Program-made: the position numbers and the translations under genes | Assembly (NCBI RefSeq): GCF_007845675.1 | Contig: NZ_VOBR01000015.1 | Location: forward strand, 124,001 to 188,000 | Direction of reading: 5' to 3' | From: Lentzea tibetensis | GTDB lineage: Bacteria; Actinomycetota; Actinomycetes; Mycobacteriales; Pseudonocardiaceae | Length of the DNA stretch: 64,000 bases | Notes under the pieces: model-generated | Told to the model about the DNA's origin: nothing | Database searches by the model: none | The model's input: the letters and a program-made list of their open reading frames with translations, nothing else | Part shown: one piece after another, positions 1-64,000 of the stretch | Position numbering within the stretch: the stretch's first letter is position 1 | Layout: each line of letters begins with the position of its first letter

Positions 1-180
1 GACGAACGCCCGCGCGGGACCGCTGAGCCCCTCGCTCTGCAGCAGCTCACCGGAGGCGGCCAGCTCGTCGTTCAGGTCGCGCATGTACTTGATCATGCGC
101 AGCATGTCCTCGTCGGTCCAGGCGGCCAGACCTTCCCAGTCCTCCTGGTTGCCGCCGTACGTGATCAGCATGTACTTCAC
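1..180 (-). CDS. YCII/DGPF-domain protein, N-terminal part
   Basis: The first 60 codons of a gene that runs off the left edge. The product begins MKYMLITYGGNQEDWEGL, the short beta-strand opening of YCII-related (DGPF) proteins, which in actinomycetes are often found with sigma factors and VOC proteins; their biochemical role is poorly known. The GTG start at 178-180 overlaps the TGA stop of the upstream VOC gene as GTGA, so the two are almost certainly translationally coupled. The family call rests on the N-terminus only, because the diagnostic middle of the domain lies outside the window. Confidence 0.75.
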   Translation of the reverse strand, partial: MKYMLITYGGNQEDWEGLAAWTDEDMLRMIKYMRDLNDELAASGELLQSEGLSGPARAFV

Positions 181-578
181 TGCTTCCACTCCCCACCGGT
201 CGCACGGGCACGGATCTCCTGCACAGCCCAGCTGTTGCCGTCCGGGTCGTCGAAGTAGACGAACCGGCCACCGTCCATGTCGTTGAACACCTGGATCTCG
301 CTGACCTCGACGCCGCGTTCCAGCAGCTGTGCGCGAGCCTTGTCCAGATCGGACACCACGAGCTGGACGCCCTTCAGCGAGCCGGGCGTGTTCTTGATGA
401 TCCCGGTGCCGATGACGATCGAGCAGCCGGAGCCGGGCGGCGTCAGCTGCACCACGCGCATCTCGTCGCTGATGGTGGTGTCGTGGTCGAGGGTGAACCC
501 GAGCTGGTCGGCGTAGAAGTGCTTCGCGCGGTCCAGATCGGACACCGGTACCACCATGACCTCGAGTGTCCAGTCCAT
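177..578 (-). CDS. VOC family (glyoxalase/bleomycin-resistance fold) protein
   Basis: A 133-aa two-module VOC protein: beta-alpha-beta-beta-beta units at about residues 5-60 and 68-123, with the typical FDDPDGNSW turn near residue 113. Family members are metal-dependent lyases, isomerases, dioxygenases or drug-binding proteins; the substrate cannot be read from sequence. An AAAGGA ribosome site precedes the ATG start at 578. It is the first gene of a leftward pair with the YCII gene (GTGA overlap) and is divergent from the DUF2087 regulator. Length is normal for the family. Confidence 0.85.
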   Translation of the reverse strand: MDWTLEVMVVPVSDLDRAKHFYADQLGFTLDHDTTISDEMRVVQLTPPGSGCSIVIGTGIIKNTPGSLKGVQLVVSDLDKARAQLLERGVEVSEIQVFNDMDGGRFVYFDDPDGNSWAVQEIRARATGGEWKQ

Positions 579-693
579 CGCATCGTCCTTTCGCAGTCAG
601 GTGCTCACCAACGCGTCGAACGGCCGGGCCGCGATTCGACAGGACTCTATAAACAATTTGTAACGGCCACCGGGTGTTGCCATCCTGCGGTGC
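579..693. promoter_or_regulatory. divergent promoter region of VOC and DUF2087 genes
   Basis: This 115-bp spacer separates two divergent start codons. It contains the most AT-rich stretch nearby (TATAAACAATTTG, from 648), which can supply a TATAAA-like -10 box rightward and TATAGA leftward. No clear palindrome was seen. Assignment is from position and base composition only. Confidence 0.35.
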
Positions 694-1212
694 ATGACCT
701 CAGCCTCCGTCGTCCGGCTGCTCGCCGAACCCGCCCGCCTCCGCGTGTTCGCCGCCGTCGCACTGGGCGCACGCACACCCGCGGACGTGGCCGCCGCGAC
801 CGGGCTCTCGGCACGCGAGGTCGCCACGGCGCTGCAGAAGCTCATGGCCGGTGAGCTGATCGTCGACGGCCTGGCCGTGCGCGACTTCAAGGAGCTCATC
901 GAGCGCGAGCCTGCTGCTCCCGCGGGCCCGCTGCACCCGTTCGTCGCCGGTGACCGGCTGGTCACCCTGCCCGTGTCGTTCGAGCGGCGCCGGGTGGTGC
1001 TGGCACACGTGGTGTCGCGGGCGTTCTCGCCGGACGTCGCGTACACCGAGCCCGAGGTCAACGAGGCGCTCCGGGCGTGGTGCGACGGCGGCGAGATCGA
1101 CCACGTGACCGTCCGCCGGTACCTGGTCGACCTGCGCCTGCTGACCCGCGCGGACGGCGTGTACCGGCTAGGCCGGGTCGCGGCCGATGAGACCCAGCAG
1201 CCGGTCCTGTAG
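694..1212 (+). CDS. DUF2087 protein with N-terminal ArsR-like helix-turn-helix
   Basis: A 172-aa protein. Residues about 3-60 read as a winged helix of the ArsR type (a VVRLLAEPARLRVFAAVALG opening, then an AREVATALQKL recognition region), and residues about 85-155 match DUF2087, with the characteristic run of acidic EPEVNEAL, W, D and RRYLVDLRLL segments before a VYRL end. Such proteins are presumed transcription regulators. It is divergent from the VOC/YCII pair, which is its most likely target. Its 3' end overlaps the opposite-strand DinB-like gene by 45 bp, tail to tail. Confidence 0.8.
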   Translation: MTSASVVRLLAEPARLRVFAAVALGARTPADVAAATGLSAREVATALQKLMAGELIVDGLAVRDFKELIEREPAAPAGPLHPFVAGDRLVTLPVSFERRRVVLAHVVSRAFSPDVAYTEPEVNEALRAWCDGGEIDHVTVRRYLVDLRLLTRADGVYRLGRVAADETQQPVL

Positions 1213-1737
1213 CGACGCGTCACCGGGCACCTCCACCTCGGGGCCGTAGACCTCGACACCGGGTCCGAACGCGCCCGGCGTCCGGCACTTCTCCATCAGC
1301 TCGGGCGGGATCTTCGACGTGGCCGCCCACAGCCGTTCGACGTCGACCGGGTCCATGGTGTCGTCCTGGCCGGTGGCGCGGGCGAGATCCCAGCCGTGCA
1401 GCACCATGTCGTCGCTGACGACCTGGTCGATGTGGTCGGCGACGGTCATCCGGCCGGCCGGGGTGTCGCTCTCCTCGTGCGCCAGCTCGGATCCGAGCAC
1501 CGCCTCGACGTCCGCGCGCGCCGACCGGAACCTGCTCAGCGGGTCGTCCGGCGCCGGGCTGAGCGAGTGCCCGGCGGGCAGCATGTAGCCGTGCATCGCG
1601 ATGATGTGGTCGACGACGTCCTTCGCCGACCACCGCGCGCACGGCGACGGGTTGTCCCACTGGTCCGGTTGCACGGCCGCGACCTTCCGCTCGAACGCGT
1701 CCGCGTGCCTGCGGTACCGCTCAGCGATCTCGCCCAC
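1168..1737 (-). CDS. TIGR03086-type metal-binding protein (DinB/MDMPI-like)
   Basis: A 189-aa protein of the mycothiol-dependent maleylpyruvate isomerase N-terminal / DinB fold. The motif WSAKDVVDHI near residue 40 and HGWDLARATGQ near 120 supply the histidines that bind divalent metal in this family; the family includes thiol-dependent S-transferases in mycothiol-making actinobacteria, but substrates are usually unknown. The GTG start at 1737 is chosen because AGGAGG lies just upstream; a longer reading frame continues but has no ribosome site. Divergent from the PIG-L gene, with starts 25 bp apart. Confidence 0.8.
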   Translation of the reverse strand: MGEIAERYRRHADAFERKVAAVQPDQWDNPSPCARWSAKDVVDHIIAMHGYMLPAGHSLSPAPDDPLSRFRSARADVEAVLGSELAHEESDTPAGRMTVADHIDQVVSDDMVLHGWDLARATGQDDTMDPVDVERLWAATSKIPPELMEKCRTPGAFGPGVEVYGPEVEVPGDASLQDRLLGLIGRDPA

Positions 1738-1762
1738 GGCTCCTCCTGGTAGTAGTGGATCG

Positions 1763-2491
1763 ATGACGACCATCGTCGCTTTCCACGCCCATCCCGACGA
1801 CGAGGTGCTGATGACGGGCGGCACGCTCGCCCGCGCGTCCGCCGACGGTCACCGCGTGGTGATCGTGGTGGCCACCGACGGCATCATGGGCCCGAGCGAG
1901 CCGCGCCGCATGGACGAGCTCCGCGCGAGCGCGGCGATCCTCGGCGTGCACCGGGTCGTGCACCTCGGTTACGCGGACAGCGGGCACGGGCCGATCCTCT
2001 ACCCCGATCCGCCCGACCGCACCCGGTTCGCCCGAGCTTCCGTCGACGAGGCCGCGTCGCGCCTGGCCGAGATCCTGCGCGAGGAACAGGCGTCCGTGCT
2101 GCTCAGCTACGACGCCAACGGCGGATACGGCCACCGCGACCACGTCCGCGTGCACGAGGTCGGCGCGCGCGCCGGCGAGCTGGCCGGTGTCCGGGTGCTG
2201 GAGGCGACGATGCCGCGCGAGCCACTGGTGCGGGTGCAGCGGCTGGTGCGGCTGCTCAGGATCCCGGTGCGCTACGACCCGGACGTCGTCGTCTACAGCC
2301 CGCGCTCGGCGATCACCCACCGGTTCGACGTGCGGCGGTTCGCCCGGCAGAAGCAGGCGGCGCTGGCTGTGCACCACTCGCAGGTGTCCGGCAACGGCCG
2401 TCCGGCGACGATCATGCGGGTGCTGGTGAAGCTGCCGGTGCCGCTGTTCGGAATCTTGCTGGGCCGCGAGTGGTTCGTGCTGAGAGGCTGA
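1763..2491 (+). CDS. PIG-L family N-acetyl-sugar deacetylase
   Basis: A 242-aa LmbE/PIG-L protein. The zinc motif HPDDE is at residues 10-14 and the partner histidines are in a GYGHRDHVRVHE segment near residue 125. Family members remove acetyl groups from GlcNAc-type conjugates (mycothiol synthesis or detoxification, natural products); this one may be MshB-like or a general detoxifier, and the sequence does not decide. The ATG at 1763 is chosen because the fold begins there; upstream in-frame codons are antisense to the DinB-like gene. The next gene starts 5 bp downstream, so an operon is likely. Confidence 0.85.
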   Translation: MTTIVAFHAHPDDEVLMTGGTLARASADGHRVVIVVATDGIMGPSEPRRMDELRASAAILGVHRVVHLGYADSGHGPILYPDPPDRTRFARASVDEAASRLAEILREEQASVLLSYDANGGYGHRDHVRVHEVGARAGELAGVRVLEATMPREPLVRVQRLVRLLRIPVRYDPDVVVYSPRSAITHRFDVRRFARQKQAALAVHHSQVSGNGRPATIMRVLVKLPVPLFGILLGREWFVLRG

Positions 2492-2495
2492 CGGG

Positions 2496-3254
2496 GTGCT
2501 GAACCACACGGTCCGCGGCGAGGGTGATCCGGTTGTGCTGCTGCACGGCGGCCTGCTCAACAGCAGCATGTGGGACGCCCAGGTGGAGCTGCTCGCCCCG
2601 ACCCACCAGGTGATCACGTTCGACGCGCGCGGCCACGGCCTGTCGCCGACACCCACCGAGCCGTTCTCGCACTACGAGGATCTCTTGGAGTTGCTCGACC
2701 ACCTCGGCGTCGCGCGGGCCTCGCTGGTCGGCCTGTCGCAGGGCGGCCGCACGTCCATCGACTTCGCCATCGCCCACCCGCACCGGGTCGCCAAGATCGT
2801 GCTGGCCGGTACCGGGATCAGCGGCATGACGTTCCGCGACCCGTTCGTGCTGTCGTACATGAAGAAGCTGAGCGAGGCCACCGACATCGAGTCGGTCGTC
2901 GAGTGCTTCCTGCGGATGTGGGTCGACGGTCCTCAGCGCACGCCGGACGAGGTCGACCCCGCCGTGCGGGAGCCGTGCCACGCGGCCATGAGCGACACGA
3001 TCACCCGGCACGGTGCCCGGTGGCTGGGGCTGCTCAGGGAGCTCGGCGCGATCGACCGGGTCGCCGAGCTGACCGCCCGCACCCTGGTGCTCGTGGGAGA
3101 CCTCGACTCGTCCGACATCCACACCGTGGCGGACCTGGTCGCGGGAGCGGCGCCGAACGCGCACAAGAAGGTGGTCACCGGCGCGGGGCACATGATCAAC
3201 CTGGATCAGCCGGAGGAGTTCAACCGCGTGCTGCGGCGGTTCTTGGCGCACTGA
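2496..3254 (+). CDS. alpha/beta hydrolase
   Basis: A 252-aa alpha/beta hydrolase with a full catalytic set: oxyanion loop HGGL near residue 17, nucleophile elbow GLSQGG (Ser81), acid in GDLDSSD (Asp202 or 204) and His232 in GAGHMINLD. No transmembrane or signal segment, so cytoplasmic. It closely resembles 3-oxoadipate enol-lactonase-like and haloperoxidase-like esterases, which sequence alone does not separate. GTG start, 5 bp behind the PIG-L stop, suggesting co-transcription. Confidence 0.85.
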   Translation: MLNHTVRGEGDPVVLLHGGLLNSSMWDAQVELLAPTHQVITFDARGHGLSPTPTEPFSHYEDLLELLDHLGVARASLVGLSQGGRTSIDFAIAHPHRVAKIVLAGTGISGMTFRDPFVLSYMKKLSEATDIESVVECFLRMWVDGPQRTPDEVDPAVREPCHAAMSDTITRHGARWLGLLRELGAIDRVAELTARTLVLVGDLDSSDIHTVADLVAGAAPNAHKKVVTGAGHMINLDQPEEFNRVLRRFLAH

Positions 3255-3273
3255 CCTGGCCTCATGGTTCGGC

Positions 3274-3293
3274 GTGTCAAGAATCTTTGACAC
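3274..3293. promoter_or_regulatory. 20-bp inverted repeat operator of membrane protein/XRE operon
   Basis: GTGTCAAGAATCTTTGACAC: two 7-bp arms (GTGTCAA and TTGACAC) around a 6-bp centre. The right arm contains the -35 hexamer TTGACA of the operon promoter, so a bound protein would block RNA polymerase. The XRE regulator encoded as second gene of the operon is the obvious candidate ligand (autoregulation, inferred). Confidence 0.7.
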
Positions 3294-3315
3294 GATGTCA
3301 GCGCTCCTTTACATT
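3287..3315 (+). promoter_or_regulatory. consensus-like promoter giving a leaderless mRNA
   Basis: TTGACA (3287-3292), exactly 17 bp, then TACATT (3310-3315). Transcription would begin 6-7 bp later, at or next to the ATG at 3322, so the message is probably leaderless; no Shine-Dalgarno sequence precedes that ATG. Confidence 0.75.
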
Positions 3316-3321
3316 CAACCG

Positions 3322-3738
3322 ATGGCGTTCGAACAGAAGCGCACGTGGATCGCGACCGTGCTCGCGGTCCTCACGTACGCCGTGTACCTCATGGTCATCC
3401 TCGGCAGAGCGCAGAACACCGCGCTCGCATCGGTGTCCTACGTGGCGCCGATGCTGTGGACGCTCGGCGCGGGAATCCTCGTGACGATCGTCCTGAGCAT
3501 CGCGCTGGCGATCTTCTTCAAGGACGAGAAGGACCAGCGCGACCGCGAGATCTACCGGTTCGGCGAGTACGTCGGCCACGCGTTCGTCGTCATCGGCGCG
3601 GTGGCCGCACTCGGCATGGCCATGGCCGAGTTCGACCACTTCTGGATCGCCAACGCCATCTACCTGGCGTTCTTCCTGTCCGCGCTGGTCGGCGGCGTGG
3701 CCAAGCTCGTCGCCTACCACCGGGGCTTCCAGTGGTGA
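3322..3738 (+). CDS. small integral membrane protein paired with XRE regulator
   Basis: A 138-aa protein with four predicted transmembrane helices (about residues 9-28, 40-64, 86-106, 112-132) and a charged cytoplasmic loop FKDEKDQRDREIYRFGEY between helices 2 and 3. This four-helix protein followed by a very small XRE regulator is a widespread bacterial pair; the membrane protein has no established biochemical function. The ATG at 3322 is chosen because the promoter places the transcript start there, excluding the longer frame. Its stop overlaps the next start as GTGA. Confidence 0.8.
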   Translation: MAFEQKRTWIATVLAVLTYAVYLMVILGRAQNTALASVSYVAPMLWTLGAGILVTIVLSIALAIFFKDEKDQRDREIYRFGEYVGHAFVVIGAVAALGMAMAEFDHFWIANAIYLAFFLSALVGGVAKLVAYHRGFQW

Positions 3739-3953
3739 AGCCGACGAAGGTGACGAACTCGATCCGCGCACTGCGGTTCGCGGCGGGCGAGATGACCCAG
3801 GCCGGCCTGGCCGAGCGGATCGGTGTCACCCGGCAGACCGTCATCGCCATCGAACAGGGCCGCTACTCGCCCTCGCTGGAGATGGCCTTCCAGATCGCGC
3901 ACGTGTTCGGCGTCCCGCTGGACGACGTTTTCCAGTACCCGACGGAGGAATGA
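3735..3953 (+). CDS. XRE family small transcriptional regulator (YozG-like)
   Basis: A 72-aa single-domain helix-turn-helix protein. MTQAGLAERIGVTRQTVIAI forms helices 2-3 and is followed by EQGRYSPSLEMAFQIAHVFG and the C-terminal LDDVFQY signature of the YozG-like group that accompanies small membrane proteins. GTG start in a GTGA overlap with the membrane protein; the stop overlaps the next gene's start as ATGA, so three genes are translationally coupled. It probably binds the inverted repeat at 3274-3293. Confidence 0.85.
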   Translation: MKPTKVTNSIRALRFAAGEMTQAGLAERIGVTRQTVIAIEQGRYSPSLEMAFQIAHVFGVPLDDVFQYPTEE

Positions 3954-4906
3954 AGATGAAAGCGATCGTCCAGGACGTCTACGGCACAGCCGACGTCCTC
4001 CAGTTGCGTGACGTGGACAGACCCGTGGCCGGTGACGACGAGGTGATCGTCCAGGTGCGCGCCGCCGGTGTCGACGCGGGCGTGTGGCACCTGATGACCG
4101 GCCTGCCGCTGCTGCTGCGCCTCGCACTCGGCCTGCGCGCGCCGTCCAACCCGGTCCGCGGCCGCGAGGTCGCCGGTGTCGTCGAGTCGGTCGGGGCCGG
4201 TGTCACCCGCTTCGCGCCGGGCGACCAGGTGTTCGGCATCGGCGAGGGCACCTACGCCGAGTACGCCCGTGCTCGCGCCGCCAAGCTCGTGCCGCTGCCG
4301 GAGAACCTGACGTTCGAACAGGCCGCCGCGCTCCCCATCTCCGGCCTCACGGCACTGCACGCACTCCGCGCGGCCCCGTCCGGCCAGCGGGTGCTGGTGA
4401 TCGGCGCGGGCGGCGGCGTCGGCACGTTCATCACGCAGCTCGCGGTGGCGCGCGGCGCCGAGGTCACCGGCGTGTGCAGCACGTCCAAAGCAGACCTGGT
4501 CCGGTCGCTGGGCGCGGTCGACGTCATCGACTACACGCGTCACGGCATCACCGGCACCTACGACGTGGTGTTCGACATCGCCGGCAACCGGACGTTGCGG
4601 GTGCTCCGGAAGTTCCTGACGCCACGCGGCACGCTCGTCATCGTCGGCGGCGAGAAGGGCGGCCGGCTGCTCGGCGGCACGGAACGCCTGCTGCGCGCCG
4701 CCCTGTGGTCGCCGTTCATCGGTCAGCGGCTGGTCGGGCTGTTCTCCGCCGAACGCCAGCCGGACCTGGAGGAGCTGTCCTCACTCGCGGCCGCCGGCAA
4801 GATCACGCCGGTCGTGGACCGCACGTTCCCGCTGGGCGAGGCCCCCGAGGCGATTCGCTACGCCCAGGAAGGCCGCGCTCGCGGCAAGGTCGTCGTCACG
4901 GTCTAG
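3950..4906 (+). CDS. NAD(P)-dependent zinc-less MDR reductase (quinone oxidoreductase type)
   Basis: A 318-aa medium-chain dehydrogenase/reductase. The N-terminal GroES-like half lacks the zinc-binding cysteine-histidine set of alcohol dehydrogenases; residues about 145-155 carry the Rossmann motif VIGAGGGVGTFITQLA. Such enzymes reduce quinones or enones with NADPH. Third gene of the membrane protein/XRE operon (ATGA overlap), so it is probably the regulated enzymatic output. An alternative ATG lies six bases inside. Its stop meets the opposite-strand small gene with a 4-bp overlap. Confidence 0.85.
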   Translation: MKMKAIVQDVYGTADVLQLRDVDRPVAGDDEVIVQVRAAGVDAGVWHLMTGLPLLLRLALGLRAPSNPVRGREVAGVVESVGAGVTRFAPGDQVFGIGEGTYAEYARARAAKLVPLPENLTFEQAAALPISGLTALHALRAAPSGQRVLVIGAGGGVGTFITQLAVARGAEVTGVCSTSKADLVRSLGAVDVIDYTRHGITGTYDVVFDIAGNRTLRVLRKFLTPRGTLVIVGGEKGGRLLGGTERLLRAALWSPFIGQRLVGLFSAERQPDLEELSSLAAAGKITPVVDRTFPLGEAPEAIRYAQEGRARGKVVVTV

Positions 4907-5061
4907 GGGGCCGGCGTCGGCTCCGGCAGTCTGGCGATCAGCTTCTTCGTGGCGCGGAGTACGTCGGCCTCGTCGTGGCCGAACTCCGACAGGTAGTGGC
5001 GCAGCGCGTGACGGAGGAGGGTGACCTCCTCGTTCGTCAGTTCGAGGACGTGGGTGCCCAT
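4903..5061 (-). CDS. small hypothetical protein, 52 aa
   Basis: A 52-aa soluble, mostly alpha-helical protein: an ELTNEEVTLLRHALRHYLSE helix, a GHDEADVL turn and a KKLIARLPEP tail. Short proteins with this helical pattern occur in actinomycetes without known function. The ATG at 5061 is preferred over the longer reading frame, which runs antisense into the KAP NTPase. High third-position GC over the short frame supports coding. Function not recognised. Confidence 0.6.
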   Translation of the reverse strand: MGTHVLELTNEEVTLLRHALRHYLSEFGHDEADVLRATKKLIARLPEPTPAP

Positions 5062-5115
5062 GCACCGATGGTAGGCCCGCTGGAACGAATCGACCCCTGC
5101 TGACGAACACACCAT

Positions 5116-7758
5116 GTGCTCACTCGTGACTTCTGGCGTGCCGTGGTGATCCGGGCCGGTGTCATCTACGTCGAAGTCGCGCTCGCGCTCTTCGCGTGGG
5201 GCGGGATCCCGACACCGGTCGTCATCCGCAGCGCGCTGGGAGCACTGGCGTTCGCGGTGCCACTGGGCGCACTGGTGCTGCGGGTGGAGCTGCGCCACGA
5301 CCGGTCCTTCCTGATGATCCTGCTGGGGTCGACGGGACTGCGAGCCGTCCTGTCCGGGCTGGCGACGACGGGAGCACTGGTCGTCCTCCGCGTGCAGCTA
5401 CCGCAGCCGGAGGTCGCCGTCGCGATCACGGTCATCAGTGCCGTCGCGATCGCGTCCGCGTTCAACCCCCTGCTCGGCTGGTTGACCCTGCCGCCGCAGC
5501 CGGTCGCCGAGCCCGAGGGGAAGGAGGTCGTCGAGCAGCGGCACAGGCTGGCGGACATGGCGCTGCAGCAGCCTCAGGTGCAGAACGCCGGGCTCAGCGA
5601 GGACGAGAAGAAGCAACTGCGCGCTGAGATCGAGGCGGAGGTCGAGCGGGAGGCGGCGGACATCGCCCGCGCGACGTCGTTGCCTCACGCGCAGTTCGTG
5701 CGAGCGAAGAGGGCGTACATCGGGCTCGAGCCGATCGCCGTGTTCCTGGCGCCGTGGCTCAAGTGGTTGATCTTCTACTGCGCGGGTGTCTCCGGACTCA
5801 TGCTGCTGACCGTCAGGGTGCCCGGCGCGCACCTGGTGACACCGATCGCCGCCGTGGTGCTGCCGGCACTGACGGTGGGCGCCACGGCGGCGCCGGGCAG
5901 CCTCCGGTGGTCGGCCGGTGTCCGTTCCGCCGCACCGATCCTGCTCGCCGCGAGTGCGGCAGCGGCCACCGTGGCGCTGTTGCTGCCTGCGGACACGCGG
6001 TGGCCGTCGAGCTCCGCGGCCTTCGCCGTGCTGTCGGCCGTGGCGCTGGTCGGCCGGCTCGTCGTGGGGCCCCTGCTGAAGCGGGACCGGTGGCTGCGGT
6101 CGAACGACCCGGCCGCCTGGCCAAGGGACACCGACAGACAACACGACGAGGCGGTGCGCAGCCACGACGAGTGGCTCCGGGCGATGTTCGAGGTCGCCGT
6201 GCTGCGGATCGTGAGTGCCAAGATCGGCAAGTACGTGCAGCGCTCCTACGGCACGGATCTGCCGCCCGCGTCCGTGGAGAAGCTGGGCGACATCACCGAA
6301 CTGACCCAGTTCGTGCCCACGGAGACCAGTGCGCGGCTCGGCCGCGTGATGACGTCGATGCCGAGCGCGGCGATCGGGCTGAGCGGGCCGCGTGGTGTCG
6401 GCAAGAGCACCGTCCTGCGGGTGCTGAGCGAACTTCGGGCCAACCCCTCCGACCTGGGGCTCATCGTGCCTGCGCCGACCAGCTACGACGCGCGCGAGTT
6501 CCTGACGCATCTGTTCGCTCGGTTGTGCGAGGTCGTGCTGCCCCACCAGCCGCCGCCCAAGATCGGCATCATGCGACGGATCAACTGGCCGGGGATGATG
6601 GTGCTGCTGGGCCTCGCAACCGGCGCCATCACCTTCTTCTGGGCTCCAGTCGTCGAGGCGGCGACGTGGGCCGGGGCGCACGTGCTGGGGCTCGTCTTCG
6701 TGTTCGGCATGTTCACGGCCTTGGCCGGATTCGTCTGGTGGGGCGCGGAGAGGCCAACGCTGCGGGACTCGCCGATCGAGGAGATGGCCAGGGGCCACCT
6801 GCGCACGCTGCGGTACCTCGAGACCCAGACGGTCACCCGCACCGGCTCGGCGAAGACACCGCTCGGCGACCTCGGAGCGTCGAAGGCGCGGCAGCGGGCG
6901 GAGATCCTCAAGACCTACCCGGAGCTCGTCGACGACTTCCGGACCTTCCTCGAACAGGTCGGCCTGAGCCTGCGCAGCAAGGACGCCCGCGTCGTCATCT
7001 GCATCGACGAGCTCGACAAGATCGGCACACCGGAGCAGGCGGAGAAGTTCCTCAACGACATCAAGGCGATCTTCCGGGTGCGGCACTCGTACTTCCTCGT
7101 GTCGGTGTCCGAGGACGCGCTGACCTCGTTCTCGCGCCGGGCACTGGCGGTGCGGACCACATTCGACACGGCGTTCGACGCCGTCGTCGAGGTGGACCGG
7201 TTCTCGCTGGCCGACACGCGGGCGTTGCTGGTGCAGCAGGTGATCCGGCTGCCGGAGCCGTTCGTGTGGTTCTGCCACTGCCTGTCCGGCGGGCTGCCGC
7301 GCGACCTCGGCCGGATCGTCCGCGCCCTGTACGACGAGCGGAACGCTCATGAGGTGACCGCGTTGCCCTTGCTCGCGGCCGAACTGGTCCGCCAAGACGT
7401 CCGCGCCGTCGCGCAGGGGCAGTTGGCGCAGGCCAGCGGCCGTGCCGACGCCGGTGAGGTGCTCGGCTGGATCGCGGACGCCGCGGACCTGCCGATGACG
7501 TCGGCCGCGCTCACCGACCACTGCGGCAAGGCGCCGGACGTCGAGGACGACCTCGGCCTCCTCGTGGCTCAGTGCTGCGCGCACCTGCACTACGCGGCAG
7601 CGGTGCTGGACGTGTTCAGCGAACGGCTGGGGGAGTGGGTCGAACTCCTGCGCAACGACGACGCCCCGCTCAAGCAGCTGGCGAAGGCCCGGTCCCTGCT
7701 CTCGGTGGATCCGGGCCTCGCGCGCAGAGCGGTCGACCAGGTCACGCCGTTTTGGTGA
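5116..7758 (+). CDS. membrane-anchored KAP family P-loop NTPase
   Basis: An 880-aa protein. Residues about 8-120 form four hydrophobic helices, 140-190 a charged coiled coil, and 210-290 further membrane helices. The P-loop domain follows: Walker A GPRGVGKST at 424-432 (Lys430) and Walker B VVICIDELDKI near 626-636. A pair of hydrophobic helices at about 491-545 interrupts the domain between Walker A and B, the hallmark of KAP (Kidins220/ARMS, PifA) NTPases. KAP proteins are membrane-associated; PifA is a phage-exclusion protein, so a defence or signalling role is possible but unproven. GTG start with no strong ribosome site; its 3' end overlaps the opposite gene by 17 bp. Confidence 0.8.
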   Translation: MLTRDFWRAVVIRAGVIYVEVALALFAWGGIPTPVVIRSALGALAFAVPLGALVLRVELRHDRSFLMILLGSTGLRAVLSGLATTGALVVLRVQLPQPEVAVAITVISAVAIASAFNPLLGWLTLPPQPVAEPEGKEVVEQRHRLADMALQQPQVQNAGLSEDEKKQLRAEIEAEVEREAADIARATSLPHAQFVRAKRAYIGLEPIAVFLAPWLKWLIFYCAGVSGLMLLTVRVPGAHLVTPIAAVVLPALTVGATAAPGSLRWSAGVRSAAPILLAASAAAATVALLLPADTRWPSSSAAFAVLSAVALVGRLVVGPLLKRDRWLRSNDPAAWPRDTDRQHDEAVRSHDEWLRAMFEVAVLRIVSAKIGKYVQRSYGTDLPPASVEKLGDITELTQFVPTETSARLGRVMTSMPSAAIGLSGPRGVGKSTVLRVLSELRANPSDLGLIVPAPTSYDAREFLTHLFARLCEVVLPHQPPPKIGIMRRINWPGMMVLLGLATGAITFFWAPVVEAATWAGAHVLGLVFVFGMFTALAGFVWWGAERPTLRDSPIEEMARGHLRTLRYLETQTVTRTGSAKTPLGDLGASKARQRAEILKTYPELVDDFRTFLEQVGLSLRSKDARVVICIDELDKIGTPEQAEKFLNDIKAIFRVRHSYFLVSVSEDALTSFSRRALAVRTTFDTAFDAVVEVDRFSLADTRALLVQQVIRLPEPFVWFCHCLSGGLPRDLGRIVRALYDERNAHEVTALPLLAAELVRQDVRAVAQGQLAQASGRADAGEVLGWIADAADLPMTSAALTDHCGKAPDVEDDLGLLVAQCCAHLHYAAAVLDVFSERLGEWVELLRNDDAPLKQLAKARSLLSVDPGLARRAVDQVTPFW

Positions 7759-8239
7759 CCCTGGCCAGGAACCCCATCAGGTTGCCGACGGCCCGTTCGA
7801 CCTTCTCCTCCAGCGTGATCGACTCGTGGAGCCGCCCGCCCGGCCCGGCGTCCTTCTTGCCGCGCAGGTAGAGCGAGCACGCCAGGTCGGCGCAGAGGTA
7901 GGCGCCGACGGAGTTGCCGAGCTGCCCGGACTTGCCCGCCTTGCGCGCGGTCATCAGCGAGACGCCGTCGCCCGAGTGCGTGGTCAGGCACAGCGAGCAC
8001 ATGCTGCGCCGCGCGCGGCCCGCGTTGGCGGCACGGCGCAGGGCGACGCCGACGAAACCGTCGCCGGACTCGGTCACCAAGTAGGCGCGGTCCGGTGCGG
8101 CGGGGTCGCGCCAGCCGAGGAAGTCCAGGTCGTCCCACGGTCGCTCGGCCAGGTCCCTGGGCACGGCGAGGCGCTTCGCCTCGCCCTTCGTGCAGTTGAC
8201 GAACGATGCCCGGATGTCGCGTTCGGTAGCTGGTCTCAC
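7742..8239 (-). CDS. FusB/Fbp-type EF-G-binding (FBP-domain) protein
   Basis: A 165-aa protein matching the FBP C-terminal treble-clef zinc finger. The four-cysteine set appears as CSLC near residue 87 and CADLAC near residue 120. FusB-type members bind elongation factor G and free it from fusidic-acid-stalled ribosomes; actinobacterial homologues are usually uncharacterised. The GTG start at 8239 fits a TAGCGT -10 box 7 bp upstream (leaderless). Divergent from a TetR gene over a perfect palindrome, the arrangement of a drug-inducible resistance gene. Resistance function is inference. Confidence 0.75.
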   Translation of the reverse strand: MRPATERDIRASFVNCTKGEAKRLAVPRDLAERPWDDLDFLGWRDPAAPDRAYLVTESGDGFVGVALRRAANAGRARRSMCSLCLTTHSGDGVSLMTARKAGKSGQLGNSVGAYLCADLACSLYLRGKKDAGPGGRLHESITLEEKVERAVGNLMGFLARVTKTA

Positions 8240-8255
8240 GGCAGCGACGCTAAAG

Positions 8256-8276
8256 TTGCCTAGAGGGTCTAGGCAA
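8256..8276. promoter_or_regulatory. 21-bp palindromic operator between fbp-like gene and TetR
   Basis: TTGCCTAGA and TCTAGGCAA form perfect 9-bp arms around GGG. Each outer end supplies a TTGCCT -35 box: leftward with TAGCGT (8252-8247) at 18 bp, rightward with GAATAA (8279-8284) at 17 bp. One TetR dimer bound here would control both divergent genes. Confidence 0.75.
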
Positions 8277-8302
8277 ATGAATAACATCCCTAGGGACGGC
8301 AG

Positions 8303-8869
8303 ATGGCACGCGCGGGGCTGACGGCTGACCGCTTGACCAGGGCGGCGGCGGAGATGGCCGACGAGGTCGGCTTCGAGAACGTGACCGTGTCGGCGCTCGC
8401 ACGCAGGTTCGGCGTCAAGGACGCGAGCCTGTACTCGCACATCCGCAACGCCCACGACCTGCGGACACGGGTCGCGGTGCTGGCACTCGCGGAGCTCGCC
8501 GACCTGGTCGCGTCCGCACTGGCCGGCCGGGCCGGGAAGGACGCGCTGGTGGCGTTCGCGAGCGCCTACCGCGACTACGCGAAGCGCCATCCGGGCCAGT
8601 ACACCGCGACCCAGATGGCACTCGACCCCGACGTCGCGGCCACGAGCGCCGCGGGCAGGCACGCCGAGCTGACGCGGGCGGTCCTGCGCGGCTACGGCCT
8701 GGGGGAGCCGCACGAGACCGACGCGGTCCGGTTCATGCACAGCACTTTCCACGGGTACGTGAGCCTGGAGAGGGCCGGTGCGTTCCACGGCCATCCCCGC
8801 GGTGTCGACGCGTCCTGGTCGCGGGCACTCGACGCCGTCGACACCGCACTGAGGAACTGGCCCGACTAG
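8303..8869 (+). CDS. TetR/AcrR family regulator (WHG-type C-terminal domain)
   Basis: A 188-aa TetR protein. The helix-turn-helix spans about residues 22-46 (VTVSALARRFGVKDASLYSH), and the C-terminal ligand domain has the FMHSTFHGYVSLERAGAFH segment typical of the TetR_C_33/WHG group. It very likely represses itself and the divergent FBP-domain gene through the palindrome at 8256-8276. Its stop overlaps the stop of the ATP-grasp gene by 4 bp on the opposite strand. Ligand unknown. Confidence 0.88.
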   Translation: MARAGLTADRLTRAAAEMADEVGFENVTVSALARRFGVKDASLYSHIRNAHDLRTRVAVLALAELADLVASALAGRAGKDALVAFASAYRDYAKRHPGQYTATQMALDPDVAATSAAGRHAELTRAVLRGYGLGEPHETDAVRFMHSTFHGYVSLERAGAFHGHPRGVDASWSRALDAVDTALRNWPD

Positions 8870-9792
8870 CTCAGCATCGCGAGATGTGCTTCCACGTAAG
8901 GAATCGCGACCGTCTCCAGGCCGCCGTCCGAGCCGAACGCGGGGTGCACGTTGACCTCGAACACGACGCCACCGTTCTCGAGGGCGAGGTCGACACCGCC
9001 GAACGCCAGCCCCAGGGACTTCGTGGCGCTCACGGCCAGCTGACCGAGCCCCGCGGGCAGGTCGTCGATGTCGAGCACGGTCGAGACCGCGCCCTGGATC
9101 TCGTTGCAGGGCGCGTCCGGATTCGCCTGCACGTGCTCGCAGGCCCGCACCACGCGGCCCTCCAGCACCACCACTCGGTACTGGTGCCGCAGCCCGCCGT
9201 GGTTCACGTTGTTCGCATCCCGCGCGATCAACCAGTCCAGCTCGGAGGTGGCGTAGTAGTCGGCCGCGTCCCGCAGCTGCTCGTGGCTGGTGACGTGGAA
9301 GACGTCGTCACCGCCCATGCCCACCACCGGGCGCGCCCAGACGTCGCCGCCCAGTTCGTCGAACGAGTCAGCGGCCAGTTCCGCGGTGGGCCGGGACAGG
9401 CTGATGGTCTCCATGTGCGGCACGTTGTCGAGCACGAACTGGTCGACCGTGAGGTTCTTCTCGGTGGCTGTCCGCGACGCGTCCGCGTCGAGGCCGAGCG
9501 AGTTCACCCCGTGCTGTTCCAGCAGCCGCTGGAACGCCTCGAAGTCACGCCGCTTGCCAGGTGGAATCTCGTAGATGAGGACGACCGACGGAGTCACGAC
9601 GACGTCGCCCGCCTCCAGGCGGAGCGCTCCGTCCGCGGTGTTCACCCTGCCGATCCCGCCGGTCATGAAGTGCCGCGCGTCCATCTGCACGGGCGGGCGT
9701 CCGGTCAGCGTCTCGACCGCGGTGACCAGGGTTGCCCGACTGCCTTCCGTCGAGCTGTGATCGGTCATCAGCACAATCTCGCGTGCATCCAC
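8866..9792 (-). CDS. RimK-like ATP-grasp ligase
   Basis: A 308-aa ATP-grasp protein. The N-terminal pre-ATP-grasp region (1-115) ends at a SRTATEKNLT helix; the nucleotide site follows (DVWARPVVGMGGDDVFHV near 150, RDANNVNHGGLRHQYRVVV near 195), and the C-terminus has the metal-binding signature FGGVDLALENG...VFEVNVHPAFG. RimK-type enzymes add amino acids to proteins or small molecules, and relatives make graspetide cross-links. The natural substrate is not evident. GTG at 9792 gives the full domain; an ATG eight codons in is possible. Confidence 0.78.
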   Translation of the reverse strand: MDAREIVLMTDHSSTEGSRATLVTAVETLTGRPPVQMDARHFMTGGIGRVNTADGALRLEAGDVVVTPSVVLIYEIPPGKRRDFEAFQRLLEQHGVNSLGLDADASRTATEKNLTVDQFVLDNVPHMETISLSRPTAELAADSFDELGGDVWARPVVGMGGDDVFHVTSHEQLRDAADYYATSELDWLIARDANNVNHGGLRHQYRVVVLEGRVVRACEHVQANPDAPCNEIQGAVSTVLDIDDLPAGLGQLAVSATKSLGLAFGGVDLALENGGVVFEVNVHPAFGSDGGLETVAIPYVEAHLAMLS

Positions 9793-9843
9793 TATTCAGT
9801 TCTCGTCTCTAGGCCGACTAACCCGCGGCATCAGGAGGCACTC

Positions 9844-9975
9844 GTGAAATCCGAACGTAGCAGAGAAAGCAGTGCTCAAATGACGTCCGAGGGGTCAACG
9901 GCCTGCTCCCCGAAGACGGGACGTTCGAGGTGGGCGCGGATCTGGTCCGCGTCGGGCATGCCGAGCTCGGTGTAG
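9844..9975 (+). CDS. possible 43-aa peptide, divergent from ATP-grasp gene
   Basis: A short frame with an unusually good ribosome site, AGGAGG at 9833-9838, 5 bp before the GTG start. The product is Ser/Arg/Thr-rich (starts MKSERSRESSAQMTSEG). It lies divergent to the ATP-grasp gene, and its last 100 bp are antisense to the end of the STAND gene. Codon use is not biased as in the neighbours, so this may be chance; recorded because ATP-grasp enzymes can act on small ribosomal peptides. Confidence 0.2.
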   Translation: MKSERSRESSAQMTSEGSTACSPKTGRSRWARIWSASGMPSSV

Positions 9976-12488
9976 AGGGTCAGGGCGTGCTGGTAGTGCC
10001 GACGGGCCTGCACGTGGTTACCGAGGGTGTGGTGGGCGTGGCCGAGGCCGGCGTGGGCGCGGGCCTGCTGGTCGAGTGCGCCGATGTCGGTGGCGATGGT
10101 GTGGGCGTCGGTGTGGTGGATGAGGGCGTCGGCAGGGCGTCCAGCGGTGTGAGCTGCTTCGCCGAGGCCGTTGAGCGGCCAGGCTTCGCCCTGGCGTTCG
10201 CCGATCTCGCGGAAGATGGCCAGGGCCCGCTGGTAGTGCCCGGCCGCTTCGGCAGGTTGGTCGAGGAGGAGGCGGAGGGCGCCGAGGCTGTCCAGCGCCC
10301 TGGCTTCGCCGGCGCGGTTGCCTGCCTGCCGGTACAGGGTCAGGGCCTGGTGGAGGTGGTCGGTGGCCGGACCGTGCCTGCCCAGCCGCACCTCGACGTA
10401 GCCGAGGCCGCTCAGGGCGTTGGCCTCGCCGGCCCGGTCGCCGGCCAACAGGCACAGGGCCAGGGCCCGTCCTTTGTGGTCGACCGCCGAGTGGTAGCGG
10501 CCCAGCCGCTCCTCGACGGTGCCGAGGTTGCCCAGGGTGTTGGCTTCGCCGGTGCGGTCGCCTGCCTGCCGGAACAGGGGCAGCGCCTCGTCGAGGTGGT
10601 CGGCGGCCGGCCGGTAGCGGCCCAACCACATCTCGACGACGCCGAGGTTGTTCAGGGCGCGAGCCTCACCGACCGAGTCGCCTGCCTGCCGGAACAGGTC
10701 TCGTGCCTGCCCGAGGTACTCGCAGGCCGGCCCGTACCGGCCCATCACCATGTGGGTGGTGCCGACGCCGTTCAAGGCGTGGCCTTGTCCGGCCCGGTCA
10801 CCGGATTGCTGGGCGGCGTGGTGGGCGTGCCCGTGAACGGCCAGGGCGTCGGTGAAGTGCCCGCCGATGAGGTAGCGGAACAGGATGGCCGAGAGTCGGG
10901 TGGTGTGGGTGGGCCAGCCGTGGGTGGCGGTGTGAGCGGCGACGGCGACCAGGGTGGGGCGTTCAGTGTCCAGCCACACGCGGGCAGTGTCCGGGGCGGC
11001 CAGGTCCGGCACGGGGTTGGCGGGCGGGGGGAGGCGGGGCCGACGGTGGGCTTCGGCCGGGTACAGGGTGTCCATCGCGGTCGCGGACGTGGCGAGGTAG
11101 GAGTCGAACAGGCGGGTCAGTGCGGCACGGCGTTGCGGTGCCGGGTCCTCGTCGGTGGCCCGGCCGGTGGCGTAGGCGCGGACCAGGTCGTGGAACGTGT
11201 ACCGGCCGGGGGCGTTCTGCTGCAGCAGGTGGTCGCGGTGCAGGTCGTGCAGGTGGGCCTCGGCGGTGGGCAGGTCGATGTCGGCCAGCGCCGCGGCGGC
11301 GTGGGCATCGAGGTCGTGACCGGGGTGCAGCCCGGCCAGACGCAGCAGCCGTTGCCGGTCGGCGGGCAGCTGCCGGTAGGACAGGTCGAGTGCGAGCTCC
11401 ACACCGGAGTCCAGGCGCCGGTCGTGGTGACGCTCGTCGAGCCGATCGGCGTGGTCGGTCAGCGTCCAGCCGGACCTCGCGCGGATGTGCGCGCTGACCA
11501 GCCCGAGCGCGAGAGGCAAGTGGCCGCAGCGGTGTGCGATGCGGGCGGTCGCCTCCGGGTCGGGGCCGACGGGAACGTGCGGCGCGGCTTCGGTGAGGAG
11601 CGCGATCGCCTCGCCGGGAGTGAACACGTCCAGGTGGGTGGCGGTACCGAGGCTCGTGAGACTGCGTCGGCTGGTGACCAGCACCGGACAGCCGGGCGTT
11701 TCGGTCAGCAGCGGGCGGACCTGGTCGGCGTCGGCGGCGTTGTCCAGCACCACCAGGGTGCGGGTGCCTGCCAGCCGTTCGCGGTAGGCGGCTGATCTGG
11801 CGGTCAGGTCGTGCGGGATCTGCTGGCCGGGCATCCCGAGCAGCCGCAGGAACCCGTCGAGCACGGCAGCTGGGTCCGCGGGCGGTTGGGCCGGATCGGG
11901 GTGGAATCCCCGCAGGTTCACGAACAGCACCCGCTCGACCAGCCCCTCCGCGGCGAGCAGGTGCCCGGCGTGGACGGCGAGCTCGGTCTTGCCCACCCCG
12001 GCCATCCCGGCGATCGAGCAGATCGCCGGGACTCCGTCGTCCACGCACCCGTCGCGCAGTGCCCGCCGGAGCCGGTCCAGCTCGGCGGACCGGCCGGTGA
12101 ACCCTGCCAGCCCTCGCGGCAGCCGGTCCTGCGCACGAACCTGCGCCGCCGCCTCGCCCCACCCGGTGATCACCTGCAGCGCCTGGCGCCACTGCGTCAC
12201 GTAGCCCACGTCCGGGTGCAACGCCTGCACCACCGCCACGACCAGCTCGGCGTTCAACCGCCGCCGGCCGCGGCGGAAGCAGTCGACCACGGTCGTCTTG
12301 CCCGCCAGTTCACCGGCGGGCCTGCCCATCGCGGTCCAGGCCGCGTTGACGCGGTCCGTGATGCGCTCGTACGACGGGTCACCCGCCCAGACCTTCAACG
12401 ACCGCAACCGCTCGACCAGGCCGTCGAGGGTGCCTGCCTGTCCTGGATCGGGTAGCGCCGCGAACGCCTCGCCCGGCTGCTGCCCCAT
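9876..12488 (-). CDS. STAND NTPase (NB-ARC) with TPR repeats
   Basis: An 870-aa signal-transduction NTPase. Residues 1-110 are a helical N-terminal module (LVERLRSLKVWAGDPSYERI...YVTQWRQAL) common to actinomycete STAND proteins. The NB-ARC domain follows: Walker A GMAGVGKT at 161-168 (Lys167), Walker B LVVLDNAAD near 245-253, and CGHLPLALGL near 321-330. From about 540 onward there are six or more TPR units (ALNNLGVVEMWLGRYRPA-like repeats). Such proteins oligomerise on ligand binding; targets are unknown. The ATG at 12488 has TAGCCT (12500-12495) as -10 box 6 bp upstream, so it is probably leaderless. A decayed copy lies at 13668-13895. Confidence 0.88.
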   Translation of the reverse strand: MGQQPGEAFAALPDPGQAGTLDGLVERLRSLKVWAGDPSYERITDRVNAAWTAMGRPAGELAGKTTVVDCFRRGRRRLNAELVVAVVQALHPDVGYVTQWRQALQVITGWGEAAAQVRAQDRLPRGLAGFTGRSAELDRLRRALRDGCVDDGVPAICSIAGMAGVGKTELAVHAGHLLAAEGLVERVLFVNLRGFHPDPAQPPADPAAVLDGFLRLLGMPGQQIPHDLTARSAAYRERLAGTRTLVVLDNAADADQVRPLLTETPGCPVLVTSRRSLTSLGTATHLDVFTPGEAIALLTEAAPHVPVGPDPEATARIAHRCGHLPLALGLVSAHIRARSGWTLTDHADRLDERHHDRRLDSGVELALDLSYRQLPADRQRLLRLAGLHPGHDLDAHAAAALADIDLPTAEAHLHDLHRDHLLQQNAPGRYTFHDLVRAYATGRATDEDPAPQRRAALTRLFDSYLATSATAMDTLYPAEAHRRPRLPPPANPVPDLAAPDTARVWLDTERPTLVAVAAHTATHGWPTHTTRLSAILFRYLIGGHFTDALAVHGHAHHAAQQSGDRAGQGHALNGVGTTHMVMGRYGPACEYLGQARDLFRQAGDSVGEARALNNLGVVEMWLGRYRPAADHLDEALPLFRQAGDRTGEANTLGNLGTVEERLGRYHSAVDHKGRALALCLLAGDRAGEANALSGLGYVEVRLGRHGPATDHLHQALTLYRQAGNRAGEARALDSLGALRLLLDQPAEAAGHYQRALAIFREIGERQGEAWPLNGLGEAAHTAGRPADALIHHTDAHTIATDIGALDQQARAHAGLGHAHHTLGNHVQARRHYQHALTLYTELGMPDADQIRAHLERPVFGEQAVDPSDVI

Positions 12489-12647
12489 CCGGCAAGGCTA
12501 GCGATCACATTCGGATTCGTTCGGGATCGTTCGGCGTGATCCACCAGAGCTGGACAGTCGACAGCAGACCGGCAGTCGGCCGACACAGGGGGAGCTGGAA
12601 CGAGATGGAACGTCACAAGGACGAGCACCCGTCGGAAGGAATTTGAG
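12489..12647. promoter_or_regulatory. divergent promoter region of STAND and lectin genes
   Basis: The spacer holds three short repeats reading CGAAyG on the minus strand (12508-12534) enclosed by GATCAC (12503-12508) and GTGATC (12536-12541), next to the STAND -10 box. A diverged copy of this stretch lies upstream of the STAND remnant (about 13896-14030), showing that the control region was duplicated with the gene. A GAAGGA ribosome site precedes the lectin ATG. Confidence 0.5.
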
Positions 12648-13142
12648 ATGCGAAGTCGGCGATCTACCAGTCTGCTGTTCGCAGCGGCTGTGGCAACCTC
12701 TGCTGCTCTAGCGGTCTCGCCGCCGGCACAGGCCGAAGACGCCATCGTCAAGCTCGTGAGCAACCAGAGCGGCAAGTGTCTGCAGCCGGCCTCTCTCAAC
12801 CAGGGAGCTGAGGTCATTCAGATGACCTGCAACGGCACCCGCGCTCAGCAGTGGACGGTCAAGTTCGAGCGCAGGGGTGTCCACCTGGTGAACAGGGCGA
12901 GCCAGTTCTGCATGGACGCCTTCGGTGGGGCCACCAACGGAACACCGATCATCCAGTGGGTGTGCAACGACATCAGCAACGAGAACTGGAGCTTCGGTCT
13001 CGGCAACAACCTGTTGGCCTCGCTGGTCGCGGGCACCCGAAGCCACTGCATCGCCTCGCCGGGACCCGATGACGGCCTGCCGATGGAGCTGCGCTTCTGC
13101 GACGGCAACCTGTCACAGCTCTGGAGCCGCCCCAATGGGTAG
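12648..13142 (+). CDS. secreted ricin-type beta-trefoil lectin domain protein
   Basis: A 164-aa protein with a Sec signal peptide (MRSRRSTSLLFAAAVATSAA, cleavage likely after AQA near residue 29). The rest is one beta-trefoil: three QxW-like repeats (AQQW, NENW, SQLW) and paired cysteines (CLQP/C, FCMD/C, HCIA/C) as in RICIN domains. Likely an extracellular carbohydrate-binding protein without a catalytic domain. Followed by a second lectin gene that starts inside its last codons (8-bp overlap), so the two are coupled. Confidence 0.85.
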   Translation: MRSRRSTSLLFAAAVATSAALAVSPPAQAEDAIVKLVSNQSGKCLQPASLNQGAEVIQMTCNGTRAQQWTVKFERRGVHLVNRASQFCMDAFGGATNGTPIIQWVCNDISNENWSFGLGNNLLASLVAGTRSHCIASPGPDDGLPMELRFCDGNLSQLWSRPNG

Positions 13143-13671
13143 AAGACGTCAGATCGTCACGCTGGTCATGTTGTTGATCACCAGCTTCGCAGCGGTGATC
13201 GCCGCAACGCCGGCGACCGCCGCGACGACAGGCCCCTTTCAGATCCGCGTGATTGGTGGCGGCTTCCAGTGCCTGCAGCCGGAGGGCGGCAACACCCTGC
13301 AGGGGACACGGATCGTCCAGACGCGGTGCGACCGCAACAACACCGCCCAGCATTGGATGAGGGCACCCGTCAGCGGCAACGTCGTCCACTTCGTCAACAT
13401 CCACAGTGGACTGTGCCTCAATGCGCACGGGGCAGCCGCGCGCGAAACTCCGGTCGATCAGTGGCCGTGCAACGGCATCAGCAACGAGAACTGGGAAGAA
13501 GGACCGGACCCCGGCCCGGAGGACTTCCCGCCGTTGTTCTCGCGGGTTTCCGGGACCAAGAGCCTCTGCCTCGACGTTCCTTTCAGTCAGGAGACCGACG
13601 GGCTCGCGATGTGGATCCATCGCTGCAACAACACCAGCGCGCAAAAGATATGGATCTCCCGCCTGTTCTAG
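13135..13671 (+). CDS. second secreted beta-trefoil lectin domain protein
   Basis: A 178-aa paralogue of the preceding gene. Signal peptide to about residue 28 (hydrophobic VTLVMLLITSFAAVIAATPA, then TAA), then a RICIN trefoil with AQHW, NGISNENW and AQKIW repeats and the cysteine pairs FQCLQP, LCLNA and LCLDV. The phrase C-N-(D/G)-I-S-N-E-N-W is shared with the first lectin, indicating tandem duplication. The ATG at 13135 overlaps the end of the first lectin by 8 bp. Probably secreted together as a pair of sugar-binding proteins. Confidence 0.8.
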   Translation: MGRRRQIVTLVMLLITSFAAVIAATPATAATTGPFQIRVIGGGFQCLQPEGGNTLQGTRIVQTRCDRNNTAQHWMRAPVSGNVVHFVNIHSGLCLNAHGAAARETPVDQWPCNGISNENWEEGPDPGPEDFPPLFSRVSGTKSLCLDVPFSQETDGLAMWIHRCNNTSAQKIWISRLF

Positions 13672-13895
13672 CGGCGATGTGCGCGTGCGCAGCGCTGGGC
13701 GATGTGGGCGGTCTCCTCCGGGGCGTGGCCGGCGAGCCCGGTCTTGCCCACCCCGGCCATCCCGGCGATCACGCAGATCGCCGGGATGGCTGGGGCTTCT
13801 CCGTCCACGCACCCGTGACGCAGCGCCCGCCGGACCCTGCGGTGGCCGGTCCTGCGCGCGGCGAAGGGGTCAACCAGCTGCTGCGCCGCCGCCAT
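13668..13895 (-). pseudogene. remnant of a duplicated STAND gene
   Basis: The 75-codon frame reads RRALRHGCVDG...PAICVIAGMAGVGKTGLAGHA and then jumps to PEETAHIAQRC. These align with residues 142-175 and about 311-321 of the intact STAND protein at 9876-12488, so about 135 codons of NB-ARC were deleted internally, and everything after the junction is lost. The Walker A sequence is intact but the protein cannot fold as a STAND NTPase. Upstream DNA also resembles the intact gene's promoter. A decayed copy from a tandem duplication. Confidence 0.8.
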
Positions 13896-14082
13896 GGTTT
13901 TGAGGCTGGCGATCCACCATCACCCGCATTCGGGTTCGGTCGGGATCTGCCTGGGGCGAGGCAACCACGTGGACAGTCGGCGGCAGACCAGCAGCCGTCC
14001 GGCCGAGAGGACCACGTCATGCGTTGCCACCGGAGGACCACCAACCCCGAAGACGGCTGGAACTCGCGCAGCCCGTGCGCCC

Positions 14083-15646
<1,564 letters not shown>

Positions 15647-15649
<3 letters not shown>

Positions 15650-15754
15650 TTGAAGTGGGCAAGGAGAGCAATTCTCCTTGCCATTGTTCTTGCGGTGTTC
15701 GTTCCGCTGACCGGTGCAACCCCTTCGGCACGGTCCACCAGGCCTGTTAGATGA
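15647..15754 (+). CDS. possible 35-aa hydrophobic leader peptide
   Basis: A short frame starting MLKWARRAILLAIVLAVF, with a basic N-terminus and a hydrophobic core like a signal peptide, ending in a stop that overlaps the ATG of the VanX-like gene. No ribosome site precedes it, and its ATG falls within the proposed -10 box, so from that promoter it would not be transcribed. It could be a leader peptide from another promoter, a remnant, or chance. Confidence 0.25.
15658..15682 (+). promoter_or_regulatory. strong 5'-UTR hairpin before VanX-like gene
   Basis: GGCAAGGAGA and TCTCCTTGCC are perfect 10-bp arms around a 5-nt loop. It would form at the very 5' end of a transcript from the RAE-embedded promoter. 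It could be a stabilising structure, an attenuator or a protein-binding palindrome. Confidence 0.5.
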
Positions 15755-16509
15755 ACGCCGTGCGCGCCTTGATGACTGTGCTGCTCTCGATCGTGCTGAC
15801 GGCTCCGGCGGCCGCCCAGGCCTCGCCCACCGGGTTCGTCGCGTTGCGGGACGTGGATCCGACGATCGTCCACGACATGCGGTACTACACCGCGCACAAC
15901 TTCGTGGGCAGTCGGATCGACGGCTACCGGGCGCCGCTCTGCATCGTGACCAAGCAGGCCGCGGTGGCGTTGCGCGGCGTGCAGCGCGAGATGCTCAAGC
16001 GCGGCTACACGCTGAAGGTCTACGACTGCTACCGCCCGCAGCGCGCGGTCGACCACTTCGTGCGATGGGCGAAGGATCTGGCCGACCAGCGGATGAAGAC
16101 CGAGTTCTACCCGCAGGTGGACAAGACGCGGTTGTTCGAGGACGGCTACATCGCGGAGAAGTCCGGGCACAGCAGGGGATCGACGGTCGACCTGACGATC
16201 GTGAAGCTGCCCGCCCGGTTCCAGCGGCCGTACGTGCCGGGGGAGCGGCTGGTGCCGTGCTTCGCGCCCACCAGGTTCCCGGACAACACGGTCGACATGG
16301 CGACCGGGTACGACTGCTTCGACACGCTCTCGCACACCGACGACCCGCGGGTGACCGGGCAGGCACGGGAGAACCGGCAGCTGCTGAAGACGACCATGCA
16401 GCAGCACGGGTTCCGCAACCTGCCCGAGGAGTGGTGGCACTTCACGCTGAACGGCGAGCCGTTCCCGGACACCTACTTCGACTTCCCGGTGTCCCGCCAC
16501 TCCATCTGA
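15751..16509 (+). CDS. secreted D-alanyl-D-alanine dipeptidase (M15, VanX/DdpX-like)
   Basis: A 252-aa peptidase with a Sec signal peptide (hydrophobic core to about residue 22, AQA cleavage). Active-site residues are complete: DCYRPQRAVDHF (Arg95), SGHSRGSTVDL with zinc ligands His140 and Asp147, catalytic Glu in PEEWWHF (226/227) and His230. M15D enzymes split D-Ala-D-Ala dipeptide. Intracellular VanX gives vancomycin resistance; exported versions recycle cell-wall dipeptides. Being secreted, a nutritional or wall-turnover role is likelier. Divergent from rox, possibly sharing the RAE region. Confidence 0.85.
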   Translation: MNAVRALMTVLLSIVLTAPAAAQASPTGFVALRDVDPTIVHDMRYYTAHNFVGSRIDGYRAPLCIVTKQAAVALRGVQREMLKRGYTLKVYDCYRPQRAVDHFVRWAKDLADQRMKTEFYPQVDKTRLFEDGYIAEKSGHSRGSTVDLTIVKLPARFQRPYVPGERLVPCFAPTRFPDNTVDMATGYDCFDTLSHTDDPRVTGQARENRQLLKTTMQQHGFRNLPEEWWHFTLNGEPFPDTYFDFPVSRHSI

Positions 16510-16539
16510 CCGGTCACCGCCGATCGTTAGCATCAAGCG

Positions 16540-16829
16540 ATGCGCGCCGTATTCCCCGGCTCCTTCGACCCGGCCACGCAGGGCCACCTCGACGTGGCGC
16601 GCCGGGCCGCGGGCATGTTCGACGAAGTCGTCATGTGCGTGCTGACCAACCCGAAGAAGACCGGCCGCCTCCCGCTCGCCGAACGACTGGCCCTGCTGGC
16701 CGACATGACCAGTTGCCGATGGCTCAGATGAACCGTCGCCTGAGCGGCCTCGAAACGCTCTTCGTCCCGACCAGTCCCGCGCAGGCGTACATCTCCTCGA
16801 CCCTCATCGCGGCGACGGCCCAGCGATAG
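16540..16829 (+). pseudogene. broken coaD (phosphopantetheine adenylyltransferase)
   Basis: The first part reads [20 protein letters not shown], the N-terminus of CoaD with its TxGH nucleotide motif, to about residue 56. Near 16710 the frame shifts and about 33 central codons are missing; the other frame continues [20 protein letters not shown] and AYISSTLI, the CoaD C-terminal half, then stops before the final helix. CoaD catalyses an essential CoA step, so an intact copy must exist elsewhere; this is a degenerate duplicate. Confidence 0.85.
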
Positions 16830-16847
16830 CGCCCGTTCGAAGCGCGT

Positions 16848-16873
16848 GACGCGCAATTGAGACGCGCAATTGA
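16848..16873 (+). repeat. tandem 13-bp direct repeat upstream of P450
   Basis: GACGCGCAATTGA occurs twice in succession in the spacer before the P450 gene, about 90 bp ahead of a TACATT -10-like box (16960-16965). Head-to-tail 13-mers in a promoter region suggest an activator site, but no regulator is adjacent. Confidence 0.4.
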
Positions 16874-17011
16874 AATGACAAGCCGCAGTGCACGGATCTG
16901 GCCGATAGCTAACAGGGCATCGAGTTTTTTCCGCGACTTTCGGCCAGTAGCGGCGCTCGTACATTGCCGACATAGTTCTGGCCACTACCAAGGCAGCGTG
17001 TGGAGGCAATC

Positions 17012-18178
17012 TTGACGGACGTGGTGCACAAGACCACTTTGCCGGACGGGCGTCAGGTGTGGATGGTCAAGGGTTACGCGGAGGCGCGCAGCGCCTTTAC
17101 CGACCCGCGCCTGTCCAACGACACCACGCGAATGGGCGCGATGGATCCGCTGGCGTCCCTGCCTGCGGAGATCAAGTCCCTGATCGCCATGGACATGCTG
17201 AACTCCGACCCGCCCGAGCACACGAAACGCCGCAAGCGGCTGGCCCCGGCATTCACCGGGCGGAAGATCGCCACGCTCCGGCCCCTCGTGAGCGGCATCG
17301 TCGACGAGATCATCGACGCGCTGGACGGCCGCCGAGATGTCGACCTGGTCGAGATGTACGCGAGCCAGGTTTCGGTACGGGTGCTGGCCGAGATCGTCGG
17401 CATCGCCGCGCAGGACCTCGAGAACGTCCGGTCGTGGAGCGACACGTTCGTCAAAGAACTGCTGGTCGTCAGCGACTCACTGCTGGACGCGACCCGGTCG
17501 CTGCTCGGCTACTGCTACGAACTCGTCGCACGCAAGCGCGCTGCACCAGGAGACGACCTGGTCTCCCAACTGGTGTCGTCGTTCGACACGGCCGACCAGG
17601 CCGCCGACGACGAACTCGCCTCGACGGTGTTCATCCTGCTGATCGCCGGGCAGACCGCTACCGCTCAGCTGATCGCCAAGGCACTCGCACTGCTGCTCAC
17701 GCATCCCACCCAACTCGAAATGCTGCGCGCCGAGCCTGCGTTGATCTCCTCGGCCGTCGAAGAAGTCCTCCGGGTTTCGCCGCCCTTGAGCATTTCCGGT
17801 TTCCGGCTCACGACCGAGCCGGTCACCATCGCGGGAACCACGATCCCGGCGGGCGAGATCGTGATCTGCTCCCTGGACGACGCCAATCGCGACGAGACCA
17901 GGTTCGTCGCACCCGGCGAGTTCGACGTCCGCCGCGAAGACAATCAGCACCTCTCCTTCGGTCACGGAATCCACCGCTGTCTCGGGGTGCATCTGGCCAG
18001 ACTGGAGGCGGAAATCGCCATCGGTGAGTTGATCGGTCGTTTTCCCGACGCGCGCCTCGCGATCCACTCCGATCAGCTCACGTGGGTCGAGCGCGGAATC
18101 ATGCGCACGCTCGAGGCACTACCGGTGCACCTGCGCTGCCCCACCAGCGTGCCCGTGTCCGCGGCGGCCGGGCAGTGA
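17012..18178 (+). CDS. cytochrome P450
   Basis: A 388-aa bacterial P450. I-helix oxygen motif LLIAGQTATA near residue 212, ExxR as EEVLR near 252, and the heme loop FGHGIHRCLG with thiolate Cys323. Soluble, needing ferredoxin partners encoded elsewhere. The TTG start at 17012 is chosen because GGAGG lies 5 bp before it; the GTG at 17000 would overlap that ribosome site. Its stop overlaps the next gene's GTG (GTGA), linking it to an acyltransferase, so the pair probably hydroxylates then acylates one substrate. Substrate unknown. Confidence 0.88.
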   Translation: MTDVVHKTTLPDGRQVWMVKGYAEARSAFTDPRLSNDTTRMGAMDPLASLPAEIKSLIAMDMLNSDPPEHTKRRKRLAPAFTGRKIATLRPLVSGIVDEIIDALDGRRDVDLVEMYASQVSVRVLAEIVGIAAQDLENVRSWSDTFVKELLVVSDSLLDATRSLLGYCYELVARKRAAPGDDLVSQLVSSFDTADQAADDELASTVFILLIAGQTATAQLIAKALALLLTHPTQLEMLRAEPALISSAVEEVLRVSPPLSISGFRLTTEPVTIAGTTIPAGEIVICSLDDANRDETRFVAPGEFDVRREDNQHLSFGHGIHRCLGVHLARLEAEIAIGELIGRFPDARLAIHSDQLTWVERGIMRTLEALPVHLRCPTSVPVSAAAGQ

Positions 18179-19457
18179 GCCGTTCCGGAGGCCCGGTCCG
18201 CGCGGGCAGGGCATCGGGGACCGTGGTCCGCTGCGGGCTGGTCGAGTCCATCACCGGTGATCGCGCAGTGGCGATGGCGTTCTTCTTCGACCACGCGGTG
18301 GACGAGGCCGGCCTGACAGCCGGCCTGGCACTCGCGCTCGACCACGTTCCGCTCTACGCGGGCCGGTTCCGCAAACGCGGCAAGGCACTGGACATCGTCT
18401 GCTCGGACGACGGCGCGTCGATGTCCTTCCGCGACAGCGACATGACCCTGGATCAGGCGATGCGGACCGCCGCTCGGCTGGACTCGGGTCTCATCGACCA
18501 CATCGACACGGACGCCACTCGCCAGGGAACGGTCCGCTGCTGAAGATCCGGGTCACCAGGCTGGCCTGCGGTGGCATGGTGCTCGGCTGCTCGCTGCACC
18601 ACGTGGTGGGCGACATGCACAGCTTCATGCTGCTGATGCGTTCCTGGTCCGCGTTCGTCGACGGGACCGCGCCACCCGAGGTGACCATCGTCGAAGACCG
18701 GGACGCGTATCTCGACAGGATGCTTCCGCCGCTGGACAGCGGACAGCCGAGCTACCGGATGCTGGATGCGGACGACGCCGCTGCGATGTTCGCCGAACTC
18801 CAGCGTGCGATGCAGACCACCGAGGTCGTCCAGCTCCACTTCGGCGAGACCGAGGTGAGCCGCATGAGGGAGAAGTTCAGTGCGGCGCAGGGCCGCTCAT
18901 TGACGGTGAACGACGTGCTGTGCGCACACCTCGTGGACACCCTGCACCAGATCGAGGGCGGCACGGACACCAGGTTCCTCAACCTGGTCGTGAACATCCG
19001 GCCGCGGCTGGGCATCCCGCCATCCGTGATCGGCAACACGATCGCCATCGTGGAGGTGCCCGGCGGGCCGGGAGCCCGGCCCGAACTGCTGGCGGGCACC
19101 GTGCGGGACACGGTGGAGAACCTCAGCCGCTCGCCGCTGAACCTGCGTGCCGACCGCGCCTATCTCGAAGCCTGCGACGAGTCCCAGCTGCACCGGGTCA
19201 TGTTCCGCGGCCTGGATCCCGCCCATCGCCCGCTGCTGGTCAGCAACTGGTGCAGCTTCGACCTGTACGACCTGACGTTCGACGGGCGTCCACCTGTCCT
19301 GTCTTGTCCTGTTCCGGGCCCTACGTGCTTCGAGGTTCCCTGGGTGGGAGTGCTGACCAAGGCGTTCGGCAACTCCGGGTACCTGTGGACACTGGGCGTC
19401 CCAGCGCAGTTCGCCGACCGGCTGCGGGCCTGCTCGGCGAGCGTTCAGGCGCGCTGA
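18175..19457 (+). pseudogene. BAHD-type acyltransferase, frameshifted
   Basis: Coupled to the P450 by a GTGA overlap. The first frame (18175-18543) gives about 115 residues with the N-terminal BAHD pattern (AMAFFFDHAVDEAGLTAGLA, then LYAGRFRKR); near 18515-18530 the homology moves into another frame, continuing GPLLKIRVTRLACGG and the catalytic HHVVGD (HxxxD) to 19457. Both halves are in good register across one lost or gained base at GCCAGGGAACGG. BAHD enzymes use acyl-CoA to acylate alcohols or amines; they are common in plants and rare in bacteria. Either a recent pseudogene or a sequencing error. Confidence 0.7.
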
Positions 19458-19555
19458 CGCTCGTCCCGCTGCCGGGCCACACTCCCACGACACGCTCCTG
19501 CTGGACCGCTGGGCCGATCGCACGGTGCGCCTGGAGAGCCTGACCGCGCCGGCGT
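19458..19555 (+). other. gene debris with metallo-beta-lactamase-like tail
   Basis: Directly after the acyltransferase stop, the DNA reads LTLVPLPGHTP in one frame, the metal-ligand strand of metallo-beta-lactamase-fold hydrolases, and then DTLLLDRWADRTVRLESL in another. Neither has a start or the rest of a domain. It looks like fused fragments left by deletion. Confidence 0.4.
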
Positions 19556-19568
19556 GATGCCGGTGGTG

Positions 19569-20384
19569 TCAGCGCTTCCGGCTGCGGTAGGCGCGTTGTT
19601 GGCAACTTCGCGAGCAGTAGGCGCGCGGACGGCCCGAAGCGGGTTGCTCGATCGGCCCGCCGCACATCGCGCAGGTTTCGTCACGCGTTCCGTCACGCTG
19701 CGCGATGCGCAACTCGACGCCGTCGAGCAGGAGCGCCAGACCGAACTCGAACGGGTCCGACTGCTCGAACCCGCCCGTCTCCCACAGCGCGGTGAGGGTG
19801 GGGTAGCGGCTCATCCGCGACCAGAGCCCGTCGCGCGCGCCCCAGAACTCCTCGTCGCTCACCCCGCTGTCCCGCTCGGCGCGCGCCGCCTCGACCAGCG
19901 CCAGGGCCTCGGCGTCGAGGAAGCGGCCGAGCAGGCCCGCCACCGCCACGACCTCCGCCGGCGGCAGGGGAGTGCTCGCCAGGATGCTCAGCAGGTGCTC
20001 GTAGTGCGCCAGCGCGTTCGGCCCCGGGAGGTGCCGCGTGCTGCGCTCCTCGGCCAGCCACGGGTGGCGTTTGCGCAGCTCCCAGCCGTGCCGGACGGCC
20101 GTCTTCAGGCGCTCGCGCCACGGTGCGCCGGTGTCGTCGGGCGCGGGCGCGTCCAGGACGGCGTCGCGCATGAGGTCGACCAGGTGCTCCCGGCTGGGCA
20201 CGTGGCGGTACAGCGACATCGTGGTGAAGCCCAGGTGCTCGGCGACCTTGCGCATGGACAAGCCCGCCAGACCCTCCGCGTCGGCGACCTCCACCGCGGC
20301 GGTCACCACCCGGTCCGGGCTCAACCCCGGCCGCGCGTCCTCGTCGCGCCACAGCAGTTCGACCCGCTCGTTGTCCTGCGTCAC
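19569..20384 (-). CDS. TetR family regulator with C-terminal zinc-binding tail
   Basis: A 271-aa TetR protein: helix-turn-helix about residues 38-62 (LSMRKVAEHLGFTTMSLYRH) and a TetR_C-type ligand domain to about 235. The last 35 residues, CAMCGGPIEQ...AYCSRSCQQRAYRSRKR, contain CxxC and CxxxC, a small zinc-ribbon-like tail. The GTG start at 20384 has AGGAGG upstream, which excludes the much longer frame that is antisense to the beta-helix gene. It is divergent from that gene and probably binds the 13-bp palindrome at 20398-20410. Confidence 0.85.
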   Translation of the reverse strand: MTQDNERVELLWRDEDARPGLSPDRVVTAAVEVADAEGLAGLSMRKVAEHLGFTTMSLYRHVPSREHLVDLMRDAVLDAPAPDDTGAPWRERLKTAVRHGWELRKRHPWLAEERSTRHLPGPNALAHYEHLLSILASTPLPPAEVVAVAGLLGRFLDAEALALVEAARAERDSGVSDEEFWGARDGLWSRMSRYPTLTALWETGGFEQSDPFEFGLALLLDGVELRIAQRDGTRDETCAMCGGPIEQPASGRPRAYCSRSCQQRAYRSRKR

Positions 20385-20397
20385 CCAGTACCTCCTG

Positions 20398-20410
20398 TTT
20401 ATAGTATAAA
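20398..20410. promoter_or_regulatory. 13-bp palindrome serving as operator and -10 boxes
   Basis: TTTATAGTATAAA: 6-bp arms around a single G. TATAAA (20405-20410) sits 7 bp before the ATG of the beta-helix gene, so it doubles as its -10 box and gives a leaderless transcript; the other arm (TATAAA on the minus strand) serves the TetR gene. Binding would silence both genes. Confidence 0.65.
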
Positions 20411-20417
20411 TGCGTTT

Positions 20418-22121
20418 ATGGCATACACAACCGAAGTCCACGTGGCCCTCGACGGCGACGACGACGCCCCTGGTACCCCGGAACGGCCCTTCGCCACGAT
20501 CGACCGGGCGCGGAGGGCGGCCCGGGAGGCGGCGGGCGACGTGGTCGTCCACGTGCGGGCGGGCACCTACCCAGGGCCGTGGGAGTTCACCGAGGAGGAC
20601 TCCGCGCGGGAAGGCAGCCGGATCGCCTACCAGGCGAACGGGTTCGGCACCCCCGCGCAGGACGAGGTGGTGATCGGCGGCGGACGGGTGATCACCGGCT
20701 GGCGGGTGGGCGGTGACGGCGTCTGGGTCGTGGACGTCGGCACGCTCGACACCCGCCACCTCACCGTCGACGGTCGGCGCGTCGACCGGGCCGCCATCGA
20801 CGGGATCCCAGGCGAAGTGAGTGAAAACGAGTCGGGTTACGTCACGGATGCTCGCCTCGACTGGCGAGCGGGCGTCGAGTTCGTCCACCGGGGCGTCTAC
20901 CCGTGGACCGAGGCCCGGCTCGCGGTCGAGTCGGTCGCGGACGGCACGATCACCATGAAGCAGCCCGCCTTCTCCTGGGCCCGGCAGCTCTACAACTCCT
21001 CCTGGGACGGCCAGACCTCCTCCGGCCCCGGCCTGCCGACCCGCGTGGAGAACGACCCGTCCTTCCTCACCGAACCGGGCACGTTCGCCCTGGACCGCTC
21101 CTGCCCCGGCGAGCACGTCCTGCACTACCTCCCGCGCACCGGCGAGGACCCCGCCGCCACCCAGGTCGTCGCTCCGGAACGGGACACCCTGCTGGTGGCG
21201 ACGGGGGCCAGCGGCATCTCCTTCCGCGGCCTGATCTTCGCCGACACCACCTGGCTACGCCCGACCGGCGACCGGGGCTTCCTGCACTACCACGGCAGCG
21301 GCTTCCACGACGGCGGCCGGATCGACACCGTGGTCGTCGTGGAGGGCCAGTCCTGGCTGACCGTCACCGGCGAGCCGGAGACCGTCCCGGCGTGCGCGTC
21401 CCTGGTCGACACCACCGATATCCGGTTCGAGGGCTGCCGCTTCACCCGCCTGGGCTCGACCGCACTCGGCGTCACCGGTGGCGCGGACACCGTGGTGCGC
21501 GGGTGCGGGTTCGACACCCTCGCCGCCGGCGCCATCACCCTGACCGGCACCTACCGGGCGGTGGTCGAGGACAACGAGGTCCGCCGCGTCGGGCTCGACC
21601 ACTCGGGCTCGCCCGGCATCGCCCTCCTCGACACGGTGGACTGCACGGTCGCGCACAACCGCGTGGACGACGTCCCGCACTGCGGCATCGTGGGCGGCCC
21701 GGCGAAGGGCACGCGCATCCTGCACAACCACGTCACAGGCGCGATGGGCGTGCTGGCCGACGGCGGTGGCATCTACGTGTCCGGGCCGCAGGGCGAATCG
21801 CACGAGGACGGGGCGGTGGTGCGCGGCAACGTCGTCACCGACACCCGCACCCCGTACAACTTCGCCCTCTACACCGACTACGGCGCGGCGTGGGTGACGG
21901 TGGCGGACAACGTGGTGCGGCGCGCCGACAACACTGCCGTGCTGCACGTCCACCCGCCGCTGGACAACGTGGTCTACCGCGGCAACGTGTGGGACGCCGA
22001 CCCGGTCGGCAGCGAAGCCGTCCCAGATTCGGTCACCTACGAGGACAACGCGACCCTGACCGACGCGGCCGACCTGGACGCCGCCGAGGCACGCGCGCAA
22101 GCCGGACCTCGCCGACGCTGA
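20418..22121 (+). CDS. right-handed parallel beta-helix repeat protein
   Basis: A 567-aa protein. Residues about 1-120 resemble the N-terminal cap of polysaccharide-lyase-like beta-helix proteins (ERPFATIDRARRAA, VVHVRAGTY), and about 330-520 contain successive beta-helix coils (FEGCRFTRLGSTALGVTGG, VEDNEVRRVG, LHNHVTGAMGV...GGGIYVSG). These folds act on or bind carbohydrates. There is no signal peptide at the ATG at 20418, unusual for a polysaccharide enzyme, so it may be cytoplasmic. Divergent TetR suggests substrate-inducible expression. Confidence 0.8.
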   Translation: MAYTTEVHVALDGDDDAPGTPERPFATIDRARRAAREAAGDVVVHVRAGTYPGPWEFTEEDSAREGSRIAYQANGFGTPAQDEVVIGGGRVITGWRVGGDGVWVVDVGTLDTRHLTVDGRRVDRAAIDGIPGEVSENESGYVTDARLDWRAGVEFVHRGVYPWTEARLAVESVADGTITMKQPAFSWARQLYNSSWDGQTSSGPGLPTRVENDPSFLTEPGTFALDRSCPGEHVLHYLPRTGEDPAATQVVAPERDTLLVATGASGISFRGLIFADTTWLRPTGDRGFLHYHGSGFHDGGRIDTVVVVEGQSWLTVTGEPETVPACASLVDTTDIRFEGCRFTRLGSTALGVTGGADTVVRGCGFDTLAAGAITLTGTYRAVVEDNEVRRVGLDHSGSPGIALLDTVDCTVAHNRVDDVPHCGIVGGPAKGTRILHNHVTGAMGVLADGGGIYVSGPQGESHEDGAVVRGNVVTDTRTPYNFALYTDYGAAWVTVADNVVRRADNTAVLHVHPPLDNVVYRGNVWDADPVGSEAVPDSVTYEDNATLTDAADLDAAEARAQAGPRRR

Positions 22122-22290
22122 CCGCACCCGGCCCGCGGCCCCTCCACGGGTCGCGGGTCCCGGACGTTCGCGGGTCTCAGTCGGCCTGGTCCATGCGCGC
22201 CGCGCGCGTGGAGGTCAGGTCGCCGACGTCGCGCGGCGCAGCTGCGCGTCACATCGGGGCCACCGCCCTCCGGGGCATCCCTCAATCCTA

Positions 22291-22319
22291 ACCCCCGATA
22301 ATGTTCACTTATCGGGGGT
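22291..22319. terminator. strong hairpin terminator
   Basis: ACCCCCGATAA and TTATCGGGGGT form a perfect 11-bp stem with a 7-nt loop. It lies 170 bp downstream of the beta-helix gene and before the coiled-coil gene's promoter, so it probably ends transcription. No long T-run follows, as is usual in high-GC actinomycetes. Confidence 0.6.
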
Positions 22320-22350
22320 CAGAATCTGCAGGTTCAATAGCGTTGCGTTG

Positions 22351-22371
22351 GTGTAAGTAACGTTATTACAC
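22351..22371. promoter_or_regulatory. 21-bp inverted repeat before KfrA-like gene
   Basis: GTGTAA and TTACAC flank a 9-bp centre containing the palindrome TAACGTTA (22358-22365). It ends 13 bp before a TACGAT -10-like box (22384-22389), which is 7 bp from the GTG start, so the transcript is probably leaderless. A likely self-binding site for the encoded coiled-coil protein. Confidence 0.55.
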
Positions 22372-22395
22372 ACGTAACTCTGCTACGATAATCGC

Positions 22396-23547
22396 GTGGA
22401 GACGAGCTGCAACTTCCCCGGCTGTGCGCGCCCCGTTTTCCGAGGCAGCGGGCCTGGGCGACCGTCGGAGTACTGCGACCTGCCGGAACACACGCGGTGG
22501 AGGGCCTGGCGGGAACGGCAACGCCTGCAGGAGGCGGCCGACGAAAACCAGGTGGCCGTCACCGTGACGAAACAGCCTGGTGGGACGGCCACCGCCCGAG
22601 TACGCGCCGAAGACCTCCTGGAGCGGTTTCGGGTGCTGTCCGAGCAGATGTCGCAGACCCTCACGAAGGCCGTGACGGAGCTGTCGACGATCGCCGACCC
22701 GAGCGTCGCCGAGAGTCAGGTGCAGGCCGCCGAGGCGGAGGCCGCCAGGAAGGTCGCCGAGGCCGAGGCGGCTGTCGCGGCCGCCGAACGCCGGCGCCGG
22801 GACGCCGACCAAGCGCGCAAGGCTGCGGAGGAGGTCACCGAGCAAGCTGTGCAGGCGGCTGAGGAGGCCGACGACGCGGCGGACACCGCCATCACCGAGC
22901 GGGACGAGGCCCGCGCGCAGGCGACGGCAGCTGTGGAGCGGGCCGAGTCGGAGATCGGCACGATCCGGGTGGAGGCGGCCGCCGCGGTGGAGGAGATCCG
23001 CCGGGACGCCGACGAGAAGGTCGCTCAAGCCCAGGCCGAGGCGGTCAAACAGGCCGAGCAGGCACGCCGCCAGGCCGCCAAGGAGATCGAACAGATCCGC
23101 GCCGCCGCGCAGCACGACGTGGAGAGCGCGCGGGCCGCCGCCGACGCCGAGATCGAACGGGCGCAGGCCGCCGCGCAGTCCCAAGTCGAGCGCGCGAAAG
23201 CCGAGGTCGAGCAGGCGAAGGCGTCAGCCGACACGGAGACCACGAAGGCGGAACAGGCGCGAACGCGGGCCGAGCGAGCCGAGCAGTCCGCCGCCGACGC
23301 GCGCGCCGAGCTGGACCGGGCACGTGCGGAGCTGACCGACCTGCGGCGCACCGCCGACGCCCAGCTGGCGCTGGTGAAACAGGAGTCCGCGGGCACGATC
23401 GACCAGGTGCGGCAGGCCGCACAGGACCGGGTCGCCGCGTTGGAGGAGGCGCGTGCGCAGACCCTCGCCCGCGCGGAACGGGCCGAGCGGCAGCTCGACG
23501 AGGTGACCGTCGAGCTGCGTCAGCTCAGGGCTGCCCGCGCCACGTGA
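22396..23547 (+). CDS. KfrA-like coiled-coil protein with N-terminal zinc-finger-like motif
   Basis: A 383-aa protein. Residues 1-42 hold a compact Cys/His cluster (C-N-F-P-G-C, then Y-C-D-L-P-E-H-T) followed by WRAWRERQRL. From about 110 to the end it is almost continuous Ala/Glu/Arg coiled coil. The architecture, a small DNA-binding-like head with a long alpha-helical tail, resembles plasmid KfrA proteins, which autoregulate and aid segregation. A specific inverted repeat precedes the gene. Often annotated hypothetical; the role is inferred. Its stop abuts the stop of the convergent HAF gene. Confidence 0.65.
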   Translation: METSCNFPGCARPVFRGSGPGRPSEYCDLPEHTRWRAWRERQRLQEAADENQVAVTVTKQPGGTATARVRAEDLLERFRVLSEQMSQTLTKAVTELSTIADPSVAESQVQAAEAEAARKVAEAEAAVAAAERRRRDADQARKAAEEVTEQAVQAAEEADDAADTAITERDEARAQATAAVERAESEIGTIRVEAAAAVEEIRRDADEKVAQAQAEAVKQAEQARRQAAKEIEQIRAAAQHDVESARAAADAEIERAQAAAQSQVERAKAEVEQAKASADTETTKAEQARTRAERAEQSAADARAELDRARAELTDLRRTADAQLALVKQESAGTIDQVRQAAQDRVAALEEARAQTLARAERAERQLDEVTVELRQLRAARAT

Positions 23548-24567
23548 TCAGGAGGTCCAGCGCACCGCCCAGCTTCCCGAGGTACCGACGATCACGCCGG
23601 AGTCGTTGACGGCCGATGCGGAGGTGACGGAGCCGCGAGGGGTGTCGGGCAGGGTCCCGATGTCCTCGGCCGGGCCGAGTTTCCAGCGCGCCGCGTGACG
23701 CTGGCGGTCCTTCTCGTGGGTGGCGTCACCGACGGTCGTGCCCGCGGAGTTGATCCCGCGGGCACCGCTGCGGAACCCCTCGGAGAACCCGCCGAGCCTG
23801 GTGGCGGCACCGTCGGCGGTCCAGCGCACCGCGACGTCGACGGACGGGCGGGACGGTGCGGTGATGCGGACGTCACCGACGATCCCGCCGCTGTTGTTGA
23901 TGCCGAGCGCCTCGCCGGAGGTGCCGCCCTCGGGCAGGGCCAGCGCGGTGACCATCCCGAAGAGGCTCCACCTCGCGGGTCGCGGGAGGCTGTTGCGGAC
24001 GGATGCGCCGACGACAACGCTCTGGTCGTTGATGCCGGTGGCGTACGCCGCCACGTCGCCTGGCAGCGTGCCCAGGTCGGTGACCTGGTCGTTCGCGGAC
24101 CACAGCACCGCCCGGCCGGTCATCAGCCCGTTGCTCTGGTCGCCGCAGCGACCGACGACCAGCCCGTGGACGTTGATGTCGAGTGCCCGGCAGTACTTGG
24201 TGCCGTTCGGGATCGGCAGCCGGGTCGCGGAGCCGTCGGGCGCCCACCGCACCGCGTGGTTGCCCGCCGAGCCGACCGCCACACCGTCCGCGTTGACCGC
24301 CGTGGCCGAACTGTTGGGAGCGTCCGGGACCGCACCGAGCTCGGTGACGGTGCCGTCGGTGTTCCACCGCAGGGCGTGTGAGGCGTTGCCGTACAACGCG
24401 CTGCCCACGATCACGCCGTGGTCGTTGATGTCGTTGGCGAGGCTCTGGCTGGAGCCGGGTGGCACCGGCAGCTTGCTGATCGCCGGTTCCGCGGACGCCG
24501 GGACGGGCGCGAGTACGGCCAGGATGCCGAGCGCGACTGTCGCGCCCAGCTTTGCGCTGGTGTTCAA
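23548..24567 (-). CDS. secreted HAF-repeat protein
   Basis: A 339-aa exported protein. Signal peptide MNTSAKLGATVALGILAVLA ending near PASA. The rest is about six HAF-type repeats with the recurring pattern (I/V)NDxGVIVGxA...AVRW, likely a beta-propeller. The function of HAF proteins is unknown; they are extracellular in actinomycetes. TTG start at 24567 with a GGGGGA ribosome site; no in-frame ATG or GTG is better placed. It is a paralogue of the gene at 25450-26463, including the upstream region. Confidence 0.8.
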   Translation of the reverse strand: MNTSAKLGATVALGILAVLAPVPASAEPAISKLPVPPGSSQSLANDINDHGVIVGSALYGNASHALRWNTDGTVTELGAVPDAPNSSATAVNADGVAVGSAGNHAVRWAPDGSATRLPIPNGTKYCRALDINVHGLVVGRCGDQSNGLMTGRAVLWSANDQVTDLGTLPGDVAAYATGINDQSVVVGASVRNSLPRPARWSLFGMVTALALPEGGTSGEALGINNSGGIVGDVRITAPSRPSVDVAVRWTADGAATRLGGFSEGFRSGARGINSAGTTVGDATHEKDRQRHAARWKLGPAEDIGTLPDTPRGSVTSASAVNDSGVIVGTSGSWAVRWTS

Positions 24568-24626
24568 GTCATTCCCCCAGGTTTGTCTACGACTGCACCC
24601 AACGTACCGGTGAAATACTCGGCCGC

Positions 24627-25448
24627 GTGGGCGCAGAACGGATCATCGAGGCCAACGGGGTCGAGCTGTGCGTCGAGACGTTCGGCGACGCGGCCGACCC
24701 GGCGATCCTGCTCGTCCACGGCGCGTCGGCGTCGATGCTGTGGTGGGAGGACGAGCTGTGCGAGCGGATCGCCGCCGGTCGGCGGTACGTGATCCGGTTC
24801 GACAACCGCGACACCGGCCGCTCCACCAGCTACCCGGCAGGCCGTCCCGGCTACGCGCTCGACGACCTGGTCGACGACGCGATGGGCGTGCTGGACGCCC
24901 TGCACCTCCCGCAGGCTCACCTGGTCGGCCGGTCGATGGCCGGGGCGACCGTCACCAGAGCGGCCGAGCAGTACCCGGACCGGGTGCTCACGCTGACCCT
25001 CGTGACCACGAGCTCCGGTGAGCCCGGCCTGCCGCCGATGTCGCAGGACTTCCTCACCCACACCGCGAACGGCCCGGATCCGCATGAGCCCGGCCAGGTG
25101 GTGGACTTCCTGGTCGGGCTCATGCGGATCTACTCGGGCGGCCCGATCGACGAACCGGCGGTCCGCGAGCTGTGCGAGCGGGACGTGCGGCGCACCAGGG
25201 ACGTCGCGGCCTGTCTCACCAACCACTTCCTGATCGACTTCGGCAGCCCACCGGCGCTGGCGCGCCTGCGCACGCCGACGCTGGTGGTGCACGGTGACCG
25301 GGACCCGGTGTTCCCGCTGGACCACGGTTTCGCGTTGCTCGACGCGATCCGCGGGTCAGCGCTGCTGGTGCTCGACAACACCGGCCACGAGCTGCCGCAG
25401 CGCACGTGGGACCGGTTCGTGCCCGCGTTGCTGCATCACGCGTGCTGA
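24627..25448 (+). CDS. alpha/beta hydrolase
   Basis: A 273-aa hydrolase: oxyanion region LLVHGASASMLWWED near residue 25, FDNRDTGRS near 58, nucleophile elbow GRSMAGA near 100, acid in VVHGDRDPVFPLDHG near 225 and His in NTGHELPQR near 252. This FDNRDTGRS signature is typical of esterase/lipase-like members in antibiotic producers. The GTG at 24627 is preferred because homology begins at GAERIIEANGVEL; an AATACT -10-like box 9 bp upstream suggests a leaderless start. It lies between two HAF genes. Confidence 0.85.
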   Translation: MGAERIIEANGVELCVETFGDAADPAILLVHGASASMLWWEDELCERIAAGRRYVIRFDNRDTGRSTSYPAGRPGYALDDLVDDAMGVLDALHLPQAHLVGRSMAGATVTRAAEQYPDRVLTLTLVTTSSGEPGLPPMSQDFLTHTANGPDPHEPGQVVDFLVGLMRIYSGGPIDEPAVRELCERDVRRTRDVAACLTNHFLIDFGSPPALARLRTPTLVVHGDRDPVFPLDHGFALLDAIRGSALLVLDNTGHELPQRTWDRFVPALLHHAC

Positions 25449-25449
25449 C

Positions 25450-26463
25450 TCAGATCCGCCACTGCACCGCCTTGTTCCCCGCGGTGCCGACCACCACGTT
25501 CGAGTTGTTGATCGCGACCGCCGAGTTGAGGGCGCCGGGCACCGGCTCGAACGGCAGCGCCACCGCGGGAGCGAACTCCCAGAACGCGGGCGTGTACCTC
25601 TCGGTGCTCGACGTCGCGACCCCGACCGCGATGCCGCCCTCGTTCACGGCCTTGGCCTGGCCGCTCTCGCCGGGGGCGTCCGGGAGGCCGTCGAGCTCGG
25701 TGACCTGGCCGGCGTTGTTCCAGTACACGGCGCGGTTGACGCCGGTGCCGAGGATGCGGTTGTAGCCGACGATCATGCCGTTGTCGTTGATGCCGGTGGC
25801 CCTGGCGACCACGCCGCCCGGCAGCATCGGGAGCGCGGTCGGGGTGCCGCCGAACCAGGTCACGGCGTCGAGTCCTCCGTCAGCCGCCGTGGCCCAGCCG
25901 ACGATCCTGTTCTCGGAGTTGATACCGCTGGCGTAGGACGAGGAGCCACCGGGCAGCGAGGCGAGCTGGGTGACCGAGCCGTCGGTGTCCCAGCGGACCG
26001 CATGGCCGGCGACGGTGCTCGTGGTGGAACCGCAGTGACCGACGATCACGCCGTGCTCGTTGATGTCGGTGGCGGTGCAGTACTTCGCGCCGTCCAGGCT
26101 CGGTAGGGCGGTGATCGTGCCGTCCGCCGCCCATTTGACCGCGCGCTGGCCGTTGCCGCCGGAGGAGTCCCCGACGGCGACCTTGTGGAAGTTGATCGCG
26201 TTGGCGACGCTGGAGACGTCACCGGGCAGCGTGCCCAGATCGACGACGTTGTAGCGCGTGTTCCACCGCACCGCGTGGATTCCGTTGCCCGCGTTGCCGT
26301 AGCCGACGACGACGTCGTGGTCGTTGATGGCGGTGGGGACACCGCTCCTGCCGTTGGGCAGCCGGCCCAGCTCGACGACGGAAGCGGCCGATGCGGGGAC
26401 GGGCGTGAGCACGGCGATGAGGCCGAGCGCGGCGACCGCGCCCAGCTTTGCACTGGTCTTCAA
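25450..26463 (-). CDS. secreted HAF-repeat protein, paralogue
   Basis: A 337-aa paralogue of the HAF protein at 23548-24567, with the near-identical signal peptide MKTSAKLGAVAALGLIAVLT and PASA cleavage region, and repeats such as INDHDVVVGYGNAGNGIHAV and INEHGVIVGHCG. TTG start with a GGGGG ribosome site. Upstream DNA matches the other copy (CCCCCAGGTT, then CCCAAC and TACCGGT), showing that the promoter was duplicated as well. Function unknown; probably extracellular and propeller-like. Confidence 0.8.
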   Translation of the reverse strand: MKTSAKLGAVAALGLIAVLTPVPASAASVVELGRLPNGRSGVPTAINDHDVVVGYGNAGNGIHAVRWNTRYNVVDLGTLPGDVSSVANAINFHKVAVGDSSGGNGQRAVKWAADGTITALPSLDGAKYCTATDINEHGVIVGHCGSTTSTVAGHAVRWDTDGSVTQLASLPGGSSSYASGINSENRIVGWATAADGGLDAVTWFGGTPTALPMLPGGVVARATGINDNGMIVGYNRILGTGVNRAVYWNNAGQVTELDGLPDAPGESGQAKAVNEGGIAVGVATSSTERYTPAFWEFAPAVALPFEPVPGALNSAVAINNSNVVVGTAGNKAVQWRI

Positions 26464-26481
26464 GTCAAACCCCCAGGTTCG

Positions 26482-27246
26482 TCAGTGACTTGATCCCAAC
26501 CTACCGGTCACGACGGTGGCTTGGTCAGAGCTGACGATCTTCGCGTGGAGTCCGGCCGCGGTGAACACGTCGCGCAGCAGCGGTGCCTGGGCGGTGCTCG
26601 TCTCGATCAGCAGGTGACCGCCGGGCGCGAGCCACCGCGGTGCTTCCCGTGCGACGCGGCGCTGGACGTCGAGCCCGTCCTCGCCGCCGTCGAGCGCGAC
26701 CTGCGGTTCGTGGTCGCGGGCTTCCGGCGGCATCAGGGGAATCGCCGACGTCGGCACATAAGGCGCGTTGACGACGAGCACGTTCACCTTGCCGCGCAAC
26801 GACTTCGGCAACGGCTCGTACAGGTCGCCCTGCAGCACGAGCGGGACGTTGTGCCGCGCGCACCGCACGGCGGCCGGGTCGATGTCCGCGGCGTAGAGGG
26901 TCGCGGACGGTCGTGCGGCCAGCAGTGCAGCGCCGACCGCGCCGGAGCCGCAGCACAGGTCGACGATCACCGGGTCCGGTGGTGACAGCGACAGTGCCTG
27001 CTCGACGAGGAACTCGGTGCGCCGTCGAGGCACGAACACGCCGGGCGCGACGGTGACGCGCAGGCCGCAGAACTCGGCCCAGCCGAGCACGTGTTCCAGC
27101 GGAAGCCCGGCGACGCGCTGGGACACCATCGAGTCCAGCTCGGCAGCGTCACGGGCGGTGGAGACCAGCAGGCGCGCCTCGTCCTCGGCGAAGACACAGC
27201 CGGCGGCACGCAGTTTCAGGATGATCGAAGCGGAGATGATGAGCAC
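26482..27246 (-). CDS. PrmC/HemK-like N5-glutamine methyltransferase family protein
   Basis: A 254-aa SAM-dependent methyltransferase of the PrmC-related group (TIGR03704 type). SAM motif VDLCCGSGAVGAAL near residue 95; the catalytic NPPY motif of PrmC is NAPY here (VVNAPYVPTSAIPLMPPEAR near 160). PrmC methylates the GGQ glutamine of release factors; this subgroup has unknown targets, and the altered motif argues against a housekeeping PrmC. GTG start at 27246 with a poorly spaced AAAGG. Confidence 0.8.
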   Translation of the reverse strand: MLIISASIILKLRAAGCVFAEDEARLLVSTARDAAELDSMVSQRVAGLPLEHVLGWAEFCGLRVTVAPGVFVPRRRTEFLVEQALSLSPPDPVIVDLCCGSGAVGAALLAARPSATLYAADIDPAAVRCARHNVPLVLQGDLYEPLPKSLRGKVNVLVVNAPYVPTSAIPLMPPEARDHEPQVALDGGEDGLDVQRRVAREAPRWLAPGGHLLIETSTAQAPLLRDVFTAAGLHAKIVSSDQATVVTGRLGSSH

Positions 27247-27424
27247 CTTTCGCGGTACCAGCAGCGGGCAACGGAAATCGGACTCACCTCCTCCGGTCGT
27301 GCGATCACGCTATCAGGCCGAAAAATTTCCAACCTATCCGTGAGCGGATGTCGAGAACGAGGCGCCGGCTCCGTCCCAGGGACATCAGCGGCCACGACGG
27401 GCCGCAGGACAAGGGAGGACCACC

Positions 27425-28003
27425 ATGATCAAGCGGGTGCGGACTCCGGACGGTCACAGCAGGCTCGAGCTGATCGAGAAACGACCACAGGAGAGGATGA
27501 CCGTGCAACCGAACGAGATCACCGAGGTGCTGAACCGGCCGCTCAGCCAGGAGCTGCTGGCCCGCGACCTGACCCGCCTGGCCTACGTCGCCAAGGACGG
27601 CACACCCCGCACCGTCCCGATCGCGTTCACCTGGAACGGCGCGGAGATCGTCCTGTGCACCACGAAGAACGCCCCGAAGCTCCCGGCCCTGCGCGCCAAC
27701 CCCGCGGTCGCGCTGACGATCGACACCGAGGTGCACCCGCCCAAGATCCTGCTCATCCGCGGCCGGGCCGAGCTGGACGTCGTCGACGGCATCCCGGAGG
27801 AGTACCTCCAGATGAACGGCAGCTACGAGATGACGCCCGAGCAACGGGTCGAATGGGAGGCGGAGGTGCGTTCGCTCTACGACGGCATGGTCCGGATCGT
27901 CGTGACCCCGACGTGGGCGAAGCTGATCGACTTCGAGACGACGTTGCCGAGCGCGGTCGAGGAGCTGATCCAGCAGCGGGAAGAGCGTCAGCGGAGCCGG
28001 TGA
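27425..28003 (+). CDS. PPOX-class (pyridoxamine oxidase fold) F420-type protein with VOC-derived N-terminus
   Basis: A 192-aa protein. Residues 25-192 are a split-barrel PPOX domain (TRLAYVAKDGTPRTVPIAFT, LRANPAVALTID, ILLIRGRAEL), the fold that binds FMN or F420. Residues 1-24 (MIKRVRTPDGHSRLELIEKR) match the last strand of VOC proteins, not PPOX. Two starts are possible: ATG 27425 with an excellent GGGAGG site, or ATG 27497 with AGGAG only 3 bp away, which would give a pure PPOX protein. The first 72 bp may be the end of a lost VOC gene. Confidence 0.75.
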   Translation: MIKRVRTPDGHSRLELIEKRPQERMTVQPNEITEVLNRPLSQELLARDLTRLAYVAKDGTPRTVPIAFTWNGAEIVLCTTKNAPKLPALRANPAVALTIDTEVHPPKILLIRGRAELDVVDGIPEEYLQMNGSYEMTPEQRVEWEAEVRSLYDGMVRIVVTPTWAKLIDFETTLPSAVEELIQQREERQRSR

Positions 28004-28012
28004 ACGCCAGGT

Positions 28013-28759
28013 CTACCAGGCGGTCACGAGCGCCGAGGCGAACCCGTCCACGTTGTCGATCATGATGTTGTGGCCGCAGTCCGGCACCTCGACGACCCGC
28101 ACGCCCGCTGCCTCCAGCCCGGCGACGTCAGCGGGTGCGAAGCCGGTGGGGTGCAGGTACATCCGCGGGAGGGTCAGCCGCAGCAGCTGTGCGCGTGCGG
28201 TGGTCTTCACCAGGTCGAGCGCGGTCCGGTAGAGCGCTTCCCGGCCGGCGAGCCGCATCGTGGCCGCCCACCGGGGCCCGGCGCGGCGCAGGGTGCGTTC
28301 CCAGCCGACGCCGTGCACGAACTCGGACTCGGTGTAGGTCGCGATGCCGGCGCTGCCCGGCGCCGGTCGGGGCGTGAGCGGGTCGAGGTTGCTGTCGACC
28401 AGCGCGAGGCGGCCCACCAGCGACGGGTGCCGGGTGGCCAGTGAGACCGCCACCGCGCCGCTCATGCTGTGCGCGACGACCTCGACGGCGGACAGCCCGA
28501 TGGACCTCAGCGCGGTGGCCAGCACGTCGGCGTGCTCGTCGAGGGTGTAGCCGAACGAGGTGGGCCGGTCGGAGATGCCGAACCCGAGCAGGTCCATCAG
28601 CAGGGTGCGGCGGCCGAAGAGCAGCGGGTGGGTGGCGGCCTCGGTGAAGTGCGGCGCCGAGGAGCAGCCGAGTCCGTGCAGGTAGAGCCGGGCGGGCGAG
28701 GTGCCGGGCAGCTCGACCCAGCGGATCCGGGCGCCCGGCAGCACCTCGACGTCGCGCAT
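28013..28759 (-). CDS. alpha/beta hydrolase
   Basis: A 248-aa hydrolase with LYLHGLGCSSAPHF near residue 25, DLLGFGISDRP near 56, nucleophile elbow VAHSMSGAVA near 92, and a C-terminal DCGHNIMIDN histidine. The TGA of the upstream TetR gene and this ATG share a base (TGATG), so the two are coupled; the hydrolase is therefore part of the regulated unit that includes the divergent FAD monooxygenase. Substrate unknown. Confidence 0.85.
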   Translation of the reverse strand: MRDVEVLPGARIRWVELPGTSPARLYLHGLGCSSAPHFTEAATHPLLFGRRTLLMDLLGFGISDRPTSFGYTLDEHADVLATALRSIGLSAVEVVAHSMSGAVAVSLATRHPSLVGRLALVDSNLDPLTPRPAPGSAGIATYTESEFVHGVGWERTLRRAGPRWAATMRLAGREALYRTALDLVKTTARAQLLRLTLPRMYLHPTGFAPADVAGLEAAGVRVVEVPDCGHNIMIDNVDGFASALVTAW

Positions 28760-29295
28760 CAGCGGCCCAGTGCGCCGAGTGCCGCGTTCACCGCCGCCTC
28801 GCGCAGCTCGTCGCGCGGCACGTCGGGGAACTGGATGGTGCAGTCCTGCAGGCCGCCGATCGCGACGACCGCCCTGGTGGCCTCGGCCAGCGTCGGCGAG
28901 GACCCCATCAGCAGCTTCGTCAGCCGGTCGCGCCACGCCACGACCATCTCGACGAGGCCGAGCTCGGTGAGCATGGTCAGGTCGCTGAGCACGACGTTGA
29001 GCTCGGCGCGGTGCTCGTAGTGGAAGTCGAAGTAGCCCTCCAGCAGCGCGCGGGCCTCCTCGGGCTGCGCCTCGTGCCGCACCAGGAAGTCCTCGCCGCC
29101 GTCGATGAGCGGCTGGAGGATCGTGCGGACGAGGTCTTCGCGCGACGCGAAGTGGTAGTAGAGCGCGGGCTTGGTGATGCCGAGCTGGTCGGCGATCTCC
29201 TGCAGGCTGGTCTTCTGCACGCCCTGCTGGACGAACAGCTCGCGCGCCACGTCGAGGATGCGCTGTTTGGTGTCGGACGGTCTCGCCACCGTCAC
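28759..29295 (-). CDS. TetR family regulator
   Basis: A 178-aa TetR protein with helix-turn-helix TSLQEIADQLGITKPALYYH at about residues 29-48 and a ligand domain of about 110 residues (FDFHYEHRAELNVVLSDLTM). GTG start at 29295. Divergent from the FAD monooxygenase; the intergenic region contains two copies of a palindromic site (29306-29322 and 29335-29351), the expected operators. Coupled to the downstream hydrolase by a TGATG overlap. Confidence 0.88.
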   Translation of the reverse strand: MTVARPSDTKQRILDVARELFVQQGVQKTSLQEIADQLGITKPALYYHFASREDLVRTILQPLIDGGEDFLVRHEAQPEEARALLEGYFDFHYEHRAELNVVLSDLTMLTELGLVEMVVAWRDRLTKLLMGSSPTLAEATRAVVAIGGLQDCTIQFPDVPRDELREAAVNAALGALGR

Positions 29296-29305
29296 AGAAT
29301 AACTG

Positions 29306-29351
29306 ACTTAACGATAGGTAAGGACGGGTGTAGGCTTACCTATCGTTAAGT
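29306..29351. promoter_or_regulatory. paired TetR operators in divergent promoter
   Basis: ACTTAACGATAGGTAAG (29306-29322) and its exact reverse complement (29335-29351) are separated by 12 bp, and each arm is itself a near-palindrome (CTTA...TAAG). The two sites lie between the TetR start and the FAD monooxygenase start, 22 bp before the latter. Confidence 0.8.
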
Positions 29352-29372
29352 AAGGAGAGAAGGGGTCTCCCA

Positions 29373-30590
29373 ATGCGAATCCTGATCTCGGGCGCCAGCA
29401 TCTCCGGCCCGGTGCTCGCCTACTGGCTGACGAGGTACGGCCACGAGGTGACCGTGGTGGAACGGGCGCCCGTGCTGCGCAAGACCGGCGGCCACGCCGT
29501 CGACCTGTTCGGTCCCGCGATGGAGATCTCGGAGCGGATGGGCGTGCTGCGGCGCATCGAGTCGTTGGCGACCGGCACCGCGCTGATGACCGTCTACCGC
29601 GAGGGCGTGCGCAAGCCGGTGCGGATCGACGTCACGAAGATCTTCCAGGCCGCGTCGGACCGGCACGTCGAGGTCATGCGCGACGACCTGAGCGAGATCT
29701 ACTACGACGCCACCCGCGACGACGTCGAGTACGTCTTCGGCGACTCGATCACCTCGATCTCCGACGACGGGGACGTGACGTTCGAGCAGGGGGCGCCGCG
29801 CCGGTTCGACCTGGTCGTGGGTGCGGACGGACTGCACTCCAACGTGCGGAACCTCGTGTTCGGCGAGGTGCCGAAGCACTTCATCGGCGCGTACCTCGCG
29901 GTGCTGACGATGCCGAACGGCCTGCAGCTCGACGGCGAGATGATCAGCCACACGGGCGTCGGCCGCGTGGCCGGCGTGTACGGGGCTCGGCACCTCGGCG
30001 ACGCGCGGGCGGTGTTCCTGTTCCGCACCGAGCACGAGCTCGACTACCACTACCGCGATGTGCCGAAGCAGAAGGAACTGCTGCGGCAGGCGTTCGCGGG
30101 GATGCACCCGGACGTCGACGGCTGGCTCGACGAGCTGGACCGCACGCCCGCGTTCTACTTCGACTCGATCACCCAGCTGCGGACGGACTCCTGGTCGCGC
30201 GGCCGGGTGACGCTGGTCGGCGACGCCGGCTACTGCCCCGGTCCGGCGGTCGGTGGCAGCACCAGCCTCGCCGTGGTCGGCGCGTACGTGCTGGCCGGGG
30301 AGATCGCGCTCGCCGGCGACGACTACGCGGCGGCGTTCGCGTCCTACGAGCGGGAGATGGCCACGCTCGTGGTCAACAGCCGCACCTTCGCGCTGGGTGC
30401 GGCGAAGAGCCTCATCCCGACGTCGAAGGCGGGTGTCTGGGCGCTGGCGAAGGCCGGACAGTTGATCACGGCGCTCCCGGGGTGGGTGACCCGCGGGATC
30501 GCGAGGCTCAACTCCAGGGGAATCCGGGCGCTCGACTCGATGGTCGTGCGCGACTACGCAACTAGGTCAGAAGCTGACACACATGCGTGA
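29373..30590 (+). CDS. FAD-dependent monooxygenase (TetX-like)
   Basis: A 405-aa class A flavin monooxygenase: N-terminal GASISGPVLAYWL FAD motif at residues 7-19, ERAPVLRKTGGHAVDL near 31, DG motif LVVGADGLHSNVR near 150, GD motif RVTLVGDAGYCPGPAVGGST near 275. Such enzymes hydroxylate aromatic or polyketide substrates, and TetX inactivates tetracyclines. Control by a divergent TetR and a ligand-type operator suggests induction by its substrate. GAAGGGG ribosome site before the ATG at 29373. Confidence 0.85.
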   Translation: MRILISGASISGPVLAYWLTRYGHEVTVVERAPVLRKTGGHAVDLFGPAMEISERMGVLRRIESLATGTALMTVYREGVRKPVRIDVTKIFQAASDRHVEVMRDDLSEIYYDATRDDVEYVFGDSITSISDDGDVTFEQGAPRRFDLVVGADGLHSNVRNLVFGEVPKHFIGAYLAVLTMPNGLQLDGEMISHTGVGRVAGVYGARHLGDARAVFLFRTEHELDYHYRDVPKQKELLRQAFAGMHPDVDGWLDELDRTPAFYFDSITQLRTDSWSRGRVTLVGDAGYCPGPAVGGSTSLAVVGAYVLAGEIALAGDDYAAAFASYEREMATLVVNSRTFALGAAKSLIPTSKAGVWALAKAGQLITALPGWVTRGIARLNSRGIRALDSMVVRDYATRSEADTHA

Positions 30591-30602
30591 CATGCTCCGT
30601 CC

Positions 30603-31556
30603 ATGACCGACACCCCCGCCCGGCTGCTCCGCCTGTTGTCGCTGCTCCAGACACCGCGCGAGTGGCCGGGCAGCGAGCTCGCCGACCGGCTCGAGGTCAG
30701 CATGCGCACGGTGCGCCGCGATGTCGACCGGTTGCGCGAGCTGGGCTACCCGGTCGAGGCGACGATGGGCGCGCTCGGCGGGTACCGGCTGGTGGCCGGT
30801 GCCGCGATGCCGCCGTTGCTGCTGGAGGACGACGAGGCGGTCGCGATCGCGGTGGGCCTGCGTTCGGCACACGCCGTGGAGGGCGTCGAGGAGGCGTCCG
30901 TGCGGGCGCTGACGAAACTCGAGCAGGTGCTGCCGTCACGGCTGCGGCGCCGGGTGTCGAACCTGCACGCGGCGACCGTGCGGGTGACCAGCGAGGACAC
31001 CCCGGTCGACCCGGAGGTGCTGACGACGCTGGCCGCGGCGATCACGAACCGCGAGCGGCTGCGGTTCGCCTACCGCGACGAGAAGCGGCACACCGAGCCG
31101 CACCGGCTCGTCTCCGCGGGCAGGCGCTGGTACCTGCTGGCGTTCGACCTGGAACGCGACGACTGGCGGATCTTCCGGGTGGACCGGCTGTCGGAGCCGT
31201 TCCCGACCGGCGCCAGGATCACGCCGCGCGAGCTACCCGCCGACGCGGCCACGTACTTCACGAAGCGGATGTACTCGCTCGCGCCCGTCTACGAGATGGA
31301 CGTGACGCTCAGGATGCGCGCGGACCAGGTGCCGGACGGGCTGGGCGAGGTGACGCCGGCGGACGACGGGACGTGCCGGCTGCGCACGGCAGGGGACACC
31401 CTGGGGTGGCTCGCGATGCGGGTGGCGACGCTGGGCTGCGAGTTCGTCGTGAACTCACCGCCGGAGCTCGTCGAGCACTTCCGCGAGCTGGGGACGCGGG
31501 TGATGAGGTGCGTCGATCAGTCGTCCGTCGACACGGGGTCAGTCGATCAGGCCTGA
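30603..31556 (+). CDS. WYL-domain transcriptional regulator
   Basis: A 317-aa YafY-type regulator: DeoR-like winged helix at residues 1-60 (ARLLRLLSLLQTPREW, VSMRTVRRDVDRLRELGYPV), WYL domain about 135-215 (LRFAYRD, EPHRLVSAGRRWYLLAFD) and a WCX extension. WYL proteins sense nucleic-acid or small ligands and regulate defence, repair or metabolism. Paralogous to the regulator at 39213 and the partial one at 63610. Starts 12 bp after the FAD monooxygenase, so probably co-transcribed. Confidence 0.87.
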   Translation: MTDTPARLLRLLSLLQTPREWPGSELADRLEVSMRTVRRDVDRLRELGYPVEATMGALGGYRLVAGAAMPPLLLEDDEAVAIAVGLRSAHAVEGVEEASVRALTKLEQVLPSRLRRRVSNLHAATVRVTSEDTPVDPEVLTTLAAAITNRERLRFAYRDEKRHTEPHRLVSAGRRWYLLAFDLERDDWRIFRVDRLSEPFPTGARITPRELPADAATYFTKRMYSLAPVYEMDVTLRMRADQVPDGLGEVTPADDGTCRLRTAGDTLGWLAMRVATLGCEFVVNSPPELVEHFRELGTRVMRCVDQSSVDTGSVDQA

Positions 31557-32003
31557 CGCGGCGAGGCTGAAGAACAGGGTGAGCCCGGCGAAGCAGAACG
31601 TGTAGCCGAACCCGATCACGGCGTGCAGCGCGCGGCTGCGCGGTCCCTCGCAGAGGTAGAGCTGCCAGCACGCGGCCGCCAGTCCGAAGACCAGCCAGGG
31701 GAACCCGAGCATCGGCGACGACGGCCCGCCCAGCAGCAGGCTGACCGCGAACGGCACGAGCAGCGTGAGCACACCGGTGGCGATCGCGAGGGTGATCCGC
31801 TGGTGCACGGGCTCGGGGAACTTCCCGACGAGCTGCCGTGCGGCGAGCGCGACCCCGGCGGCGAGCGCGACGTCGAGTACGAGGAAACCCAGCAGCCACG
31901 CCGCTTCCGGCTGTCCCGGTCGCACGGGGACCAGCGCGAGCGCGATCAACAGCACCGCCGCGACCGGTGTCAGCGGGAGCACCCATGCCCTGGACAGCGT
32001 CAT
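31539..32003 (-). CDS. membrane protein of unknown function
   Basis: A 154-aa hydrophobic protein with four or five predicted transmembrane helices (about residues 8-26, 36-57, 72-93, 99-117, 127-150). No family recognised. The ATG at 32003 begins MTLSRAWVLPLTPVAAVLL; an in-frame upstream GTG would add about 24 residues (RTDEIPPVGARPPVNRSG) and cannot be excluded. Its end overlaps the convergent WYL gene by 18 bp. Confidence 0.65.
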   Translation of the reverse strand: MTLSRAWVLPLTPVAAVLLIALALVPVRPGQPEAAWLLGFLVLDVALAAGVALAARQLVGKFPEPVHQRITLAIATGVLTLLVPFAVSLLLGGPSSPMLGFPWLVFGLAAACWQLYLCEGPRSRALHAVIGFGYTFCFAGLTLFFSLAASGLID

Positions 32004-32128
32004 GGCGCCGATGCTGCCCGACCGGTTCACCGGCGGTCGTGCGCCGACCGGGGGGATTTCGTCGGTGCGCACCACTACGCTGAGGCACCACTGGGGTTGG
32101 GGATTCTGGGGATCTGGGGGAAGTGTCG

Positions 32129-33901
32129 ATGAGACGTGTGTTCGTGCTGTCCGCATGCGTGTCGCTGCTGGGGTTGCTGACCGCGACTCCGGCGCTGGCG
32201 GCAGGCGTGTCGGGCGTGGTCAGAGCCGAGGCGACCGGTCAGCCGGTGGCGGGTGCGTGCGTGTCGCTGTTCGACCTCGAGCTGCACGAGGTGGCGGCCA
32301 CCTGTGCCGACGACGCGGGCAGGTACTCGTTCGCCGACGTGGCGCCGGGGCCGTACAAGGCCCGCGCCACGGCCAGCGGTTTCCCGGAGATCTGGGCCTA
32401 CAACAGGGGAAGTGGACTCTCGGCCGAGGTGCTGAACCTGCCGCACAACGTCGACTTCACGCTGCAGCAGGGCAGTGCGGTGGTGCGCGGCCGGATCACG
32501 GACGAGACGGGCGCGCCGGCGGCGGGCGCCCGTGTCGACATCACCGACGCCAACCAGCGCTGGTGGTCGGCCGTCGAGACGGCCGCGGACGGGACCTACG
32601 AGTTCACCGCGGTCAAGGCCGACACCTACAAGCTGAAGGTGCGGTTCGGCGACCGGGAGCAGTGGCTGCACCAGAAGGGCGACTTCTACTCGGCGACGTC
32701 CTTCACCGTGCCGGACGCCGCGGTGACCGTGGTCGACGAGGCGATCCAGCCCTACGCCGGTTTGCGCGTGGTGGTCAAGGACTCGGTGAGCGGCGCGCCT
32801 GCGCCCGCGGTGTGCGCGCAGCTGAACGACACGACGAGCAACGAGCGCAAGCAGTGCGCGGACTCGGGTGGTGTGCTGCGGTTCGACCGGCTGCCCGCCA
32901 ACGGCTACTACACCCTGGGCGTGTGGGCGTCGAACGGCGAGCATTGGCCCGCCGACTCGGTGCAGGTGTCGCTGCGGGCCGGTGAGGTCACCGACCACGC
33001 GACGGCGTTGCGTCCGGCCGCGACGGTCCGCACGACCGTGCAGGACGCGCGGACCGGCCGGCCCGTCGAGAACGTGTGCGTGGAGACCCACACCGTGCCG
33101 GTCGTGGCGGTCATCGACCGCGACTACCTGGACCGCTGCAGCGACAGCAGCGGGACCCTGGTGCTCGGGCCCATGGATCCCGGCGCGTACCAGCTGCTGG
33201 TCAAGCCGGTGGGCGACAACGGGTACGGGATGCAGTGGGTCGGCGCGTCCGGCGGCACCGGTGACGTGCGCGAGGCGATCGTCGTGCGGCCGGAGCTGAA
33301 CAACCCGAAGACGATCGCACCGATCAGGATGGACCGGGCGGGCACGATCAGCGGTGTGGTGACCGACCGGGCGACCGGTGCCGGGGTGAACGGCGTGTGC
33401 GTCTACCCGTTCGCGGTGGACCCGAGGATCGGGTTCGGGTTCCGGAAGAACTGCACCCGCGACGGCGGCAAGTACACGATCACCGGGCTCGGCCCGTACC
33501 GGTGGCCCCTCGAGTTCGCCGACTCCCGCGGCGGCCGCTACGCGTGGCAGTGGTCGGGCGACGCGGCCGACCGGTTCGCCGCGCGACCGGTCCCGGTGTG
33601 GTCCGGGTTCACGACGGACCAGAACGCCTCGCTGGTCGCGAGCGGGCAGATCACCGGACGCACGCTGGACAAGCAGGACAAGCCGAAGTTCGGCTACGTC
33701 TACGGGTACAACGCGCGCACGGGCGACATCGTCGGCTGGACGTCGTCGGACTGGACCAGCGGCGCCTACGCGCTGAAGAGCCTGGCGACGCAGGACGTGC
33801 GACTCGAGTACTGGATCGACCGCAGCTGCTCGCGGCAGGCACCGGTCGGGGTCGTGGCCGGGCAGGCGACGTCCGGCGTGGACCTGAAGGACTGCTCGTA
33901 G
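32129..33901 (+). CDS. secreted carboxypeptidase-regulatory-like (CnaB-type) repeat protein
   Basis: A 590-aa exported protein. Signal peptide MRRVFVLSACVSLLGLLTAT with ALA cleavage near residue 25. The mature protein is a string of about six beta-sandwich carboxypeptidase regulatory-like modules, each with the pattern GVVxxxxTGxPVAGACVxxxxx...YxFxxVxxGxYK (starts near residues 28, 125, 210, 300, 405, 515). No catalytic domain and no wall anchor seen. ATG 32129 with GGGGGAAG upstream is preferred to the GTG two codons earlier. Likely extracellular binding or structural protein. Confidence 0.78.
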   Translation: MRRVFVLSACVSLLGLLTATPALAAGVSGVVRAEATGQPVAGACVSLFDLELHEVAATCADDAGRYSFADVAPGPYKARATASGFPEIWAYNRGSGLSAEVLNLPHNVDFTLQQGSAVVRGRITDETGAPAAGARVDITDANQRWWSAVETAADGTYEFTAVKADTYKLKVRFGDREQWLHQKGDFYSATSFTVPDAAVTVVDEAIQPYAGLRVVVKDSVSGAPAPAVCAQLNDTTSNERKQCADSGGVLRFDRLPANGYYTLGVWASNGEHWPADSVQVSLRAGEVTDHATALRPAATVRTTVQDARTGRPVENVCVETHTVPVVAVIDRDYLDRCSDSSGTLVLGPMDPGAYQLLVKPVGDNGYGMQWVGASGGTGDVREAIVVRPELNNPKTIAPIRMDRAGTISGVVTDRATGAGVNGVCVYPFAVDPRIGFGFRKNCTRDGGKYTITGLGPYRWPLEFADSRGGRYAWQWSGDAADRFAARPVPVWSGFTTDQNASLVASGQITGRTLDKQDKPKFGYVYGYNARTGDIVGWTSSDWTSGAYALKSLATQDVRLEYWIDRSCSRQAPVGVVAGQATSGVDLKDCS

Positions 33902-33905
33902 TACG

Positions 33906-33941
33906 CCGGTGTGGGGCGATCACGTGATCGCCCCACACCGG
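33906..33941. terminator. 36-bp perfect palindrome, bidirectional terminator
   Basis: CCGGTGTGGGGCGATCAC is followed immediately by its exact reverse complement, a perfect 18+18 palindrome with no spacer. It lies between the stops of two convergent genes (33901 and 33947), so it most likely ends both transcripts. Confidence 0.8.
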
Positions 33942-33946
33942 TCAGC

Positions 33947-35590
33947 TCAGAACTGCAGGCTCCACTTGTCGAGGAACCCGGTGTCCTGGCGGTAGTTGTC
34001 GCGGACCCGCAGCTTCCACACGCCGTTGCCGATCTCGCTGGTGGCGTTGACGGAGAAGGTCTGCAGCACGTTGTCGGCGCTGTCGCTGGAGTAGTCCTTC
34101 AGCAGGTAGACCGACCCGTCCGGGGCGACCAGCTCGATGCGCAGGTCACCGCGGTAGGTGTGCTTGATGTCCACGCCGACCTTCAGCGCGGACGGTGCGT
34201 TGCCCGGCTGCTCGGTGACGGTGATCGGCGACTCGATGGTGGTCAGGTCGTTGATCTGGAAGTCCGTCGCGTTCTCGAAGTACTTGCCGGGCGGCTGGGT
34301 GACGCCGCAGTACTGGCCTTCCTTGCCGATCGCCTCGTACGGGCAGTCGGCGCGGTCGAGCAGCTGCAGCACGGCCTCCTTGTTGCGAGAGGTCTGCGCC
34401 GGGATGACCTCGTCGGGCGGGTAGAAACCGCCGCCGCCGGACGAGCCGGGGTACATCTCGAAGGTGTAGGCGAAGACGTGCTGGGCTCCCCACAGCCAGT
34501 CGGGGATGGTGCCGTCGGTGATGTACAGGTCGCTGGACTGCTCGGGCGTGTACCCGTTGGTCTGCGCCATGGACCGGCCGATCGTGGCGAACGTGTCGTG
34601 CTCGTCCTGGCTCAGTCCGGGCGCGATGTCGTCGTAGGTCCAGCCCCACGGCCAGAGGATCAGCTCGCTGTAGGTGTGGAAGTCGATGGCGGCGGTGATC
34701 TGCTGCTTGCCGCCGACGATCCGGCCGCGCACGAAGTCCGCGACGACCTTCACCTCGGGTGCCGACTCGGCGCGCGCGCCGCGGTAGGTGTCGCTGCTCG
34801 GGCTGCCGGAGGAACCGCCGCAGCAGCCCCACTTGTAGTCCCAGTTGCGGTTGAGGTCGGTGCCCACAGCGGTCGACCCGGCGTTGGGCTGCCGGTTCTT
34901 GCGCCACGACCGGTAGCTGCCGGTCGCGATGTCGTACTCGCCGCCGTCCGGGTTGACGTCCGGGACGATCCAGATCTCCCGGCTGTCCACCAGCGTCTTG
35001 ATGCGCGCGTCGGTGGCGTAGTTGTCGGTGAACTGCTGGATCAGGTAGAGCGCCATCTCGACGGTGAGGTGCTCGCGCGCGTGCTGGTGCGCGGTGAACA
35101 ACACCTCGGGCTCGTTCTCGTCGGTCGCGACGTTGTCGCTGATCTTCAGCGCGATGATGTCGCGGTTCTCGTAGGTCTTGCCGATGACCTGCTTGGTGAG
35201 CAGGGTCGGGTGATCCGCGACCGCCTGGTTGATCTCCGCGGTCATCTCCGCGTGGTTGTGGTAGTTCGAGTCCGCGGGCGGGAAGTCGAACGGCCCGACC
35301 GCCGCGCCGTCGACGGTGCGCTTCGGCACCTCGGTGACCTGGAAGCCTTGCGACTTGAGCTTGCGGACCTCGGCGCCGGTCGCGGTGACCACGACGACGC
35401 CGTGCTCCTCGACCTCGTCGATCGCCGCACCGGTGCGGGCGACCTGGCTGCGCTGCTCGACGGTCCGGACTCCGGAGACCGCGTACGAGCTCGACTCGGT
35501 GTCGCCGGGCGCGGCGCCCGACGGTGAGGCGAGCGCCAGTGCGGTGAGCGCGACGGTGGCCGCGCCCAGCAGTGATCTGCGTCTACGCAT
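33947..35590 (-). CDS. secreted M14 zinc carboxypeptidase with C-terminal P domain
   Basis: A 547-aa exported peptidase. Signal peptide [20 protein letters not shown] with SGA cleavage. After a propeptide-like region, the M14 domain has zinc ligands in [14 protein letters not shown] and [16 protein letters not shown], arginine/asparagine in [12 protein letters not shown], and the catalytic Glu in YTFEMYPG. Residues about 455-547 form a proprotein-convertase P/Homo-B domain ([28 protein letters not shown]), common in secreted actinomycete peptidases. ATG at 35590 with AAGGGG upstream. Confidence 0.88.
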
Positions 35591-35745
35591 GGGTGGGTTA
35601 CCCCTTCTTGGCCATGGCAGGGACATGGACTCATCAGATGTGTAATGCGCGTGAGGTTCACCTGTCATCCGCCGTCCGTAGCGGGCCCGAACGGTGGAAC
35701 GAATTTCTGTTATGCCAACAGGCACAAGTTTGCTAAGTTCTTCTC
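35591..35745. promoter_or_regulatory. divergent promoter region of carboxypeptidase and RNA-ligase-like gene
   Basis: A 155-bp spacer. Near its right end, CTGTT-ATGCC-AACAG and the overlapping TGCC-AACA-GGCA form short inverted repeats, followed by TAAGTT, a possible -10 box about 9 bp before the GTG start at 35746. No ribosome site precedes that start, suggesting another leaderless gene. The small palindrome may be bound by the ribbon-helix-helix-like segment of the encoded protein (inference). Confidence 0.4.
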
Positions 35746-36543
35746 GTGACACGAGGACGCCCGCGCAAGGACCCGTCGACGTTGCAGCGCTGGACCCCGC
35801 CCGAGGGGTGGTCGCGGCTGGTCGCGTGGATCTCGCCGGAGGAGAAGAAGGCGCTCAAGCACGTCGCCGTCGAGGCTGAGGTGTCGGTCGCCGACCTGGT
35901 CCGGTCGCTCGCCAGCGGCCTGGCGAGCGGCGTCATCACGCACGAGGAACTGCTGGGGCACGTCAACAGGGGGAAACAGGTCATGGAGAAGATTCCGACG
36001 CTTTTCGAGAGAGACGAGCGCTTCAAGGTCGTCGACCGGCCGCGCGCCGAGTGCGCCTGGGTGTTCGACGGCGACGGTGTGGGCACCGAGAAGCTCGACG
36101 GGACCAACGTGCGGCTGACCGTGCGGTCGGGGCGGCTGGTGCGGGTGGAGAAGCGGCGCAACCCCGGCAAGGAGCACAAGGCGCAGGGCATCGTCGACGG
36201 CTGGTACGTCGACACGACCGCCGACCCGGAGGACAAGTGGATCCTCGAGGCGGCCGGGAACACCGACGTCACCGCGTGGGCTGATGGTGAGCACCCGTGC
36301 GAGGCCCTCGGGCCGCGGATCCAGGGCAACGCGCTGGGACTGGACGCGCACCTGTGCGTGCCGTTCAACACCGACGCGCCGGTGCTGGAGACGGCGCCGC
36401 GCTCGTACGCGGAGCTGCGGGAGTTCCTGGCGGAGCTGGACAGCCGGTACGCGCCGGGGCACCTCGCCGAGGGGATCGTGTTCCACCACCCCGACGGGCG
36501 GCGGGCCAAGATCAAGCGCAAGGACTTCCCCCGCTCGGCATGA
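35746..36543 (+). CDS. RNA ligase-like nucleotidyltransferase with N-terminal RHH-like region
   Basis: A 265-aa protein. The C-terminal two thirds carry covalent nucleotidyltransferase motifs: motif I EKLDGTN with predicted lysine nucleophile Lys116, motif III-like [10 protein letters not shown] near 212, motif IV EGIVF at 242-246 and motif V KIKRKDF at 255-261, resembling small RNA-ligase (Rnl/DUF5565-like) domains. Residues 1-65 ([12 protein letters not shown], then [20 protein letters not shown]) look like a ribbon-helix-helix or CopG-type segment. No OB-fold domain follows, so not a typical DNA ligase. GTG start; the methyltransferase begins 7 bp after its stop. Confidence 0.72.
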
Positions 36544-36550
36544 TGGCCGC

Positions 36551-37261
36551 ATGGGGATGATCGAGTACGACCGCGCGACGGCGGAGAGCTTTCGCGCGGC
36601 CCGTGAGCTGCCGCTGGCGTCGCTGACGGCGTGGCGCGAGGTGCTGACGCCGTTCCTCGTGCCGGGCACGACGGTGCTGGATCTCGGTGCGGGGACCGGG
36701 TTGTTCACGCGCGCCTTCCGCGAGTGGTTCGACGTCGAGGTGATCGCGGTCGAGCCGTCCGCGGACATGCGGGCGGTGTCGGGCGAGGAGATGCTCGCCG
36801 GTGACGCCGCTCGGATCCCGTTGCCGGACGGCTCGGTGGACGTGGTGTGGATGTCCACGGTCGTGCACCACGTCCCGGACCTGGCCGCCGCCGGCCGCGA
36901 GATCCGGCGCGTGCTGCGCGACGGCAGCGTGTTGATCCGCGGTGTGTTCCCCGGCCGGACCGACCGTCTCGGGCTGCTCGAGCACTTCCCGGAGGCGGCC
37001 CGCGGGCTCGCCCGGTTCCCGACGGTCGAGGGGGTCGCCGACGGGCTCGGCTTCGACGTCGTGTCGCTCGAGCCTGTCCCGCAGCAGAGCGCGGAGTCGT
37101 TGCGGGACAAGGCGGACGGGTTGCGCCGCGACGCGGACACGTTGCTGCGCGGCCTGACCGACGAGGAGTTCGAGCGAGGGCTGGAACGGCTGCGCCATGC
37201 CGCCGCGACCGCCCCGTCCGCTCCGGTGATCGACTACCTGGACTTCCTGGTGCTGAGTTAG
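36551..37261 (+). CDS. class I SAM-dependent methyltransferase
   Basis: A 236-aa methyltransferase: SAM motif VLDLGAGTGLFTRAFREWF near residue 38, acidic EPSADMRA, post-motif GDAARIPLPDGSVDVVWMST near 78 and HHVPDLAAAGREIRRVLRDG near 98. Type 11 fold, small-molecule substrate likely but unknown. Starts 7 bp after the RNA-ligase-like gene, so co-expression is likely; whether it acts on the same RNA cannot be said. An ATG two codons later is an alternative start. Confidence 0.85.
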   Translation: MGMIEYDRATAESFRAARELPLASLTAWREVLTPFLVPGTTVLDLGAGTGLFTRAFREWFDVEVIAVEPSADMRAVSGEEMLAGDAARIPLPDGSVDVVWMSTVVHHVPDLAAAGREIRRVLRDGSVLIRGVFPGRTDRLGLLEHFPEAARGLARFPTVEGVADGLGFDVVSLEPVPQQSAESLRDKADGLRRDADTLLRGLTDEEFERGLERLRHAAATAPSAPVIDYLDFLVLS

Positions 37262-37264
37262 GTC

Positions 37265-37295
37265 TTGTTCCTGACGTCGCGTGAGGTCCTAGCGT
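37265..37295 (+). promoter_or_regulatory. MerR-type promoter with 19-bp spacer
   Basis: TTGTTC (37265-37270), 19 bp, then TAGCGT (37290-37295). The over-long spacer contains the imperfect palindrome CCTGACGTCGCGTGAGG (37270-37286), as in promoters untwisted by MerR activators. The transcript would start at about 37302-37303, the ATG of the MerR gene, so it is autoregulated and leaderless. Confidence 0.75.
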
Positions 37296-37302
37296 TTCCG
37301 GC

Positions 37303-38022
37303 ATGGAGATGTGGACGATCGGCGAGCTGGCGCAGGCGTCCGGGCTGACGATCCGGACGCTGCACCACTACGACGAGATCGGCCTCGTGTCGGCGAGCGA
37401 CCGGACCGACGCGGGGCACCGCCGGTACACCGAGGCGGACCTCGTGCGGCTGTACCGGGTGCGGGGGTTGCGGCAGCTCGGGCTGTCGCTGGAGGAGATC
37501 GCCGCGGCGCTGGACTCCGGCGACCTGCGGTCGTTGCTGACCGCGCAGCTGGCGGTGCTGGACGTGCAGGCGAACCGGATCGCCGAGATGCGCGACCAGA
37601 TCCGCGGGCTGGTCGACCAGCCCGACGCGGCGCGGATGCTGAAGACGCTCGAGCTGATGTCGGTGTCGGAGGGCTTCCTGAGCCGCGAGCAGCGGGACGC
37701 GCTCGCCTCACAGCGCGCCTCGCTGGGTGCGGAGAAGGTCGACGAGCTGCGGGCCGAGTGGCTCGCGGTGGTGCAGGAGCTGCGCGGGCACGTCGTGGCC
37801 GGCACGCCGCCGGACGATCCTCGGGTGCGCGAGCTGGCCCGGCGGTGGGCGGCGGTCGGGCAGGCGTTCACCACCGGGGACGCCCAGGTCGGTGCTCAGG
37901 TGAACGCGATGTGGGAGGCCAACCGGGAACGGTTGAACGAGCACCTGACGTCGCGGATCGGCTGGGAGGGTCCCGGCGACATGGCCGACGTTCTCGAGTA
38001 CCTGCACCGGGTACCGCTGTAG
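37303..38022 (+). CDS. MerR family regulator with TipAS-like domain
   Basis: A 239-aa protein: MerR winged helix at 4-72 (WTIGELAQASGLTIRTLHHY, DEIGLVSASDRTDAGHRRYT), dimerisation coiled coil about 75-115, then a C-terminal all-helical region about 125-235 (FLSREQRDALASQRASLGAE, RELARRWAAVGQAFTTGD) like the antibiotic-recognition TipAS domain. TipA proteins bind thiopeptides covalently through a cysteine; none is evident in this domain, so it may use other ligands. Autoregulated from the 19-bp-spacer promoter. Confidence 0.83.
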   Translation: MEMWTIGELAQASGLTIRTLHHYDEIGLVSASDRTDAGHRRYTEADLVRLYRVRGLRQLGLSLEEIAAALDSGDLRSLLTAQLAVLDVQANRIAEMRDQIRGLVDQPDAARMLKTLELMSVSEGFLSREQRDALASQRASLGAEKVDELRAEWLAVVQELRGHVVAGTPPDDPRVRELARRWAAVGQAFTTGDAQVGAQVNAMWEANRERLNEHLTSRIGWEGPGDMADVLEYLHRVPL

Positions 38023-38050
38023 TGCCGCCGGGGCCACCCCGACGGCACTA
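38020..38050. terminator. bidirectional terminator hairpin
   Basis: TAGTGCCG-c-CGGGG, loop CCA, CCCCG-a-CGGCACTA: an 8-bp stem, one mismatch, and a 5-bp inner stem. It includes the MerR stop codon and ends 5 bp before the stop of the convergent epoxide hydrolase. Confidence 0.7.
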
Positions 38051-38055
38051 CCGGG

Positions 38056-39150
38056 CTAGCTCCTGGTGCTGAAGTAGGTCCGGACGTCCTCGACGAGCAG
38101 GTCGGGCACCTCGATGGCCGGGAAGTGGCCGCCCGCGTCGTACTCGACCCAGTGCTCGATCTCGTTGTTCGGGTCGACGATCGACCTGATGCCGGGGTCG
38201 GCGGCGAACACCGCGAACCCGGTCGGCGCGGCGGCCGCTGCCCAGGTGCCGGGCGCGTTCATCGACTCGTAGACGTACTCGGCCGACGACGCGCCTGCCT
38301 GGGTGAACCAGTAGATGCTCGCGATCGTCAGCAGCGCGTCGCGGTCGATGCCGAACGCGTGCGGGCTGTTCGGGTCGCTCCACTCCCGGTACTTCTCGGC
38401 GATCCACGCCAGCTGCCCGACCGGCGAGTCGTTGAGGGCGTAGCCGACGGTCTTCGGCCGGGTGGCCTGCACCTGCAGATAGCCGAGCCCGCTCGCGACG
38501 AACGCGTTGAACCGCTCGGCGCGGGCGACGTCCTTGCCGGTCAGGCCGTCCAGCGACACCGGGCCGCCGAACGGGTGCGGGCCGGGGCCGTTGACGTGCA
38601 TCGCGACGACCGCGTCGCCGAGTCGCGAGATCGCGCCCGCGATGCCCGCGCCGACGTCGCCGGCCTGGATGCCGTAGCGGGTGTAGCCGAGCTGTTCCAT
38701 GACGTGCGCGAACGCCTCCGCGGTGCGGGCGACCTCCCAGCCGTTCTCGGTGACCGGGCCGGAGAAGCCGAAACCGGGGATGGTCGGGACGACGACGTGG
38801 AAGTCGCGCGACAGCGGCTCGATCACGTCGGCGAACTCGGCGAACGTGGACGGCCAGCCGTGGATCAGCAGGAGCGGCAGCGCGGCCTCGCGGGCGCTGC
38901 GGACGTGGACGAAGTGGATCGGCTGGCCCTGGAAGTCGACGACGTGCTGCGGGAACTTGTTGAGCGACGCCTCGGCGGCGCGCCAGTCGTACTCGGTCGC
39001 CCAGTACTCGACGAGCTCGCGCAGCTCGGTGAGTGCCACGCCGCGGGTCCAGCCGTTGCCGGGGAGCTCGCGCGGCCAGCGGGTGTGGGTGAGCCGGGTG
39101 CGGAGGTCGTCGAGGTCCGCCTGCGGGATGTCGATGCTGAAGTTCTCCAT
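38056..39150 (-). CDS. epoxide hydrolase (alpha/beta fold, EHN domain)
   Basis: A 364-aa epoxide hydrolase. The N-terminal EHN segment (FSIDIPQADLDDLRTRLTHT, then YDWRAAEASLNKFPQH) leads to HGWPSTFAEF with the oxyanion hole near residue 98, the nucleophile in GIQAGDVGAGIAG (Asp near 165), cap tyrosines, and the catalytic His in DAGGHFPAIEVPD near 345. Soluble. ATG at 39150. Divergent from a WYL regulator over an inverted repeat with 11-bp arms, the likely control site. Confidence 0.88.
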   Translation of the reverse strand: MENFSIDIPQADLDDLRTRLTHTRWPRELPGNGWTRGVALTELRELVEYWATEYDWRAAEASLNKFPQHVVDFQGQPIHFVHVRSAREAALPLLLIHGWPSTFAEFADVIEPLSRDFHVVVPTIPGFGFSGPVTENGWEVARTAEAFAHVMEQLGYTRYGIQAGDVGAGIAGAISRLGDAVVAMHVNGPGPHPFGGPVSLDGLTGKDVARAERFNAFVASGLGYLQVQATRPKTVGYALNDSPVGQLAWIAEKYREWSDPNSPHAFGIDRDALLTIASIYWFTQAGASSAEYVYESMNAPGTWAAAAAPTGFAVFAADPGIRSIVDPNNEIEHWVEYDAGGHFPAIEVPDLLVEDVRTYFSTRS

Positions 39151-39167
39151 GACCGCAACGCTATGAT

Positions 39168-39196
39168 CCAATGCGGAAAGGTTCGTTCCGCATTGG
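39168..39196. promoter_or_regulatory. 29-bp inverted repeat between epoxide hydrolase and WYL regulator
   Basis: CCAATGCGGAA (39168-39178) and TTCCGCATTGG (39186-39196) are perfect 11-bp arms with a 7-bp spacer, in the 62-bp region between divergent starts. It is the likely operator of the adjacent WYL protein. Confidence 0.75.
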
Positions 39197-39212
39197 GGAG
39201 CAGGATCGAAGA

Positions 39213-40160
39213 ATGCTGGAAACTTCGGCGCGGCTGCTGCGCCTGCTCTCCCTGTTGCAGGCGACGCGCGACTGGACGGGCCCCGAGCTGGCCGACCGGC
39301 TGGGCGTGACGACCCGGACGGTGCGCAACGACGTCGACCGGCTGCGCAACCTGGGCTATCCCGTGCACGCCACCCCCGGCGCGGCCGGCGGCTACCGGCT
39401 GGGCGCGGGCGCGCAGCTGCCGCCGTTGCTGCTGGACGACGAGGAGGCCGTCGCGGTCGCGGTCGGCCTGCGCACGGCCGGGTCGGTGCACGGCGTCGAG
39501 GAGACCGCGGTGCGCGCGCTGGCGAAGCTGGAGCAGGTGCTGCCGTCGCGGCTGCGGCACCGGGTCGCGACGCTCACCGAGTTCACCGTGCCCGTGCCGG
39601 GCGGTCCGCGGGTGAGCGCGGACGTGCTGGTGGCGCTGGCGAACGCGTGCCGGGCGCACGAGCGGCTGCGGTTCGACTACGTCAAGCACGACGGCACCGC
39701 CGAGCGCCGCGAAGTCGAGCCGCACCGGCTGGCCCACGCGCGCGGCCGCTGGTACCTGATCGGCTGGGACGTCGAGCGCGGTGACTGGCGGACGTTCCGC
39801 GCCGACCGGGTCGAGCCGAGGATCCCGACCGGGCCGCGATTCACCCCGCGGGAGATGCCGGACCTGCCCGCCTACGTGACGCGGGGCCTCGCGACGGCGA
39901 CGTGGCAGTTCCGCGCCACCGTGCGGGTGCACGCCCCGGCCGCGGTGATCGCGGCGAAGGTGCCCGCGGCCGTGGTCGAACCGGATGGCGAGGACGCGTG
40001 CGTGCTCACAGTCGGGTCGGACAACCCAGCGATGCTGACGCTCTACCTCGGGATGCTGGACGCGGACTTCGAGGTGACCGGGCCACCGGAGCTGGTCCAG
40101 GCCTTGGGAAAGACTGCTGACCGGTTCTTGCGCGCCATCGATACTGGGGAGCATGGGTAA
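39213..40160 (+). CDS. WYL-domain transcriptional regulator
   Basis: A 315-aa YafY-type regulator closely paralogous to that at 30603: helix-turn-helix in residues 1-60 (GVTTRTVRNDVDRLRNLGYP), conserved hinge LPPLLLDDEEAVAVAVGLRT, WYL core LRFDYVKHDG...EPHRLAHARGRWYLIGWD and C-terminal WCX. It probably controls the divergent epoxide hydrolase through the 29-bp inverted repeat. ATG 39213 is chosen to begin the family fold; an upstream ATG lies within the operator. Overlaps the next gene by 8 bp. Confidence 0.86.
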   Translation: MLETSARLLRLLSLLQATRDWTGPELADRLGVTTRTVRNDVDRLRNLGYPVHATPGAAGGYRLGAGAQLPPLLLDDEEAVAVAVGLRTAGSVHGVEETAVRALAKLEQVLPSRLRHRVATLTEFTVPVPGGPRVSADVLVALANACRAHERLRFDYVKHDGTAERREVEPHRLAHARGRWYLIGWDVERGDWRTFRADRVEPRIPTGPRFTPREMPDLPAYVTRGLATATWQFRATVRVHAPAAVIAAKVPAAVVEPDGEDACVLTVGSDNPAMLTLYLGMLDADFEVTGPPELVQALGKTADRFLRAIDTGEHG

Positions 40161-40728
40161 GAGCTACGAGCGGATCGACGGCCGCCTGCGCGAGTTCATC
40201 GACAACCAGAAGATCTTCTTCGTGGCGACCGCGCCGCTCGCCGGTGACGGGCACGTCAACCTCTCGCCCAAGGGCCGGGCGGGCACCTGGCGGGTGCTCG
40301 ACGAGCAGACGGTCGCGTACCTCGACTTCGGCGGCAGCCACGCCGAGACGATCGCGCACCTGCGGGAGAACGGGCGGATCACGTTGATGTGGTGCGCTTT
40401 CGACGGCCCGCCGAACATCGTGCGGGTGCACGGGCGCGGTGAGCCGGTGTACCGCGACGACCCGCGCTTCGCCGAGCTGGTGGCGGGCTTCGGTGACGCG
40501 GACGGGCCGGCGTTGCGCGCGGTGATCGTGGTGACGGCGGAGCTGATCAGCGACACGTGCGGCTTCGCGGTGCCGTTCATGGAGTACCGCGAGGAGCGCA
40601 CGCTGCACGCCGAGTTCTTCGGGCGGAAGTCCGACGACGAGTTCCGCGCGTACTGCGAGTCCAAGGACTACAACGACACCTCGATCGACGGGCTGCCCGC
40701 GTTGCCGCTCCCGCTGCCGCCTCGTTAG
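40153..40728 (+). CDS. pyridoxamine 5'-phosphate oxidase family protein
   Basis: A 191-aa split-barrel flavin-type protein: IFFVATAPLAGDGHVNLSPK near residue 20, TVAYLDFGGSHAETIAHLRE near 55, ITLMWCAFDGPPNIVRVHGR near 80. Sequence suits FMN or F420 binding; the substrate is unknown. Overlaps the WYL gene by 8 bp, so it is translated from the same message and may be a target of the same inducer. Its stop overlaps the M20 peptidase stop on the other strand by 4 bp. Confidence 0.85.
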   Translation: MGKSYERIDGRLREFIDNQKIFFVATAPLAGDGHVNLSPKGRAGTWRVLDEQTVAYLDFGGSHAETIAHLRENGRITLMWCAFDGPPNIVRVHGRGEPVYRDDPRFAELVAGFGDADGPALRAVIVVTAELISDTCGFAVPFMEYREERTLHAEFFGRKSDDEFRAYCESKDYNDTSIDGLPALPLPLPPR

Positions 40729-42026
40729 CGCGACAGGAACCGGTCGAGCACCCGCACGCCGAACCGCAGGCCGTCGACGGGGACGCGTTCGTCGACGCCG
40801 TGCGCCATGGCGCGGTAGTCGAACCCGACCGGCAGCGACAGCGGTGCGAAGCCGTAGCAGTCGATGCCGAGCGTGCTGAACGCCTTGGCGTCCGTGCCGC
40901 CGCCCAGGCAGTACGGGACGACGACGGCCTCGGGGTCCTCGTCGGTGATCGCGTCGGCCATGGCGGTGAACCACGGCGAGTCGATCGGCGCCTGCACCGG
41001 CGGCTGATGTTCGAGGTACTCGCGCCGCACGTCCGGGCCGAGCAGCTCGTCGATGGTGGCGGTGAGCTCGTCGACCGTGCCGGGCAGCGTGCGCACGTCG
41101 AGCTGCGCGGTCGCGGTACCGGGGATGACGTTCACCTTGTAGCCGGCCTGCAGCATCGTCGGCGTGGTGCTGTTGCGGACGGTGTTCTCGACCAGCGTCG
41201 CGGCCGGGCCGAGGCGGGCGATGGTGCCGTCGACGTCGCTCAGGTCCACCTCGACGCCCAGCGCCTTGCCGGTGCCGACGAGGAACGCCTCCACGACGGG
41301 CGTCAACCGGATCGGGTGCTCGTAGGACGAGATCCGCGCGAGTGCCTGCACCAGCCGGGTGACCGCGTTGGCAGGGTTGCGGCGCGAGCCGTGCCCGGCG
41401 CGTCCGGTGGCGGTGAGCTTGAGGTGCGACGTGCCGCGCTCGGCCGCGCCGATCGGGTAGAGCCGCGTTCCGTCGACGTGGTACGAGAAGCCGCCGGACT
41501 CGCTGATCGCGGCCTGGCAGCCCGCGAAGTGCTGCGGGTGGTTCGTGACGAGCCAGTGCGCGCCGAACTCGCCCTGGTCCTCCTCGTCGGCGACGAACGC
41601 GAGCACGATGTCGCGGCGCGGCCGCCTGCCGGTCGCGGCCCACTCGGCCACGACGGCGATCGTCATGGCCGCCATGTCCTTCATGTCGACCGCGCCGCGG
41701 CCCCACACGTACCCGTCGCGGACCTCGCCGGAGAACGGGTGCACCGACCACTCGGCCGGGTCGGCGGGCACGACGTCCAGGTGGGCCTGGACGAGCAGCG
41801 CGGGCAGCTCGGGCTGGCTACCGGGGATGCGGGCGAGCACGTTGGTCCGCCGGGGCGCGGGCTCGAGCACGGTCGGGCGCACGCCCGCGTCCTCGAGGCG
41901 GGCCGCCACGAACTCGGCCGCCTCGCGCTCGCCCTCCGACGAGCCGCCGCCCCGGTTCGTGGTGTCGAACCGGATGAGCTGCGCGCACAGGTCCACGACG
42001 TCGGGCGTCCCAGGAGAAGTCGACAC
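40725..42026 (-). CDS. M20 family metallopeptidase (ArgE/DapE/CPG2-like)
   Basis: A 433-aa zinc peptidase: metal His in LLVQAHLDVVPAD near residue 80, bridging Asp in GRGAVDMKDMAA near 112, catalytic and metal Glu pair in AFVADEEDQGEFGA near 150, lid domain about 200-330, and C-terminal metal His in YRAMAHGVDERVPV near 415. Hydrolyses amide bonds of short peptides or acyl amino acids. The GTG start at 42026 has TATACG 9 bp upstream, suggesting a leaderless mRNA. It lies 38 bp downstream of the M55 peptidase, same strand, beside a peptide importer. Confidence 0.88.
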   Translation of the reverse strand: MSTSPGTPDVVDLCAQLIRFDTTNRGGGSSEGEREAAEFVAARLEDAGVRPTVLEPAPRRTNVLARIPGSQPELPALLVQAHLDVVPADPAEWSVHPFSGEVRDGYVWGRGAVDMKDMAAMTIAVVAEWAATGRRPRRDIVLAFVADEEDQGEFGAHWLVTNHPQHFAGCQAAISESGGFSYHVDGTRLYPIGAAERGTSHLKLTATGRAGHGSRRNPANAVTRLVQALARISSYEHPIRLTPVVEAFLVGTGKALGVEVDLSDVDGTIARLGPAATLVENTVRNSTTPTMLQAGYKVNVIPGTATAQLDVRTLPGTVDELTATIDELLGPDVRREYLEHQPPVQAPIDSPWFTAMADAITDEDPEAVVVPYCLGGGTDAKAFSTLGIDCYGFAPLSLPVGFDYRAMAHGVDERVPVDGLRFGVRVLDRFLSR

Positions 42027-42064
42027 GCCCCAACCGTATATGGCGACGTTCCGTGGAATCTTAA

Positions 42065-42892
42065 CTACCCGTAAATGCCTTCGACGGCGCCCGCCGCGAT
42101 GGCCGTCACGATCTTGAACGCCTTCATCGCCTCGGTCATCGACGCCGCGTCGAACCCGACCCGGCGCGGGCCCGCCGGCTCGACCGTGGGGATCACGGCC
42201 GCGGCGTCGGCCAGGTGCGTCGCGTCGAACTCGACCTCGATGCGGTGCGCCCGCACCTCGCCGCGGCCGTGGCCGGCGCGGCTCATCGCCCGCCTGGCCG
42301 CCGCGGTGATCCGCTCGGCCGTGACCTGCGGCGGTGCGCAGATCGCCGCGTACCGGCTGACGCACTCCTTGACGACGGCGAGCTCGGCGTCCGGCGCGTA
42401 GTCCGCGGCGTCCTCACAGGTGCGGTCGTCACCGGTCACCAGCAGGACCGGCACACCGTGCTCGGCGGCGAGCGCGGCGTTGAGGCGGCCCTCGGAGGCG
42501 TGGACGCCGTCGAGCCACACGCCGGTGATCGAGTTCTCCAGGTAGGTGTGGGCGAGCACGCCCTCGGCGCCGGCCGCGGCGTGGTAGCCGAGGAACACGA
42601 CGCCGTCCACGCCGGAGTCGACGCCCTGCATCATCGACAGCGGCTTGTGCCTGCCGGTGAGCATCCGTGCGCGGGTGTCGAGTTCTTCGAGCAGGAGGTT
42701 GCGCTGCGACGAGTGGGCCTCGTTGACGAGCACCTCTCCGGCGCCGCCCTCCGCGAGTCCCGCGACGCACGCGTTGACGTCGCCGGTGAACACCCGCCGG
42801 AACCGTTGCCACTGCTCGGTCCCCGGCACGACGTCCGCCGTCCACGTCACGCCGGTCGCACCTTCCATGTCCGCCGAGATCATGATCCGCAC
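42065..42892 (-). CDS. M55 family D-aminopeptidase (DppA-like)
   Basis: A 275-aa metallopeptidase of the DppA family: metal-binding SADMEGATGVT at residue 6 onward, EVLVNEAHSSQRNLLLEEL near 55, FLGYHAAAGAEGVLAHTY near 100, conserved core ENSITGVWLDG. DppA removes D-amino acids, such as D-Ala, from peptides. GTG start at 42892. A GTAACGTTAC palindrome lies just upstream, between it and the divergent peptide-binding protein gene, linking uptake and hydrolysis of (D-)peptides. Confidence 0.88.
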   Translation of the reverse strand: MRIMISADMEGATGVTWTADVVPGTEQWQRFRRVFTGDVNACVAGLAEGGAGEVLVNEAHSSQRNLLLEELDTRARMLTGRHKPLSMMQGVDSGVDGVVFLGYHAAAGAEGVLAHTYLENSITGVWLDGVHASEGRLNAALAAEHGVPVLLVTGDDRTCEDAADYAPDAELAVVKECVSRYAAICAPPQVTAERITAAARRAMSRAGHGRGEVRAHRIEVEFDATHLADAAAVIPTVEPAGPRRVGFDAASMTEAMKAFKIVTAIAAGAVEGIYG

Positions 42893-42896
42893 CCCG

Positions 42897-42906
42897 GTAA
42901 CGTTAC
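42897..42906. promoter_or_regulatory. palindrome GTAACGTTAC in divergent peptide-system promoter
   Basis: A perfect 10-bp palindrome 4 bp upstream of the DppA-like start and 28 bp before the binding-protein gene. On the minus strand, TAACGT could be the -10 box of a leaderless DppA-like mRNA. The similar TAACGTTA core also appears before the KfrA-like gene. Confidence 0.45.
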
Positions 42907-42934
42907 GACCGATCACTGGGGAGAGGGGTCTGAA

Positions 42935-44710
42935 ATGCGGGCGAAAGTGCTCAGGCTGGCCGCTGCAATCATTGCGGTGACAATCACTTCACCATTTACC
43001 TCACCACCTTCGGCGATGGCGCAGGCGCAGCCGCCGGTCACGCTGAAGGTCGCGATCGTGCAGCAGATCGACTCGCTGAACCCGTTCATCGCGGTGTTCC
43101 AGTCGAGCACCGAGGTCGGGCGGCTGATGTACGACTACCTGACCGCGTACGCGCAGGCCGACCAGAAGGTCGTCGAGGGCGTCGCGAAGACGTGGGAGCC
43201 GTCGCCGGGCAAGCTGACCTGGACGTTCACCGTCCCGGACGGCAAGAAGTGGTCCGACGGCAAGCCGCTGACCGCGCGCGACGTCGCGTTCACCTACAAC
43301 CTGATGCTCACCAACGAGGTCGCCCGCACCGCGAACGGCAGCTTCGTCGCGAACTTCGAGTCCGTGACCGCGACCGACGACCGGACGGTCGTGGTCAAGA
43401 CCAAGGCGCCGCAGATCACGATGACCGCGCTGGACGTCCCGATCGTGCCGCAGCACGTGTGGGAGTCGGTCACCGACATCAAGAACTACGCCAACGACCA
43501 GGTCCCGGTCGTGGGCAGCGGCCCGTTCGTGCTCACCGAGTACAAGGCGGGCGAGTACATCAAGCTCAAGGCCAACCGCTCCTACTGGCGCGGCGCCGCG
43601 AAGTACGACGAGCTGCACTTCGTGTACTTCAAGAACGCCGACGCGGCCGTGCAGGCGCTCGCGAAGGGCGAGGTCGACCTGGTGAACAGGATGGCGCCCG
43701 CGCAGTTCGACTCGTTGGCGGACAAGGAGAACGTCACCCGCAACAAGGCGCAGGGCCGCCGGTTCAACGAGCTGCTGATCAACCCCGGCGCGCAGACGCG
43801 GACCGGGACGCCGATCGGTGACGGCAACCCGGCGCTGCGCGACGTGCGGGTGCGCCGGGCGATCGCCCGCGCGATCGACCTCGACGCGTTGGTGAAGCGC
43901 GTGAACGCCGGGTACGCGGAGGTCGGGACCGGGATCATCCCGCCGGTGTTCCCGAAGTACCACTGGGAGCCGTCGGCCGCTGAGCGCCGGACGTTCGACG
44001 CGGCGGCGGCGAAGGCCGAGCTGGACGCGGCGGGCTACCCGCCCAAGGACGGCGTGCGGCTGTCGTTGCGGCTCCTGGGCCGCGCCGGGCGCGCGTACGA
44101 CGAGCAGGCGTCGGAGTACCTGAAGCAGTCGCTGGCCGACATCGGCATCAAGATCGACGTGCAGCTGGTGTCGGACGACCAGCTCAACCAGACGACGACG
44201 GCGGCGACCTACGACCTGGCGTTCAGCGGGTGGGGCACGAACGTCGACCCGGACTTCATCCTGGGCCTGCACACCTGCGGGCAGCGGCCGGGCGCGGACG
44301 GCACGGGTGGCACGACGGACTCGTACTTCTGCGACGCCGAGTACGACCGGCTCTACGCCCAGCAGCTGTCGGAGTTCGACGAGGCCAAGCGCGTGGAGAT
44401 CGTGAAGGCGATGCAGGCCCGCTTCTACGACCAGGTGCCGTCGGTGGTGCTCTGCTACGAGAACGCTCTCGAGGCGTATCGCAGCGACCGGTTCTCTCGT
44501 TTTCCCGTTCAGCCCCAGACCGGTGGCGTCATCATGGCCCAGAACGGGGTGTGGGGTTACTACGGTGCCGAGCCCGCCGCGCAGTCCGCGTCGTCGGGTT
44601 CCGGTCGTTCGTGGCTGGGCATCGCGGCCGGAGGTGTCGTGGTGCTGGTCGCCGCGGGCGGCTGGTTCGTGGCGCGGCGGCGCAGGGCTACGGCAGAGGA
44701 GCGCGAGTAG
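42935..44710 (+). CDS. ABC transporter peptide-binding protein (DppA/OppA SBP type)
   Basis: A 591-aa extracellular solute-binding protein family 5. Signal peptide MRAKVLRLAAAIIAVTITSP with AMA cleavage; there is no lipobox cysteine, and instead a C-terminal membrane helix (about 562-582, GIAAGGVVVLVAAGGWFVAR) anchors it. Binding-domain hallmarks: WTFTVPDGKKWSDGKPLTAR near 98, DVRVRRAIARAID near 300. First gene of a four-gene importer; its stop abuts the first permease. GAGAGGGG ribosome site. Confidence 0.9.
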   Translation: MRAKVLRLAAAIIAVTITSPFTSPPSAMAQAQPPVTLKVAIVQQIDSLNPFIAVFQSSTEVGRLMYDYLTAYAQADQKVVEGVAKTWEPSPGKLTWTFTVPDGKKWSDGKPLTARDVAFTYNLMLTNEVARTANGSFVANFESVTATDDRTVVVKTKAPQITMTALDVPIVPQHVWESVTDIKNYANDQVPVVGSGPFVLTEYKAGEYIKLKANRSYWRGAAKYDELHFVYFKNADAAVQALAKGEVDLVNRMAPAQFDSLADKENVTRNKAQGRRFNELLINPGAQTRTGTPIGDGNPALRDVRVRRAIARAIDLDALVKRVNAGYAEVGTGIIPPVFPKYHWEPSAAERRTFDAAAAKAELDAAGYPPKDGVRLSLRLLGRAGRAYDEQASEYLKQSLADIGIKIDVQLVSDDQLNQTTTAATYDLAFSGWGTNVDPDFILGLHTCGQRPGADGTGGTTDSYFCDAEYDRLYAQQLSEFDEAKRVEIVKAMQARFYDQVPSVVLCYENALEAYRSDRFSRFPVQPQTGGVIMAQNGVWGYYGAEPAAQSASSGSGRSWLGIAAGGVVVLVAAGGWFVARRRRATAEERE

Positions 44711-45661
44711 GTGAGGATCGCGGGCAAGCTCGGCGGGGCCGTGGTCAGCCTCTCGATGGTCGTCGTGCTGGGGTTCTTCCTCTTCAGGGTGATCCCGGGT
44801 GACCCGGTCGTGTCGTGGACGCGCGGCCGGCCGACGACGCCGGAGATGCAGGCCGCGTTGCGCGCCGAGTGGGGCCTGGACAAGCCCCTGCCGCAGCAGT
44901 TCCTCGACTACCTCGGCAAGCTGCTGCGCGGTGACATGGGCACGTCGTTCACCTACAGCCGCCCGGTGCTGGACGTGATCTCCGAGCGCGTCGGGCCGAC
45001 GCTGCTGCTGGTCGGCACGTCCACGCTCATCGCGGTGCTCCTCGGTCTGTGGCTGGGGATCCGCGGTGCGTGGCGGCGCGACAGCCGCTTCGACCGGGTG
45101 TCGACGGGCGTGGCGCTGACGTTGTGGTCGACGCCGACGTTCTGGCTGGGGATGCTGCTGATGATGGCGACCGGGGACCTGTTCCCGAGTCGTGGCATGC
45201 GGGACACGGACACCGCGCCGGGTTTCTTCTCGCAGGCAGTGGACGTGGCACACCATCTGGTGCTGCCGTCGGTGACGTTGATCGCCGTGGTGTACGCGCA
45301 GTACCAGATGGTGATGCGGTCGTCGTTGCTGGAGGAGCTGCACGCGTCGTACCTGACGACGGCGCGCGCGAAGGGGCTGCGCGACGACCTGGTGCGGCGC
45401 CGGCACGCGGTGCCGAACGCGCTGCTGCCGGTGCTGACCCTGGTGTTCCTGCACCTGGGGCTGGTGGTGGCGGGGGCGATCACGACGGAGACCGTGTTCA
45501 CCTGGCCCGGTCTGGGGCTGTTGTTCTACGAGGCCCTGACCGGGCCGGACTACGCGTTGCTGCAGGGGTTGATGGTGGTGACGGCGGGTGCGGTGGTCGT
45601 GATGAACGTGTTCGCGGACCTGCTGTACCGGGTGCTCGACCCTCGGGTGCGTGCGGCGTGA
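44711..45661 (+). CDS. ABC transporter permease (DppB/OppB type)
   Basis: A 316-aa inner-membrane permease with six membrane helices and an EAA-type cytoplasmic loop (ARAKGLRDDLVRRRHAVPNA, near residue 218) that contacts the ATPase. The opening LGFFLFRVIPGDPVVSWTRG is the classic start of the family. GTG start directly after the binding-protein stop. Between it and the next permease is a 100-bp gap occupied by an 81-bp repeat. Confidence 0.9.
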   Translation: MRIAGKLGGAVVSLSMVVVLGFFLFRVIPGDPVVSWTRGRPTTPEMQAALRAEWGLDKPLPQQFLDYLGKLLRGDMGTSFTYSRPVLDVISERVGPTLLLVGTSTLIAVLLGLWLGIRGAWRRDSRFDRVSTGVALTLWSTPTFWLGMLLMMATGDLFPSRGMRDTDTAPGFFSQAVDVAHHLVLPSVTLIAVVYAQYQMVMRSSLLEELHASYLTTARAKGLRDDLVRRRHAVPNALLPVLTLVFLHLGLVVAGAITTETVFTWPGLGLLFYEALTGPDYALLQGLMVVTAGAVVVMNVFADLLYRVLDPRVRAA

Positions 45662-45676
45662 CGTCACTTCGGGCTC

Positions 45677-45757
45677 GTGAACGGGCCGTTGACTCGACTT
45701 GTCGTGGCACCGGACGCAACCTCGGACGTCCCGCAAAGAGGAAGCGCGGGGGGCGGG
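45677..45757 (+). repeat. 81-bp dispersed repeat, copy 1 (intergenic)
   Basis: An 81-bp segment that recurs in inverted orientation at 51176-51256, differing at about six positions, with the last 41 bp identical. It starts with GTGAACGGGCCGTTGAC, an almost perfect palindrome, then CGACttGTCG, then GC-rich complementary blocks. Here it fills most of the gap between the two permease genes. It would translate in an open frame beginning M/V-N-G-P. Confidence 0.8.
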
Positions 45758-45761
45758 TCGC

Positions 45762-46637
45762 ATGAGCGTGGTCTGGGATCGCCGCCGCACGGCGTGGGCG
45801 GCGGGGTGGCGGGCGTTCGCGGCGCAGCGCTCGGGAGTGGCCGGTCTGGCGCTGCTCGGGCTGGCGGTGCTGGTGGCCGTGCTGATGCCGCTGCTGACCG
45901 GAGCGGACGCGCTGAACGTGGCGCGCGTGGTGGCGCCCGCGTGGGAGCCGCCCGGCTCGGGGCACCTGCTGGGCACCGACCACACCGGACGGTCGGTGGC
46001 GCTGCTGGTGCTCAACGGCACCGCGGTGTCGCTGCTGGTCGGGCTCACCGCGGCCGGGTTGTCGGTGGCGATCGGCACGCTGATCGGGGTCACGGCAGGC
46101 CACTTCGGCGGGTGGTGGGGCGCGCTGCTGATGCGCGTCACGGACTTCTTCCTGGTGATCCCGGCGCTGGTGCTGGCGATCGCGCTGTCGTCGGTGCTGC
46201 CGCGCGGGATGGGCACGATCATCCTGGCGATCGCGCTGACGTCGTGGCCGTCGACCGCGCGGGTGGTGCGGGCCCAGACCCTCGCCGTGGAGGCGCGCCC
46301 GTTCGTCGAGCGCGCCCGCGCGCTGGGCGGCGGGCACCTGCACGTGACCGGCAAGCACGTGCTGCCCGCCGTGCTGCCGCTCGTGCTCGTGAACACCACG
46401 CTGACGGTGGCGTACGCGATCGTCGCCGAGTCGACGCTCGCGTTCCTCGGCCTCGGCGACCCGACGCGGCTGTCGTGGGGCTCGATGTTGCACCAGGCGC
46501 AGCTGCAGGGCGCGGTGTCGAAGGAGGCGTGGTGGTTCCTGCTGCCGCCCGGACTGGGGATCATCGCCGTGGTGCTGGCGTTCACCCTGGTCGGCCGCGC
46601 GCTGGAGACGGTGATCAACCCGAGGCTGCGGGGCTGA
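45762..46637 (+). CDS. ABC transporter permease (DppC/OppC type)
   Basis: A 291-aa permease: N-terminal membrane helix, HLLGTDHTGRSVALLVLNGT near residue 67 (the family's GTDxxGRD-like motif), five more helices and the EAA loop ERARALGGGHLHVTGKHVLP near 180. Forms the channel with the DppB-type partner. ATG at 45762 with GGGGGG upstream, close to the end of the 81-bp repeat. Followed 5 bp later by the ATPase gene. Confidence 0.9.
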   Translation: MSVVWDRRRTAWAAGWRAFAAQRSGVAGLALLGLAVLVAVLMPLLTGADALNVARVVAPAWEPPGSGHLLGTDHTGRSVALLVLNGTAVSLLVGLTAAGLSVAIGTLIGVTAGHFGGWWGALLMRVTDFFLVIPALVLAIALSSVLPRGMGTIILAIALTSWPSTARVVRAQTLAVEARPFVERARALGGGHLHVTGKHVLPAVLPLVLVNTTLTVAYAIVAESTLAFLGLGDPTRLSWGSMLHQAQLQGAVSKEAWWFLLPPGLGIIAVVLAFTLVGRALETVINPRLRG

Positions 46638-46642
46638 GTTCG

Positions 46643-48175
46643 ATGCTGGAGTTGCGGGATCTCACCGTCCACTACGGATCGCGCGCCGCGGTGCGCGACG
46701 TGTCGCTGACCGTCGAGCGCGGCCAGACGCTCGGGCTCGCCGGCGAGTCCGGGTCGGGCAAAACGACGCTCGGTTTGTCGGTTTTGCGGCTTTTGCCGCG
46801 TTCGGCCGAGTTGTCCGGGTCTGTGCTGCTGGACGGCGAGGACGTCGCGGAGATGTCGTGGGGCCGGCTGCGCGCGGTGCGGTGGACGCAGGCGTCGGTG
46901 GTGTTCCAGGGCGCGATGCACGCGTTGAACCCGGTGCGCCGGGTGGGTGCGCAGATCGCGGAACCCATGGAGCTGCACGGGGTTTCGGGTTCGGTGGCCG
47001 AGCTGCTGGAGCAGGTGGAGCTGCCGGCGTCGAAGGCGCGCGCGTACCCCCACGAGCTCTCGGGCGGGCAGCGGCAGCGGGTGATGATCGCGATGGCGCT
47101 GGCGTGCGACCCGAGGCTGATCGTCGCGGACGAGCCGACGACCGCGCTGGACGTGATCGTCCAGGCGCAGGTGCTGGGGCTGATGCGGCGGCTGGTCGAC
47201 GAGCGGTCGCTGAGCCTGTTGATGATCAGTCACGACCTGTCGGTGCTGACGTCCACGTGCGACGACCTGGCGGTGATGTACCAGGGCGAGATTGTGGAAC
47301 GCGGCCGCGCGACGTCGGTGATCTCCTCGCCGCGGCACCCGCACACCGCGGCGCTGGCGGCGGCGTTCCCGACGATCGGCGCGCCCGAGTTCCGCTTCGC
47401 CGGGCAGGCGCCCGTCCGCGAGCCGCTCTTGCGCACGGAAGAACTTCAGGTGAACTTCGGCCCCCTGCGCGCGGTGGACGGGGTGTCGCTGGAGGTGGGT
47501 CGCGGCGAGATCGTCGCGTTGGTGGGGGAGTCGGGTTCAGGCAAGACGACGCTCGCCCGCACGATCATGGGCCTGCAGCGGCCGTCCTCCGGACGGGTGA
47601 TCTTCGACGGTGCGCCGATCCCGCTGAAGGGCAAGGCGCTCAAGGCTTATCGGCGACAGGTTCAGCTCGTTTTGCAGGATCCGACTTCGGCGTTGAACCC
47701 GCGGCATTCGGTGTACGAGGCGGTGGCCGAGGGACTGCGCATTCACGCCATTCCTGGTGACGAGGAATCGCTGGTCACGGCCGCCGTCGAACGGTCGGAG
47801 CTGCGCCCGGCGGAATTGTTTCTGCCTTCCCTTCCGCACGAATTGTCCGGAGGTCAGCTGCAACGCGTGGTGATCGCCGGAGCACTCGCCCTGGGCCCGC
47901 GTCTGCTGGTCGCCGACGAGCCGGTCGCCTCGCTCGACGCCTCGGTGCGCGGGGAGATCCTGGCGCTGCTGCTCCGGTTGCGCGCCGAACTCGAGCTGGC
48001 AGCATTGATCATCACGCACGACCTGGGGCTGGCGTGGAACATCGCGGACCGGGTTGCGGTGATGTATCAGGGCCGGATCGTCGAACAAGGCACGGTGGAA
48101 CAAGTGCTGTTGGACCCTCGTCACGAGTACACGCGCAAGTTGCTGGCCGCCGTGCCGAGCACCACACGCGCGTGA
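46643..48175 (+). CDS. ABC transporter ATP-binding protein, two fused ATPase domains (DppD-DppF type)
   Basis: A 510-aa cytoplasmic protein with two complete ABC domains: Walker A GESGSGKTT near residues 34 and 295, signatures LSGGQRQRV and LSGGQLQRV, Walker B LIVADEPTTALD and LLVADEPVASLD, and His switches in ISHDLS and ITHDLG. It energises import by the two permeases. Fusion of the two ATPases in one chain is common in actinomycete peptide transporters. ATG at 46643. Its stop overlaps the next gene as GTGA. Confidence 0.92.
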   Translation: MLELRDLTVHYGSRAAVRDVSLTVERGQTLGLAGESGSGKTTLGLSVLRLLPRSAELSGSVLLDGEDVAEMSWGRLRAVRWTQASVVFQGAMHALNPVRRVGAQIAEPMELHGVSGSVAELLEQVELPASKARAYPHELSGGQRQRVMIAMALACDPRLIVADEPTTALDVIVQAQVLGLMRRLVDERSLSLLMISHDLSVLTSTCDDLAVMYQGEIVERGRATSVISSPRHPHTAALAAAFPTIGAPEFRFAGQAPVREPLLRTEELQVNFGPLRAVDGVSLEVGRGEIVALVGESGSGKTTLARTIMGLQRPSSGRVIFDGAPIPLKGKALKAYRRQVQLVLQDPTSALNPRHSVYEAVAEGLRIHAIPGDEESLVTAAVERSELRPAELFLPSLPHELSGGQLQRVVIAGALALGPRLLVADEPVASLDASVRGEILALLLRLRAELELAALIITHDLGLAWNIADRVAVMYQGRIVEQGTVEQVLLDPRHEYTRKLLAAVPSTTRA

Positions 48176-48864
48176 TTCCGATCGAACACGCGCGTTATCG
48201 CGCGGCGCTGACGCCTGCCGAGATCGGCCGGGGCGGCGCGGACGGCTGGGTCGCCGTCGAGGACGTGCCGTCGCTGGCGTGGTTGTGCTGGAACGACCTC
48301 GGCAGGCCACCGGGCGTGCTCGGTGAACTGGCCGAGGCAACCGATCCCACGCACATCATGGAGCTGTGCCGGGTGCTGGCCGCCACGTCCACTGTGGACA
48401 CGGCGGCGGTGTGGCGGTACTTGGCCGCGGACTGGTGCGGTACGGGCGAGCGGTCCGATGGGCGGCGGCGGTTCCTGCTGGACCGCGCGATGCGTGGTGA
48501 GGGCATGAACTGGCGGTCGTTCTCGGCGTTGATGGGCACCGACCGGCCAGAGGACGTGGCCGCGGCGTTCGCCCGCGACGAGCCGCTGGTCGGGGTGTCC
48601 GTGATCGGGCTGGCACTGTCCTATCCGGACCCCTGGCTCGTGCTGCCGTTCGTGGCGCGGGCGTTGGACCACAACCGGATCGAGGTGCGCGAGCACGGCG
48701 CCACGGCTTTGGCGCACGTGGCGCGGATCCACGGCGTGGTGTCCGCCGAGTGCCTCGCGGTGTTGAAGCGTCATCCGAACTCGGTCGCCGAAGACGATCT
48801 GTGGACGTTCATCCCGCATCGGAAGCTGCCGGTGTGGCTGTGGTGGCGGGTGCTGGTCTCCTGA
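48172..48864 (+). CDS. hypothetical protein, HEAT-like helical
   Basis: A 230-aa soluble, helix-rich protein with an armadillo/HEAT-like look (FVARALDHNRIEVREHGATA, then ALAHVARIHGVV). No recognised domain. GTG start in a GTGA overlap with the transporter ATPase, so it is co-translated, though the context does not give it a transport role. Its 3' end overlaps the convergent SARP gene by 56 bp. Function unknown. Confidence 0.7.
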   Translation: MIPIEHARYRAALTPAEIGRGGADGWVAVEDVPSLAWLCWNDLGRPPGVLGELAEATDPTHIMELCRVLAATSTVDTAAVWRYLAADWCGTGERSDGRRRFLLDRAMRGEGMNWRSFSALMGTDRPEDVAAAFARDEPLVGVSVIGLALSYPDPWLVLPFVARALDHNRIEVREHGATALAHVARIHGVVSAECLAVLKRHPNSVAEDDLWTFIPHRKLPVWLWWRVLVS

Positions 48865-51800
48865 ACGTCGCGACCAGCAGGCCCGGTTCGGGCTCGATCG
48901 TGCCGGTGCGTTCGAATCCCTCGCGTGCGTAGAGCGTCGTGGCCGGGGTGTTGAGCGCTCCCGTGTGCACGACGGCCGCACGTGGCGGCAGAGCCCTGAC
49001 GAGTCTGCGCGCGAGTCCTTTGCGGAAGTGGCCGGGGTCGACGCACAGCCGGTTGATGTCGAGCTCCTGCGCGTCCTCGTAGGCGACGAACGCGACGGGC
49101 AGCCCGTCGTCGCCGGGAACTCCCAGCCACGTCAGCGGCTGGGCGCGCATCTCGTCGAGCGTCTCGTGCAGCGGCGGGATGCTGTCCGCGCCGATGAGGC
49201 CGGCCTCGACCCGGTACGCCCGCTGCGCGACCTGGTGCACCCGCTCGGCTGTCTCGTCGTCGGTGACGTCGAGGTCCACCACGCCGGCCTCGCCGCTGAC
49301 GGTCTTGATCGCGATCTGGTCGCGTTGCGCCCGCGCCCTGCGCACGGCGTCGGTGAACGCGGCGCGCGCACCGTCGTGGTCACCGCGTGCGGCGGCGATG
49401 CGGCCGCGCGTGAACTGGATGTAGCAGCGGGTCTGCTCGGGCCCGTACCACCCGGACGGGCACTCGTCCCACGCCTGGTCGCACAGCTCCGTCGCCTCGT
49501 CGAGGTGTCCGCGCCGCAGCGCGAGCTCGCCCATGCCGAGGTGGCAGTTGGCGAGCGACGCACTCGACCCGGCCTGTCGCGCGAGCCCGATGGAGCGCCG
49601 GTAGTCGGCTTCGGCGCCCGCGAGGTCGCCGAGCGTGGCCAGTGCCGTTGCTCGCACGCACAGCAGGTCGGCCAGGTCTTCGGCCGCGTCGAGCTCCTCG
49701 ATCAGGTGCCGCGCCTGGTCCGCGCGCTCCACGGCCCGCTCGGGATGTCCGGTGAGCAGGGCGATCTCGGCGAGCTGCGCGAGACCGAGCGAGGTGCCCC
49801 ACCGGTCGCCGACGGCCTGGAACTGCACGACCCCGTCGGCGAGCAGACGCTCGGCGGCCGTGATGTCCTGCTGCTGCAACGCCATCAACCCCTCACCGAG
49901 CCGCGCGAGCGCGAGGCTCCACGGGTCGGCGCCGAGCAGGCCGTAGCGGCGTTCCATGTGGTCCAGTCCGACGCCGGTGGGCGCGCCGGTCGCCATGCCC
50001 CAGATCATGGTCATGATCGGGTAGCGCGGCGGGGCGTCGAGCGCGTCGGTGAGCCGGGTGGTGAGGCGCATGCGGGCGGTCTGGTCGCCGGTCGCGACGG
50101 GCCACGCGATCAGCAGCGCCATCGCGTACTCCTCGGACATGCCGGGAACCGGGGTGTCGCCGGTGGCGACCAGGAGGTCGTCGGCGAGACGGGCCGCGTC
50201 CGTGCGCAGACCGCGGAACCACCAGTACGTGGTGAGCGCGGCGATCAGCTCGAGCGCGGTGCGGTGGTCGGCGGCGATGGCCCAGCGCACGGCGGCGGTG
50301 AGGTTGTCGTTGTCGCGGGCGAGCCGGTGCAGCCAGGTGAGCTGCTCGGTGCGGCGCAGGTGGGGCTCGGCTTCGCGGGCGAGCGCGAGGAAGTGCGCGG
50401 CGTGACGGGGCCGGATGTCCTCGCGCGCTTTGGCCGCGCAGAACGCGCGAATGGTGTCGAGCATGCGGTAGCGGTCGTCGCTGATCTCGACGAGGGACTT
50501 GTCGACGAGACCGGTGAGGACGTCGACGTCGGCCAGGCCGCACACGGCTCGGATGGCGTCGAGCGAGGCGCCGCCGGTGAACACGGTCAGCTGGGTCGCG
50601 AGGTCGCGCTCGGCGTCGTCGAGGAGGTCCCAGCTCCACTCGACCACGGCCTGCAGGGTGCGGTGGCGGGGTGCGGCGGTGCGGCTGCCGCGGGTCAGGA
50701 GGCGAAACCGGTCGTCGAGGCGCGTGGCGATCTCGGTGAGCGGGAGCGCGCGGGCGCGGGCCGCGGCGAGTTCGATGGCCAGCGGCATGCCGTCGAGTGC
50801 GGCGCAGATCGTGGCGACCACGCGGGCGTCGGGTTCGAGGTCCGGGCGGACGGCCAGGGCCCGGTCGATGAAGAGGCGGGCCGCGCTGGTGGCCTCCAGC
50901 GGAGGCAAGGGGCACAGCGTCTCGCCGGTGATGGCGAGCGGTTCACGGCTCGTGGCGAGCACACGCAGGTTCGGGCACCCGGCGAGCAGCTTCCCCACCA
51001 CGGTAGCGGCATCCGCGATCACGTGTTCGCAGTTGTCCACAACCAGCAGGACAGGACGGTCGGCCAGTGCCGCGGCCAGCCGGTCGACGGCGTCGACCTG
51101 GCCTGCCGGGGAACGCAGGCCGGTCTCGCGGGCGCCGACCGCGGTCAGCACCGCCTGCGCCACCTCGGCACCTGCCCCGCCCCCCGCGCTTCCTCTTTGC
51201 GGGACGTCCGAGGTTGCTTCTGGTGCCACGACTGGTCGCGTGAACGGCCCGTTCACCGCACCGAGGTCGGCGAAGTACACCTCGTCAGGCCACTGACCTG
51301 CGGTTTCCACGGCGAGACGGGTCTTGCCCGCGCCGCCCGGTCCGGTGAGGGTCACCAGTCTGGCCTCGCCGAGCCACTTGGTGACGCGGCGGACCTCGTC
51401 GGTGCGGCCGACGAAACTGGTCAGCTGCGCCGGGAGGCGGCGGGGGCGTTCGGCGCGCAGGACTTCCAGGTGCGCGGCCGCCAGGTCCGGTGACGGGTCC
51501 ACGCCCAGTTCCTCGGCGAGCAGGCGGCGGCCGGACTCGAACACCTCCAGCGCTTCGGCTTGGCGGCCGTCGCGGTGCAGGGCGTGCATCAACGCGGCGC
51601 GCAGGTTCTCGCGCAGCGGGTGCGCGGTGACCAGGTCGCGCAGCGCGGCCACGTCGCCTTCGACGGCGACGGCGTCGATGTGCAGCTCTTCCAGGCGGGC
51701 ACGGGCCGCGGCGGCGAACGGGGTGTCCACATCGGCCAGTGCCGGGCCGCGCCACAACGCCAGTGCTTCGGCACCGCGGCCCTGGGCGACGAGCTCCGCG

Positions 51801-52099
51801 CAGAGCGAGGCGTCCACTGAGGACGGATCGGTGAGCAGGCGGTAGCCGGCCGGGCTGTGCTCGATCACGGCGCCGGGGAGCAGTCTGCGCAGGCGGGACA
51901 CCTGGGACTGCAGCGCGTTGGCCGCGTTCGCGGGCAGGTCTGTTCCGTAGAGGCCGTCGATCAGACGGTCTTGGCCGACGATGCGGCCCGCGTCGAGGAC
52001 GAGCATCGCCAGCAGGGCTCGCAGGCGCGGGGCGCCGATCGGGACGAGTGTCCCGTCGGCGAGCCGCGCCTCGAGCGGACCCAGTACTCCGAAACGCAC
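48809..52099 (-). CDS. SARP-STAND regulator with TPRs and fused GNAT acetyltransferase domain
   Basis: A 1096-aa AfsR-like protein: OmpR-type winged helix (1-90), bacterial transcriptional activation domain (95-215), NB-ARC with Walker A GPGGAGKT at 253-260 and Walker B PVLLVVDNCEHV near 345, helical and TPR repeats to about 950, and a C-terminal GNAT-like domain near 985-1085 (INRLCVDPGHFRKGLARRLV acetyl-CoA loop, ATTLYAREGFERTG). Residues 282-308 are an insertion encoded by the 81-bp repeat, between the first and second NB-ARC strands. GTG start at 52099. Likely pathway-specific activator; target unknown. Confidence 0.85.
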   Translation of the reverse strand: MRFGVLGPLEARLADGTLVPIGAPRLRALLAMLVLDAGRIVGQDRLIDGLYGTDLPANAANALQSQVSRLRRLLPGAVIEHSPAGYRLLTDPSSVDASLCAELVAQGRGAEALALWRGPALADVDTPFAAAARARLEELHIDAVAVEGDVAALRDLVTAHPLRENLRAALMHALHRDGRQAEALEVFESGRRLLAEELGVDPSPDLAAAHLEVLRAERPRRLPAQLTSFVGRTDEVRRVTKWLGEARLVTLTGPGGAGKTRLAVETAGQWPDEVYFADLGAVNGPFTRPVVAPEATSDVPQRGSAGGGAGAEVAQAVLTAVGARETGLRSPAGQVDAVDRLAAALADRPVLLVVDNCEHVIADAATVVGKLLAGCPNLRVLATSREPLAITGETLCPLPPLEATSAARLFIDRALAVRPDLEPDARVVATICAALDGMPLAIELAAARARALPLTEIATRLDDRFRLLTRGSRTAAPRHRTLQAVVEWSWDLLDDAERDLATQLTVFTGGASLDAIRAVCGLADVDVLTGLVDKSLVEISDDRYRMLDTIRAFCAAKAREDIRPRHAAHFLALAREAEPHLRRTEQLTWLHRLARDNDNLTAAVRWAIAADHRTALELIAALTTYWWFRGLRTDAARLADDLLVATGDTPVPGMSEEYAMALLIAWPVATGDQTARMRLTTRLTDALDAPPRYPIMTMIWGMATGAPTGVGLDHMERRYGLLGADPWSLALARLGEGLMALQQQDITAAERLLADGVVQFQAVGDRWGTSLGLAQLAEIALLTGHPERAVERADQARHLIEELDAAEDLADLLCVRATALATLGDLAGAEADYRRSIGLARQAGSSASLANCHLGMGELALRRGHLDEATELCDQAWDECPSGWYGPEQTRCYIQFTRGRIAAARGDHDGARAAFTDAVRRARAQRDQIAIKTVSGEAGVVDLDVTDDETAERVHQVAQRAYRVEAGLIGADSIPPLHETLDEMRAQPLTWLGVPGDDGLPVAFVAYEDAQELDINRLCVDPGHFRKGLARRLVRALPPRAAVVHTGALNTPATTLYAREGFERTGTIEPEPGLLVATFRRPAPATTATPAASDAG
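51176..51256 (-). repeat. 81-bp dispersed repeat, copy 2 (inside SARP gene)
   Basis: Reverse-oriented copy of the segment at 45677-45757. The palindrome GTGAACGGGCCGTTCAC is perfect here. It adds exactly 27 codons in frame to the SARP-STAND protein (V-N-G-P-F-T-R-P...G-G-G). Equal length and high identity of both copies point to a mobile or recently copied element. Confidence 0.8.
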
Positions 52100-52115
52100 C
52101 GGGCTGATTCTTCCC

Positions 52116-53609
52116 CTACGCGAGCACCGTCGGCTGCGGAATGGGCACTCCGTACACGGCGAGCTTGTTGCAGTGCTCCGGGCGCACGCCCGCGATCTCG
52201 ACCTCGACGCCGCGGCCGCGCAGCTGGTCGACGGCGTCGCGCAGCATCTGCGCGCCGGTGCCGTCGACCGTGGTGACCTCGGACATACGGACGACCACGC
52301 GGGCATGGGTGACGTCGGCCAGCGCGAACAGCAGGCGTTGCGCCGCACCGAAGAACAGCGGCCCGTTGAGGCGGAACTCGACGGTGTGCTCGTCGAGGAC
52401 CGTCCGCGACACCTGCACGGAGCGGGCGACGGCGCGCAGGGCCAGCGCGCTCGCGACGACCAGACCCACGATCACCGCGGTGACGAGGTCGAGCGCGAGG
52501 GTGGTGACGGCGGTCAGGAAGAACACGAGCGCGTCGGCCTTGCCGCCGCGCATCAGTGCGCGCATGGCGGCGAACTGGACCATGCGGATCGCGGTCGCGA
52601 TCAGGACACCGGCGAGCACGGCGAGCGGGATGTGCGCGACGAGCGGTGCGGCGGCGAGCACGATCAACGCGAGCACGACGGCGTGGGTCAGCGCGGCGAG
52701 GCGGGACGAGGCGCCGGTGCGGACGTTCACCGCGGTGCGCGCGATGGCCGCGGTGGCGGGGACGCCGCCGAACAGCGGAGTGACGACGTTCGCGAGGCCC
52801 TGACCGAACAGCTCGCGGTCGGGGTTGTGCCGCTGCCTGCCGTGCATGGCGTCCGCGACGGTCGCGCACAGCAGGCTCTCCAGCGCGGCCAGCGCCGCGA
52901 CGGCGACAGCGGACGGGAGCAGCGCGGTGATCGCGCCCAGGTCGAGGAACTCGAGCGACGGCGCGGGCAGCGCGGACGGCAGGGAGCCGATGCGGGCGAC
53001 GTCCATACCAGTGGCCGCCAGCGTCATCGTCACGACCGCGACCAGCGAGAACGGGACGCCGGGACGCCACCTGCCGCCGACGAGGACGATCACCACCACA
53101 CCTGTGGCGAGCGCGATCGGCTGCCAGTGCGGGTGCCGCGCGAACTCGGCGGCCGCGCGCACCGCGTTCATGGTCACGTGGTGGCCGGGCACCGGGGTGC
53201 CGAGCGCGGCGGGCAGCTGCTGGAGTGCGATCACGCCTGCGATGCCGAGCGTGAAGCCTTCGATCACGGGTGCGGGCACGTACCGGACGTAGCGGCCCGC
53301 TCGGGCGAAGGCGAGCGCGAGCAGCATCAGCCCGGCGAGGAGGCCGACGGTGAGGACGCCGGTGTGGCCGTACTTCGCGACGATCGGCACGAGCACCACG
53401 GTCATCGCGCCGGTCGGGCCCGACACCTGCAGGTTCGACCCGCCGAACACGGTGGCGACCGCGCCGGCGACGATCGCCGTCACCAGGCCGGCGGCCGCGC
53501 CGAGACCGGACGCCACACCGAACCCGAGCGCCAGTGGCAGCGCGACGATCGCGACCGTCACACCGGCGAGCAGGTCCCTGCGGGTGGCTGTGGCCCAGTC
53601 GGACTTCAT
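52116..53609 (-). CDS. SulP family anion transporter with STAS domain
   Basis: A 497-aa SLC26/SulP protein: about 11-12 membrane helices from LLAGVTVAIVALPLALGFGV (near residue 13) to about 385, with the SulP motif GSNLQVSGPTGAMTVVLVP near 58, then a C-terminal STAS domain (about 400-490) with the conserved MSEVTTVDGTGAQMLRDAVD. Transports sulfate, bicarbonate or other anions; specificity unknown. The ATG at 53609 is chosen; a GTG 12 bp upstream has a more distant AGGAG. It ends 16 bp before the SARP gene. Confidence 0.88.
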   Translation of the reverse strand: MKSDWATATRRDLLAGVTVAIVALPLALGFGVASGLGAAAGLVTAIVAGAVATVFGGSNLQVSGPTGAMTVVLVPIVAKYGHTGVLTVGLLAGLMLLALAFARAGRYVRYVPAPVIEGFTLGIAGVIALQQLPAALGTPVPGHHVTMNAVRAAAEFARHPHWQPIALATGVVVIVLVGGRWRPGVPFSLVAVVTMTLAATGMDVARIGSLPSALPAPSLEFLDLGAITALLPSAVAVAALAALESLLCATVADAMHGRQRHNPDRELFGQGLANVVTPLFGGVPATAAIARTAVNVRTGASSRLAALTHAVVLALIVLAAAPLVAHIPLAVLAGVLIATAIRMVQFAAMRALMRGGKADALVFFLTAVTTLALDLVTAVIVGLVVASALALRAVARSVQVSRTVLDEHTVEFRLNGPLFFGAAQRLLFALADVTHARVVVRMSEVTTVDGTGAQMLRDAVDQLRGRGVEVEIAGVRPEHCNKLAVYGVPIPQPTVLA

Positions 53610-53775
53610 GGGCAAGAACACTTCGGACTCATCTCCTAGGAGTAACCACGCTCCGCGTACGAAGCGGCACGCGCAGTATGCTCCCGTGCTCCGAACGGCC
53701 CAAACCGGCCTGTGGACAACTCCGTCCTCGAGGCCTCTCACGGCCCGGAACTGTCGGTGTCACGTGGAAAAATGA

Positions 53776-53808
53776 AAGCAGGGGACCCCCTGAGGGGGAC
53801 CCCTGCTT
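53776..53808. terminator. strong hairpin terminator
   Basis: AAGCAGGGG-A-CCCCC, loop TGA, GGGGG-A-CCCCTGCTT: a 9-bp stem, an A/A mismatch, then a 5-bp stem. Located downstream of the GrpB-type gene and upstream of the SulP start. Between it and the GrpB stop lie imperfect short CAGGCT repeats (53829-53890) and a GCCTG-ggct-CAGGC hairpin. Confidence 0.7.
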
Positions 53809-53892
53809 CAACGATCCGGGTGGCCGGACTCAGGCTCCAGGCACTCAGGCTCATGGCGCCCAGGCTTCAAGCCGGGGTTCAGATGCCTGGGC

Positions 53893-54975
53893 TCAGGCGC
53901 ACAGGCCGTGCATGAGGAGCCGCTCCACCACGACGGTCTTGGCGTCGGCGTAGTCCTGCACGTACTCCCACTCCCGCGCGGCCAGCGACCGCTTCGTCCG
54001 CTCGTACTCGAGGCGATCGGTCTCCGAGGTCCGCAGCCAGTCGCGGAACGAGATCATCCGGTCGATCTCCTCCGCGCCGGGGGAGAAGACGTGCAGGTTG
54101 ATGTCGGTGTCGGGCCCCTTGAACAGCCGGTGCTCCTGCCATCCCGGCTCCCGCAGCCGCAACACGTACCCGGCGGACTCCAGCGCGGGCGCGTACGAAG
54201 CCTCGTCCGCACTGGACGGCACGACGAGCAGGATGTCGATGATCGGCTTCGCCGCGAGCCCCGGCACGGACGTCGACCCGACGTGCTCAATCCGCACGGA
54301 AGACCCCAGCGCCGCACGAATCCGCGACTCCTCACGCGCATACAACCCGGGCCAGGAAGGGTCGTAGGAGTCCAGCCGGACCTGCCCGGACCGCTTCCCC
54401 CGCTCCTGCACGTACTCGACGTCGTTCACCAGCGGCACCGACGCGGCGGCGATGCGTTCCTGGATCTCCATCACCACGTCGTTCTTCGCCGACGCGTAGT
54501 CCTGGATGTACTCCCACTCGCGCGCGGCCAGCGACCGCTTCGTCCGCTCGTACAGCGCCCGGTCGTCATCGTGAGTGCGCAGCCAGTCGCGGAACTTCAG
54601 GTGCCGCGGGATCTGCGCACACCCCAGCGGGAACACGTGCAGGTTGATGTTGGTGTCCGGCCCCTTCAGCAGCCGATGCCCGTGCCAGTCGGTCTCCCTG
54701 ATCGTCAACCGGCAGCCGGCCGCCTCCAGCGGCACGACGTAGGACGCCTCGTCCTCGGTGTCGGGCACGACCATCAGGATGTCGATGATCGGCTTCGCCG
54801 CGAGCCCCGGCACCGACGTCGACCCCACGTGCTCGAGAAGCAGCACGGCACCGCCGATCAGCCCCCGGATCCGGGCCTCCTCACGCGCGAACAACGCGGG
54901 CCACTCAGCGGAGTAGTCCGCGAGCAGCACGGTCGACCCGAGCTTCGGCCGGCCACCGACAAAGATCTCCGACAT
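53893..54975 (-). CDS. tandem GrpB-domain (UPF0157) nucleotidyltransferase-fold protein
   Basis: A 360-aa protein of two GrpB domains in tandem, about residues 12-175 and 195-358. Each contains VRL/VLLxDYxxxWPxLFAREE, the signature HVGSTSVPGLAAKPIIDIL (residues about 49-67 and 232-250), INLHVF, FRDWLRT and the C-terminal ERTKRSLAAREWEYVQDYA. Single-domain GrpB proteins are about 170-180 aa, so this is an internal duplication. They belong to the nucleotidyltransferase superfamily; their reaction is not established. ATG at 54975. Confidence 0.88.
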   Translation of the reverse strand: MSEIFVGGRPKLGSTVLLADYSAEWPALFAREEARIRGLIGGAVLLLEHVGSTSVPGLAAKPIIDILMVVPDTEDEASYVVPLEAAGCRLTIRETDWHGHRLLKGPDTNINLHVFPLGCAQIPRHLKFRDWLRTHDDDRALYERTKRSLAAREWEYIQDYASAKNDVVMEIQERIAAASVPLVNDVEYVQERGKRSGQVRLDSYDPSWPGLYAREESRIRAALGSSVRIEHVGSTSVPGLAAKPIIDILLVVPSSADEASYAPALESAGYVLRLREPGWQEHRLFKGPDTDINLHVFSPGAEEIDRMISFRDWLRTSETDRLEYERTKRSLAAREWEYVQDYADAKTVVVERLLMHGLCA

Positions 54976-55011
54976 GCCACATGTCCCCTCAGTAGGCAGT
55001 CGGCCAGAATA

Positions 55012-55878
55012 TCAAGCACCGAAGAGATCGCCGAGCGAGTTGACCCGGTCGAGCACCTCGTCCGCGAGGAACACCAGGTCGTCGGGGGAGCGGCACTCCT
55101 CGACCTCGTCCCACGTCACCGGCGTCGACACCGAAGGACGCTCACGCGCTCGCAGCGAGTACGGCGCGACAGTGGTCTTGGCCTGGCTGTTCTGGCTCCA
55201 GTCGATGAACACCTTCCCGGTGCGCGCGGCCTTCGCCATGGTCGACACGACCTCGCGCGGCGTCTCCTTGGCCAACCGCTGCGCCAGCTCCTTCGCGTAG
55301 GCGGAGGTGTCCCCGACCGGAGCGGACGCGTACACCTGCATCCCCTTGGAACCACTGGTCTTCGCCCACGCGTCGACACCGTCGTCCTCCAGCGCCGCCC
55401 GCAGCCGCACCGCCACCCGGCTGCACTCCACCACGGTCGCGGGCGCACCGGGATCGAGGTCGAACACCAGCAGGTCGGGATCACGCCGCCCGCCGCGCGG
55501 CCCCGAAGTCCACTGAGGAACGTGCAGCTCCAGCGCCGCGAGGTTCGCCAGCCACACCAGCGTCGGCAGGTCGTCGACCATCACGAAGTCCGCGTAGTCG
55601 TTGCCGCGGCTGCTACCGGGAGTCTCGATCCGCACCGTCCGCACCCAGTCCGGCGCGTGCTGCGGCACGTTCTTCTCGTAGAACGACGTCCCGTCCACAC
55701 CGTTGGGATAACGCCGCAACGTCACCGGCCGGTCCTTCAGGTGCGGCAACATCACCGCCGAGATCCGCGTGTAGTAGTCGATCACCTCGCCCTTGGTGAA
55801 CCCCAGCTCGGGATACAACACCTTGTCCAGGTTCGTCAGCTTCAGCAGCCGGTCCTCAACCTTCACCATGGTCGTCAC
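55012..55878 (-). CDS. LigD-type polymerase/primase domain protein (NHEJ)
   Basis: A 288-aa stand-alone LigD polymerase domain: KLTNLDKVLYPELGFTKGEV near residue 13, VTLRRYPNGVDGTSFYEKNV near 52, catalytic acids in DLLVFDLDPGAP near 135, HisX-Gly-like SGSKGMQVYAS near 175, FIDWSQNSQAKTTVAPYSLR near 225. It fills gaps and adds (ribo)nucleotides at broken ends. GTG 55878 or ATG 55869 start; overlaps the ligase gene's end by about 20 bp. Third gene of a ku-ligase-pol operon. Confidence 0.9.
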   Translation of the reverse strand: MTTMVKVEDRLLKLTNLDKVLYPELGFTKGEVIDYYTRISAVMLPHLKDRPVTLRRYPNGVDGTSFYEKNVPQHAPDWVRTVRIETPGSSRGNDYADFVMVDDLPTLVWLANLAALELHVPQWTSGPRGGRRDPDLLVFDLDPGAPATVVECSRVAVRLRAALEDDGVDAWAKTSGSKGMQVYASAPVGDTSAYAKELAQRLAKETPREVVSTMAKAARTGKVFIDWSQNSQAKTTVAPYSLRARERPSVSTPVTWDEVEECRSPDDLVFLADEVLDRVNSLGDLFGA

Positions 55879-57313
55879 GGCGACACACCTCCTCCGGCGT
55901 CTTGTCCGGCCGCAGCCCCCGCCACGCGGGAAACCGCAGCCGCCCGTCCGGCGTCCACTGCCGGAACACCACCTCGGCCACCAACTCCGGCCGCACCCAC
56001 CGCGCCCCCTTCGCCCGCTCCCGCGGCACCTCGGTCACGAACGGCGACCGCGCCCGGTCCAAGCTCGTCAGCCGCCGCGTCAACACCCCGAGCTCGGCAT
56101 CGCTGAACCCCGTCCCGACGCTGCCGACGAACGCCAGCCCGTCACCCCGCGGGATACCCAGCAGCAGAGCACCGATCACACCGCTGCGCTTGCCTTCACC
56201 CGGACGCCACCCGCCGATCACCACCTCCTGCGCCATCAGGTCGGTGACCTTCCGCCACCCAGGCGACCGGTGCCCCGGCAGGTAGTGCGAGTCCAGCCGC
56301 TTCGCGACCACGCCCTCCAGCCCCTGCTCCCTGCTCGCCGCCAGCACCGCCGCCCCGTCACCGGTGAACGACGGGGGAGTCAGCCACTGCGGCCCCCGCA
56401 GCTCGAGCGCCTCCAGCAACTCGCGCCGCTGCCCGTACGGCACCTGCAGGCACGACCGTCCGTCCAGGTGCAGCAGGTCGAACACCAGCAGCGTCGCCGG
56501 CACCTGCTTCGCCGCCCGCCGCGCCTGCGCCGCGTTCTGCACGTGCATGCGCTGCTGCAACGCCGCGAAACTCGGCCTGCCGTCCTGCAACGCCACGATC
56601 TCCCCGTCGAGCACCGCCTCGGTCACCCCGAGCTGCTCACCGACCCCCTGCAACTCCGGATACGCCGCCGTCACGTCGTTGCCGACCCGGCTGAACGCCT
56701 GCACCCGGCCGCCCTCGACCCGCAGGATCGCCCGCACCCCGTCCCACTTGAACTCGTACGCCCACTGATCATCGTCGTCCGACGGCAACGGACCCGGCGT
56801 GGCGAGCATCGGCTTGAGCGACTCGGGCAGCGGCACCCAGTCCGGCCGGGCCGCCTCGTGCCGCCGCCGCACCATCCAGTCCTTCGACCCGCGCCCGGAC
56901 TGGAAGAACACGAACTCGCCCTGCACACGCTCACCGTGCAGCACGACGTCGACCTCGCGCTCGGACCACTTCACGGTCTCGTAGCGGCCGCGGTCCCAGA
57001 TGAACATCGACCCGCCGCCGTACTCGCCCTTCGGGATCTCACCGTGGAACGACGCGTACTCCAGCGGGTGATCCTCGGTGTGCACGGCGAGCCGGATCGT
57101 CCCCGGCGTCGGCGGCAGCCCCTTCGGCACCGCCCACGACACCAAAACCCCGTCGCGCTCCAGCCGCACGTCCCAGTGCAGCCGCCGCGCGTGGTGCTCC
57201 TGGATCACGAACGTGTCGTTGTTGCCCTTGGGCAGCACGCTGTCGTCGGCAGGCACGGGCTCCGGCGTCTTCGCCGGATCCCTCTTGCGGCGGTACTCGT
57301 CGAGTCCCGCCAT
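55856..57313 (-). CDS. ligD: ATP-dependent DNA ligase with N-terminal phosphoesterase domain (LigD-type)
   Basis: A 485-aa protein. Residues about 30-155 are the LigD 3'-phosphoesterase (FVIQEHHARRLHWDVRLE, EDHPLEYASFHGEIPKGEYG); from about 165 the ligase domain has active-site Lys189 in FKWDGVR, motif III LLVFDLLHLDGR, motif IV EGLEGVVAKRLDS and C-terminal OB fold (FVGSVGTGFSD, VFRQWTPDGRLRFPAWRGLR). The polymerase domain found in single-chain LigD is a separate gene just downstream. Starts directly after ku. Confidence 0.92.
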   Translation of the reverse strand: MAGLDEYRRKRDPAKTPEPVPADDSVLPKGNNDTFVIQEHHARRLHWDVRLERDGVLVSWAVPKGLPPTPGTIRLAVHTEDHPLEYASFHGEIPKGEYGGGSMFIWDRGRYETVKWSEREVDVVLHGERVQGEFVFFQSGRGSKDWMVRRRHEAARPDWVPLPESLKPMLATPGPLPSDDDDQWAYEFKWDGVRAILRVEGGRVQAFSRVGNDVTAAYPELQGVGEQLGVTEAVLDGEIVALQDGRPSFAALQQRMHVQNAAQARRAAKQVPATLLVFDLLHLDGRSCLQVPYGQRRELLEALELRGPQWLTPPSFTGDGAAVLAASREQGLEGVVAKRLDSHYLPGHRSPGWRKVTDLMAQEVVIGGWRPGEGKRSGVIGALLLGIPRGDGLAFVGSVGTGFSDAELGVLTRRLTSLDRARSPFVTEVPRERAKGARWVRPELVAEVVFRQWTPDGRLRFPAWRGLRPDKTPEEVCRRDDHGEG

Positions 57314-58126
57314 CTACGCCGAGCTGGCCTTCTTCTTCGACGCGCTCTTCTTCCGCCCCGCCTTGGCCTTCTCCACGCTCCGCTCGAGCGCCGTCATCAG
57401 GTCGATCACGTCGCCCTGCTCCTCGGCCTCCGGCTGCTCGGGCAGCTCGGCACCCTCGGCCTTCGCGGCGATGACCTTCTCCAGCGCCTCGCGGTAGTCG
57501 TCGGTGAACTCGTCCGGCTCGAAGTCACCGGCCATGCTCTCCACCAGCGACGTCGCCATCTTCAGCTCCTGCGGCCGCACCTCGATGTCCTGGTCCAGGA
57601 AGTCGAAGTCCACCTTGCGGATCTCGTCGGGCCACAACATCGTGTGCAGCACCAGCACGTCGTCACGCGCCCGGATCGTCGCCAGCTTCTCCTTCTGCCG
57701 CATCGTGATCTTCACGACCGCCAGCTGACCCGTCTTCGTGAGCGCGTCGCGCAGCAGCACGTACGGCCGCGCCGCCGCCTTGTCCGGCTCCAGGTAGTAG
57801 GTGCTCTGGAAGTAGATGGGGTCGATGTCCTCGGCAGGCACGAACTCCAGCACGTCGATCGCCCGGTCCGTCTTCACCGGCAGCTTCTCGAAGTCCTCGT
57901 TGTCCATGATCACCATGCGGCCGTCGTCCAGCTCGTAGCCCTTGGCGATGTCCGCGTACTCGACCTCGTTGCCGCACACCGAGCAGACGCGTTTGTACTT
58001 GATGCGCCCACCGTCCTCGCGGTGCACCTGGTTGAACCGGAAGTCATGCTCCTCGACCGCCGAGTACAGGCGCACGGCGATGGTCACCAGACCGAAGGAG
58101 ATGGCCCCGCGCCACACGGATCTCAT
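57314..58126 (-). CDS. ku: Ku protein, non-homologous end joining
   Basis: A 270-aa bacterial Ku: WRGAISFGLVTIAVRLYSAV at the N-terminus, HREDGGRIKYKRVCSVCGNE near residue 35, core FVPAEDIDPIYFQSTYYLEP near 95 and a lysine-rich C-terminal tail (KAKAGRKKSASKKKA) used to bind DNA and recruit LigD. Homodimer rings on double-strand ends. First gene of the three-gene NHEJ operon; typical in soil actinomycetes that sporulate or face drying. Confidence 0.95.
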   Translation of the reverse strand: MRSVWRGAISFGLVTIAVRLYSAVEEHDFRFNQVHREDGGRIKYKRVCSVCGNEVEYADIAKGYELDDGRMVIMDNEDFEKLPVKTDRAIDVLEFVPAEDIDPIYFQSTYYLEPDKAAARPYVLLRDALTKTGQLAVVKITMRQKEKLATIRARDDVLVLHTMLWPDEIRKVDFDFLDQDIEVRPQELKMATSLVESMAGDFEPDEFTDDYREALEKVIAAKAEGAELPEQPEAEEQGDVIDLMTALERSVEKAKAGRKKSASKKKASSA

Positions 58127-58188
58127 GTCAACTGGGTACCCCTGAAATGCGGTTTTCGCACTACCATGTCACCCACATGGACTAGTGA

Positions 58189-59160
58189 TCAGTCCTCCGC
58201 GGACATCTCACCCAGCGCCCGGTACGTCCGGTTGGACGCCACCGCCGCCCGCCGCTCACGCGCGGTCGCCTCGATGTAGTTCTGACTCGTCGCCAAACTC
58301 GCGTGCCCCAGCAACGCCATGATCTCCGACGCCGACGCGCCGTCCTCCGCGAGCCGCGTCGCGAACGTGTGCCGCAATGCGTGCAGGTTCGCACCCGTCG
58401 GAACCCGGTCGTGCAGACCCGCCCAGCGGAAGCACGACTTCACCAGGTACTCCAGCCCGCCGCGGCCGATCGGCTCGCCGTGCCGGTCGCGCAGCAACGA
58501 CGAGTCCCGGTCGAACCGGCCCTGCGGGAACTTCGCGCGGCACGACGCCAGGTACGCGTCGATGATCCGCTCCATCGGCGGCTCGATCGGCACCGAGCGG
58601 TCGCGGTTTCCCTTGCCCCGCACGTGCAACCGCCGGTCGCCGGAGCGGCCCACGATCGACGCCAGCGTCAGCGTCCGCATCTCCGCCGACCGCAGGCCCG
58701 CGACCAGGCCGAGCGCGAGCACCAGCACGTCCCGCTCCGGCCACGGGTCACGCCCCTTGCGCGCACCCTCGGCGGCCGCGGACAGCAGTTGCTCCGGGGT
58801 GTCCTCGCCGCGCAGCGGTTTCGGGACCAGGGGAGGGGTCTTCGGACGCGCCACCGCACCCATCGGGTTGCCTGCCAACAGGTCCTCGGCCACGCAGAAC
58901 GTCAGGAACTGGTTCCACGTCGACCACGCCCGCAACACCGAGCTCTTCGCGTGCGTGTCCGCGAAGACACCGAACGCCGACCGCAGGTTCGCGCCCGTCA
59001 GATCCTCGATCCGCAGCTCGGCCACCGGTGTCTCCAGACACGACGCCAGCAGGGTGTTCACCCCGGCCAGATCACGCTGGTAGGCCGAGGTCGTGGGAGG
59101 GGAGTCCTTCCTCGGCCTGCGGGCGAGGAAGAACGAGTCCTGGGCGGAGAGCACTAGCAC
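58189..59160 (-). CDS. tyrosine recombinase (XerC/XerD-like integrase)
   Basis: A protein of about 323 aa. The N-terminal SAM-like core-binding domain lies at about 25-110 (LETPVAELRIEDLTG, VLRAWSTWNQFLTFC). The catalytic domain has the full set: Arg in GLRSAEMRTLTL, Lys in HVRGKGNRDR, HALRHTFATRL with His and Arg, GHASLATSQNY with His and the Tyr nucleophile. It may resolve chromosome dimers or be an integrase of a lost element; no attachment site or tRNA adjoins. Start uncertain among GTG 59154, 59160 and 59178. Confidence 0.82.
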   Translation of the reverse strand: MLVLSAQDSFFLARRPRKDSPPTTSAYQRDLAGVNTLLASCLETPVAELRIEDLTGANLRSAFGVFADTHAKSSVLRAWSTWNQFLTFCVAEDLLAGNPMGAVARPKTPPLVPKPLRGEDTPEQLLSAAAEGARKGRDPWPERDVLVLALGLVAGLRSAEMRTLTLASIVGRSGDRRLHVRGKGNRDRSVPIEPPMERIIDAYLASCRAKFPQGRFDRDSSLLRDRHGEPIGRGGLEYLVKSCFRWAGLHDRVPTGANLHALRHTFATRLAEDGASASEIMALLGHASLATSQNYIEATARERRAAVASNRTYRALGEMSAED

Positions 59161-59216
59161 TCCGATCTTGTACCGCACGGCACCGACAATCCGGGGCCTC
59201 ACCCGCGTGGGTGAAG

Positions 59217-59234
59217 CCAAGATCATCATCTTGG
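59217..59234. promoter_or_regulatory. inverted repeat between recombinase and HdeD gene
   Basis: CCAAGAT (59217-59223) and ATCTTGG (59228-59234) around CATC, just beside a second short palindrome TCACCC-GCGT-GGGTGA. Both lie between the divergent recombinase and HdeD genes; they could be operators or recombinase-binding arms. Confidence 0.45.
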
Positions 59235-59282
59235 GCACCCCGCCCAGCACGGGCGAAGCGCGGACGAGACCAGCGCCGCAGG

Positions 59283-59780
59283 ATGATCCACGTGCTCAGG
59301 CTCACCGGCGCGACCAGCATCCTGATAGGACTCGTCGCGCTCGCGTGGCCCGAACCGACCCTCGTCATCACCGCATACCTGTTCGCCGCCTACCTCGCCG
59401 CCACCGGCCTCGTCCAGATCGCCATGGCCATCGGCGAGACCGCAGCCTCAACCGGCCGACGCGCACTGCTCGGCGTGCTCGGCGCCATCGCCGTCGTGGG
59501 CGGCGTCCTCCTGTTCCGCTCACCGCTCGGCTCGTTCACCTCCGTCGCACTCCTGGTCGGCGGGTGGCTGTTCATCAGCGGCGTCCTGCACCTCGTCACC
59601 GCCATGTCCATCTCGCCCGCCCCCAACCGCCCGTGGACCGGGGCCAGCGGTGTGGTCGGACTGCTCGGCGGCATCCTCGTGCTGCTCCAGCCGGGCATCT
59701 CCCTGCTCGCACTGACCATCACGTTCGGCGCCTGGCTCGTCCTGCACGGAGCGCTGCTCATCGCCGCCGACGTCACCTGA
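59283..59780 (+). CDS. HdeD/DUF308 family membrane protein
   Basis: A 165-aa membrane protein with six predicted helices (about residues 6-24, 30-50, 62-80, 87-108, 120-138, 143-161) and the short-loop, Gly-rich pattern of HdeD/DUF308 (LVGGWLFISGVLHLVTAM). E. coli HdeD supports acid resistance at high cell density; the function here is not shown. The ATG at 59283 has only AGG upstream. Divergent from the recombinase. Confidence 0.8.
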   Translation: MIHVLRLTGATSILIGLVALAWPEPTLVITAYLFAAYLAATGLVQIAMAIGETAASTGRRALLGVLGAIAVVGGVLLFRSPLGSFTSVALLVGGWLFISGVLHLVTAMSISPAPNRPWTGASGVVGLLGGILVLLQPGISLLALTITFGAWLVLHGALLIAADVT

Positions 59781-60248
59781 GCCAGGAGGGTCGAACACGG
59801 GGGAGCGGCGCGGATTCGTCCTGCCCGCCGGGGGCTGCCAGTTCGGAGCAGGCACACCCCCCGCTGTCGAGATGTGGATCTTGATGGAGGGGAGTGAGGC
59901 TCAGATCTTCATGGGTGCCCGCGCGTCAGAACCTTCGTTGCGCAGGGACTTGCTCGTTCTTTGCTGGATAATAGCGATTATGCATGAAACGTCCGTTTCG
60001 CCCGATTTTGCTCCAGCAGAACGGACTCGACGGATTCAGGGGACAAATGGCTCCGCGGCACGCATTTTCGGTCGTTCGCGCCCGCCGGCTTCGTCCAGAA
60101 CGATCCTCACAGCGTTTCGCCTCGGACGGTCGGCGGCTGACGGCAGATGTGAGCGCACGGCGGCGTGCGGAACGTCCGAAACGGCCAAAAACGGCTCTGT
60201 GGAGCCACTTCCGAACGATCTTCGCAGGTCGTAGATTGCGCCGATAAT
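59781..60248. other. unexplained intergenic stretch of lower GC
   Basis: About 470 bp with no supported gene. Its right two thirds are less GC-rich than the surroundings. Reading frames of about 84 and 87 codons exist here, but third positions are not GC-rich, arguing against coding. GATAAT at 59967-59972 looks like a -10 box, GAAACG-TC-CGTTTC (59986-59999) is a palindrome, and related AACGTCCG and AAACGG words recur to 60200. It could hold a small RNA or decayed DNA. Confidence 0.5.
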
Positions 60249-61517
60249 CTACATTATGTCAAGTAGCAGGTTGGTGGCCCTGCCGACGCCCCCTGCCTCG
60301 ACCATCGCACGCGACAGCTCGTGCGCTCGTCGTTGACGGTGCGGTTCGCTCAGCACTTGCTCCACCGCACGCCGCACCGCACGGGCGGTCGGCTTGCCGG
60401 TGCGCAGGTTCACGCCGACTCCCGACCGCGCCACGCGCCGCGCTACTTCCGGCTTGTCCAGCGTTCCGGCCGCGACGACCAGTGGCACCGCCGCCTGGAC
60501 GGCGGCCAGCACGCCGCCCCATCCGCCGTTGGTGACCATCACGTCGACCATCGGCAGCAGTTGGTCGTGCGGTACGAACGGTGCCGCGCGCACGTTGTCC
60601 GGCAGTGGTCCGAGCACGGTGGTCGGTGCGCCGCCTGTGGTGCACACGACGAGCGCCTCGTGGCCGGCGAGTGCGGCGATGGCCGGTTTGAGCAGGTCGT
60701 CCGCGCTGACGTCGAGGGTTCCCTGGGTCACGTGCACGATCGGCCTGTCCGCGTTGCGCGCGGCGACCAGGTCGGGCCACCACGCCGGGAGTCGCCCGGC
60801 GCGGGTGGGTGGTGCCAGTCGTCCGACGAAGTGGACGTGTGCCGGCAGGTCGCTGCGTTCGTACTCGAGGCCGGGTACTCCCTGTGCGACGACCAGGTGT
60901 GGTGAGTACAGGCTCTCCAGGCCGCCACCGACGGAGCCAGGGCCCAGTCCCGCGGCGGCGCGCATGGCGTTGAACATCGGGTCGGCCAGTCTGGGCAGGA
61001 GTGCCCTGGTGGCGCCGCGGAGCGCTGCGTCGCGCAGTTTCCCGACGCGAGTTGTTCCCGGTGACACGGGTATCGCGGCTGGTGGCAGGTCGCGGCTGGT
61101 GAAGGACAGCGGGGTGACCGCGATCGTGGCCCACGGCGTGCCGAGCACTTCGGCGGCGAGTGCCCCGCCGAAGGCCAGGTGGTCGGCGATGATCAGGTCG
61201 AAGGGCTCGCGTCGTGCGGCGGTGATGATGTCCGCGGCCTGGCCGGCGCCGGTGCCGACGAGCACGTCTTCGACGTTGGCCTTGGCGCTGCGGAAGCCGG
61301 TGCCGCCGTCGACTCGCGGGAAGGTGGCGGCCAGGTCGCTGTCGTCGAAGTCGGTCGCGCGGGTCCAGGGCAGCCAGGTCGCGTCGAAGCGTTGGTGGTA
61401 TTTCTCCCCTGTGTGCACGACGAGGTCGTGGCCGCGTCGTGCCAGCTCCCCTGTCACCGCGGTCATCGCTCCGACGTGCCCGGCGAAGGGCAGCGACGTC
61501 AGGAGAATCCTCGCCAT
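60249..61517 (-). CDS. GT1 family glycosyltransferase (macrolide/EryCIII type)
   Basis: A 422-aa GT-B enzyme: N-terminal acceptor domain (LLTSLPFAGHVGAMTAVTGE, LIIADHLAFGGALAAEVLGT) and C-terminal nucleotide-sugar domain with VTQGTLDVSADDLLKPAIAA near residue 260 and the signature APFVPHDQLLPMVDVMVTNGGWGGV near 315. Its GGWGG replaces the HGG glycine-rich loop common in the family. Such enzymes glycosylate macrolides, rifamycins or xenobiotics, often for inactivation. No rifamycin-associated element precedes it; CAGTACTG (61544-61551) lies in the divergent promoter. Confidence 0.85.
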   Translation of the reverse strand: MARILLTSLPFAGHVGAMTAVTGELARRGHDLVVHTGEKYHQRFDATWLPWTRATDFDDSDLAATFPRVDGGTGFRSAKANVEDVLVGTGAGQAADIITAARREPFDLIIADHLAFGGALAAEVLGTPWATIAVTPLSFTSRDLPPAAIPVSPGTTRVGKLRDAALRGATRALLPRLADPMFNAMRAAAGLGPGSVGGGLESLYSPHLVVAQGVPGLEYERSDLPAHVHFVGRLAPPTRAGRLPAWWPDLVAARNADRPIVHVTQGTLDVSADDLLKPAIAALAGHEALVVCTTGGAPTTVLGPLPDNVRAAPFVPHDQLLPMVDVMVTNGGWGGVLAAVQAAVPLVVAAGTLDKPEVARRVARSGVGVNLRTGKPTARAVRRAVEQVLSEPHRQRRAHELSRAMVEAGGVGRATNLLLDIM

Positions 61518-61589
61518 CGAACCCCCAATGCCTACCCTGGTCACAGTACTGATTGGTGCGGTGGCAGGTGAGCGGGCAGACTCCCCCGC

Positions 61590-62387
61590 ATGCGTTTTGC
61601 GATCTACGTGCCGTGTTACGGCGCCTACGGTGACCCCGCGGTGCTGAGCGAGCTGGCCGTGTCGGCGGAGTCGGCGGGCTGGGACGGTTTCTTCATGTGG
61701 GACCACGTCGTCGCGGAGCCGTTGGTGGCTGATCCGTGGGTGACGCTGGGTGCGATCGCGGCGCGGACGTCGTCGATCGTGCTGGGGCCGATGATCACGC
61801 CGGTCCCCCGGCGTCGTCCGTGGAAGCTGGCGCTCGAGGCGAGCACGTTGCAGCGGTTGTCTGGTGGGCGGTTGGTCCTGGGTGTGGGCATGGGTGTCCC
61901 CCGCGACTACGAGAGCTTCGGTGAGCCTTCGTCGGCGAAGGAGCGTGCGGCGCGGTTGACCGAGGGTGTGTCGTTGGTGCGGAAGTTGTTGTCCGGTGAG
62001 GAAGTTCAGCACTCGGGTGACAAGTTCCAGGCGTCCGGTGTGCGGTTCGCGCCGGTGGACGTGCCGATCTGGGCGAGTGGGTTGTGGCCGCGGAAGGTGC
62101 CGTTCCTGAGCGCACGGGACGCGTCGGGGTTGTTCCCGATCATGCAGGACGGCAACGGGGGTTTCGCGGTGCCGACACCGGAGCAGGCGGCGGCGATGAA
62201 GAAGGACTTCGTGGAGTCGGGTGGTCCGGCTGACGGTGATCTGGCGATCTGGGGTGGCGGGGCGCGGCCGTCGGTGGATCTGGTGGCGGAGTACGCGGAC
62301 GCGGGTGCGACGTGGTTGTTGAGTGACGGCTGGAAGATGTCGGTGGACGAGCTGCGTGCGCTTGTGGCGGCTGGTCCCCCGCGTTGA
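61590..62387 (+). CDS. LLM-class F420-dependent oxidoreductase
   Basis: A 265-aa luciferase-like TIM-barrel protein: MRFAIYVPCYGAYGDPAVLS start, WDHVVAEPLVADPWVTLGAI near residue 38, LGPMITPVPRRRPWKLALEA near 65, GGRLVLGVGMGVPRDYESFG near 93. This subgroup uses F420 rather than FMN. Substrate unknown. Divergent from the glycosyltransferase; the next gene starts in its stop codon (TTGA), so they form an operon. Confidence 0.87.
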   Translation: MRFAIYVPCYGAYGDPAVLSELAVSAESAGWDGFFMWDHVVAEPLVADPWVTLGAIAARTSSIVLGPMITPVPRRRPWKLALEASTLQRLSGGRLVLGVGMGVPRDYESFGEPSSAKERAARLTEGVSLVRKLLSGEEVQHSGDKFQASGVRFAPVDVPIWASGLWPRKVPFLSARDASGLFPIMQDGNGGFAVPTPEQAAAMKKDFVESGGPADGDLAIWGGGARPSVDLVAEYADAGATWLLSDGWKMSVDELRALVAAGPPR

Positions 62388-62929
62388 GTTTCGGCGTGGT
62401 CGGTCAGGCCGCGGGGATGTTCGCGATCACCAACGTGGACGACCTGGTGGTGCTGGCGATCTACTTCGCGCGGATGCGGGCGTGGCAGGTCGTGGTGGGC
62501 CAGTACGTGGGGTTCGCCGGGATTCTGGTCGTGTCGGTGCTGGGTGCGCTGGGTGCGAACCTGTTGCCGGATCAGGTGCGGCCGTGGCTGGGGCTGCTGC
62601 CGTTGGCGTTGGGGCTGAAAGCGTTGTGGCAGCTGTGGCGCGGTGGTGACGAGGACGAGCCGTCGGCTCAGCCGGGTGTGCTGGCGGTGGCCGGGGTGAC
62701 GCTGGCGAACGGTGGGGACAACGTCGGCGTGTACGTGCCGGTGTTCGCGACATCGGGCCGGTTGTGGGTGTTCGTCGCGGTGTTCCTGGTGCTGGTGGGT
62801 GTGTGGTGCGTGGCGGGCCGGTTCCTCGCCACGCGGCCGCTGGTGGCTCGGATGCTGGCGAAGTGGGGGCACGTCATCCTTCCGGTGGTGTTCATCGGTA
62901 TCGGCGTGCTGATTCTGTTCGGGGTTTAG
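62384..62929 (+). CDS. CadD family cadmium-resistance-like transporter
   Basis: A 181-aa membrane protein with five to six helices: GMFAITNVDDLVVLAIYFAR near residue 11, containing the paired acids of CadD/LysE-like exporters, and a second GVTLANGGDNVGVYVPVFAT near 104. Family members export cadmium in Gram-positive bacteria; the cargo here is not proven. TTG start in a TTGA overlap with the F420 enzyme, so translationally coupled. Confidence 0.8.
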   Translation: MSFGVVGQAAGMFAITNVDDLVVLAIYFARMRAWQVVVGQYVGFAGILVVSVLGALGANLLPDQVRPWLGLLPLALGLKALWQLWRGGDEDEPSAQPGVLAVAGVTLANGGDNVGVYVPVFATSGRLWVFVAVFLVLVGVWCVAGRFLATRPLVARMLAKWGHVILPVVFIGIGVLILFGV

Positions 62930-62939
62930 CCTGATCTTC

Positions 62940-63626
62940 ATGAGCACTGGGGTGTACGACGAGAAGGGGGCCGCGTACGCGGAGCACGCGGCGCGGAACC
63001 CGTGGAACGACCTGTACGACCGGCCTGCGGTGTTGTCGCTGGCGGGTGATGTGGCCGGGAAGCGGGTGCTGGACGTGGGGTGCGCGGCCGGTCACCTGTC
63101 GGGGCTGCTGGCGGCGCGGGGTGCGTCGGTGGTGGGGATCGACAACAGCGCGGTGCTGGTGGAGATCGCGCGGTCGTTGTGGCCGGCGTCGTTCGTGTGC
63201 GCGGATCTGGCTGAGCCGCTCGAGTTCCCGGACGCGTCGTTCGACGTGGTGACTGCTTCTCTTGTGCTGCACTACTTGCCTGATTGGACCTCTCCCCTGG
63301 CCGAGCTGCGCCGGGTGCTGGTGCCGGGTGGTGTGCTGGTGGTGTCGGTGCATCACCCGTGTGAGGACTGGCGGTGGTTCGACCTGCCGAACTACTTCGC
63401 GACGTCGCTCGTCACGGATCGGTGGACGGTCGCCGGTGAGGAGATGGAGGTGCAGTACTACCACCGGCCGTTGTCCGCGGTGTTCTCGTCGTTGCGGGAG
63501 GCCGGTTTCCGGGTGGACGACGTGGTGGAGCCGATGCCGGTGCCGGAGTGCGCGGAGGTGAACCCGCAGGCGTACGAGTCGCTGACGACGAAGCCGCGGT
63601 TCCTGTACTTCAGGGCGGTGGCGTGA
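62940..63626 (+). CDS. class I SAM-dependent methyltransferase
   Basis: A 228-aa methyltransferase: SAM motif VLDVGCAAGHLSGLLAARGA near residue 43, GIDNSAVLVEIARSL near 66, ADLAEPLEFPDASFDVVTAS near 88 and LVPGGVLVVSVHHPCEDWRW near 126. Type 11 fold with a small-molecule substrate likely. Starts 10 bp after the CadD-like gene, same strand, so probably the third gene of the operon. Its end overlaps the convergent WYL gene by 17 bp. Confidence 0.86.
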   Translation: MSTGVYDEKGAAYAEHAARNPWNDLYDRPAVLSLAGDVAGKRVLDVGCAAGHLSGLLAARGASVVGIDNSAVLVEIARSLWPASFVCADLAEPLEFPDASFDVVTASLVLHYLPDWTSPLAELRRVLVPGGVLVVSVHHPCEDWRWFDLPNYFATSLVTDRWTVAGEEMEVQYYHRPLSAVFSSLREAGFRVDDVVEPMPVPECAEVNPQAYESLTTKPRFLYFRAVA

Positions 63627-64000
63627 CGGCGTGGCCGTAGCGGGTGGCGAGTTTGCGGACGTGCTCGACGAGCTCCGGTGGTTCGGCGACCTCGAAGTCG
63701 GTGTCGAGCAGGCTGAGGTGGACCGCTAGCGACTCGACCGTGTCGGCGCCGGTGACCAGTACGCAGGTGGTGTCGTCGACGGCTTCGACGGTGCCGACCG
63801 CGGGGGTGATGCGCTCCCCCACGTGGTGTGCCGGCGCGTGGACGGTGACGCGGGCGTGGTAGCGCCAGGCGGCTGAGGAGGCGCCGCGGGCGACGAAGGC
63901 GGTGGCGTCGATGTCGCGCGAGGTGAAACGCGGGCCGGTGGGGGTGACCGGGGTGATGCGGTCGACGCGGAAGGAGCGCCAGTCGGCGCGGTCGACGTCC
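63610..64000 (-). CDS. WYL-domain regulator, C-terminal part
   Basis: The last 129 codons of a gene that continues beyond the right edge: DRADWRSFRVDRITPVTPTG, the end of a WYL core, then a WCX domain (RVTVHAPAHHVGERI, LLDTDFEVAEPPELVEHVRK). It parallels the two complete WYL regulators in this window, especially near DxDFEVxxPPELVxxxxxLA. Its helix-turn-helix lies outside the window. Target unknown; the adjacent operon on the other strand converges on it. Confidence 0.85.
   Translation of the reverse strand, partial: DVDRADWRSFRVDRITPVTPTGPRFTSRDIDATAFVARGASSAAWRYHARVTVHAPAHHVGERITPAVGTVEAVDDTTCVLVTGADTVESLAVHLSLLDTDFEVAEPPELVEHVRKLATRYGHAVTPPP

Follow-up and report, generated by a model that had tools for sequence, protein, structure and literature searches.

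The window that we analyzed is a stretch of 64,000 nucleotides from the 105-contig draft genome of Lentzea tibetensis (GCF_007845675.1; hereafter G000). It holds two copies of an 81-bp element, one between two ABC permease genes (A1) and one inside a regulator gene (A2), and the features that matter here are the following.

44711 to 45661, + strand: dppB-like permease gene, upstream of A1 (PF00528, PF19300)
45658 to 45765, + strand: whole A1 insert, running from the dppB stop (GTGA) to the dppC start (ATGA), with an ORF of 35 codons plus stop that overlaps each neighbor by 4 nt
45677 to 45757, + strand: copy A1, the element core between the dppB-like and dppC-like ABC permease genes
45677 to 45693, + strand: 17-bp palindrome of A1, with one unpaired position, GTGAACGGGCCGTTGAC
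45706 to 45730, + strand: putative ECF-promoter-like core GGCAC-N16-CGTC, 29 bases from where the palindrome starts, inferred from its spacing
45762 to 46637, + strand: dppC-like permease gene, downstream of A1 (PF00528)
48809 to 52099, − strand: predicted SARP-STAND regulator gene with a C-terminal GNAT domain (Pfam), host of A2
51176 to 51256, − strand: copy A2, 81 bp, read in frame as 27 codons (residues 282-308) of the SARP-STAND protein
51240 to 51256, − strand: 17-bp palindrome of A2, perfect, GTCAACGGCCCGTTGAC

An earlier note on this DNA, made from the letters alone, had described two copies with about six differences and the last 41 bp identical. We found exactly 6 differences, at positions 15, 18, 23, 24, 36, and 39, and an identical final stretch that measures 42 bp. 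The two copies are inverted relative to each other, lie 5.5 kb apart, and are 92-93% identical. This likeness is not due to chance, because A2 matched A1 in a whole-genome BLAST search with an E value of 5.7e-28; for the copies in general, chance resemblance was ruled out by the genome-wide E values. Within the window, a 26-base piece of the element matched only A1 and A2 (at most 3 mismatches; 0 matches expected from shuffles). As the note's idea of a mobile element implies, the genome holds more than two copies: BLAST gave 4 close ones (E values from 4.3e-36 to 1.5e-22), with mutual identities of 0.85-0.92, and a model search gave 15 full-length family members, 14 of which had gone into the model. 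The same search in the sister genome, Lentzea sp. NBRC 105346 (G020), gave 9, of which 2 had gone into the model. The outer ends of the element are not fixed. Ordinary intergenic DNA is where other members of the family are found, in many cases 3' of a stop codon.

We searched for the 3' module of the family in 120 genomes, all of the same taxonomic family as our own, and as far as this search reaches the repeat appears limited to Lentzea. Searching for its 3' end as a pattern with 2 mismatches was uninformative (216 matches versus 257 in the control). No phage, plasmid, or viral contig was seen to carry the element, using the C48 copy (discussed below) in blastn and one exact pattern. A known RNA family was ruled out for the window, where there were 0 Rfam matches at the gathering threshold.

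The 17-bp palindrome with which the element was said to begin is perfect in A2, whereas A1 has one unpaired position. In Lentzea sp. NBRC 105346, the orthologous A2 palindrome shows compensating changes, and position 3/15 is G-C in 8, C-G in 3, and unpaired in 5 of 16 sequences. The further complementary blocks that had been proposed turned out to be weak: the consensus fold has 7 + 6 pairs and −13.3 kcal/mol, which corresponds to the palindrome plus a second, poor hairpin. Given the weak energy and the scant covariation, we rejected the idea that the 3' module is built around a stable RNA hairpin. With regard to coding capacity, 3 to 5 of the 6 frames are open in 23 of 24 elements and all 6 in the remaining one. 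Frame +1 is open in 22/24 and frame +3 in 24/24, which exceeds every one of 500 composition shuffles, a comparison that is weak because the 24 elements are related to one another. Since stop-free frames are so common in these elements, a lone in-frame survivor is unremarkable by itself. Among 5 A-type copies, variable columns are distributed over the three codon positions as 5, 5, and 8, a slight bias.

In the SARP-STAND protein, the Pfam domains Trans_reg_C, BTAD, and Acetyltransf_1/7 score over the cut-off, and AAA_16 and TPR_MalT score under it. The gene is open, and the 27 codons of A2 fall in the STAND ATPase region (AAA_16 at residues 229-372, slightly below the cut-off), just as had been claimed. 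By alignment, the predicted location of the insert is behind the strand that follows Walker A and ahead of the next helix; a PDB search with the ATPase region gave no match at E values up to 0.01. We compared 10 Lentzea loci, our own and 9 among the 80 kept. The insert is present in two of them, G000 and G020, and absent from eight; it is also missing from Kutzneria, Amycolatopsis, and the other aligned relatives, in line with what the earlier note had said of relatives. The two insert-bearing loci are sisters (support, 96/97), and the other clade and the outgroups are empty.

These results bear on two other explanations of the SARP copy. One is that the 27 residues form a native, selected loop of a SARP-STAND subfamily and came to resemble the intergenic copy only secondarily. 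Such a loop would fit the high nucleotide identity between G000 and G020, which is 91.4% in the insert compared to 75.1% in the gene, a level reached by 6 of 754 overlapping 27-codon windows. We nevertheless consider it very improbable that the loop is native, as the eight empty Lentzea loci and the outgroups do without it and as three further copies, two on different contigs, match the DNA of the insert. Moreover, third codon positions are 85% alike in the insert and 60% alike in the gene, which indicates DNA-level conservation or conversion. The other explanation is that the copy did not transpose but was templated by A1, 5.5 kb away, through gene conversion or template switching. This would explain why only the element core was transferred, whereas the C48 insert has extra ends, and why we saw no convincing target duplication at the SARP site. 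The inverted arrangement of A1 and A2, their near identity, and their common tail favor it. So do two sites shared by G000 and G020 where the orthologous elements are merely 0.53 and 0.51 identical, less than the close copies within G000. However, the first of these sites is dppB-dppC itself, where the G020 copy belongs to another subtype, yet the SARP copy of G020 is 0.91 identical to that of G000. Therefore, A1 in its present form does not simply account for the insert in both species, and we regard templated copying as a rather unlikely origin of the insert. Sequence exchange between copies also seems to occur.

The presence and absence of copies at other sites led us to infer that the element moves. 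When 12 sites of G000 (without C28, C33, C55b, and C55c) were compared with G020, 6 were shared and 6 were missing; the C28 and C33 pieces, searched as a joined query, had no match in G020, and for C55b/c there was one. At the dppB-dppC junction, G000 and G020 carry the element and all eight other Lentzea loci lack it. In six of these eight, the two genes join directly with an in-frame ATGA overlap. The remaining two, L061 and L062, contain element-free inserts of 128 and 77 bases with the same 4-nt overlap at either end. The C48 copy of G000 sits at an RTGA stop/start overlap, and its flanks adjoin directly in 24/24 other Lentzea genomes, with an ATGA overlap in 18 and a GTGA overlap in 6 and with both genes in frame. 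The repeats at the insert ends are GTGACC at C48 and only TGA at dppB-dppC. A MITE would be expected to have terminal inverted repeats and a target-site duplication, the latter also raised in the earlier note; the junction inserts have RTGA on either side, and no convincing duplication is visible at the SARP site. A further copy, in G020, lies antisense inside an open PUFA-synthase-like gene, in an Ala/Pro-rich linker. The note's idea of a short mobile element that is tolerated in protein genes is supported.

Three occupied junctions, at two sites, have a through ORF that overlaps both neighbors by 4 nt. Their RTGA-to-RTGA distances are 104, 119, and 131, all 2 mod 3, and the ORF is open. The ORF begins at the stop of the gene before it and terminates at the start of the gene after it, which allows translation to continue from the first gene into the second. 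Across the 7 examined co-directional gene pairs that bear an element, RTGA is found at both ends in 4 and a through ORF in 3. The C6 copy of G020 has RTGA at both ends at a distance of 148 (1 mod 3) and has no through ORF; RTGA is missing from the stop at C50 and, in G000 as well as G020, at C44.

Besides the palindrome, 23 of 24 elements carry a promoter-like core, G[GC][AC]AC or GAAAC followed after 16-17 bases by CGTT or CGTC. It starts 28/29 bases from the palindrome start in 8 elements and 38/39 bases in 15, offsets that are about one helical turn apart. Composition shuffles contained the pattern 0.1 times on average and at most 2 times, a contrast to be read with the fact that the motif was derived from the same related sequences in which it was counted. 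In 24 aligned 3' modules, GGAAC and CGTT are constant and the spacer is variable. The combination of a palindrome and an ECF-promoter-like core at fixed spacing suggests that the element may also move promoters.

Both the junctions and the promoter-like core can be read differently. The coupled ORFs may reflect a demand of the operon: inserts of any origin would survive only if they keep translation going, and a MIRU-like design would be an illusion of survivorship. The unrelated inserts of L061 and L062 with their two-ended overlap indicate that the operon, and not the element, may be what demands it, and the RTGA-flanked C6 copy of G020 without a through ORF agrees with this. On the other hand, the RTGA overlap at the C48 junction, intact in all 24 relatives, is split in G000, where GTGACC flanks the insert at either end; this suggests that insertion also favors RTGA as its target. 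In addition, the coupling frame, +3, is open in every element, compared to a mean of 14.7 in 500 shuffles, a weak argument given the relatedness of the elements. We regard the operon's demand as a real possibility that we do not favor. It is also conceivable, if somewhat doubtful, that the element is primarily regulatory, consisting of an ECF-type promoter (GGAAC-N17-CGTT), a palindromic operator that precedes it in fixed helical register, and a conserved initial transcribed stretch. Selection on transcription would then maintain it, with spreading secondary, and transcription would be expected to start near the stretch AGGAAGCGCG. The near-constant occurrence and offsets of the promoter-like core, the conservation of GGAAC and CGTT next to a variable spacer, and the pairing at palindrome position 3/15 all point in this direction. 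Nevertheless, in many cases the gene downstream reads from the other strand or lies hundreds of bases off, two copies are located within coding genes, one of these in antisense orientation, and a regulatory role leaves the near-identical 81-bp copies and their presence or absence at operon junctions unexplained. A combination of these ideas, which we find improbable, is a travelling promoter: a selfish repeat with a palindromic operator in fixed helical phase to an ECF-type promoter, which would enter sites of coupled translation unnoticed, seed regulator-controlled transcription starts across the chromosome, and occasionally be translated into a new protein loop.

In our view, the 81-bp unit is likely to represent the core of a family of small, non-autonomous mobile repeats. 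Copies occupy sites that are vacant in sister genomes, two operon junctions among them, where RTGA is found at either end and a stop-free ORF runs from the upstream stop to the downstream start. This through ORF would keep the operons readable and leave the junction insertions nearly neutral, as has been proposed for mycobacterial MIRUs. Before our strain and Lentzea sp. NBRC 105346 diverged, one copy probably inserted into the SARP-STAND gene of their common ancestor. With an open frame and a length divisible by three, it would have survived as a 27-residue insert with no known role in the protein.

Such a family would extend MIRU-style insertion at coupled genes beyond the mycobacteria. It would also join insertion at coupled genes with in-frame insertion into protein genes, the latter being described for Rickettsia and enterobacteria in the portions of the literature consulted. 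The matched empty and filled sites in sister genomes make the neutrality of such inserts directly testable in a soil actinomycete. The repeat also calls for caution, as additional loops in the regulators of actinomycetes can turn out to be repeat DNA.

Among known systems, REP/RAYT elements are likewise numerous, dispersed, mostly intergenic palindromes. In contrast to them, the Lentzea genome has no Y1/RAYT transposase: PF01797 had 0 matches in G000, while the positive control was found in 5/14 genomes, and a REP/RAYT system was ruled out on this basis. With PF01797 as the transposase family covered, no gene that could mobilize the element was found. The enterobacterial repeats RU-1, RU-2, and RU-3 are intergenic, 103-168 bp long, have open frames, and also occur in annotated genes, according to the part of the source consulted (PMC2759123). 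Compared by that description, they differ from the Lentzea element in host and size, and the same part of the source does not mention RTGA targeting. Rickettsia palindromic elements (RPEs) are short repeats found between genes and in frame in unrelated protein genes (PMC10969869, consulted in part). The in-frame SARP insert, at a site that is empty in relatives, and the antisense copy in the PUFA-synthase-like gene resemble this. However, RPEs are about 150 bp long, often lie in genes, and encode a conserved peptide. The Lentzea element is palindromic over its first 17 bp only, resides in an actinomycete, and has no common peptide frame, as the SARP gene uses frame +1 and the PUFA-synthase-like gene the opposite strand. 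Membership in the Rickettsia group, in whose manner the element was first said to behave, is thus not supported.

The earlier note knew of no description in actinomycetes, and our search of open-access literature brought up no account of a comparable repeat from Lentzea or the rest of its family. The closest working parallel, the MIRU, is nevertheless itself actinobacterial. Mycobacterial MIRUs are described as inserting at start codons and containing an ORF that is coupled (Supply et al. 1997, as cited in the consulted part of PMC12548453). Compared by description, the Lentzea element is similarly short, dispersed, and apparently mobile, and in three cases at two sites it is inserted at a stop/start overlap and has an internal ORF with 4-nt overlaps, but not in the other 4 of the 7 pairs. 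As a test of MIRU likeness the coupled ORF failed, since it is not specific to the element: the inserts of L061 and L062 share the overlap. The Lentzea family also differs in its palindrome and ECF-promoter-like core, in having two copies inside coding genes, and in that the other examined members lie off such junctions. Likened by arrangement and assigned to neither group, the Lentzea element would be a small mobile repeat that is able to act like a MIRU and occasionally like an RPE.

The window corresponds to C17:124001-188000 of a 9.36-Mb draft genome (G000), and relatives of its SARP-STAND protein put it in Lentzea, the nearest being Lentzea sp. NBRC 105346, very probably our sister genome G020. 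The two 81-bp copies described in the earlier note are present and differ at six positions, the identical tail being the last 42 bp rather than 41. A search of the whole genome with the 81-bp unit returned four close copies (E 4.3e-36 to 1.5e-22; pairwise identity 0.85-0.92), so the element is not limited to those two:

A1, contig C17, window 45677-45757 (+), dppB-dppC junction
A2, contig C17, window 51176-51256 (-), 27 in-frame codons (residues 282-308) of the SARP-STAND gene
A3, contig C48
A4, contig C2

With an E cut-off of 1e-4, the same query finds matches in 2 of 25 Lentzea genomes.

The 27-residue insert proposed for the SARP-STAND protein is borne out by its distribution: 2 of 10 Lentzea loci are filled, and the other eight are empty, as are Kutzneria, Amycolatopsis and other aligned relatives. 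The two carriers are sisters (support 96/97) and the eight insert-free loci form one clade (100/100). In the alignment the insert falls in a short, variable loop that follows the strand after Walker A and precedes the next helix; no clear target duplication is visible there. Between G000 and G020 the insert is 91.4% identical and the gene 75.1%, and 6 of 754 overlapping windows of insert size reach 91.4%. Six insert codons changed, two of them as compensating changes in the palindrome, of which one entails a Phe/Leu exchange. This conservation and the compensating changes point to constraint at the DNA level or conversion among copies. The host gene (window 48809-52099, -) also encodes a C-terminal GNAT acetyltransferase domain beyond the TPR region, a combination that struck us as unusual. 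G020 holds a further copy within an open gene, antisense, in the Ala/Pro-rich linker between the acyltransferase and carrier-protein domains of what we take, by domain order, to be a PUFA synthase; no match spans this linker, and the copy is at most a candidate insertion there.

Empty and filled sites can also be compared at two operon junctions. At dppB-dppC the element is absent from all eight other Lentzea loci, in six of which the dppB stop ATGA is the in-frame dppC start; G000 and G020 carry element inserts here, which measure 104 and 119 bases from one stop/start overlap (RTGA) to the other. At the C48 junction the flanks adjoin in 24 of 24 other genomes, overlapping by ATGA in 18 and GTGA in 6 with both genes in frame, and the G000 insert is 131 bases with GTGACC at each end. 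All three distances are 2 mod 3, and in each case a stop-free ORF opens at the start codon of the left RTGA and closes on the stop of the right one. Such a through ORF occurs in 3 of 7 co-directional element-holding gene pairs examined, the three representing two sites. A pair on C6 of G020 has RTGA at both ends, 148 bases apart, without a through ORF, and at C44, in G000 as in G020, and at C50 no RTGA is present at the stop codon. The remaining two of the eight dppB-dppC loci (L061 and L062) carry unrelated, palindrome-free inserts of 128 and 77 bases, each a small ORF from ATGA to ATGA overlapping both genes and perhaps another MIRU-like repeat (MIRU, mycobacterial interspersed repetitive unit). 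These element-free inserts are coupled too, which shows that selection for coupling may come from the operon.

Twelve G000 sites were compared with G020 (C28, C33, C55b and C55c fall outside this comparison). Six are shared (A1, A2, A4, C66b, C57 and C44, the last three recognised by their shared gene neighbours), and six are absent (A3, C13, C66a, C50, C55a and the partial member C55:121819). A site was counted as absent when no copy lay closer than about 330 bases to the orthologous gene piece; for A3 the junction itself was seen. Orthologous copies are 0.53 (A1), 0.51 (A4), 0.69 (C44), 0.81 (C57), 0.82 (C66b) and 0.91 (SARP) identical, and copies at different sites of one genome reach 0.92 for A1/A2, which lie 5.5 kb from each other, 0.91 for A1/A3 and 0.96 for a pair in G020. 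That orthologous copies can be less alike than copies within a genome indicates that sequence moves among sites, through insertion or conversion.

A family model built on sequence alone from 16 copies (14 from G000, 2 from G020) finds 15 full-length members in G000, 9 in G020 and a single strong full-length match apiece in G006, G007, G009, G015 and G018 (E 5.4e-9 to 3.0e-13). The three of these five genomes that were compared (G007, G009 and G015) share the same gene neighbourhood; there the member (L169-L171) overlaps the predicted 3' end of an opposite-strand gene, of which it may form the C-terminus. Some match exists in 25 of 25 Lentzea genomes at E up to 0.01. Beyond the genomes with full-length members, the stronger matches span the 3' half only, all those in G003 and G010 being weak (best E 4.1e-3 and 5.3e-3). 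A 3'-half model run on 120 sampled genomes of the host's family gave four Lentzea with a best E no higher than 1.1e-11, no match in Lentzea G010, and best E values no better than 2.4e-4 in 13 genomes from other genera. The perfect palindrome (middle base free) occurs at 21 places in G000 and none in the reversed control; of 149 further genomes in the family, 15 have it, 1 to 7 times each, and among the six other Lentzea of that sample a single one has it, twice. With one mismatch allowed, 8 of the 45 distinct G000 places listed lie within predicted genes. At G000:C19:71140-71618 (L270) four successive palindromes stand in a low-scoring, repetitive 260-codon ORF.

Members share one order: palindrome, 11-12 or 21-22 bases, G[GC][AC]AC or GAAAC, 16-17 bases, CGTT/CGTC, and a conserved stretch that includes AAGCGCG or a variant of it. 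The pair of boxes on either side of the 16-17 bases, which resembles an ECF promoter, fits 23 of 24 members, 8 of them with an offset of 28/29 from the palindrome start and 15 with 38/39; AAGCGCG lies 65-66 from the palindrome start in 8, 74-77 in 15 and 71 in one. These classes differ by about one helical turn, which suggests that a protein binds one face of the DNA. The putative ECF-like core may function as a promoter. Within 1.1 kb at G000:C55:255418-256508 (L047-L049) there are three members, two of them 97% identical; in two of the three a perfect GCGCGTCC/GGACGCGC stem replaces the usual 3' stretch. In four Lentzea (L178, L179, L183 and L194) the 3' module comes after the end of the same helicase-like gene, presumably UvrD/PcrA. 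The motif TGACCTGCGG precedes the module in three of them and opens the C48 insert, and could mark the element's true left end.

The palindrome also lies upstream of 11 RecA-NDp-like sites examined in G000 (L032-L034, L039-L042, L046, L051-L053), where TGTCGG/TGTCAG begins 36-37 bp from the palindrome start or, two helical turns further on, at 57-58 bp. At L011, L013, L021 and L051 its TGA is the upstream gene's stop codon. A hybrid in G020 (C6:397356, L267) combines the palindrome, whose GTGA is the upstream stop, with a RecA-NDp-like TTGTCAG site and a AGGAAGCGCGCGGGGG tail of the ECF-like class. At window 53751 (+), ACTGTCGGTG-N8-AAAAAT is followed by a GGGGACCCCC hairpin, without the palindrome; this looks like a RecA-NDp promoter with a conserved leader, the motif being by our assignment of the PafBC type. 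A similar site lies at 59189 (-).

The multiple copies, the matching empty sites, the in-frame insert and, at two junctions, the coupling geometry are all observed. The element is best read as a lineage-specific small mobile repeat, probably moved by some enzyme and probably near-neutral where it inserts. The earlier note's mobile element tolerated in protein genes, in the manner of Rickettsia palindromic elements, agrees with the SARP insert and the empty sites; mobility itself is our inference, and the likeness to the Rickettsia elements extends only to its occasional presence inside genes. The two junctions look more like MIRUs, which are described (PMC12548453) as apparently mobile, targeting start codons and carrying an internal ORF coupled at -4 spacing. 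The likeness is one of coupling geometry, seen in three of the seven Lentzea pairs examined.
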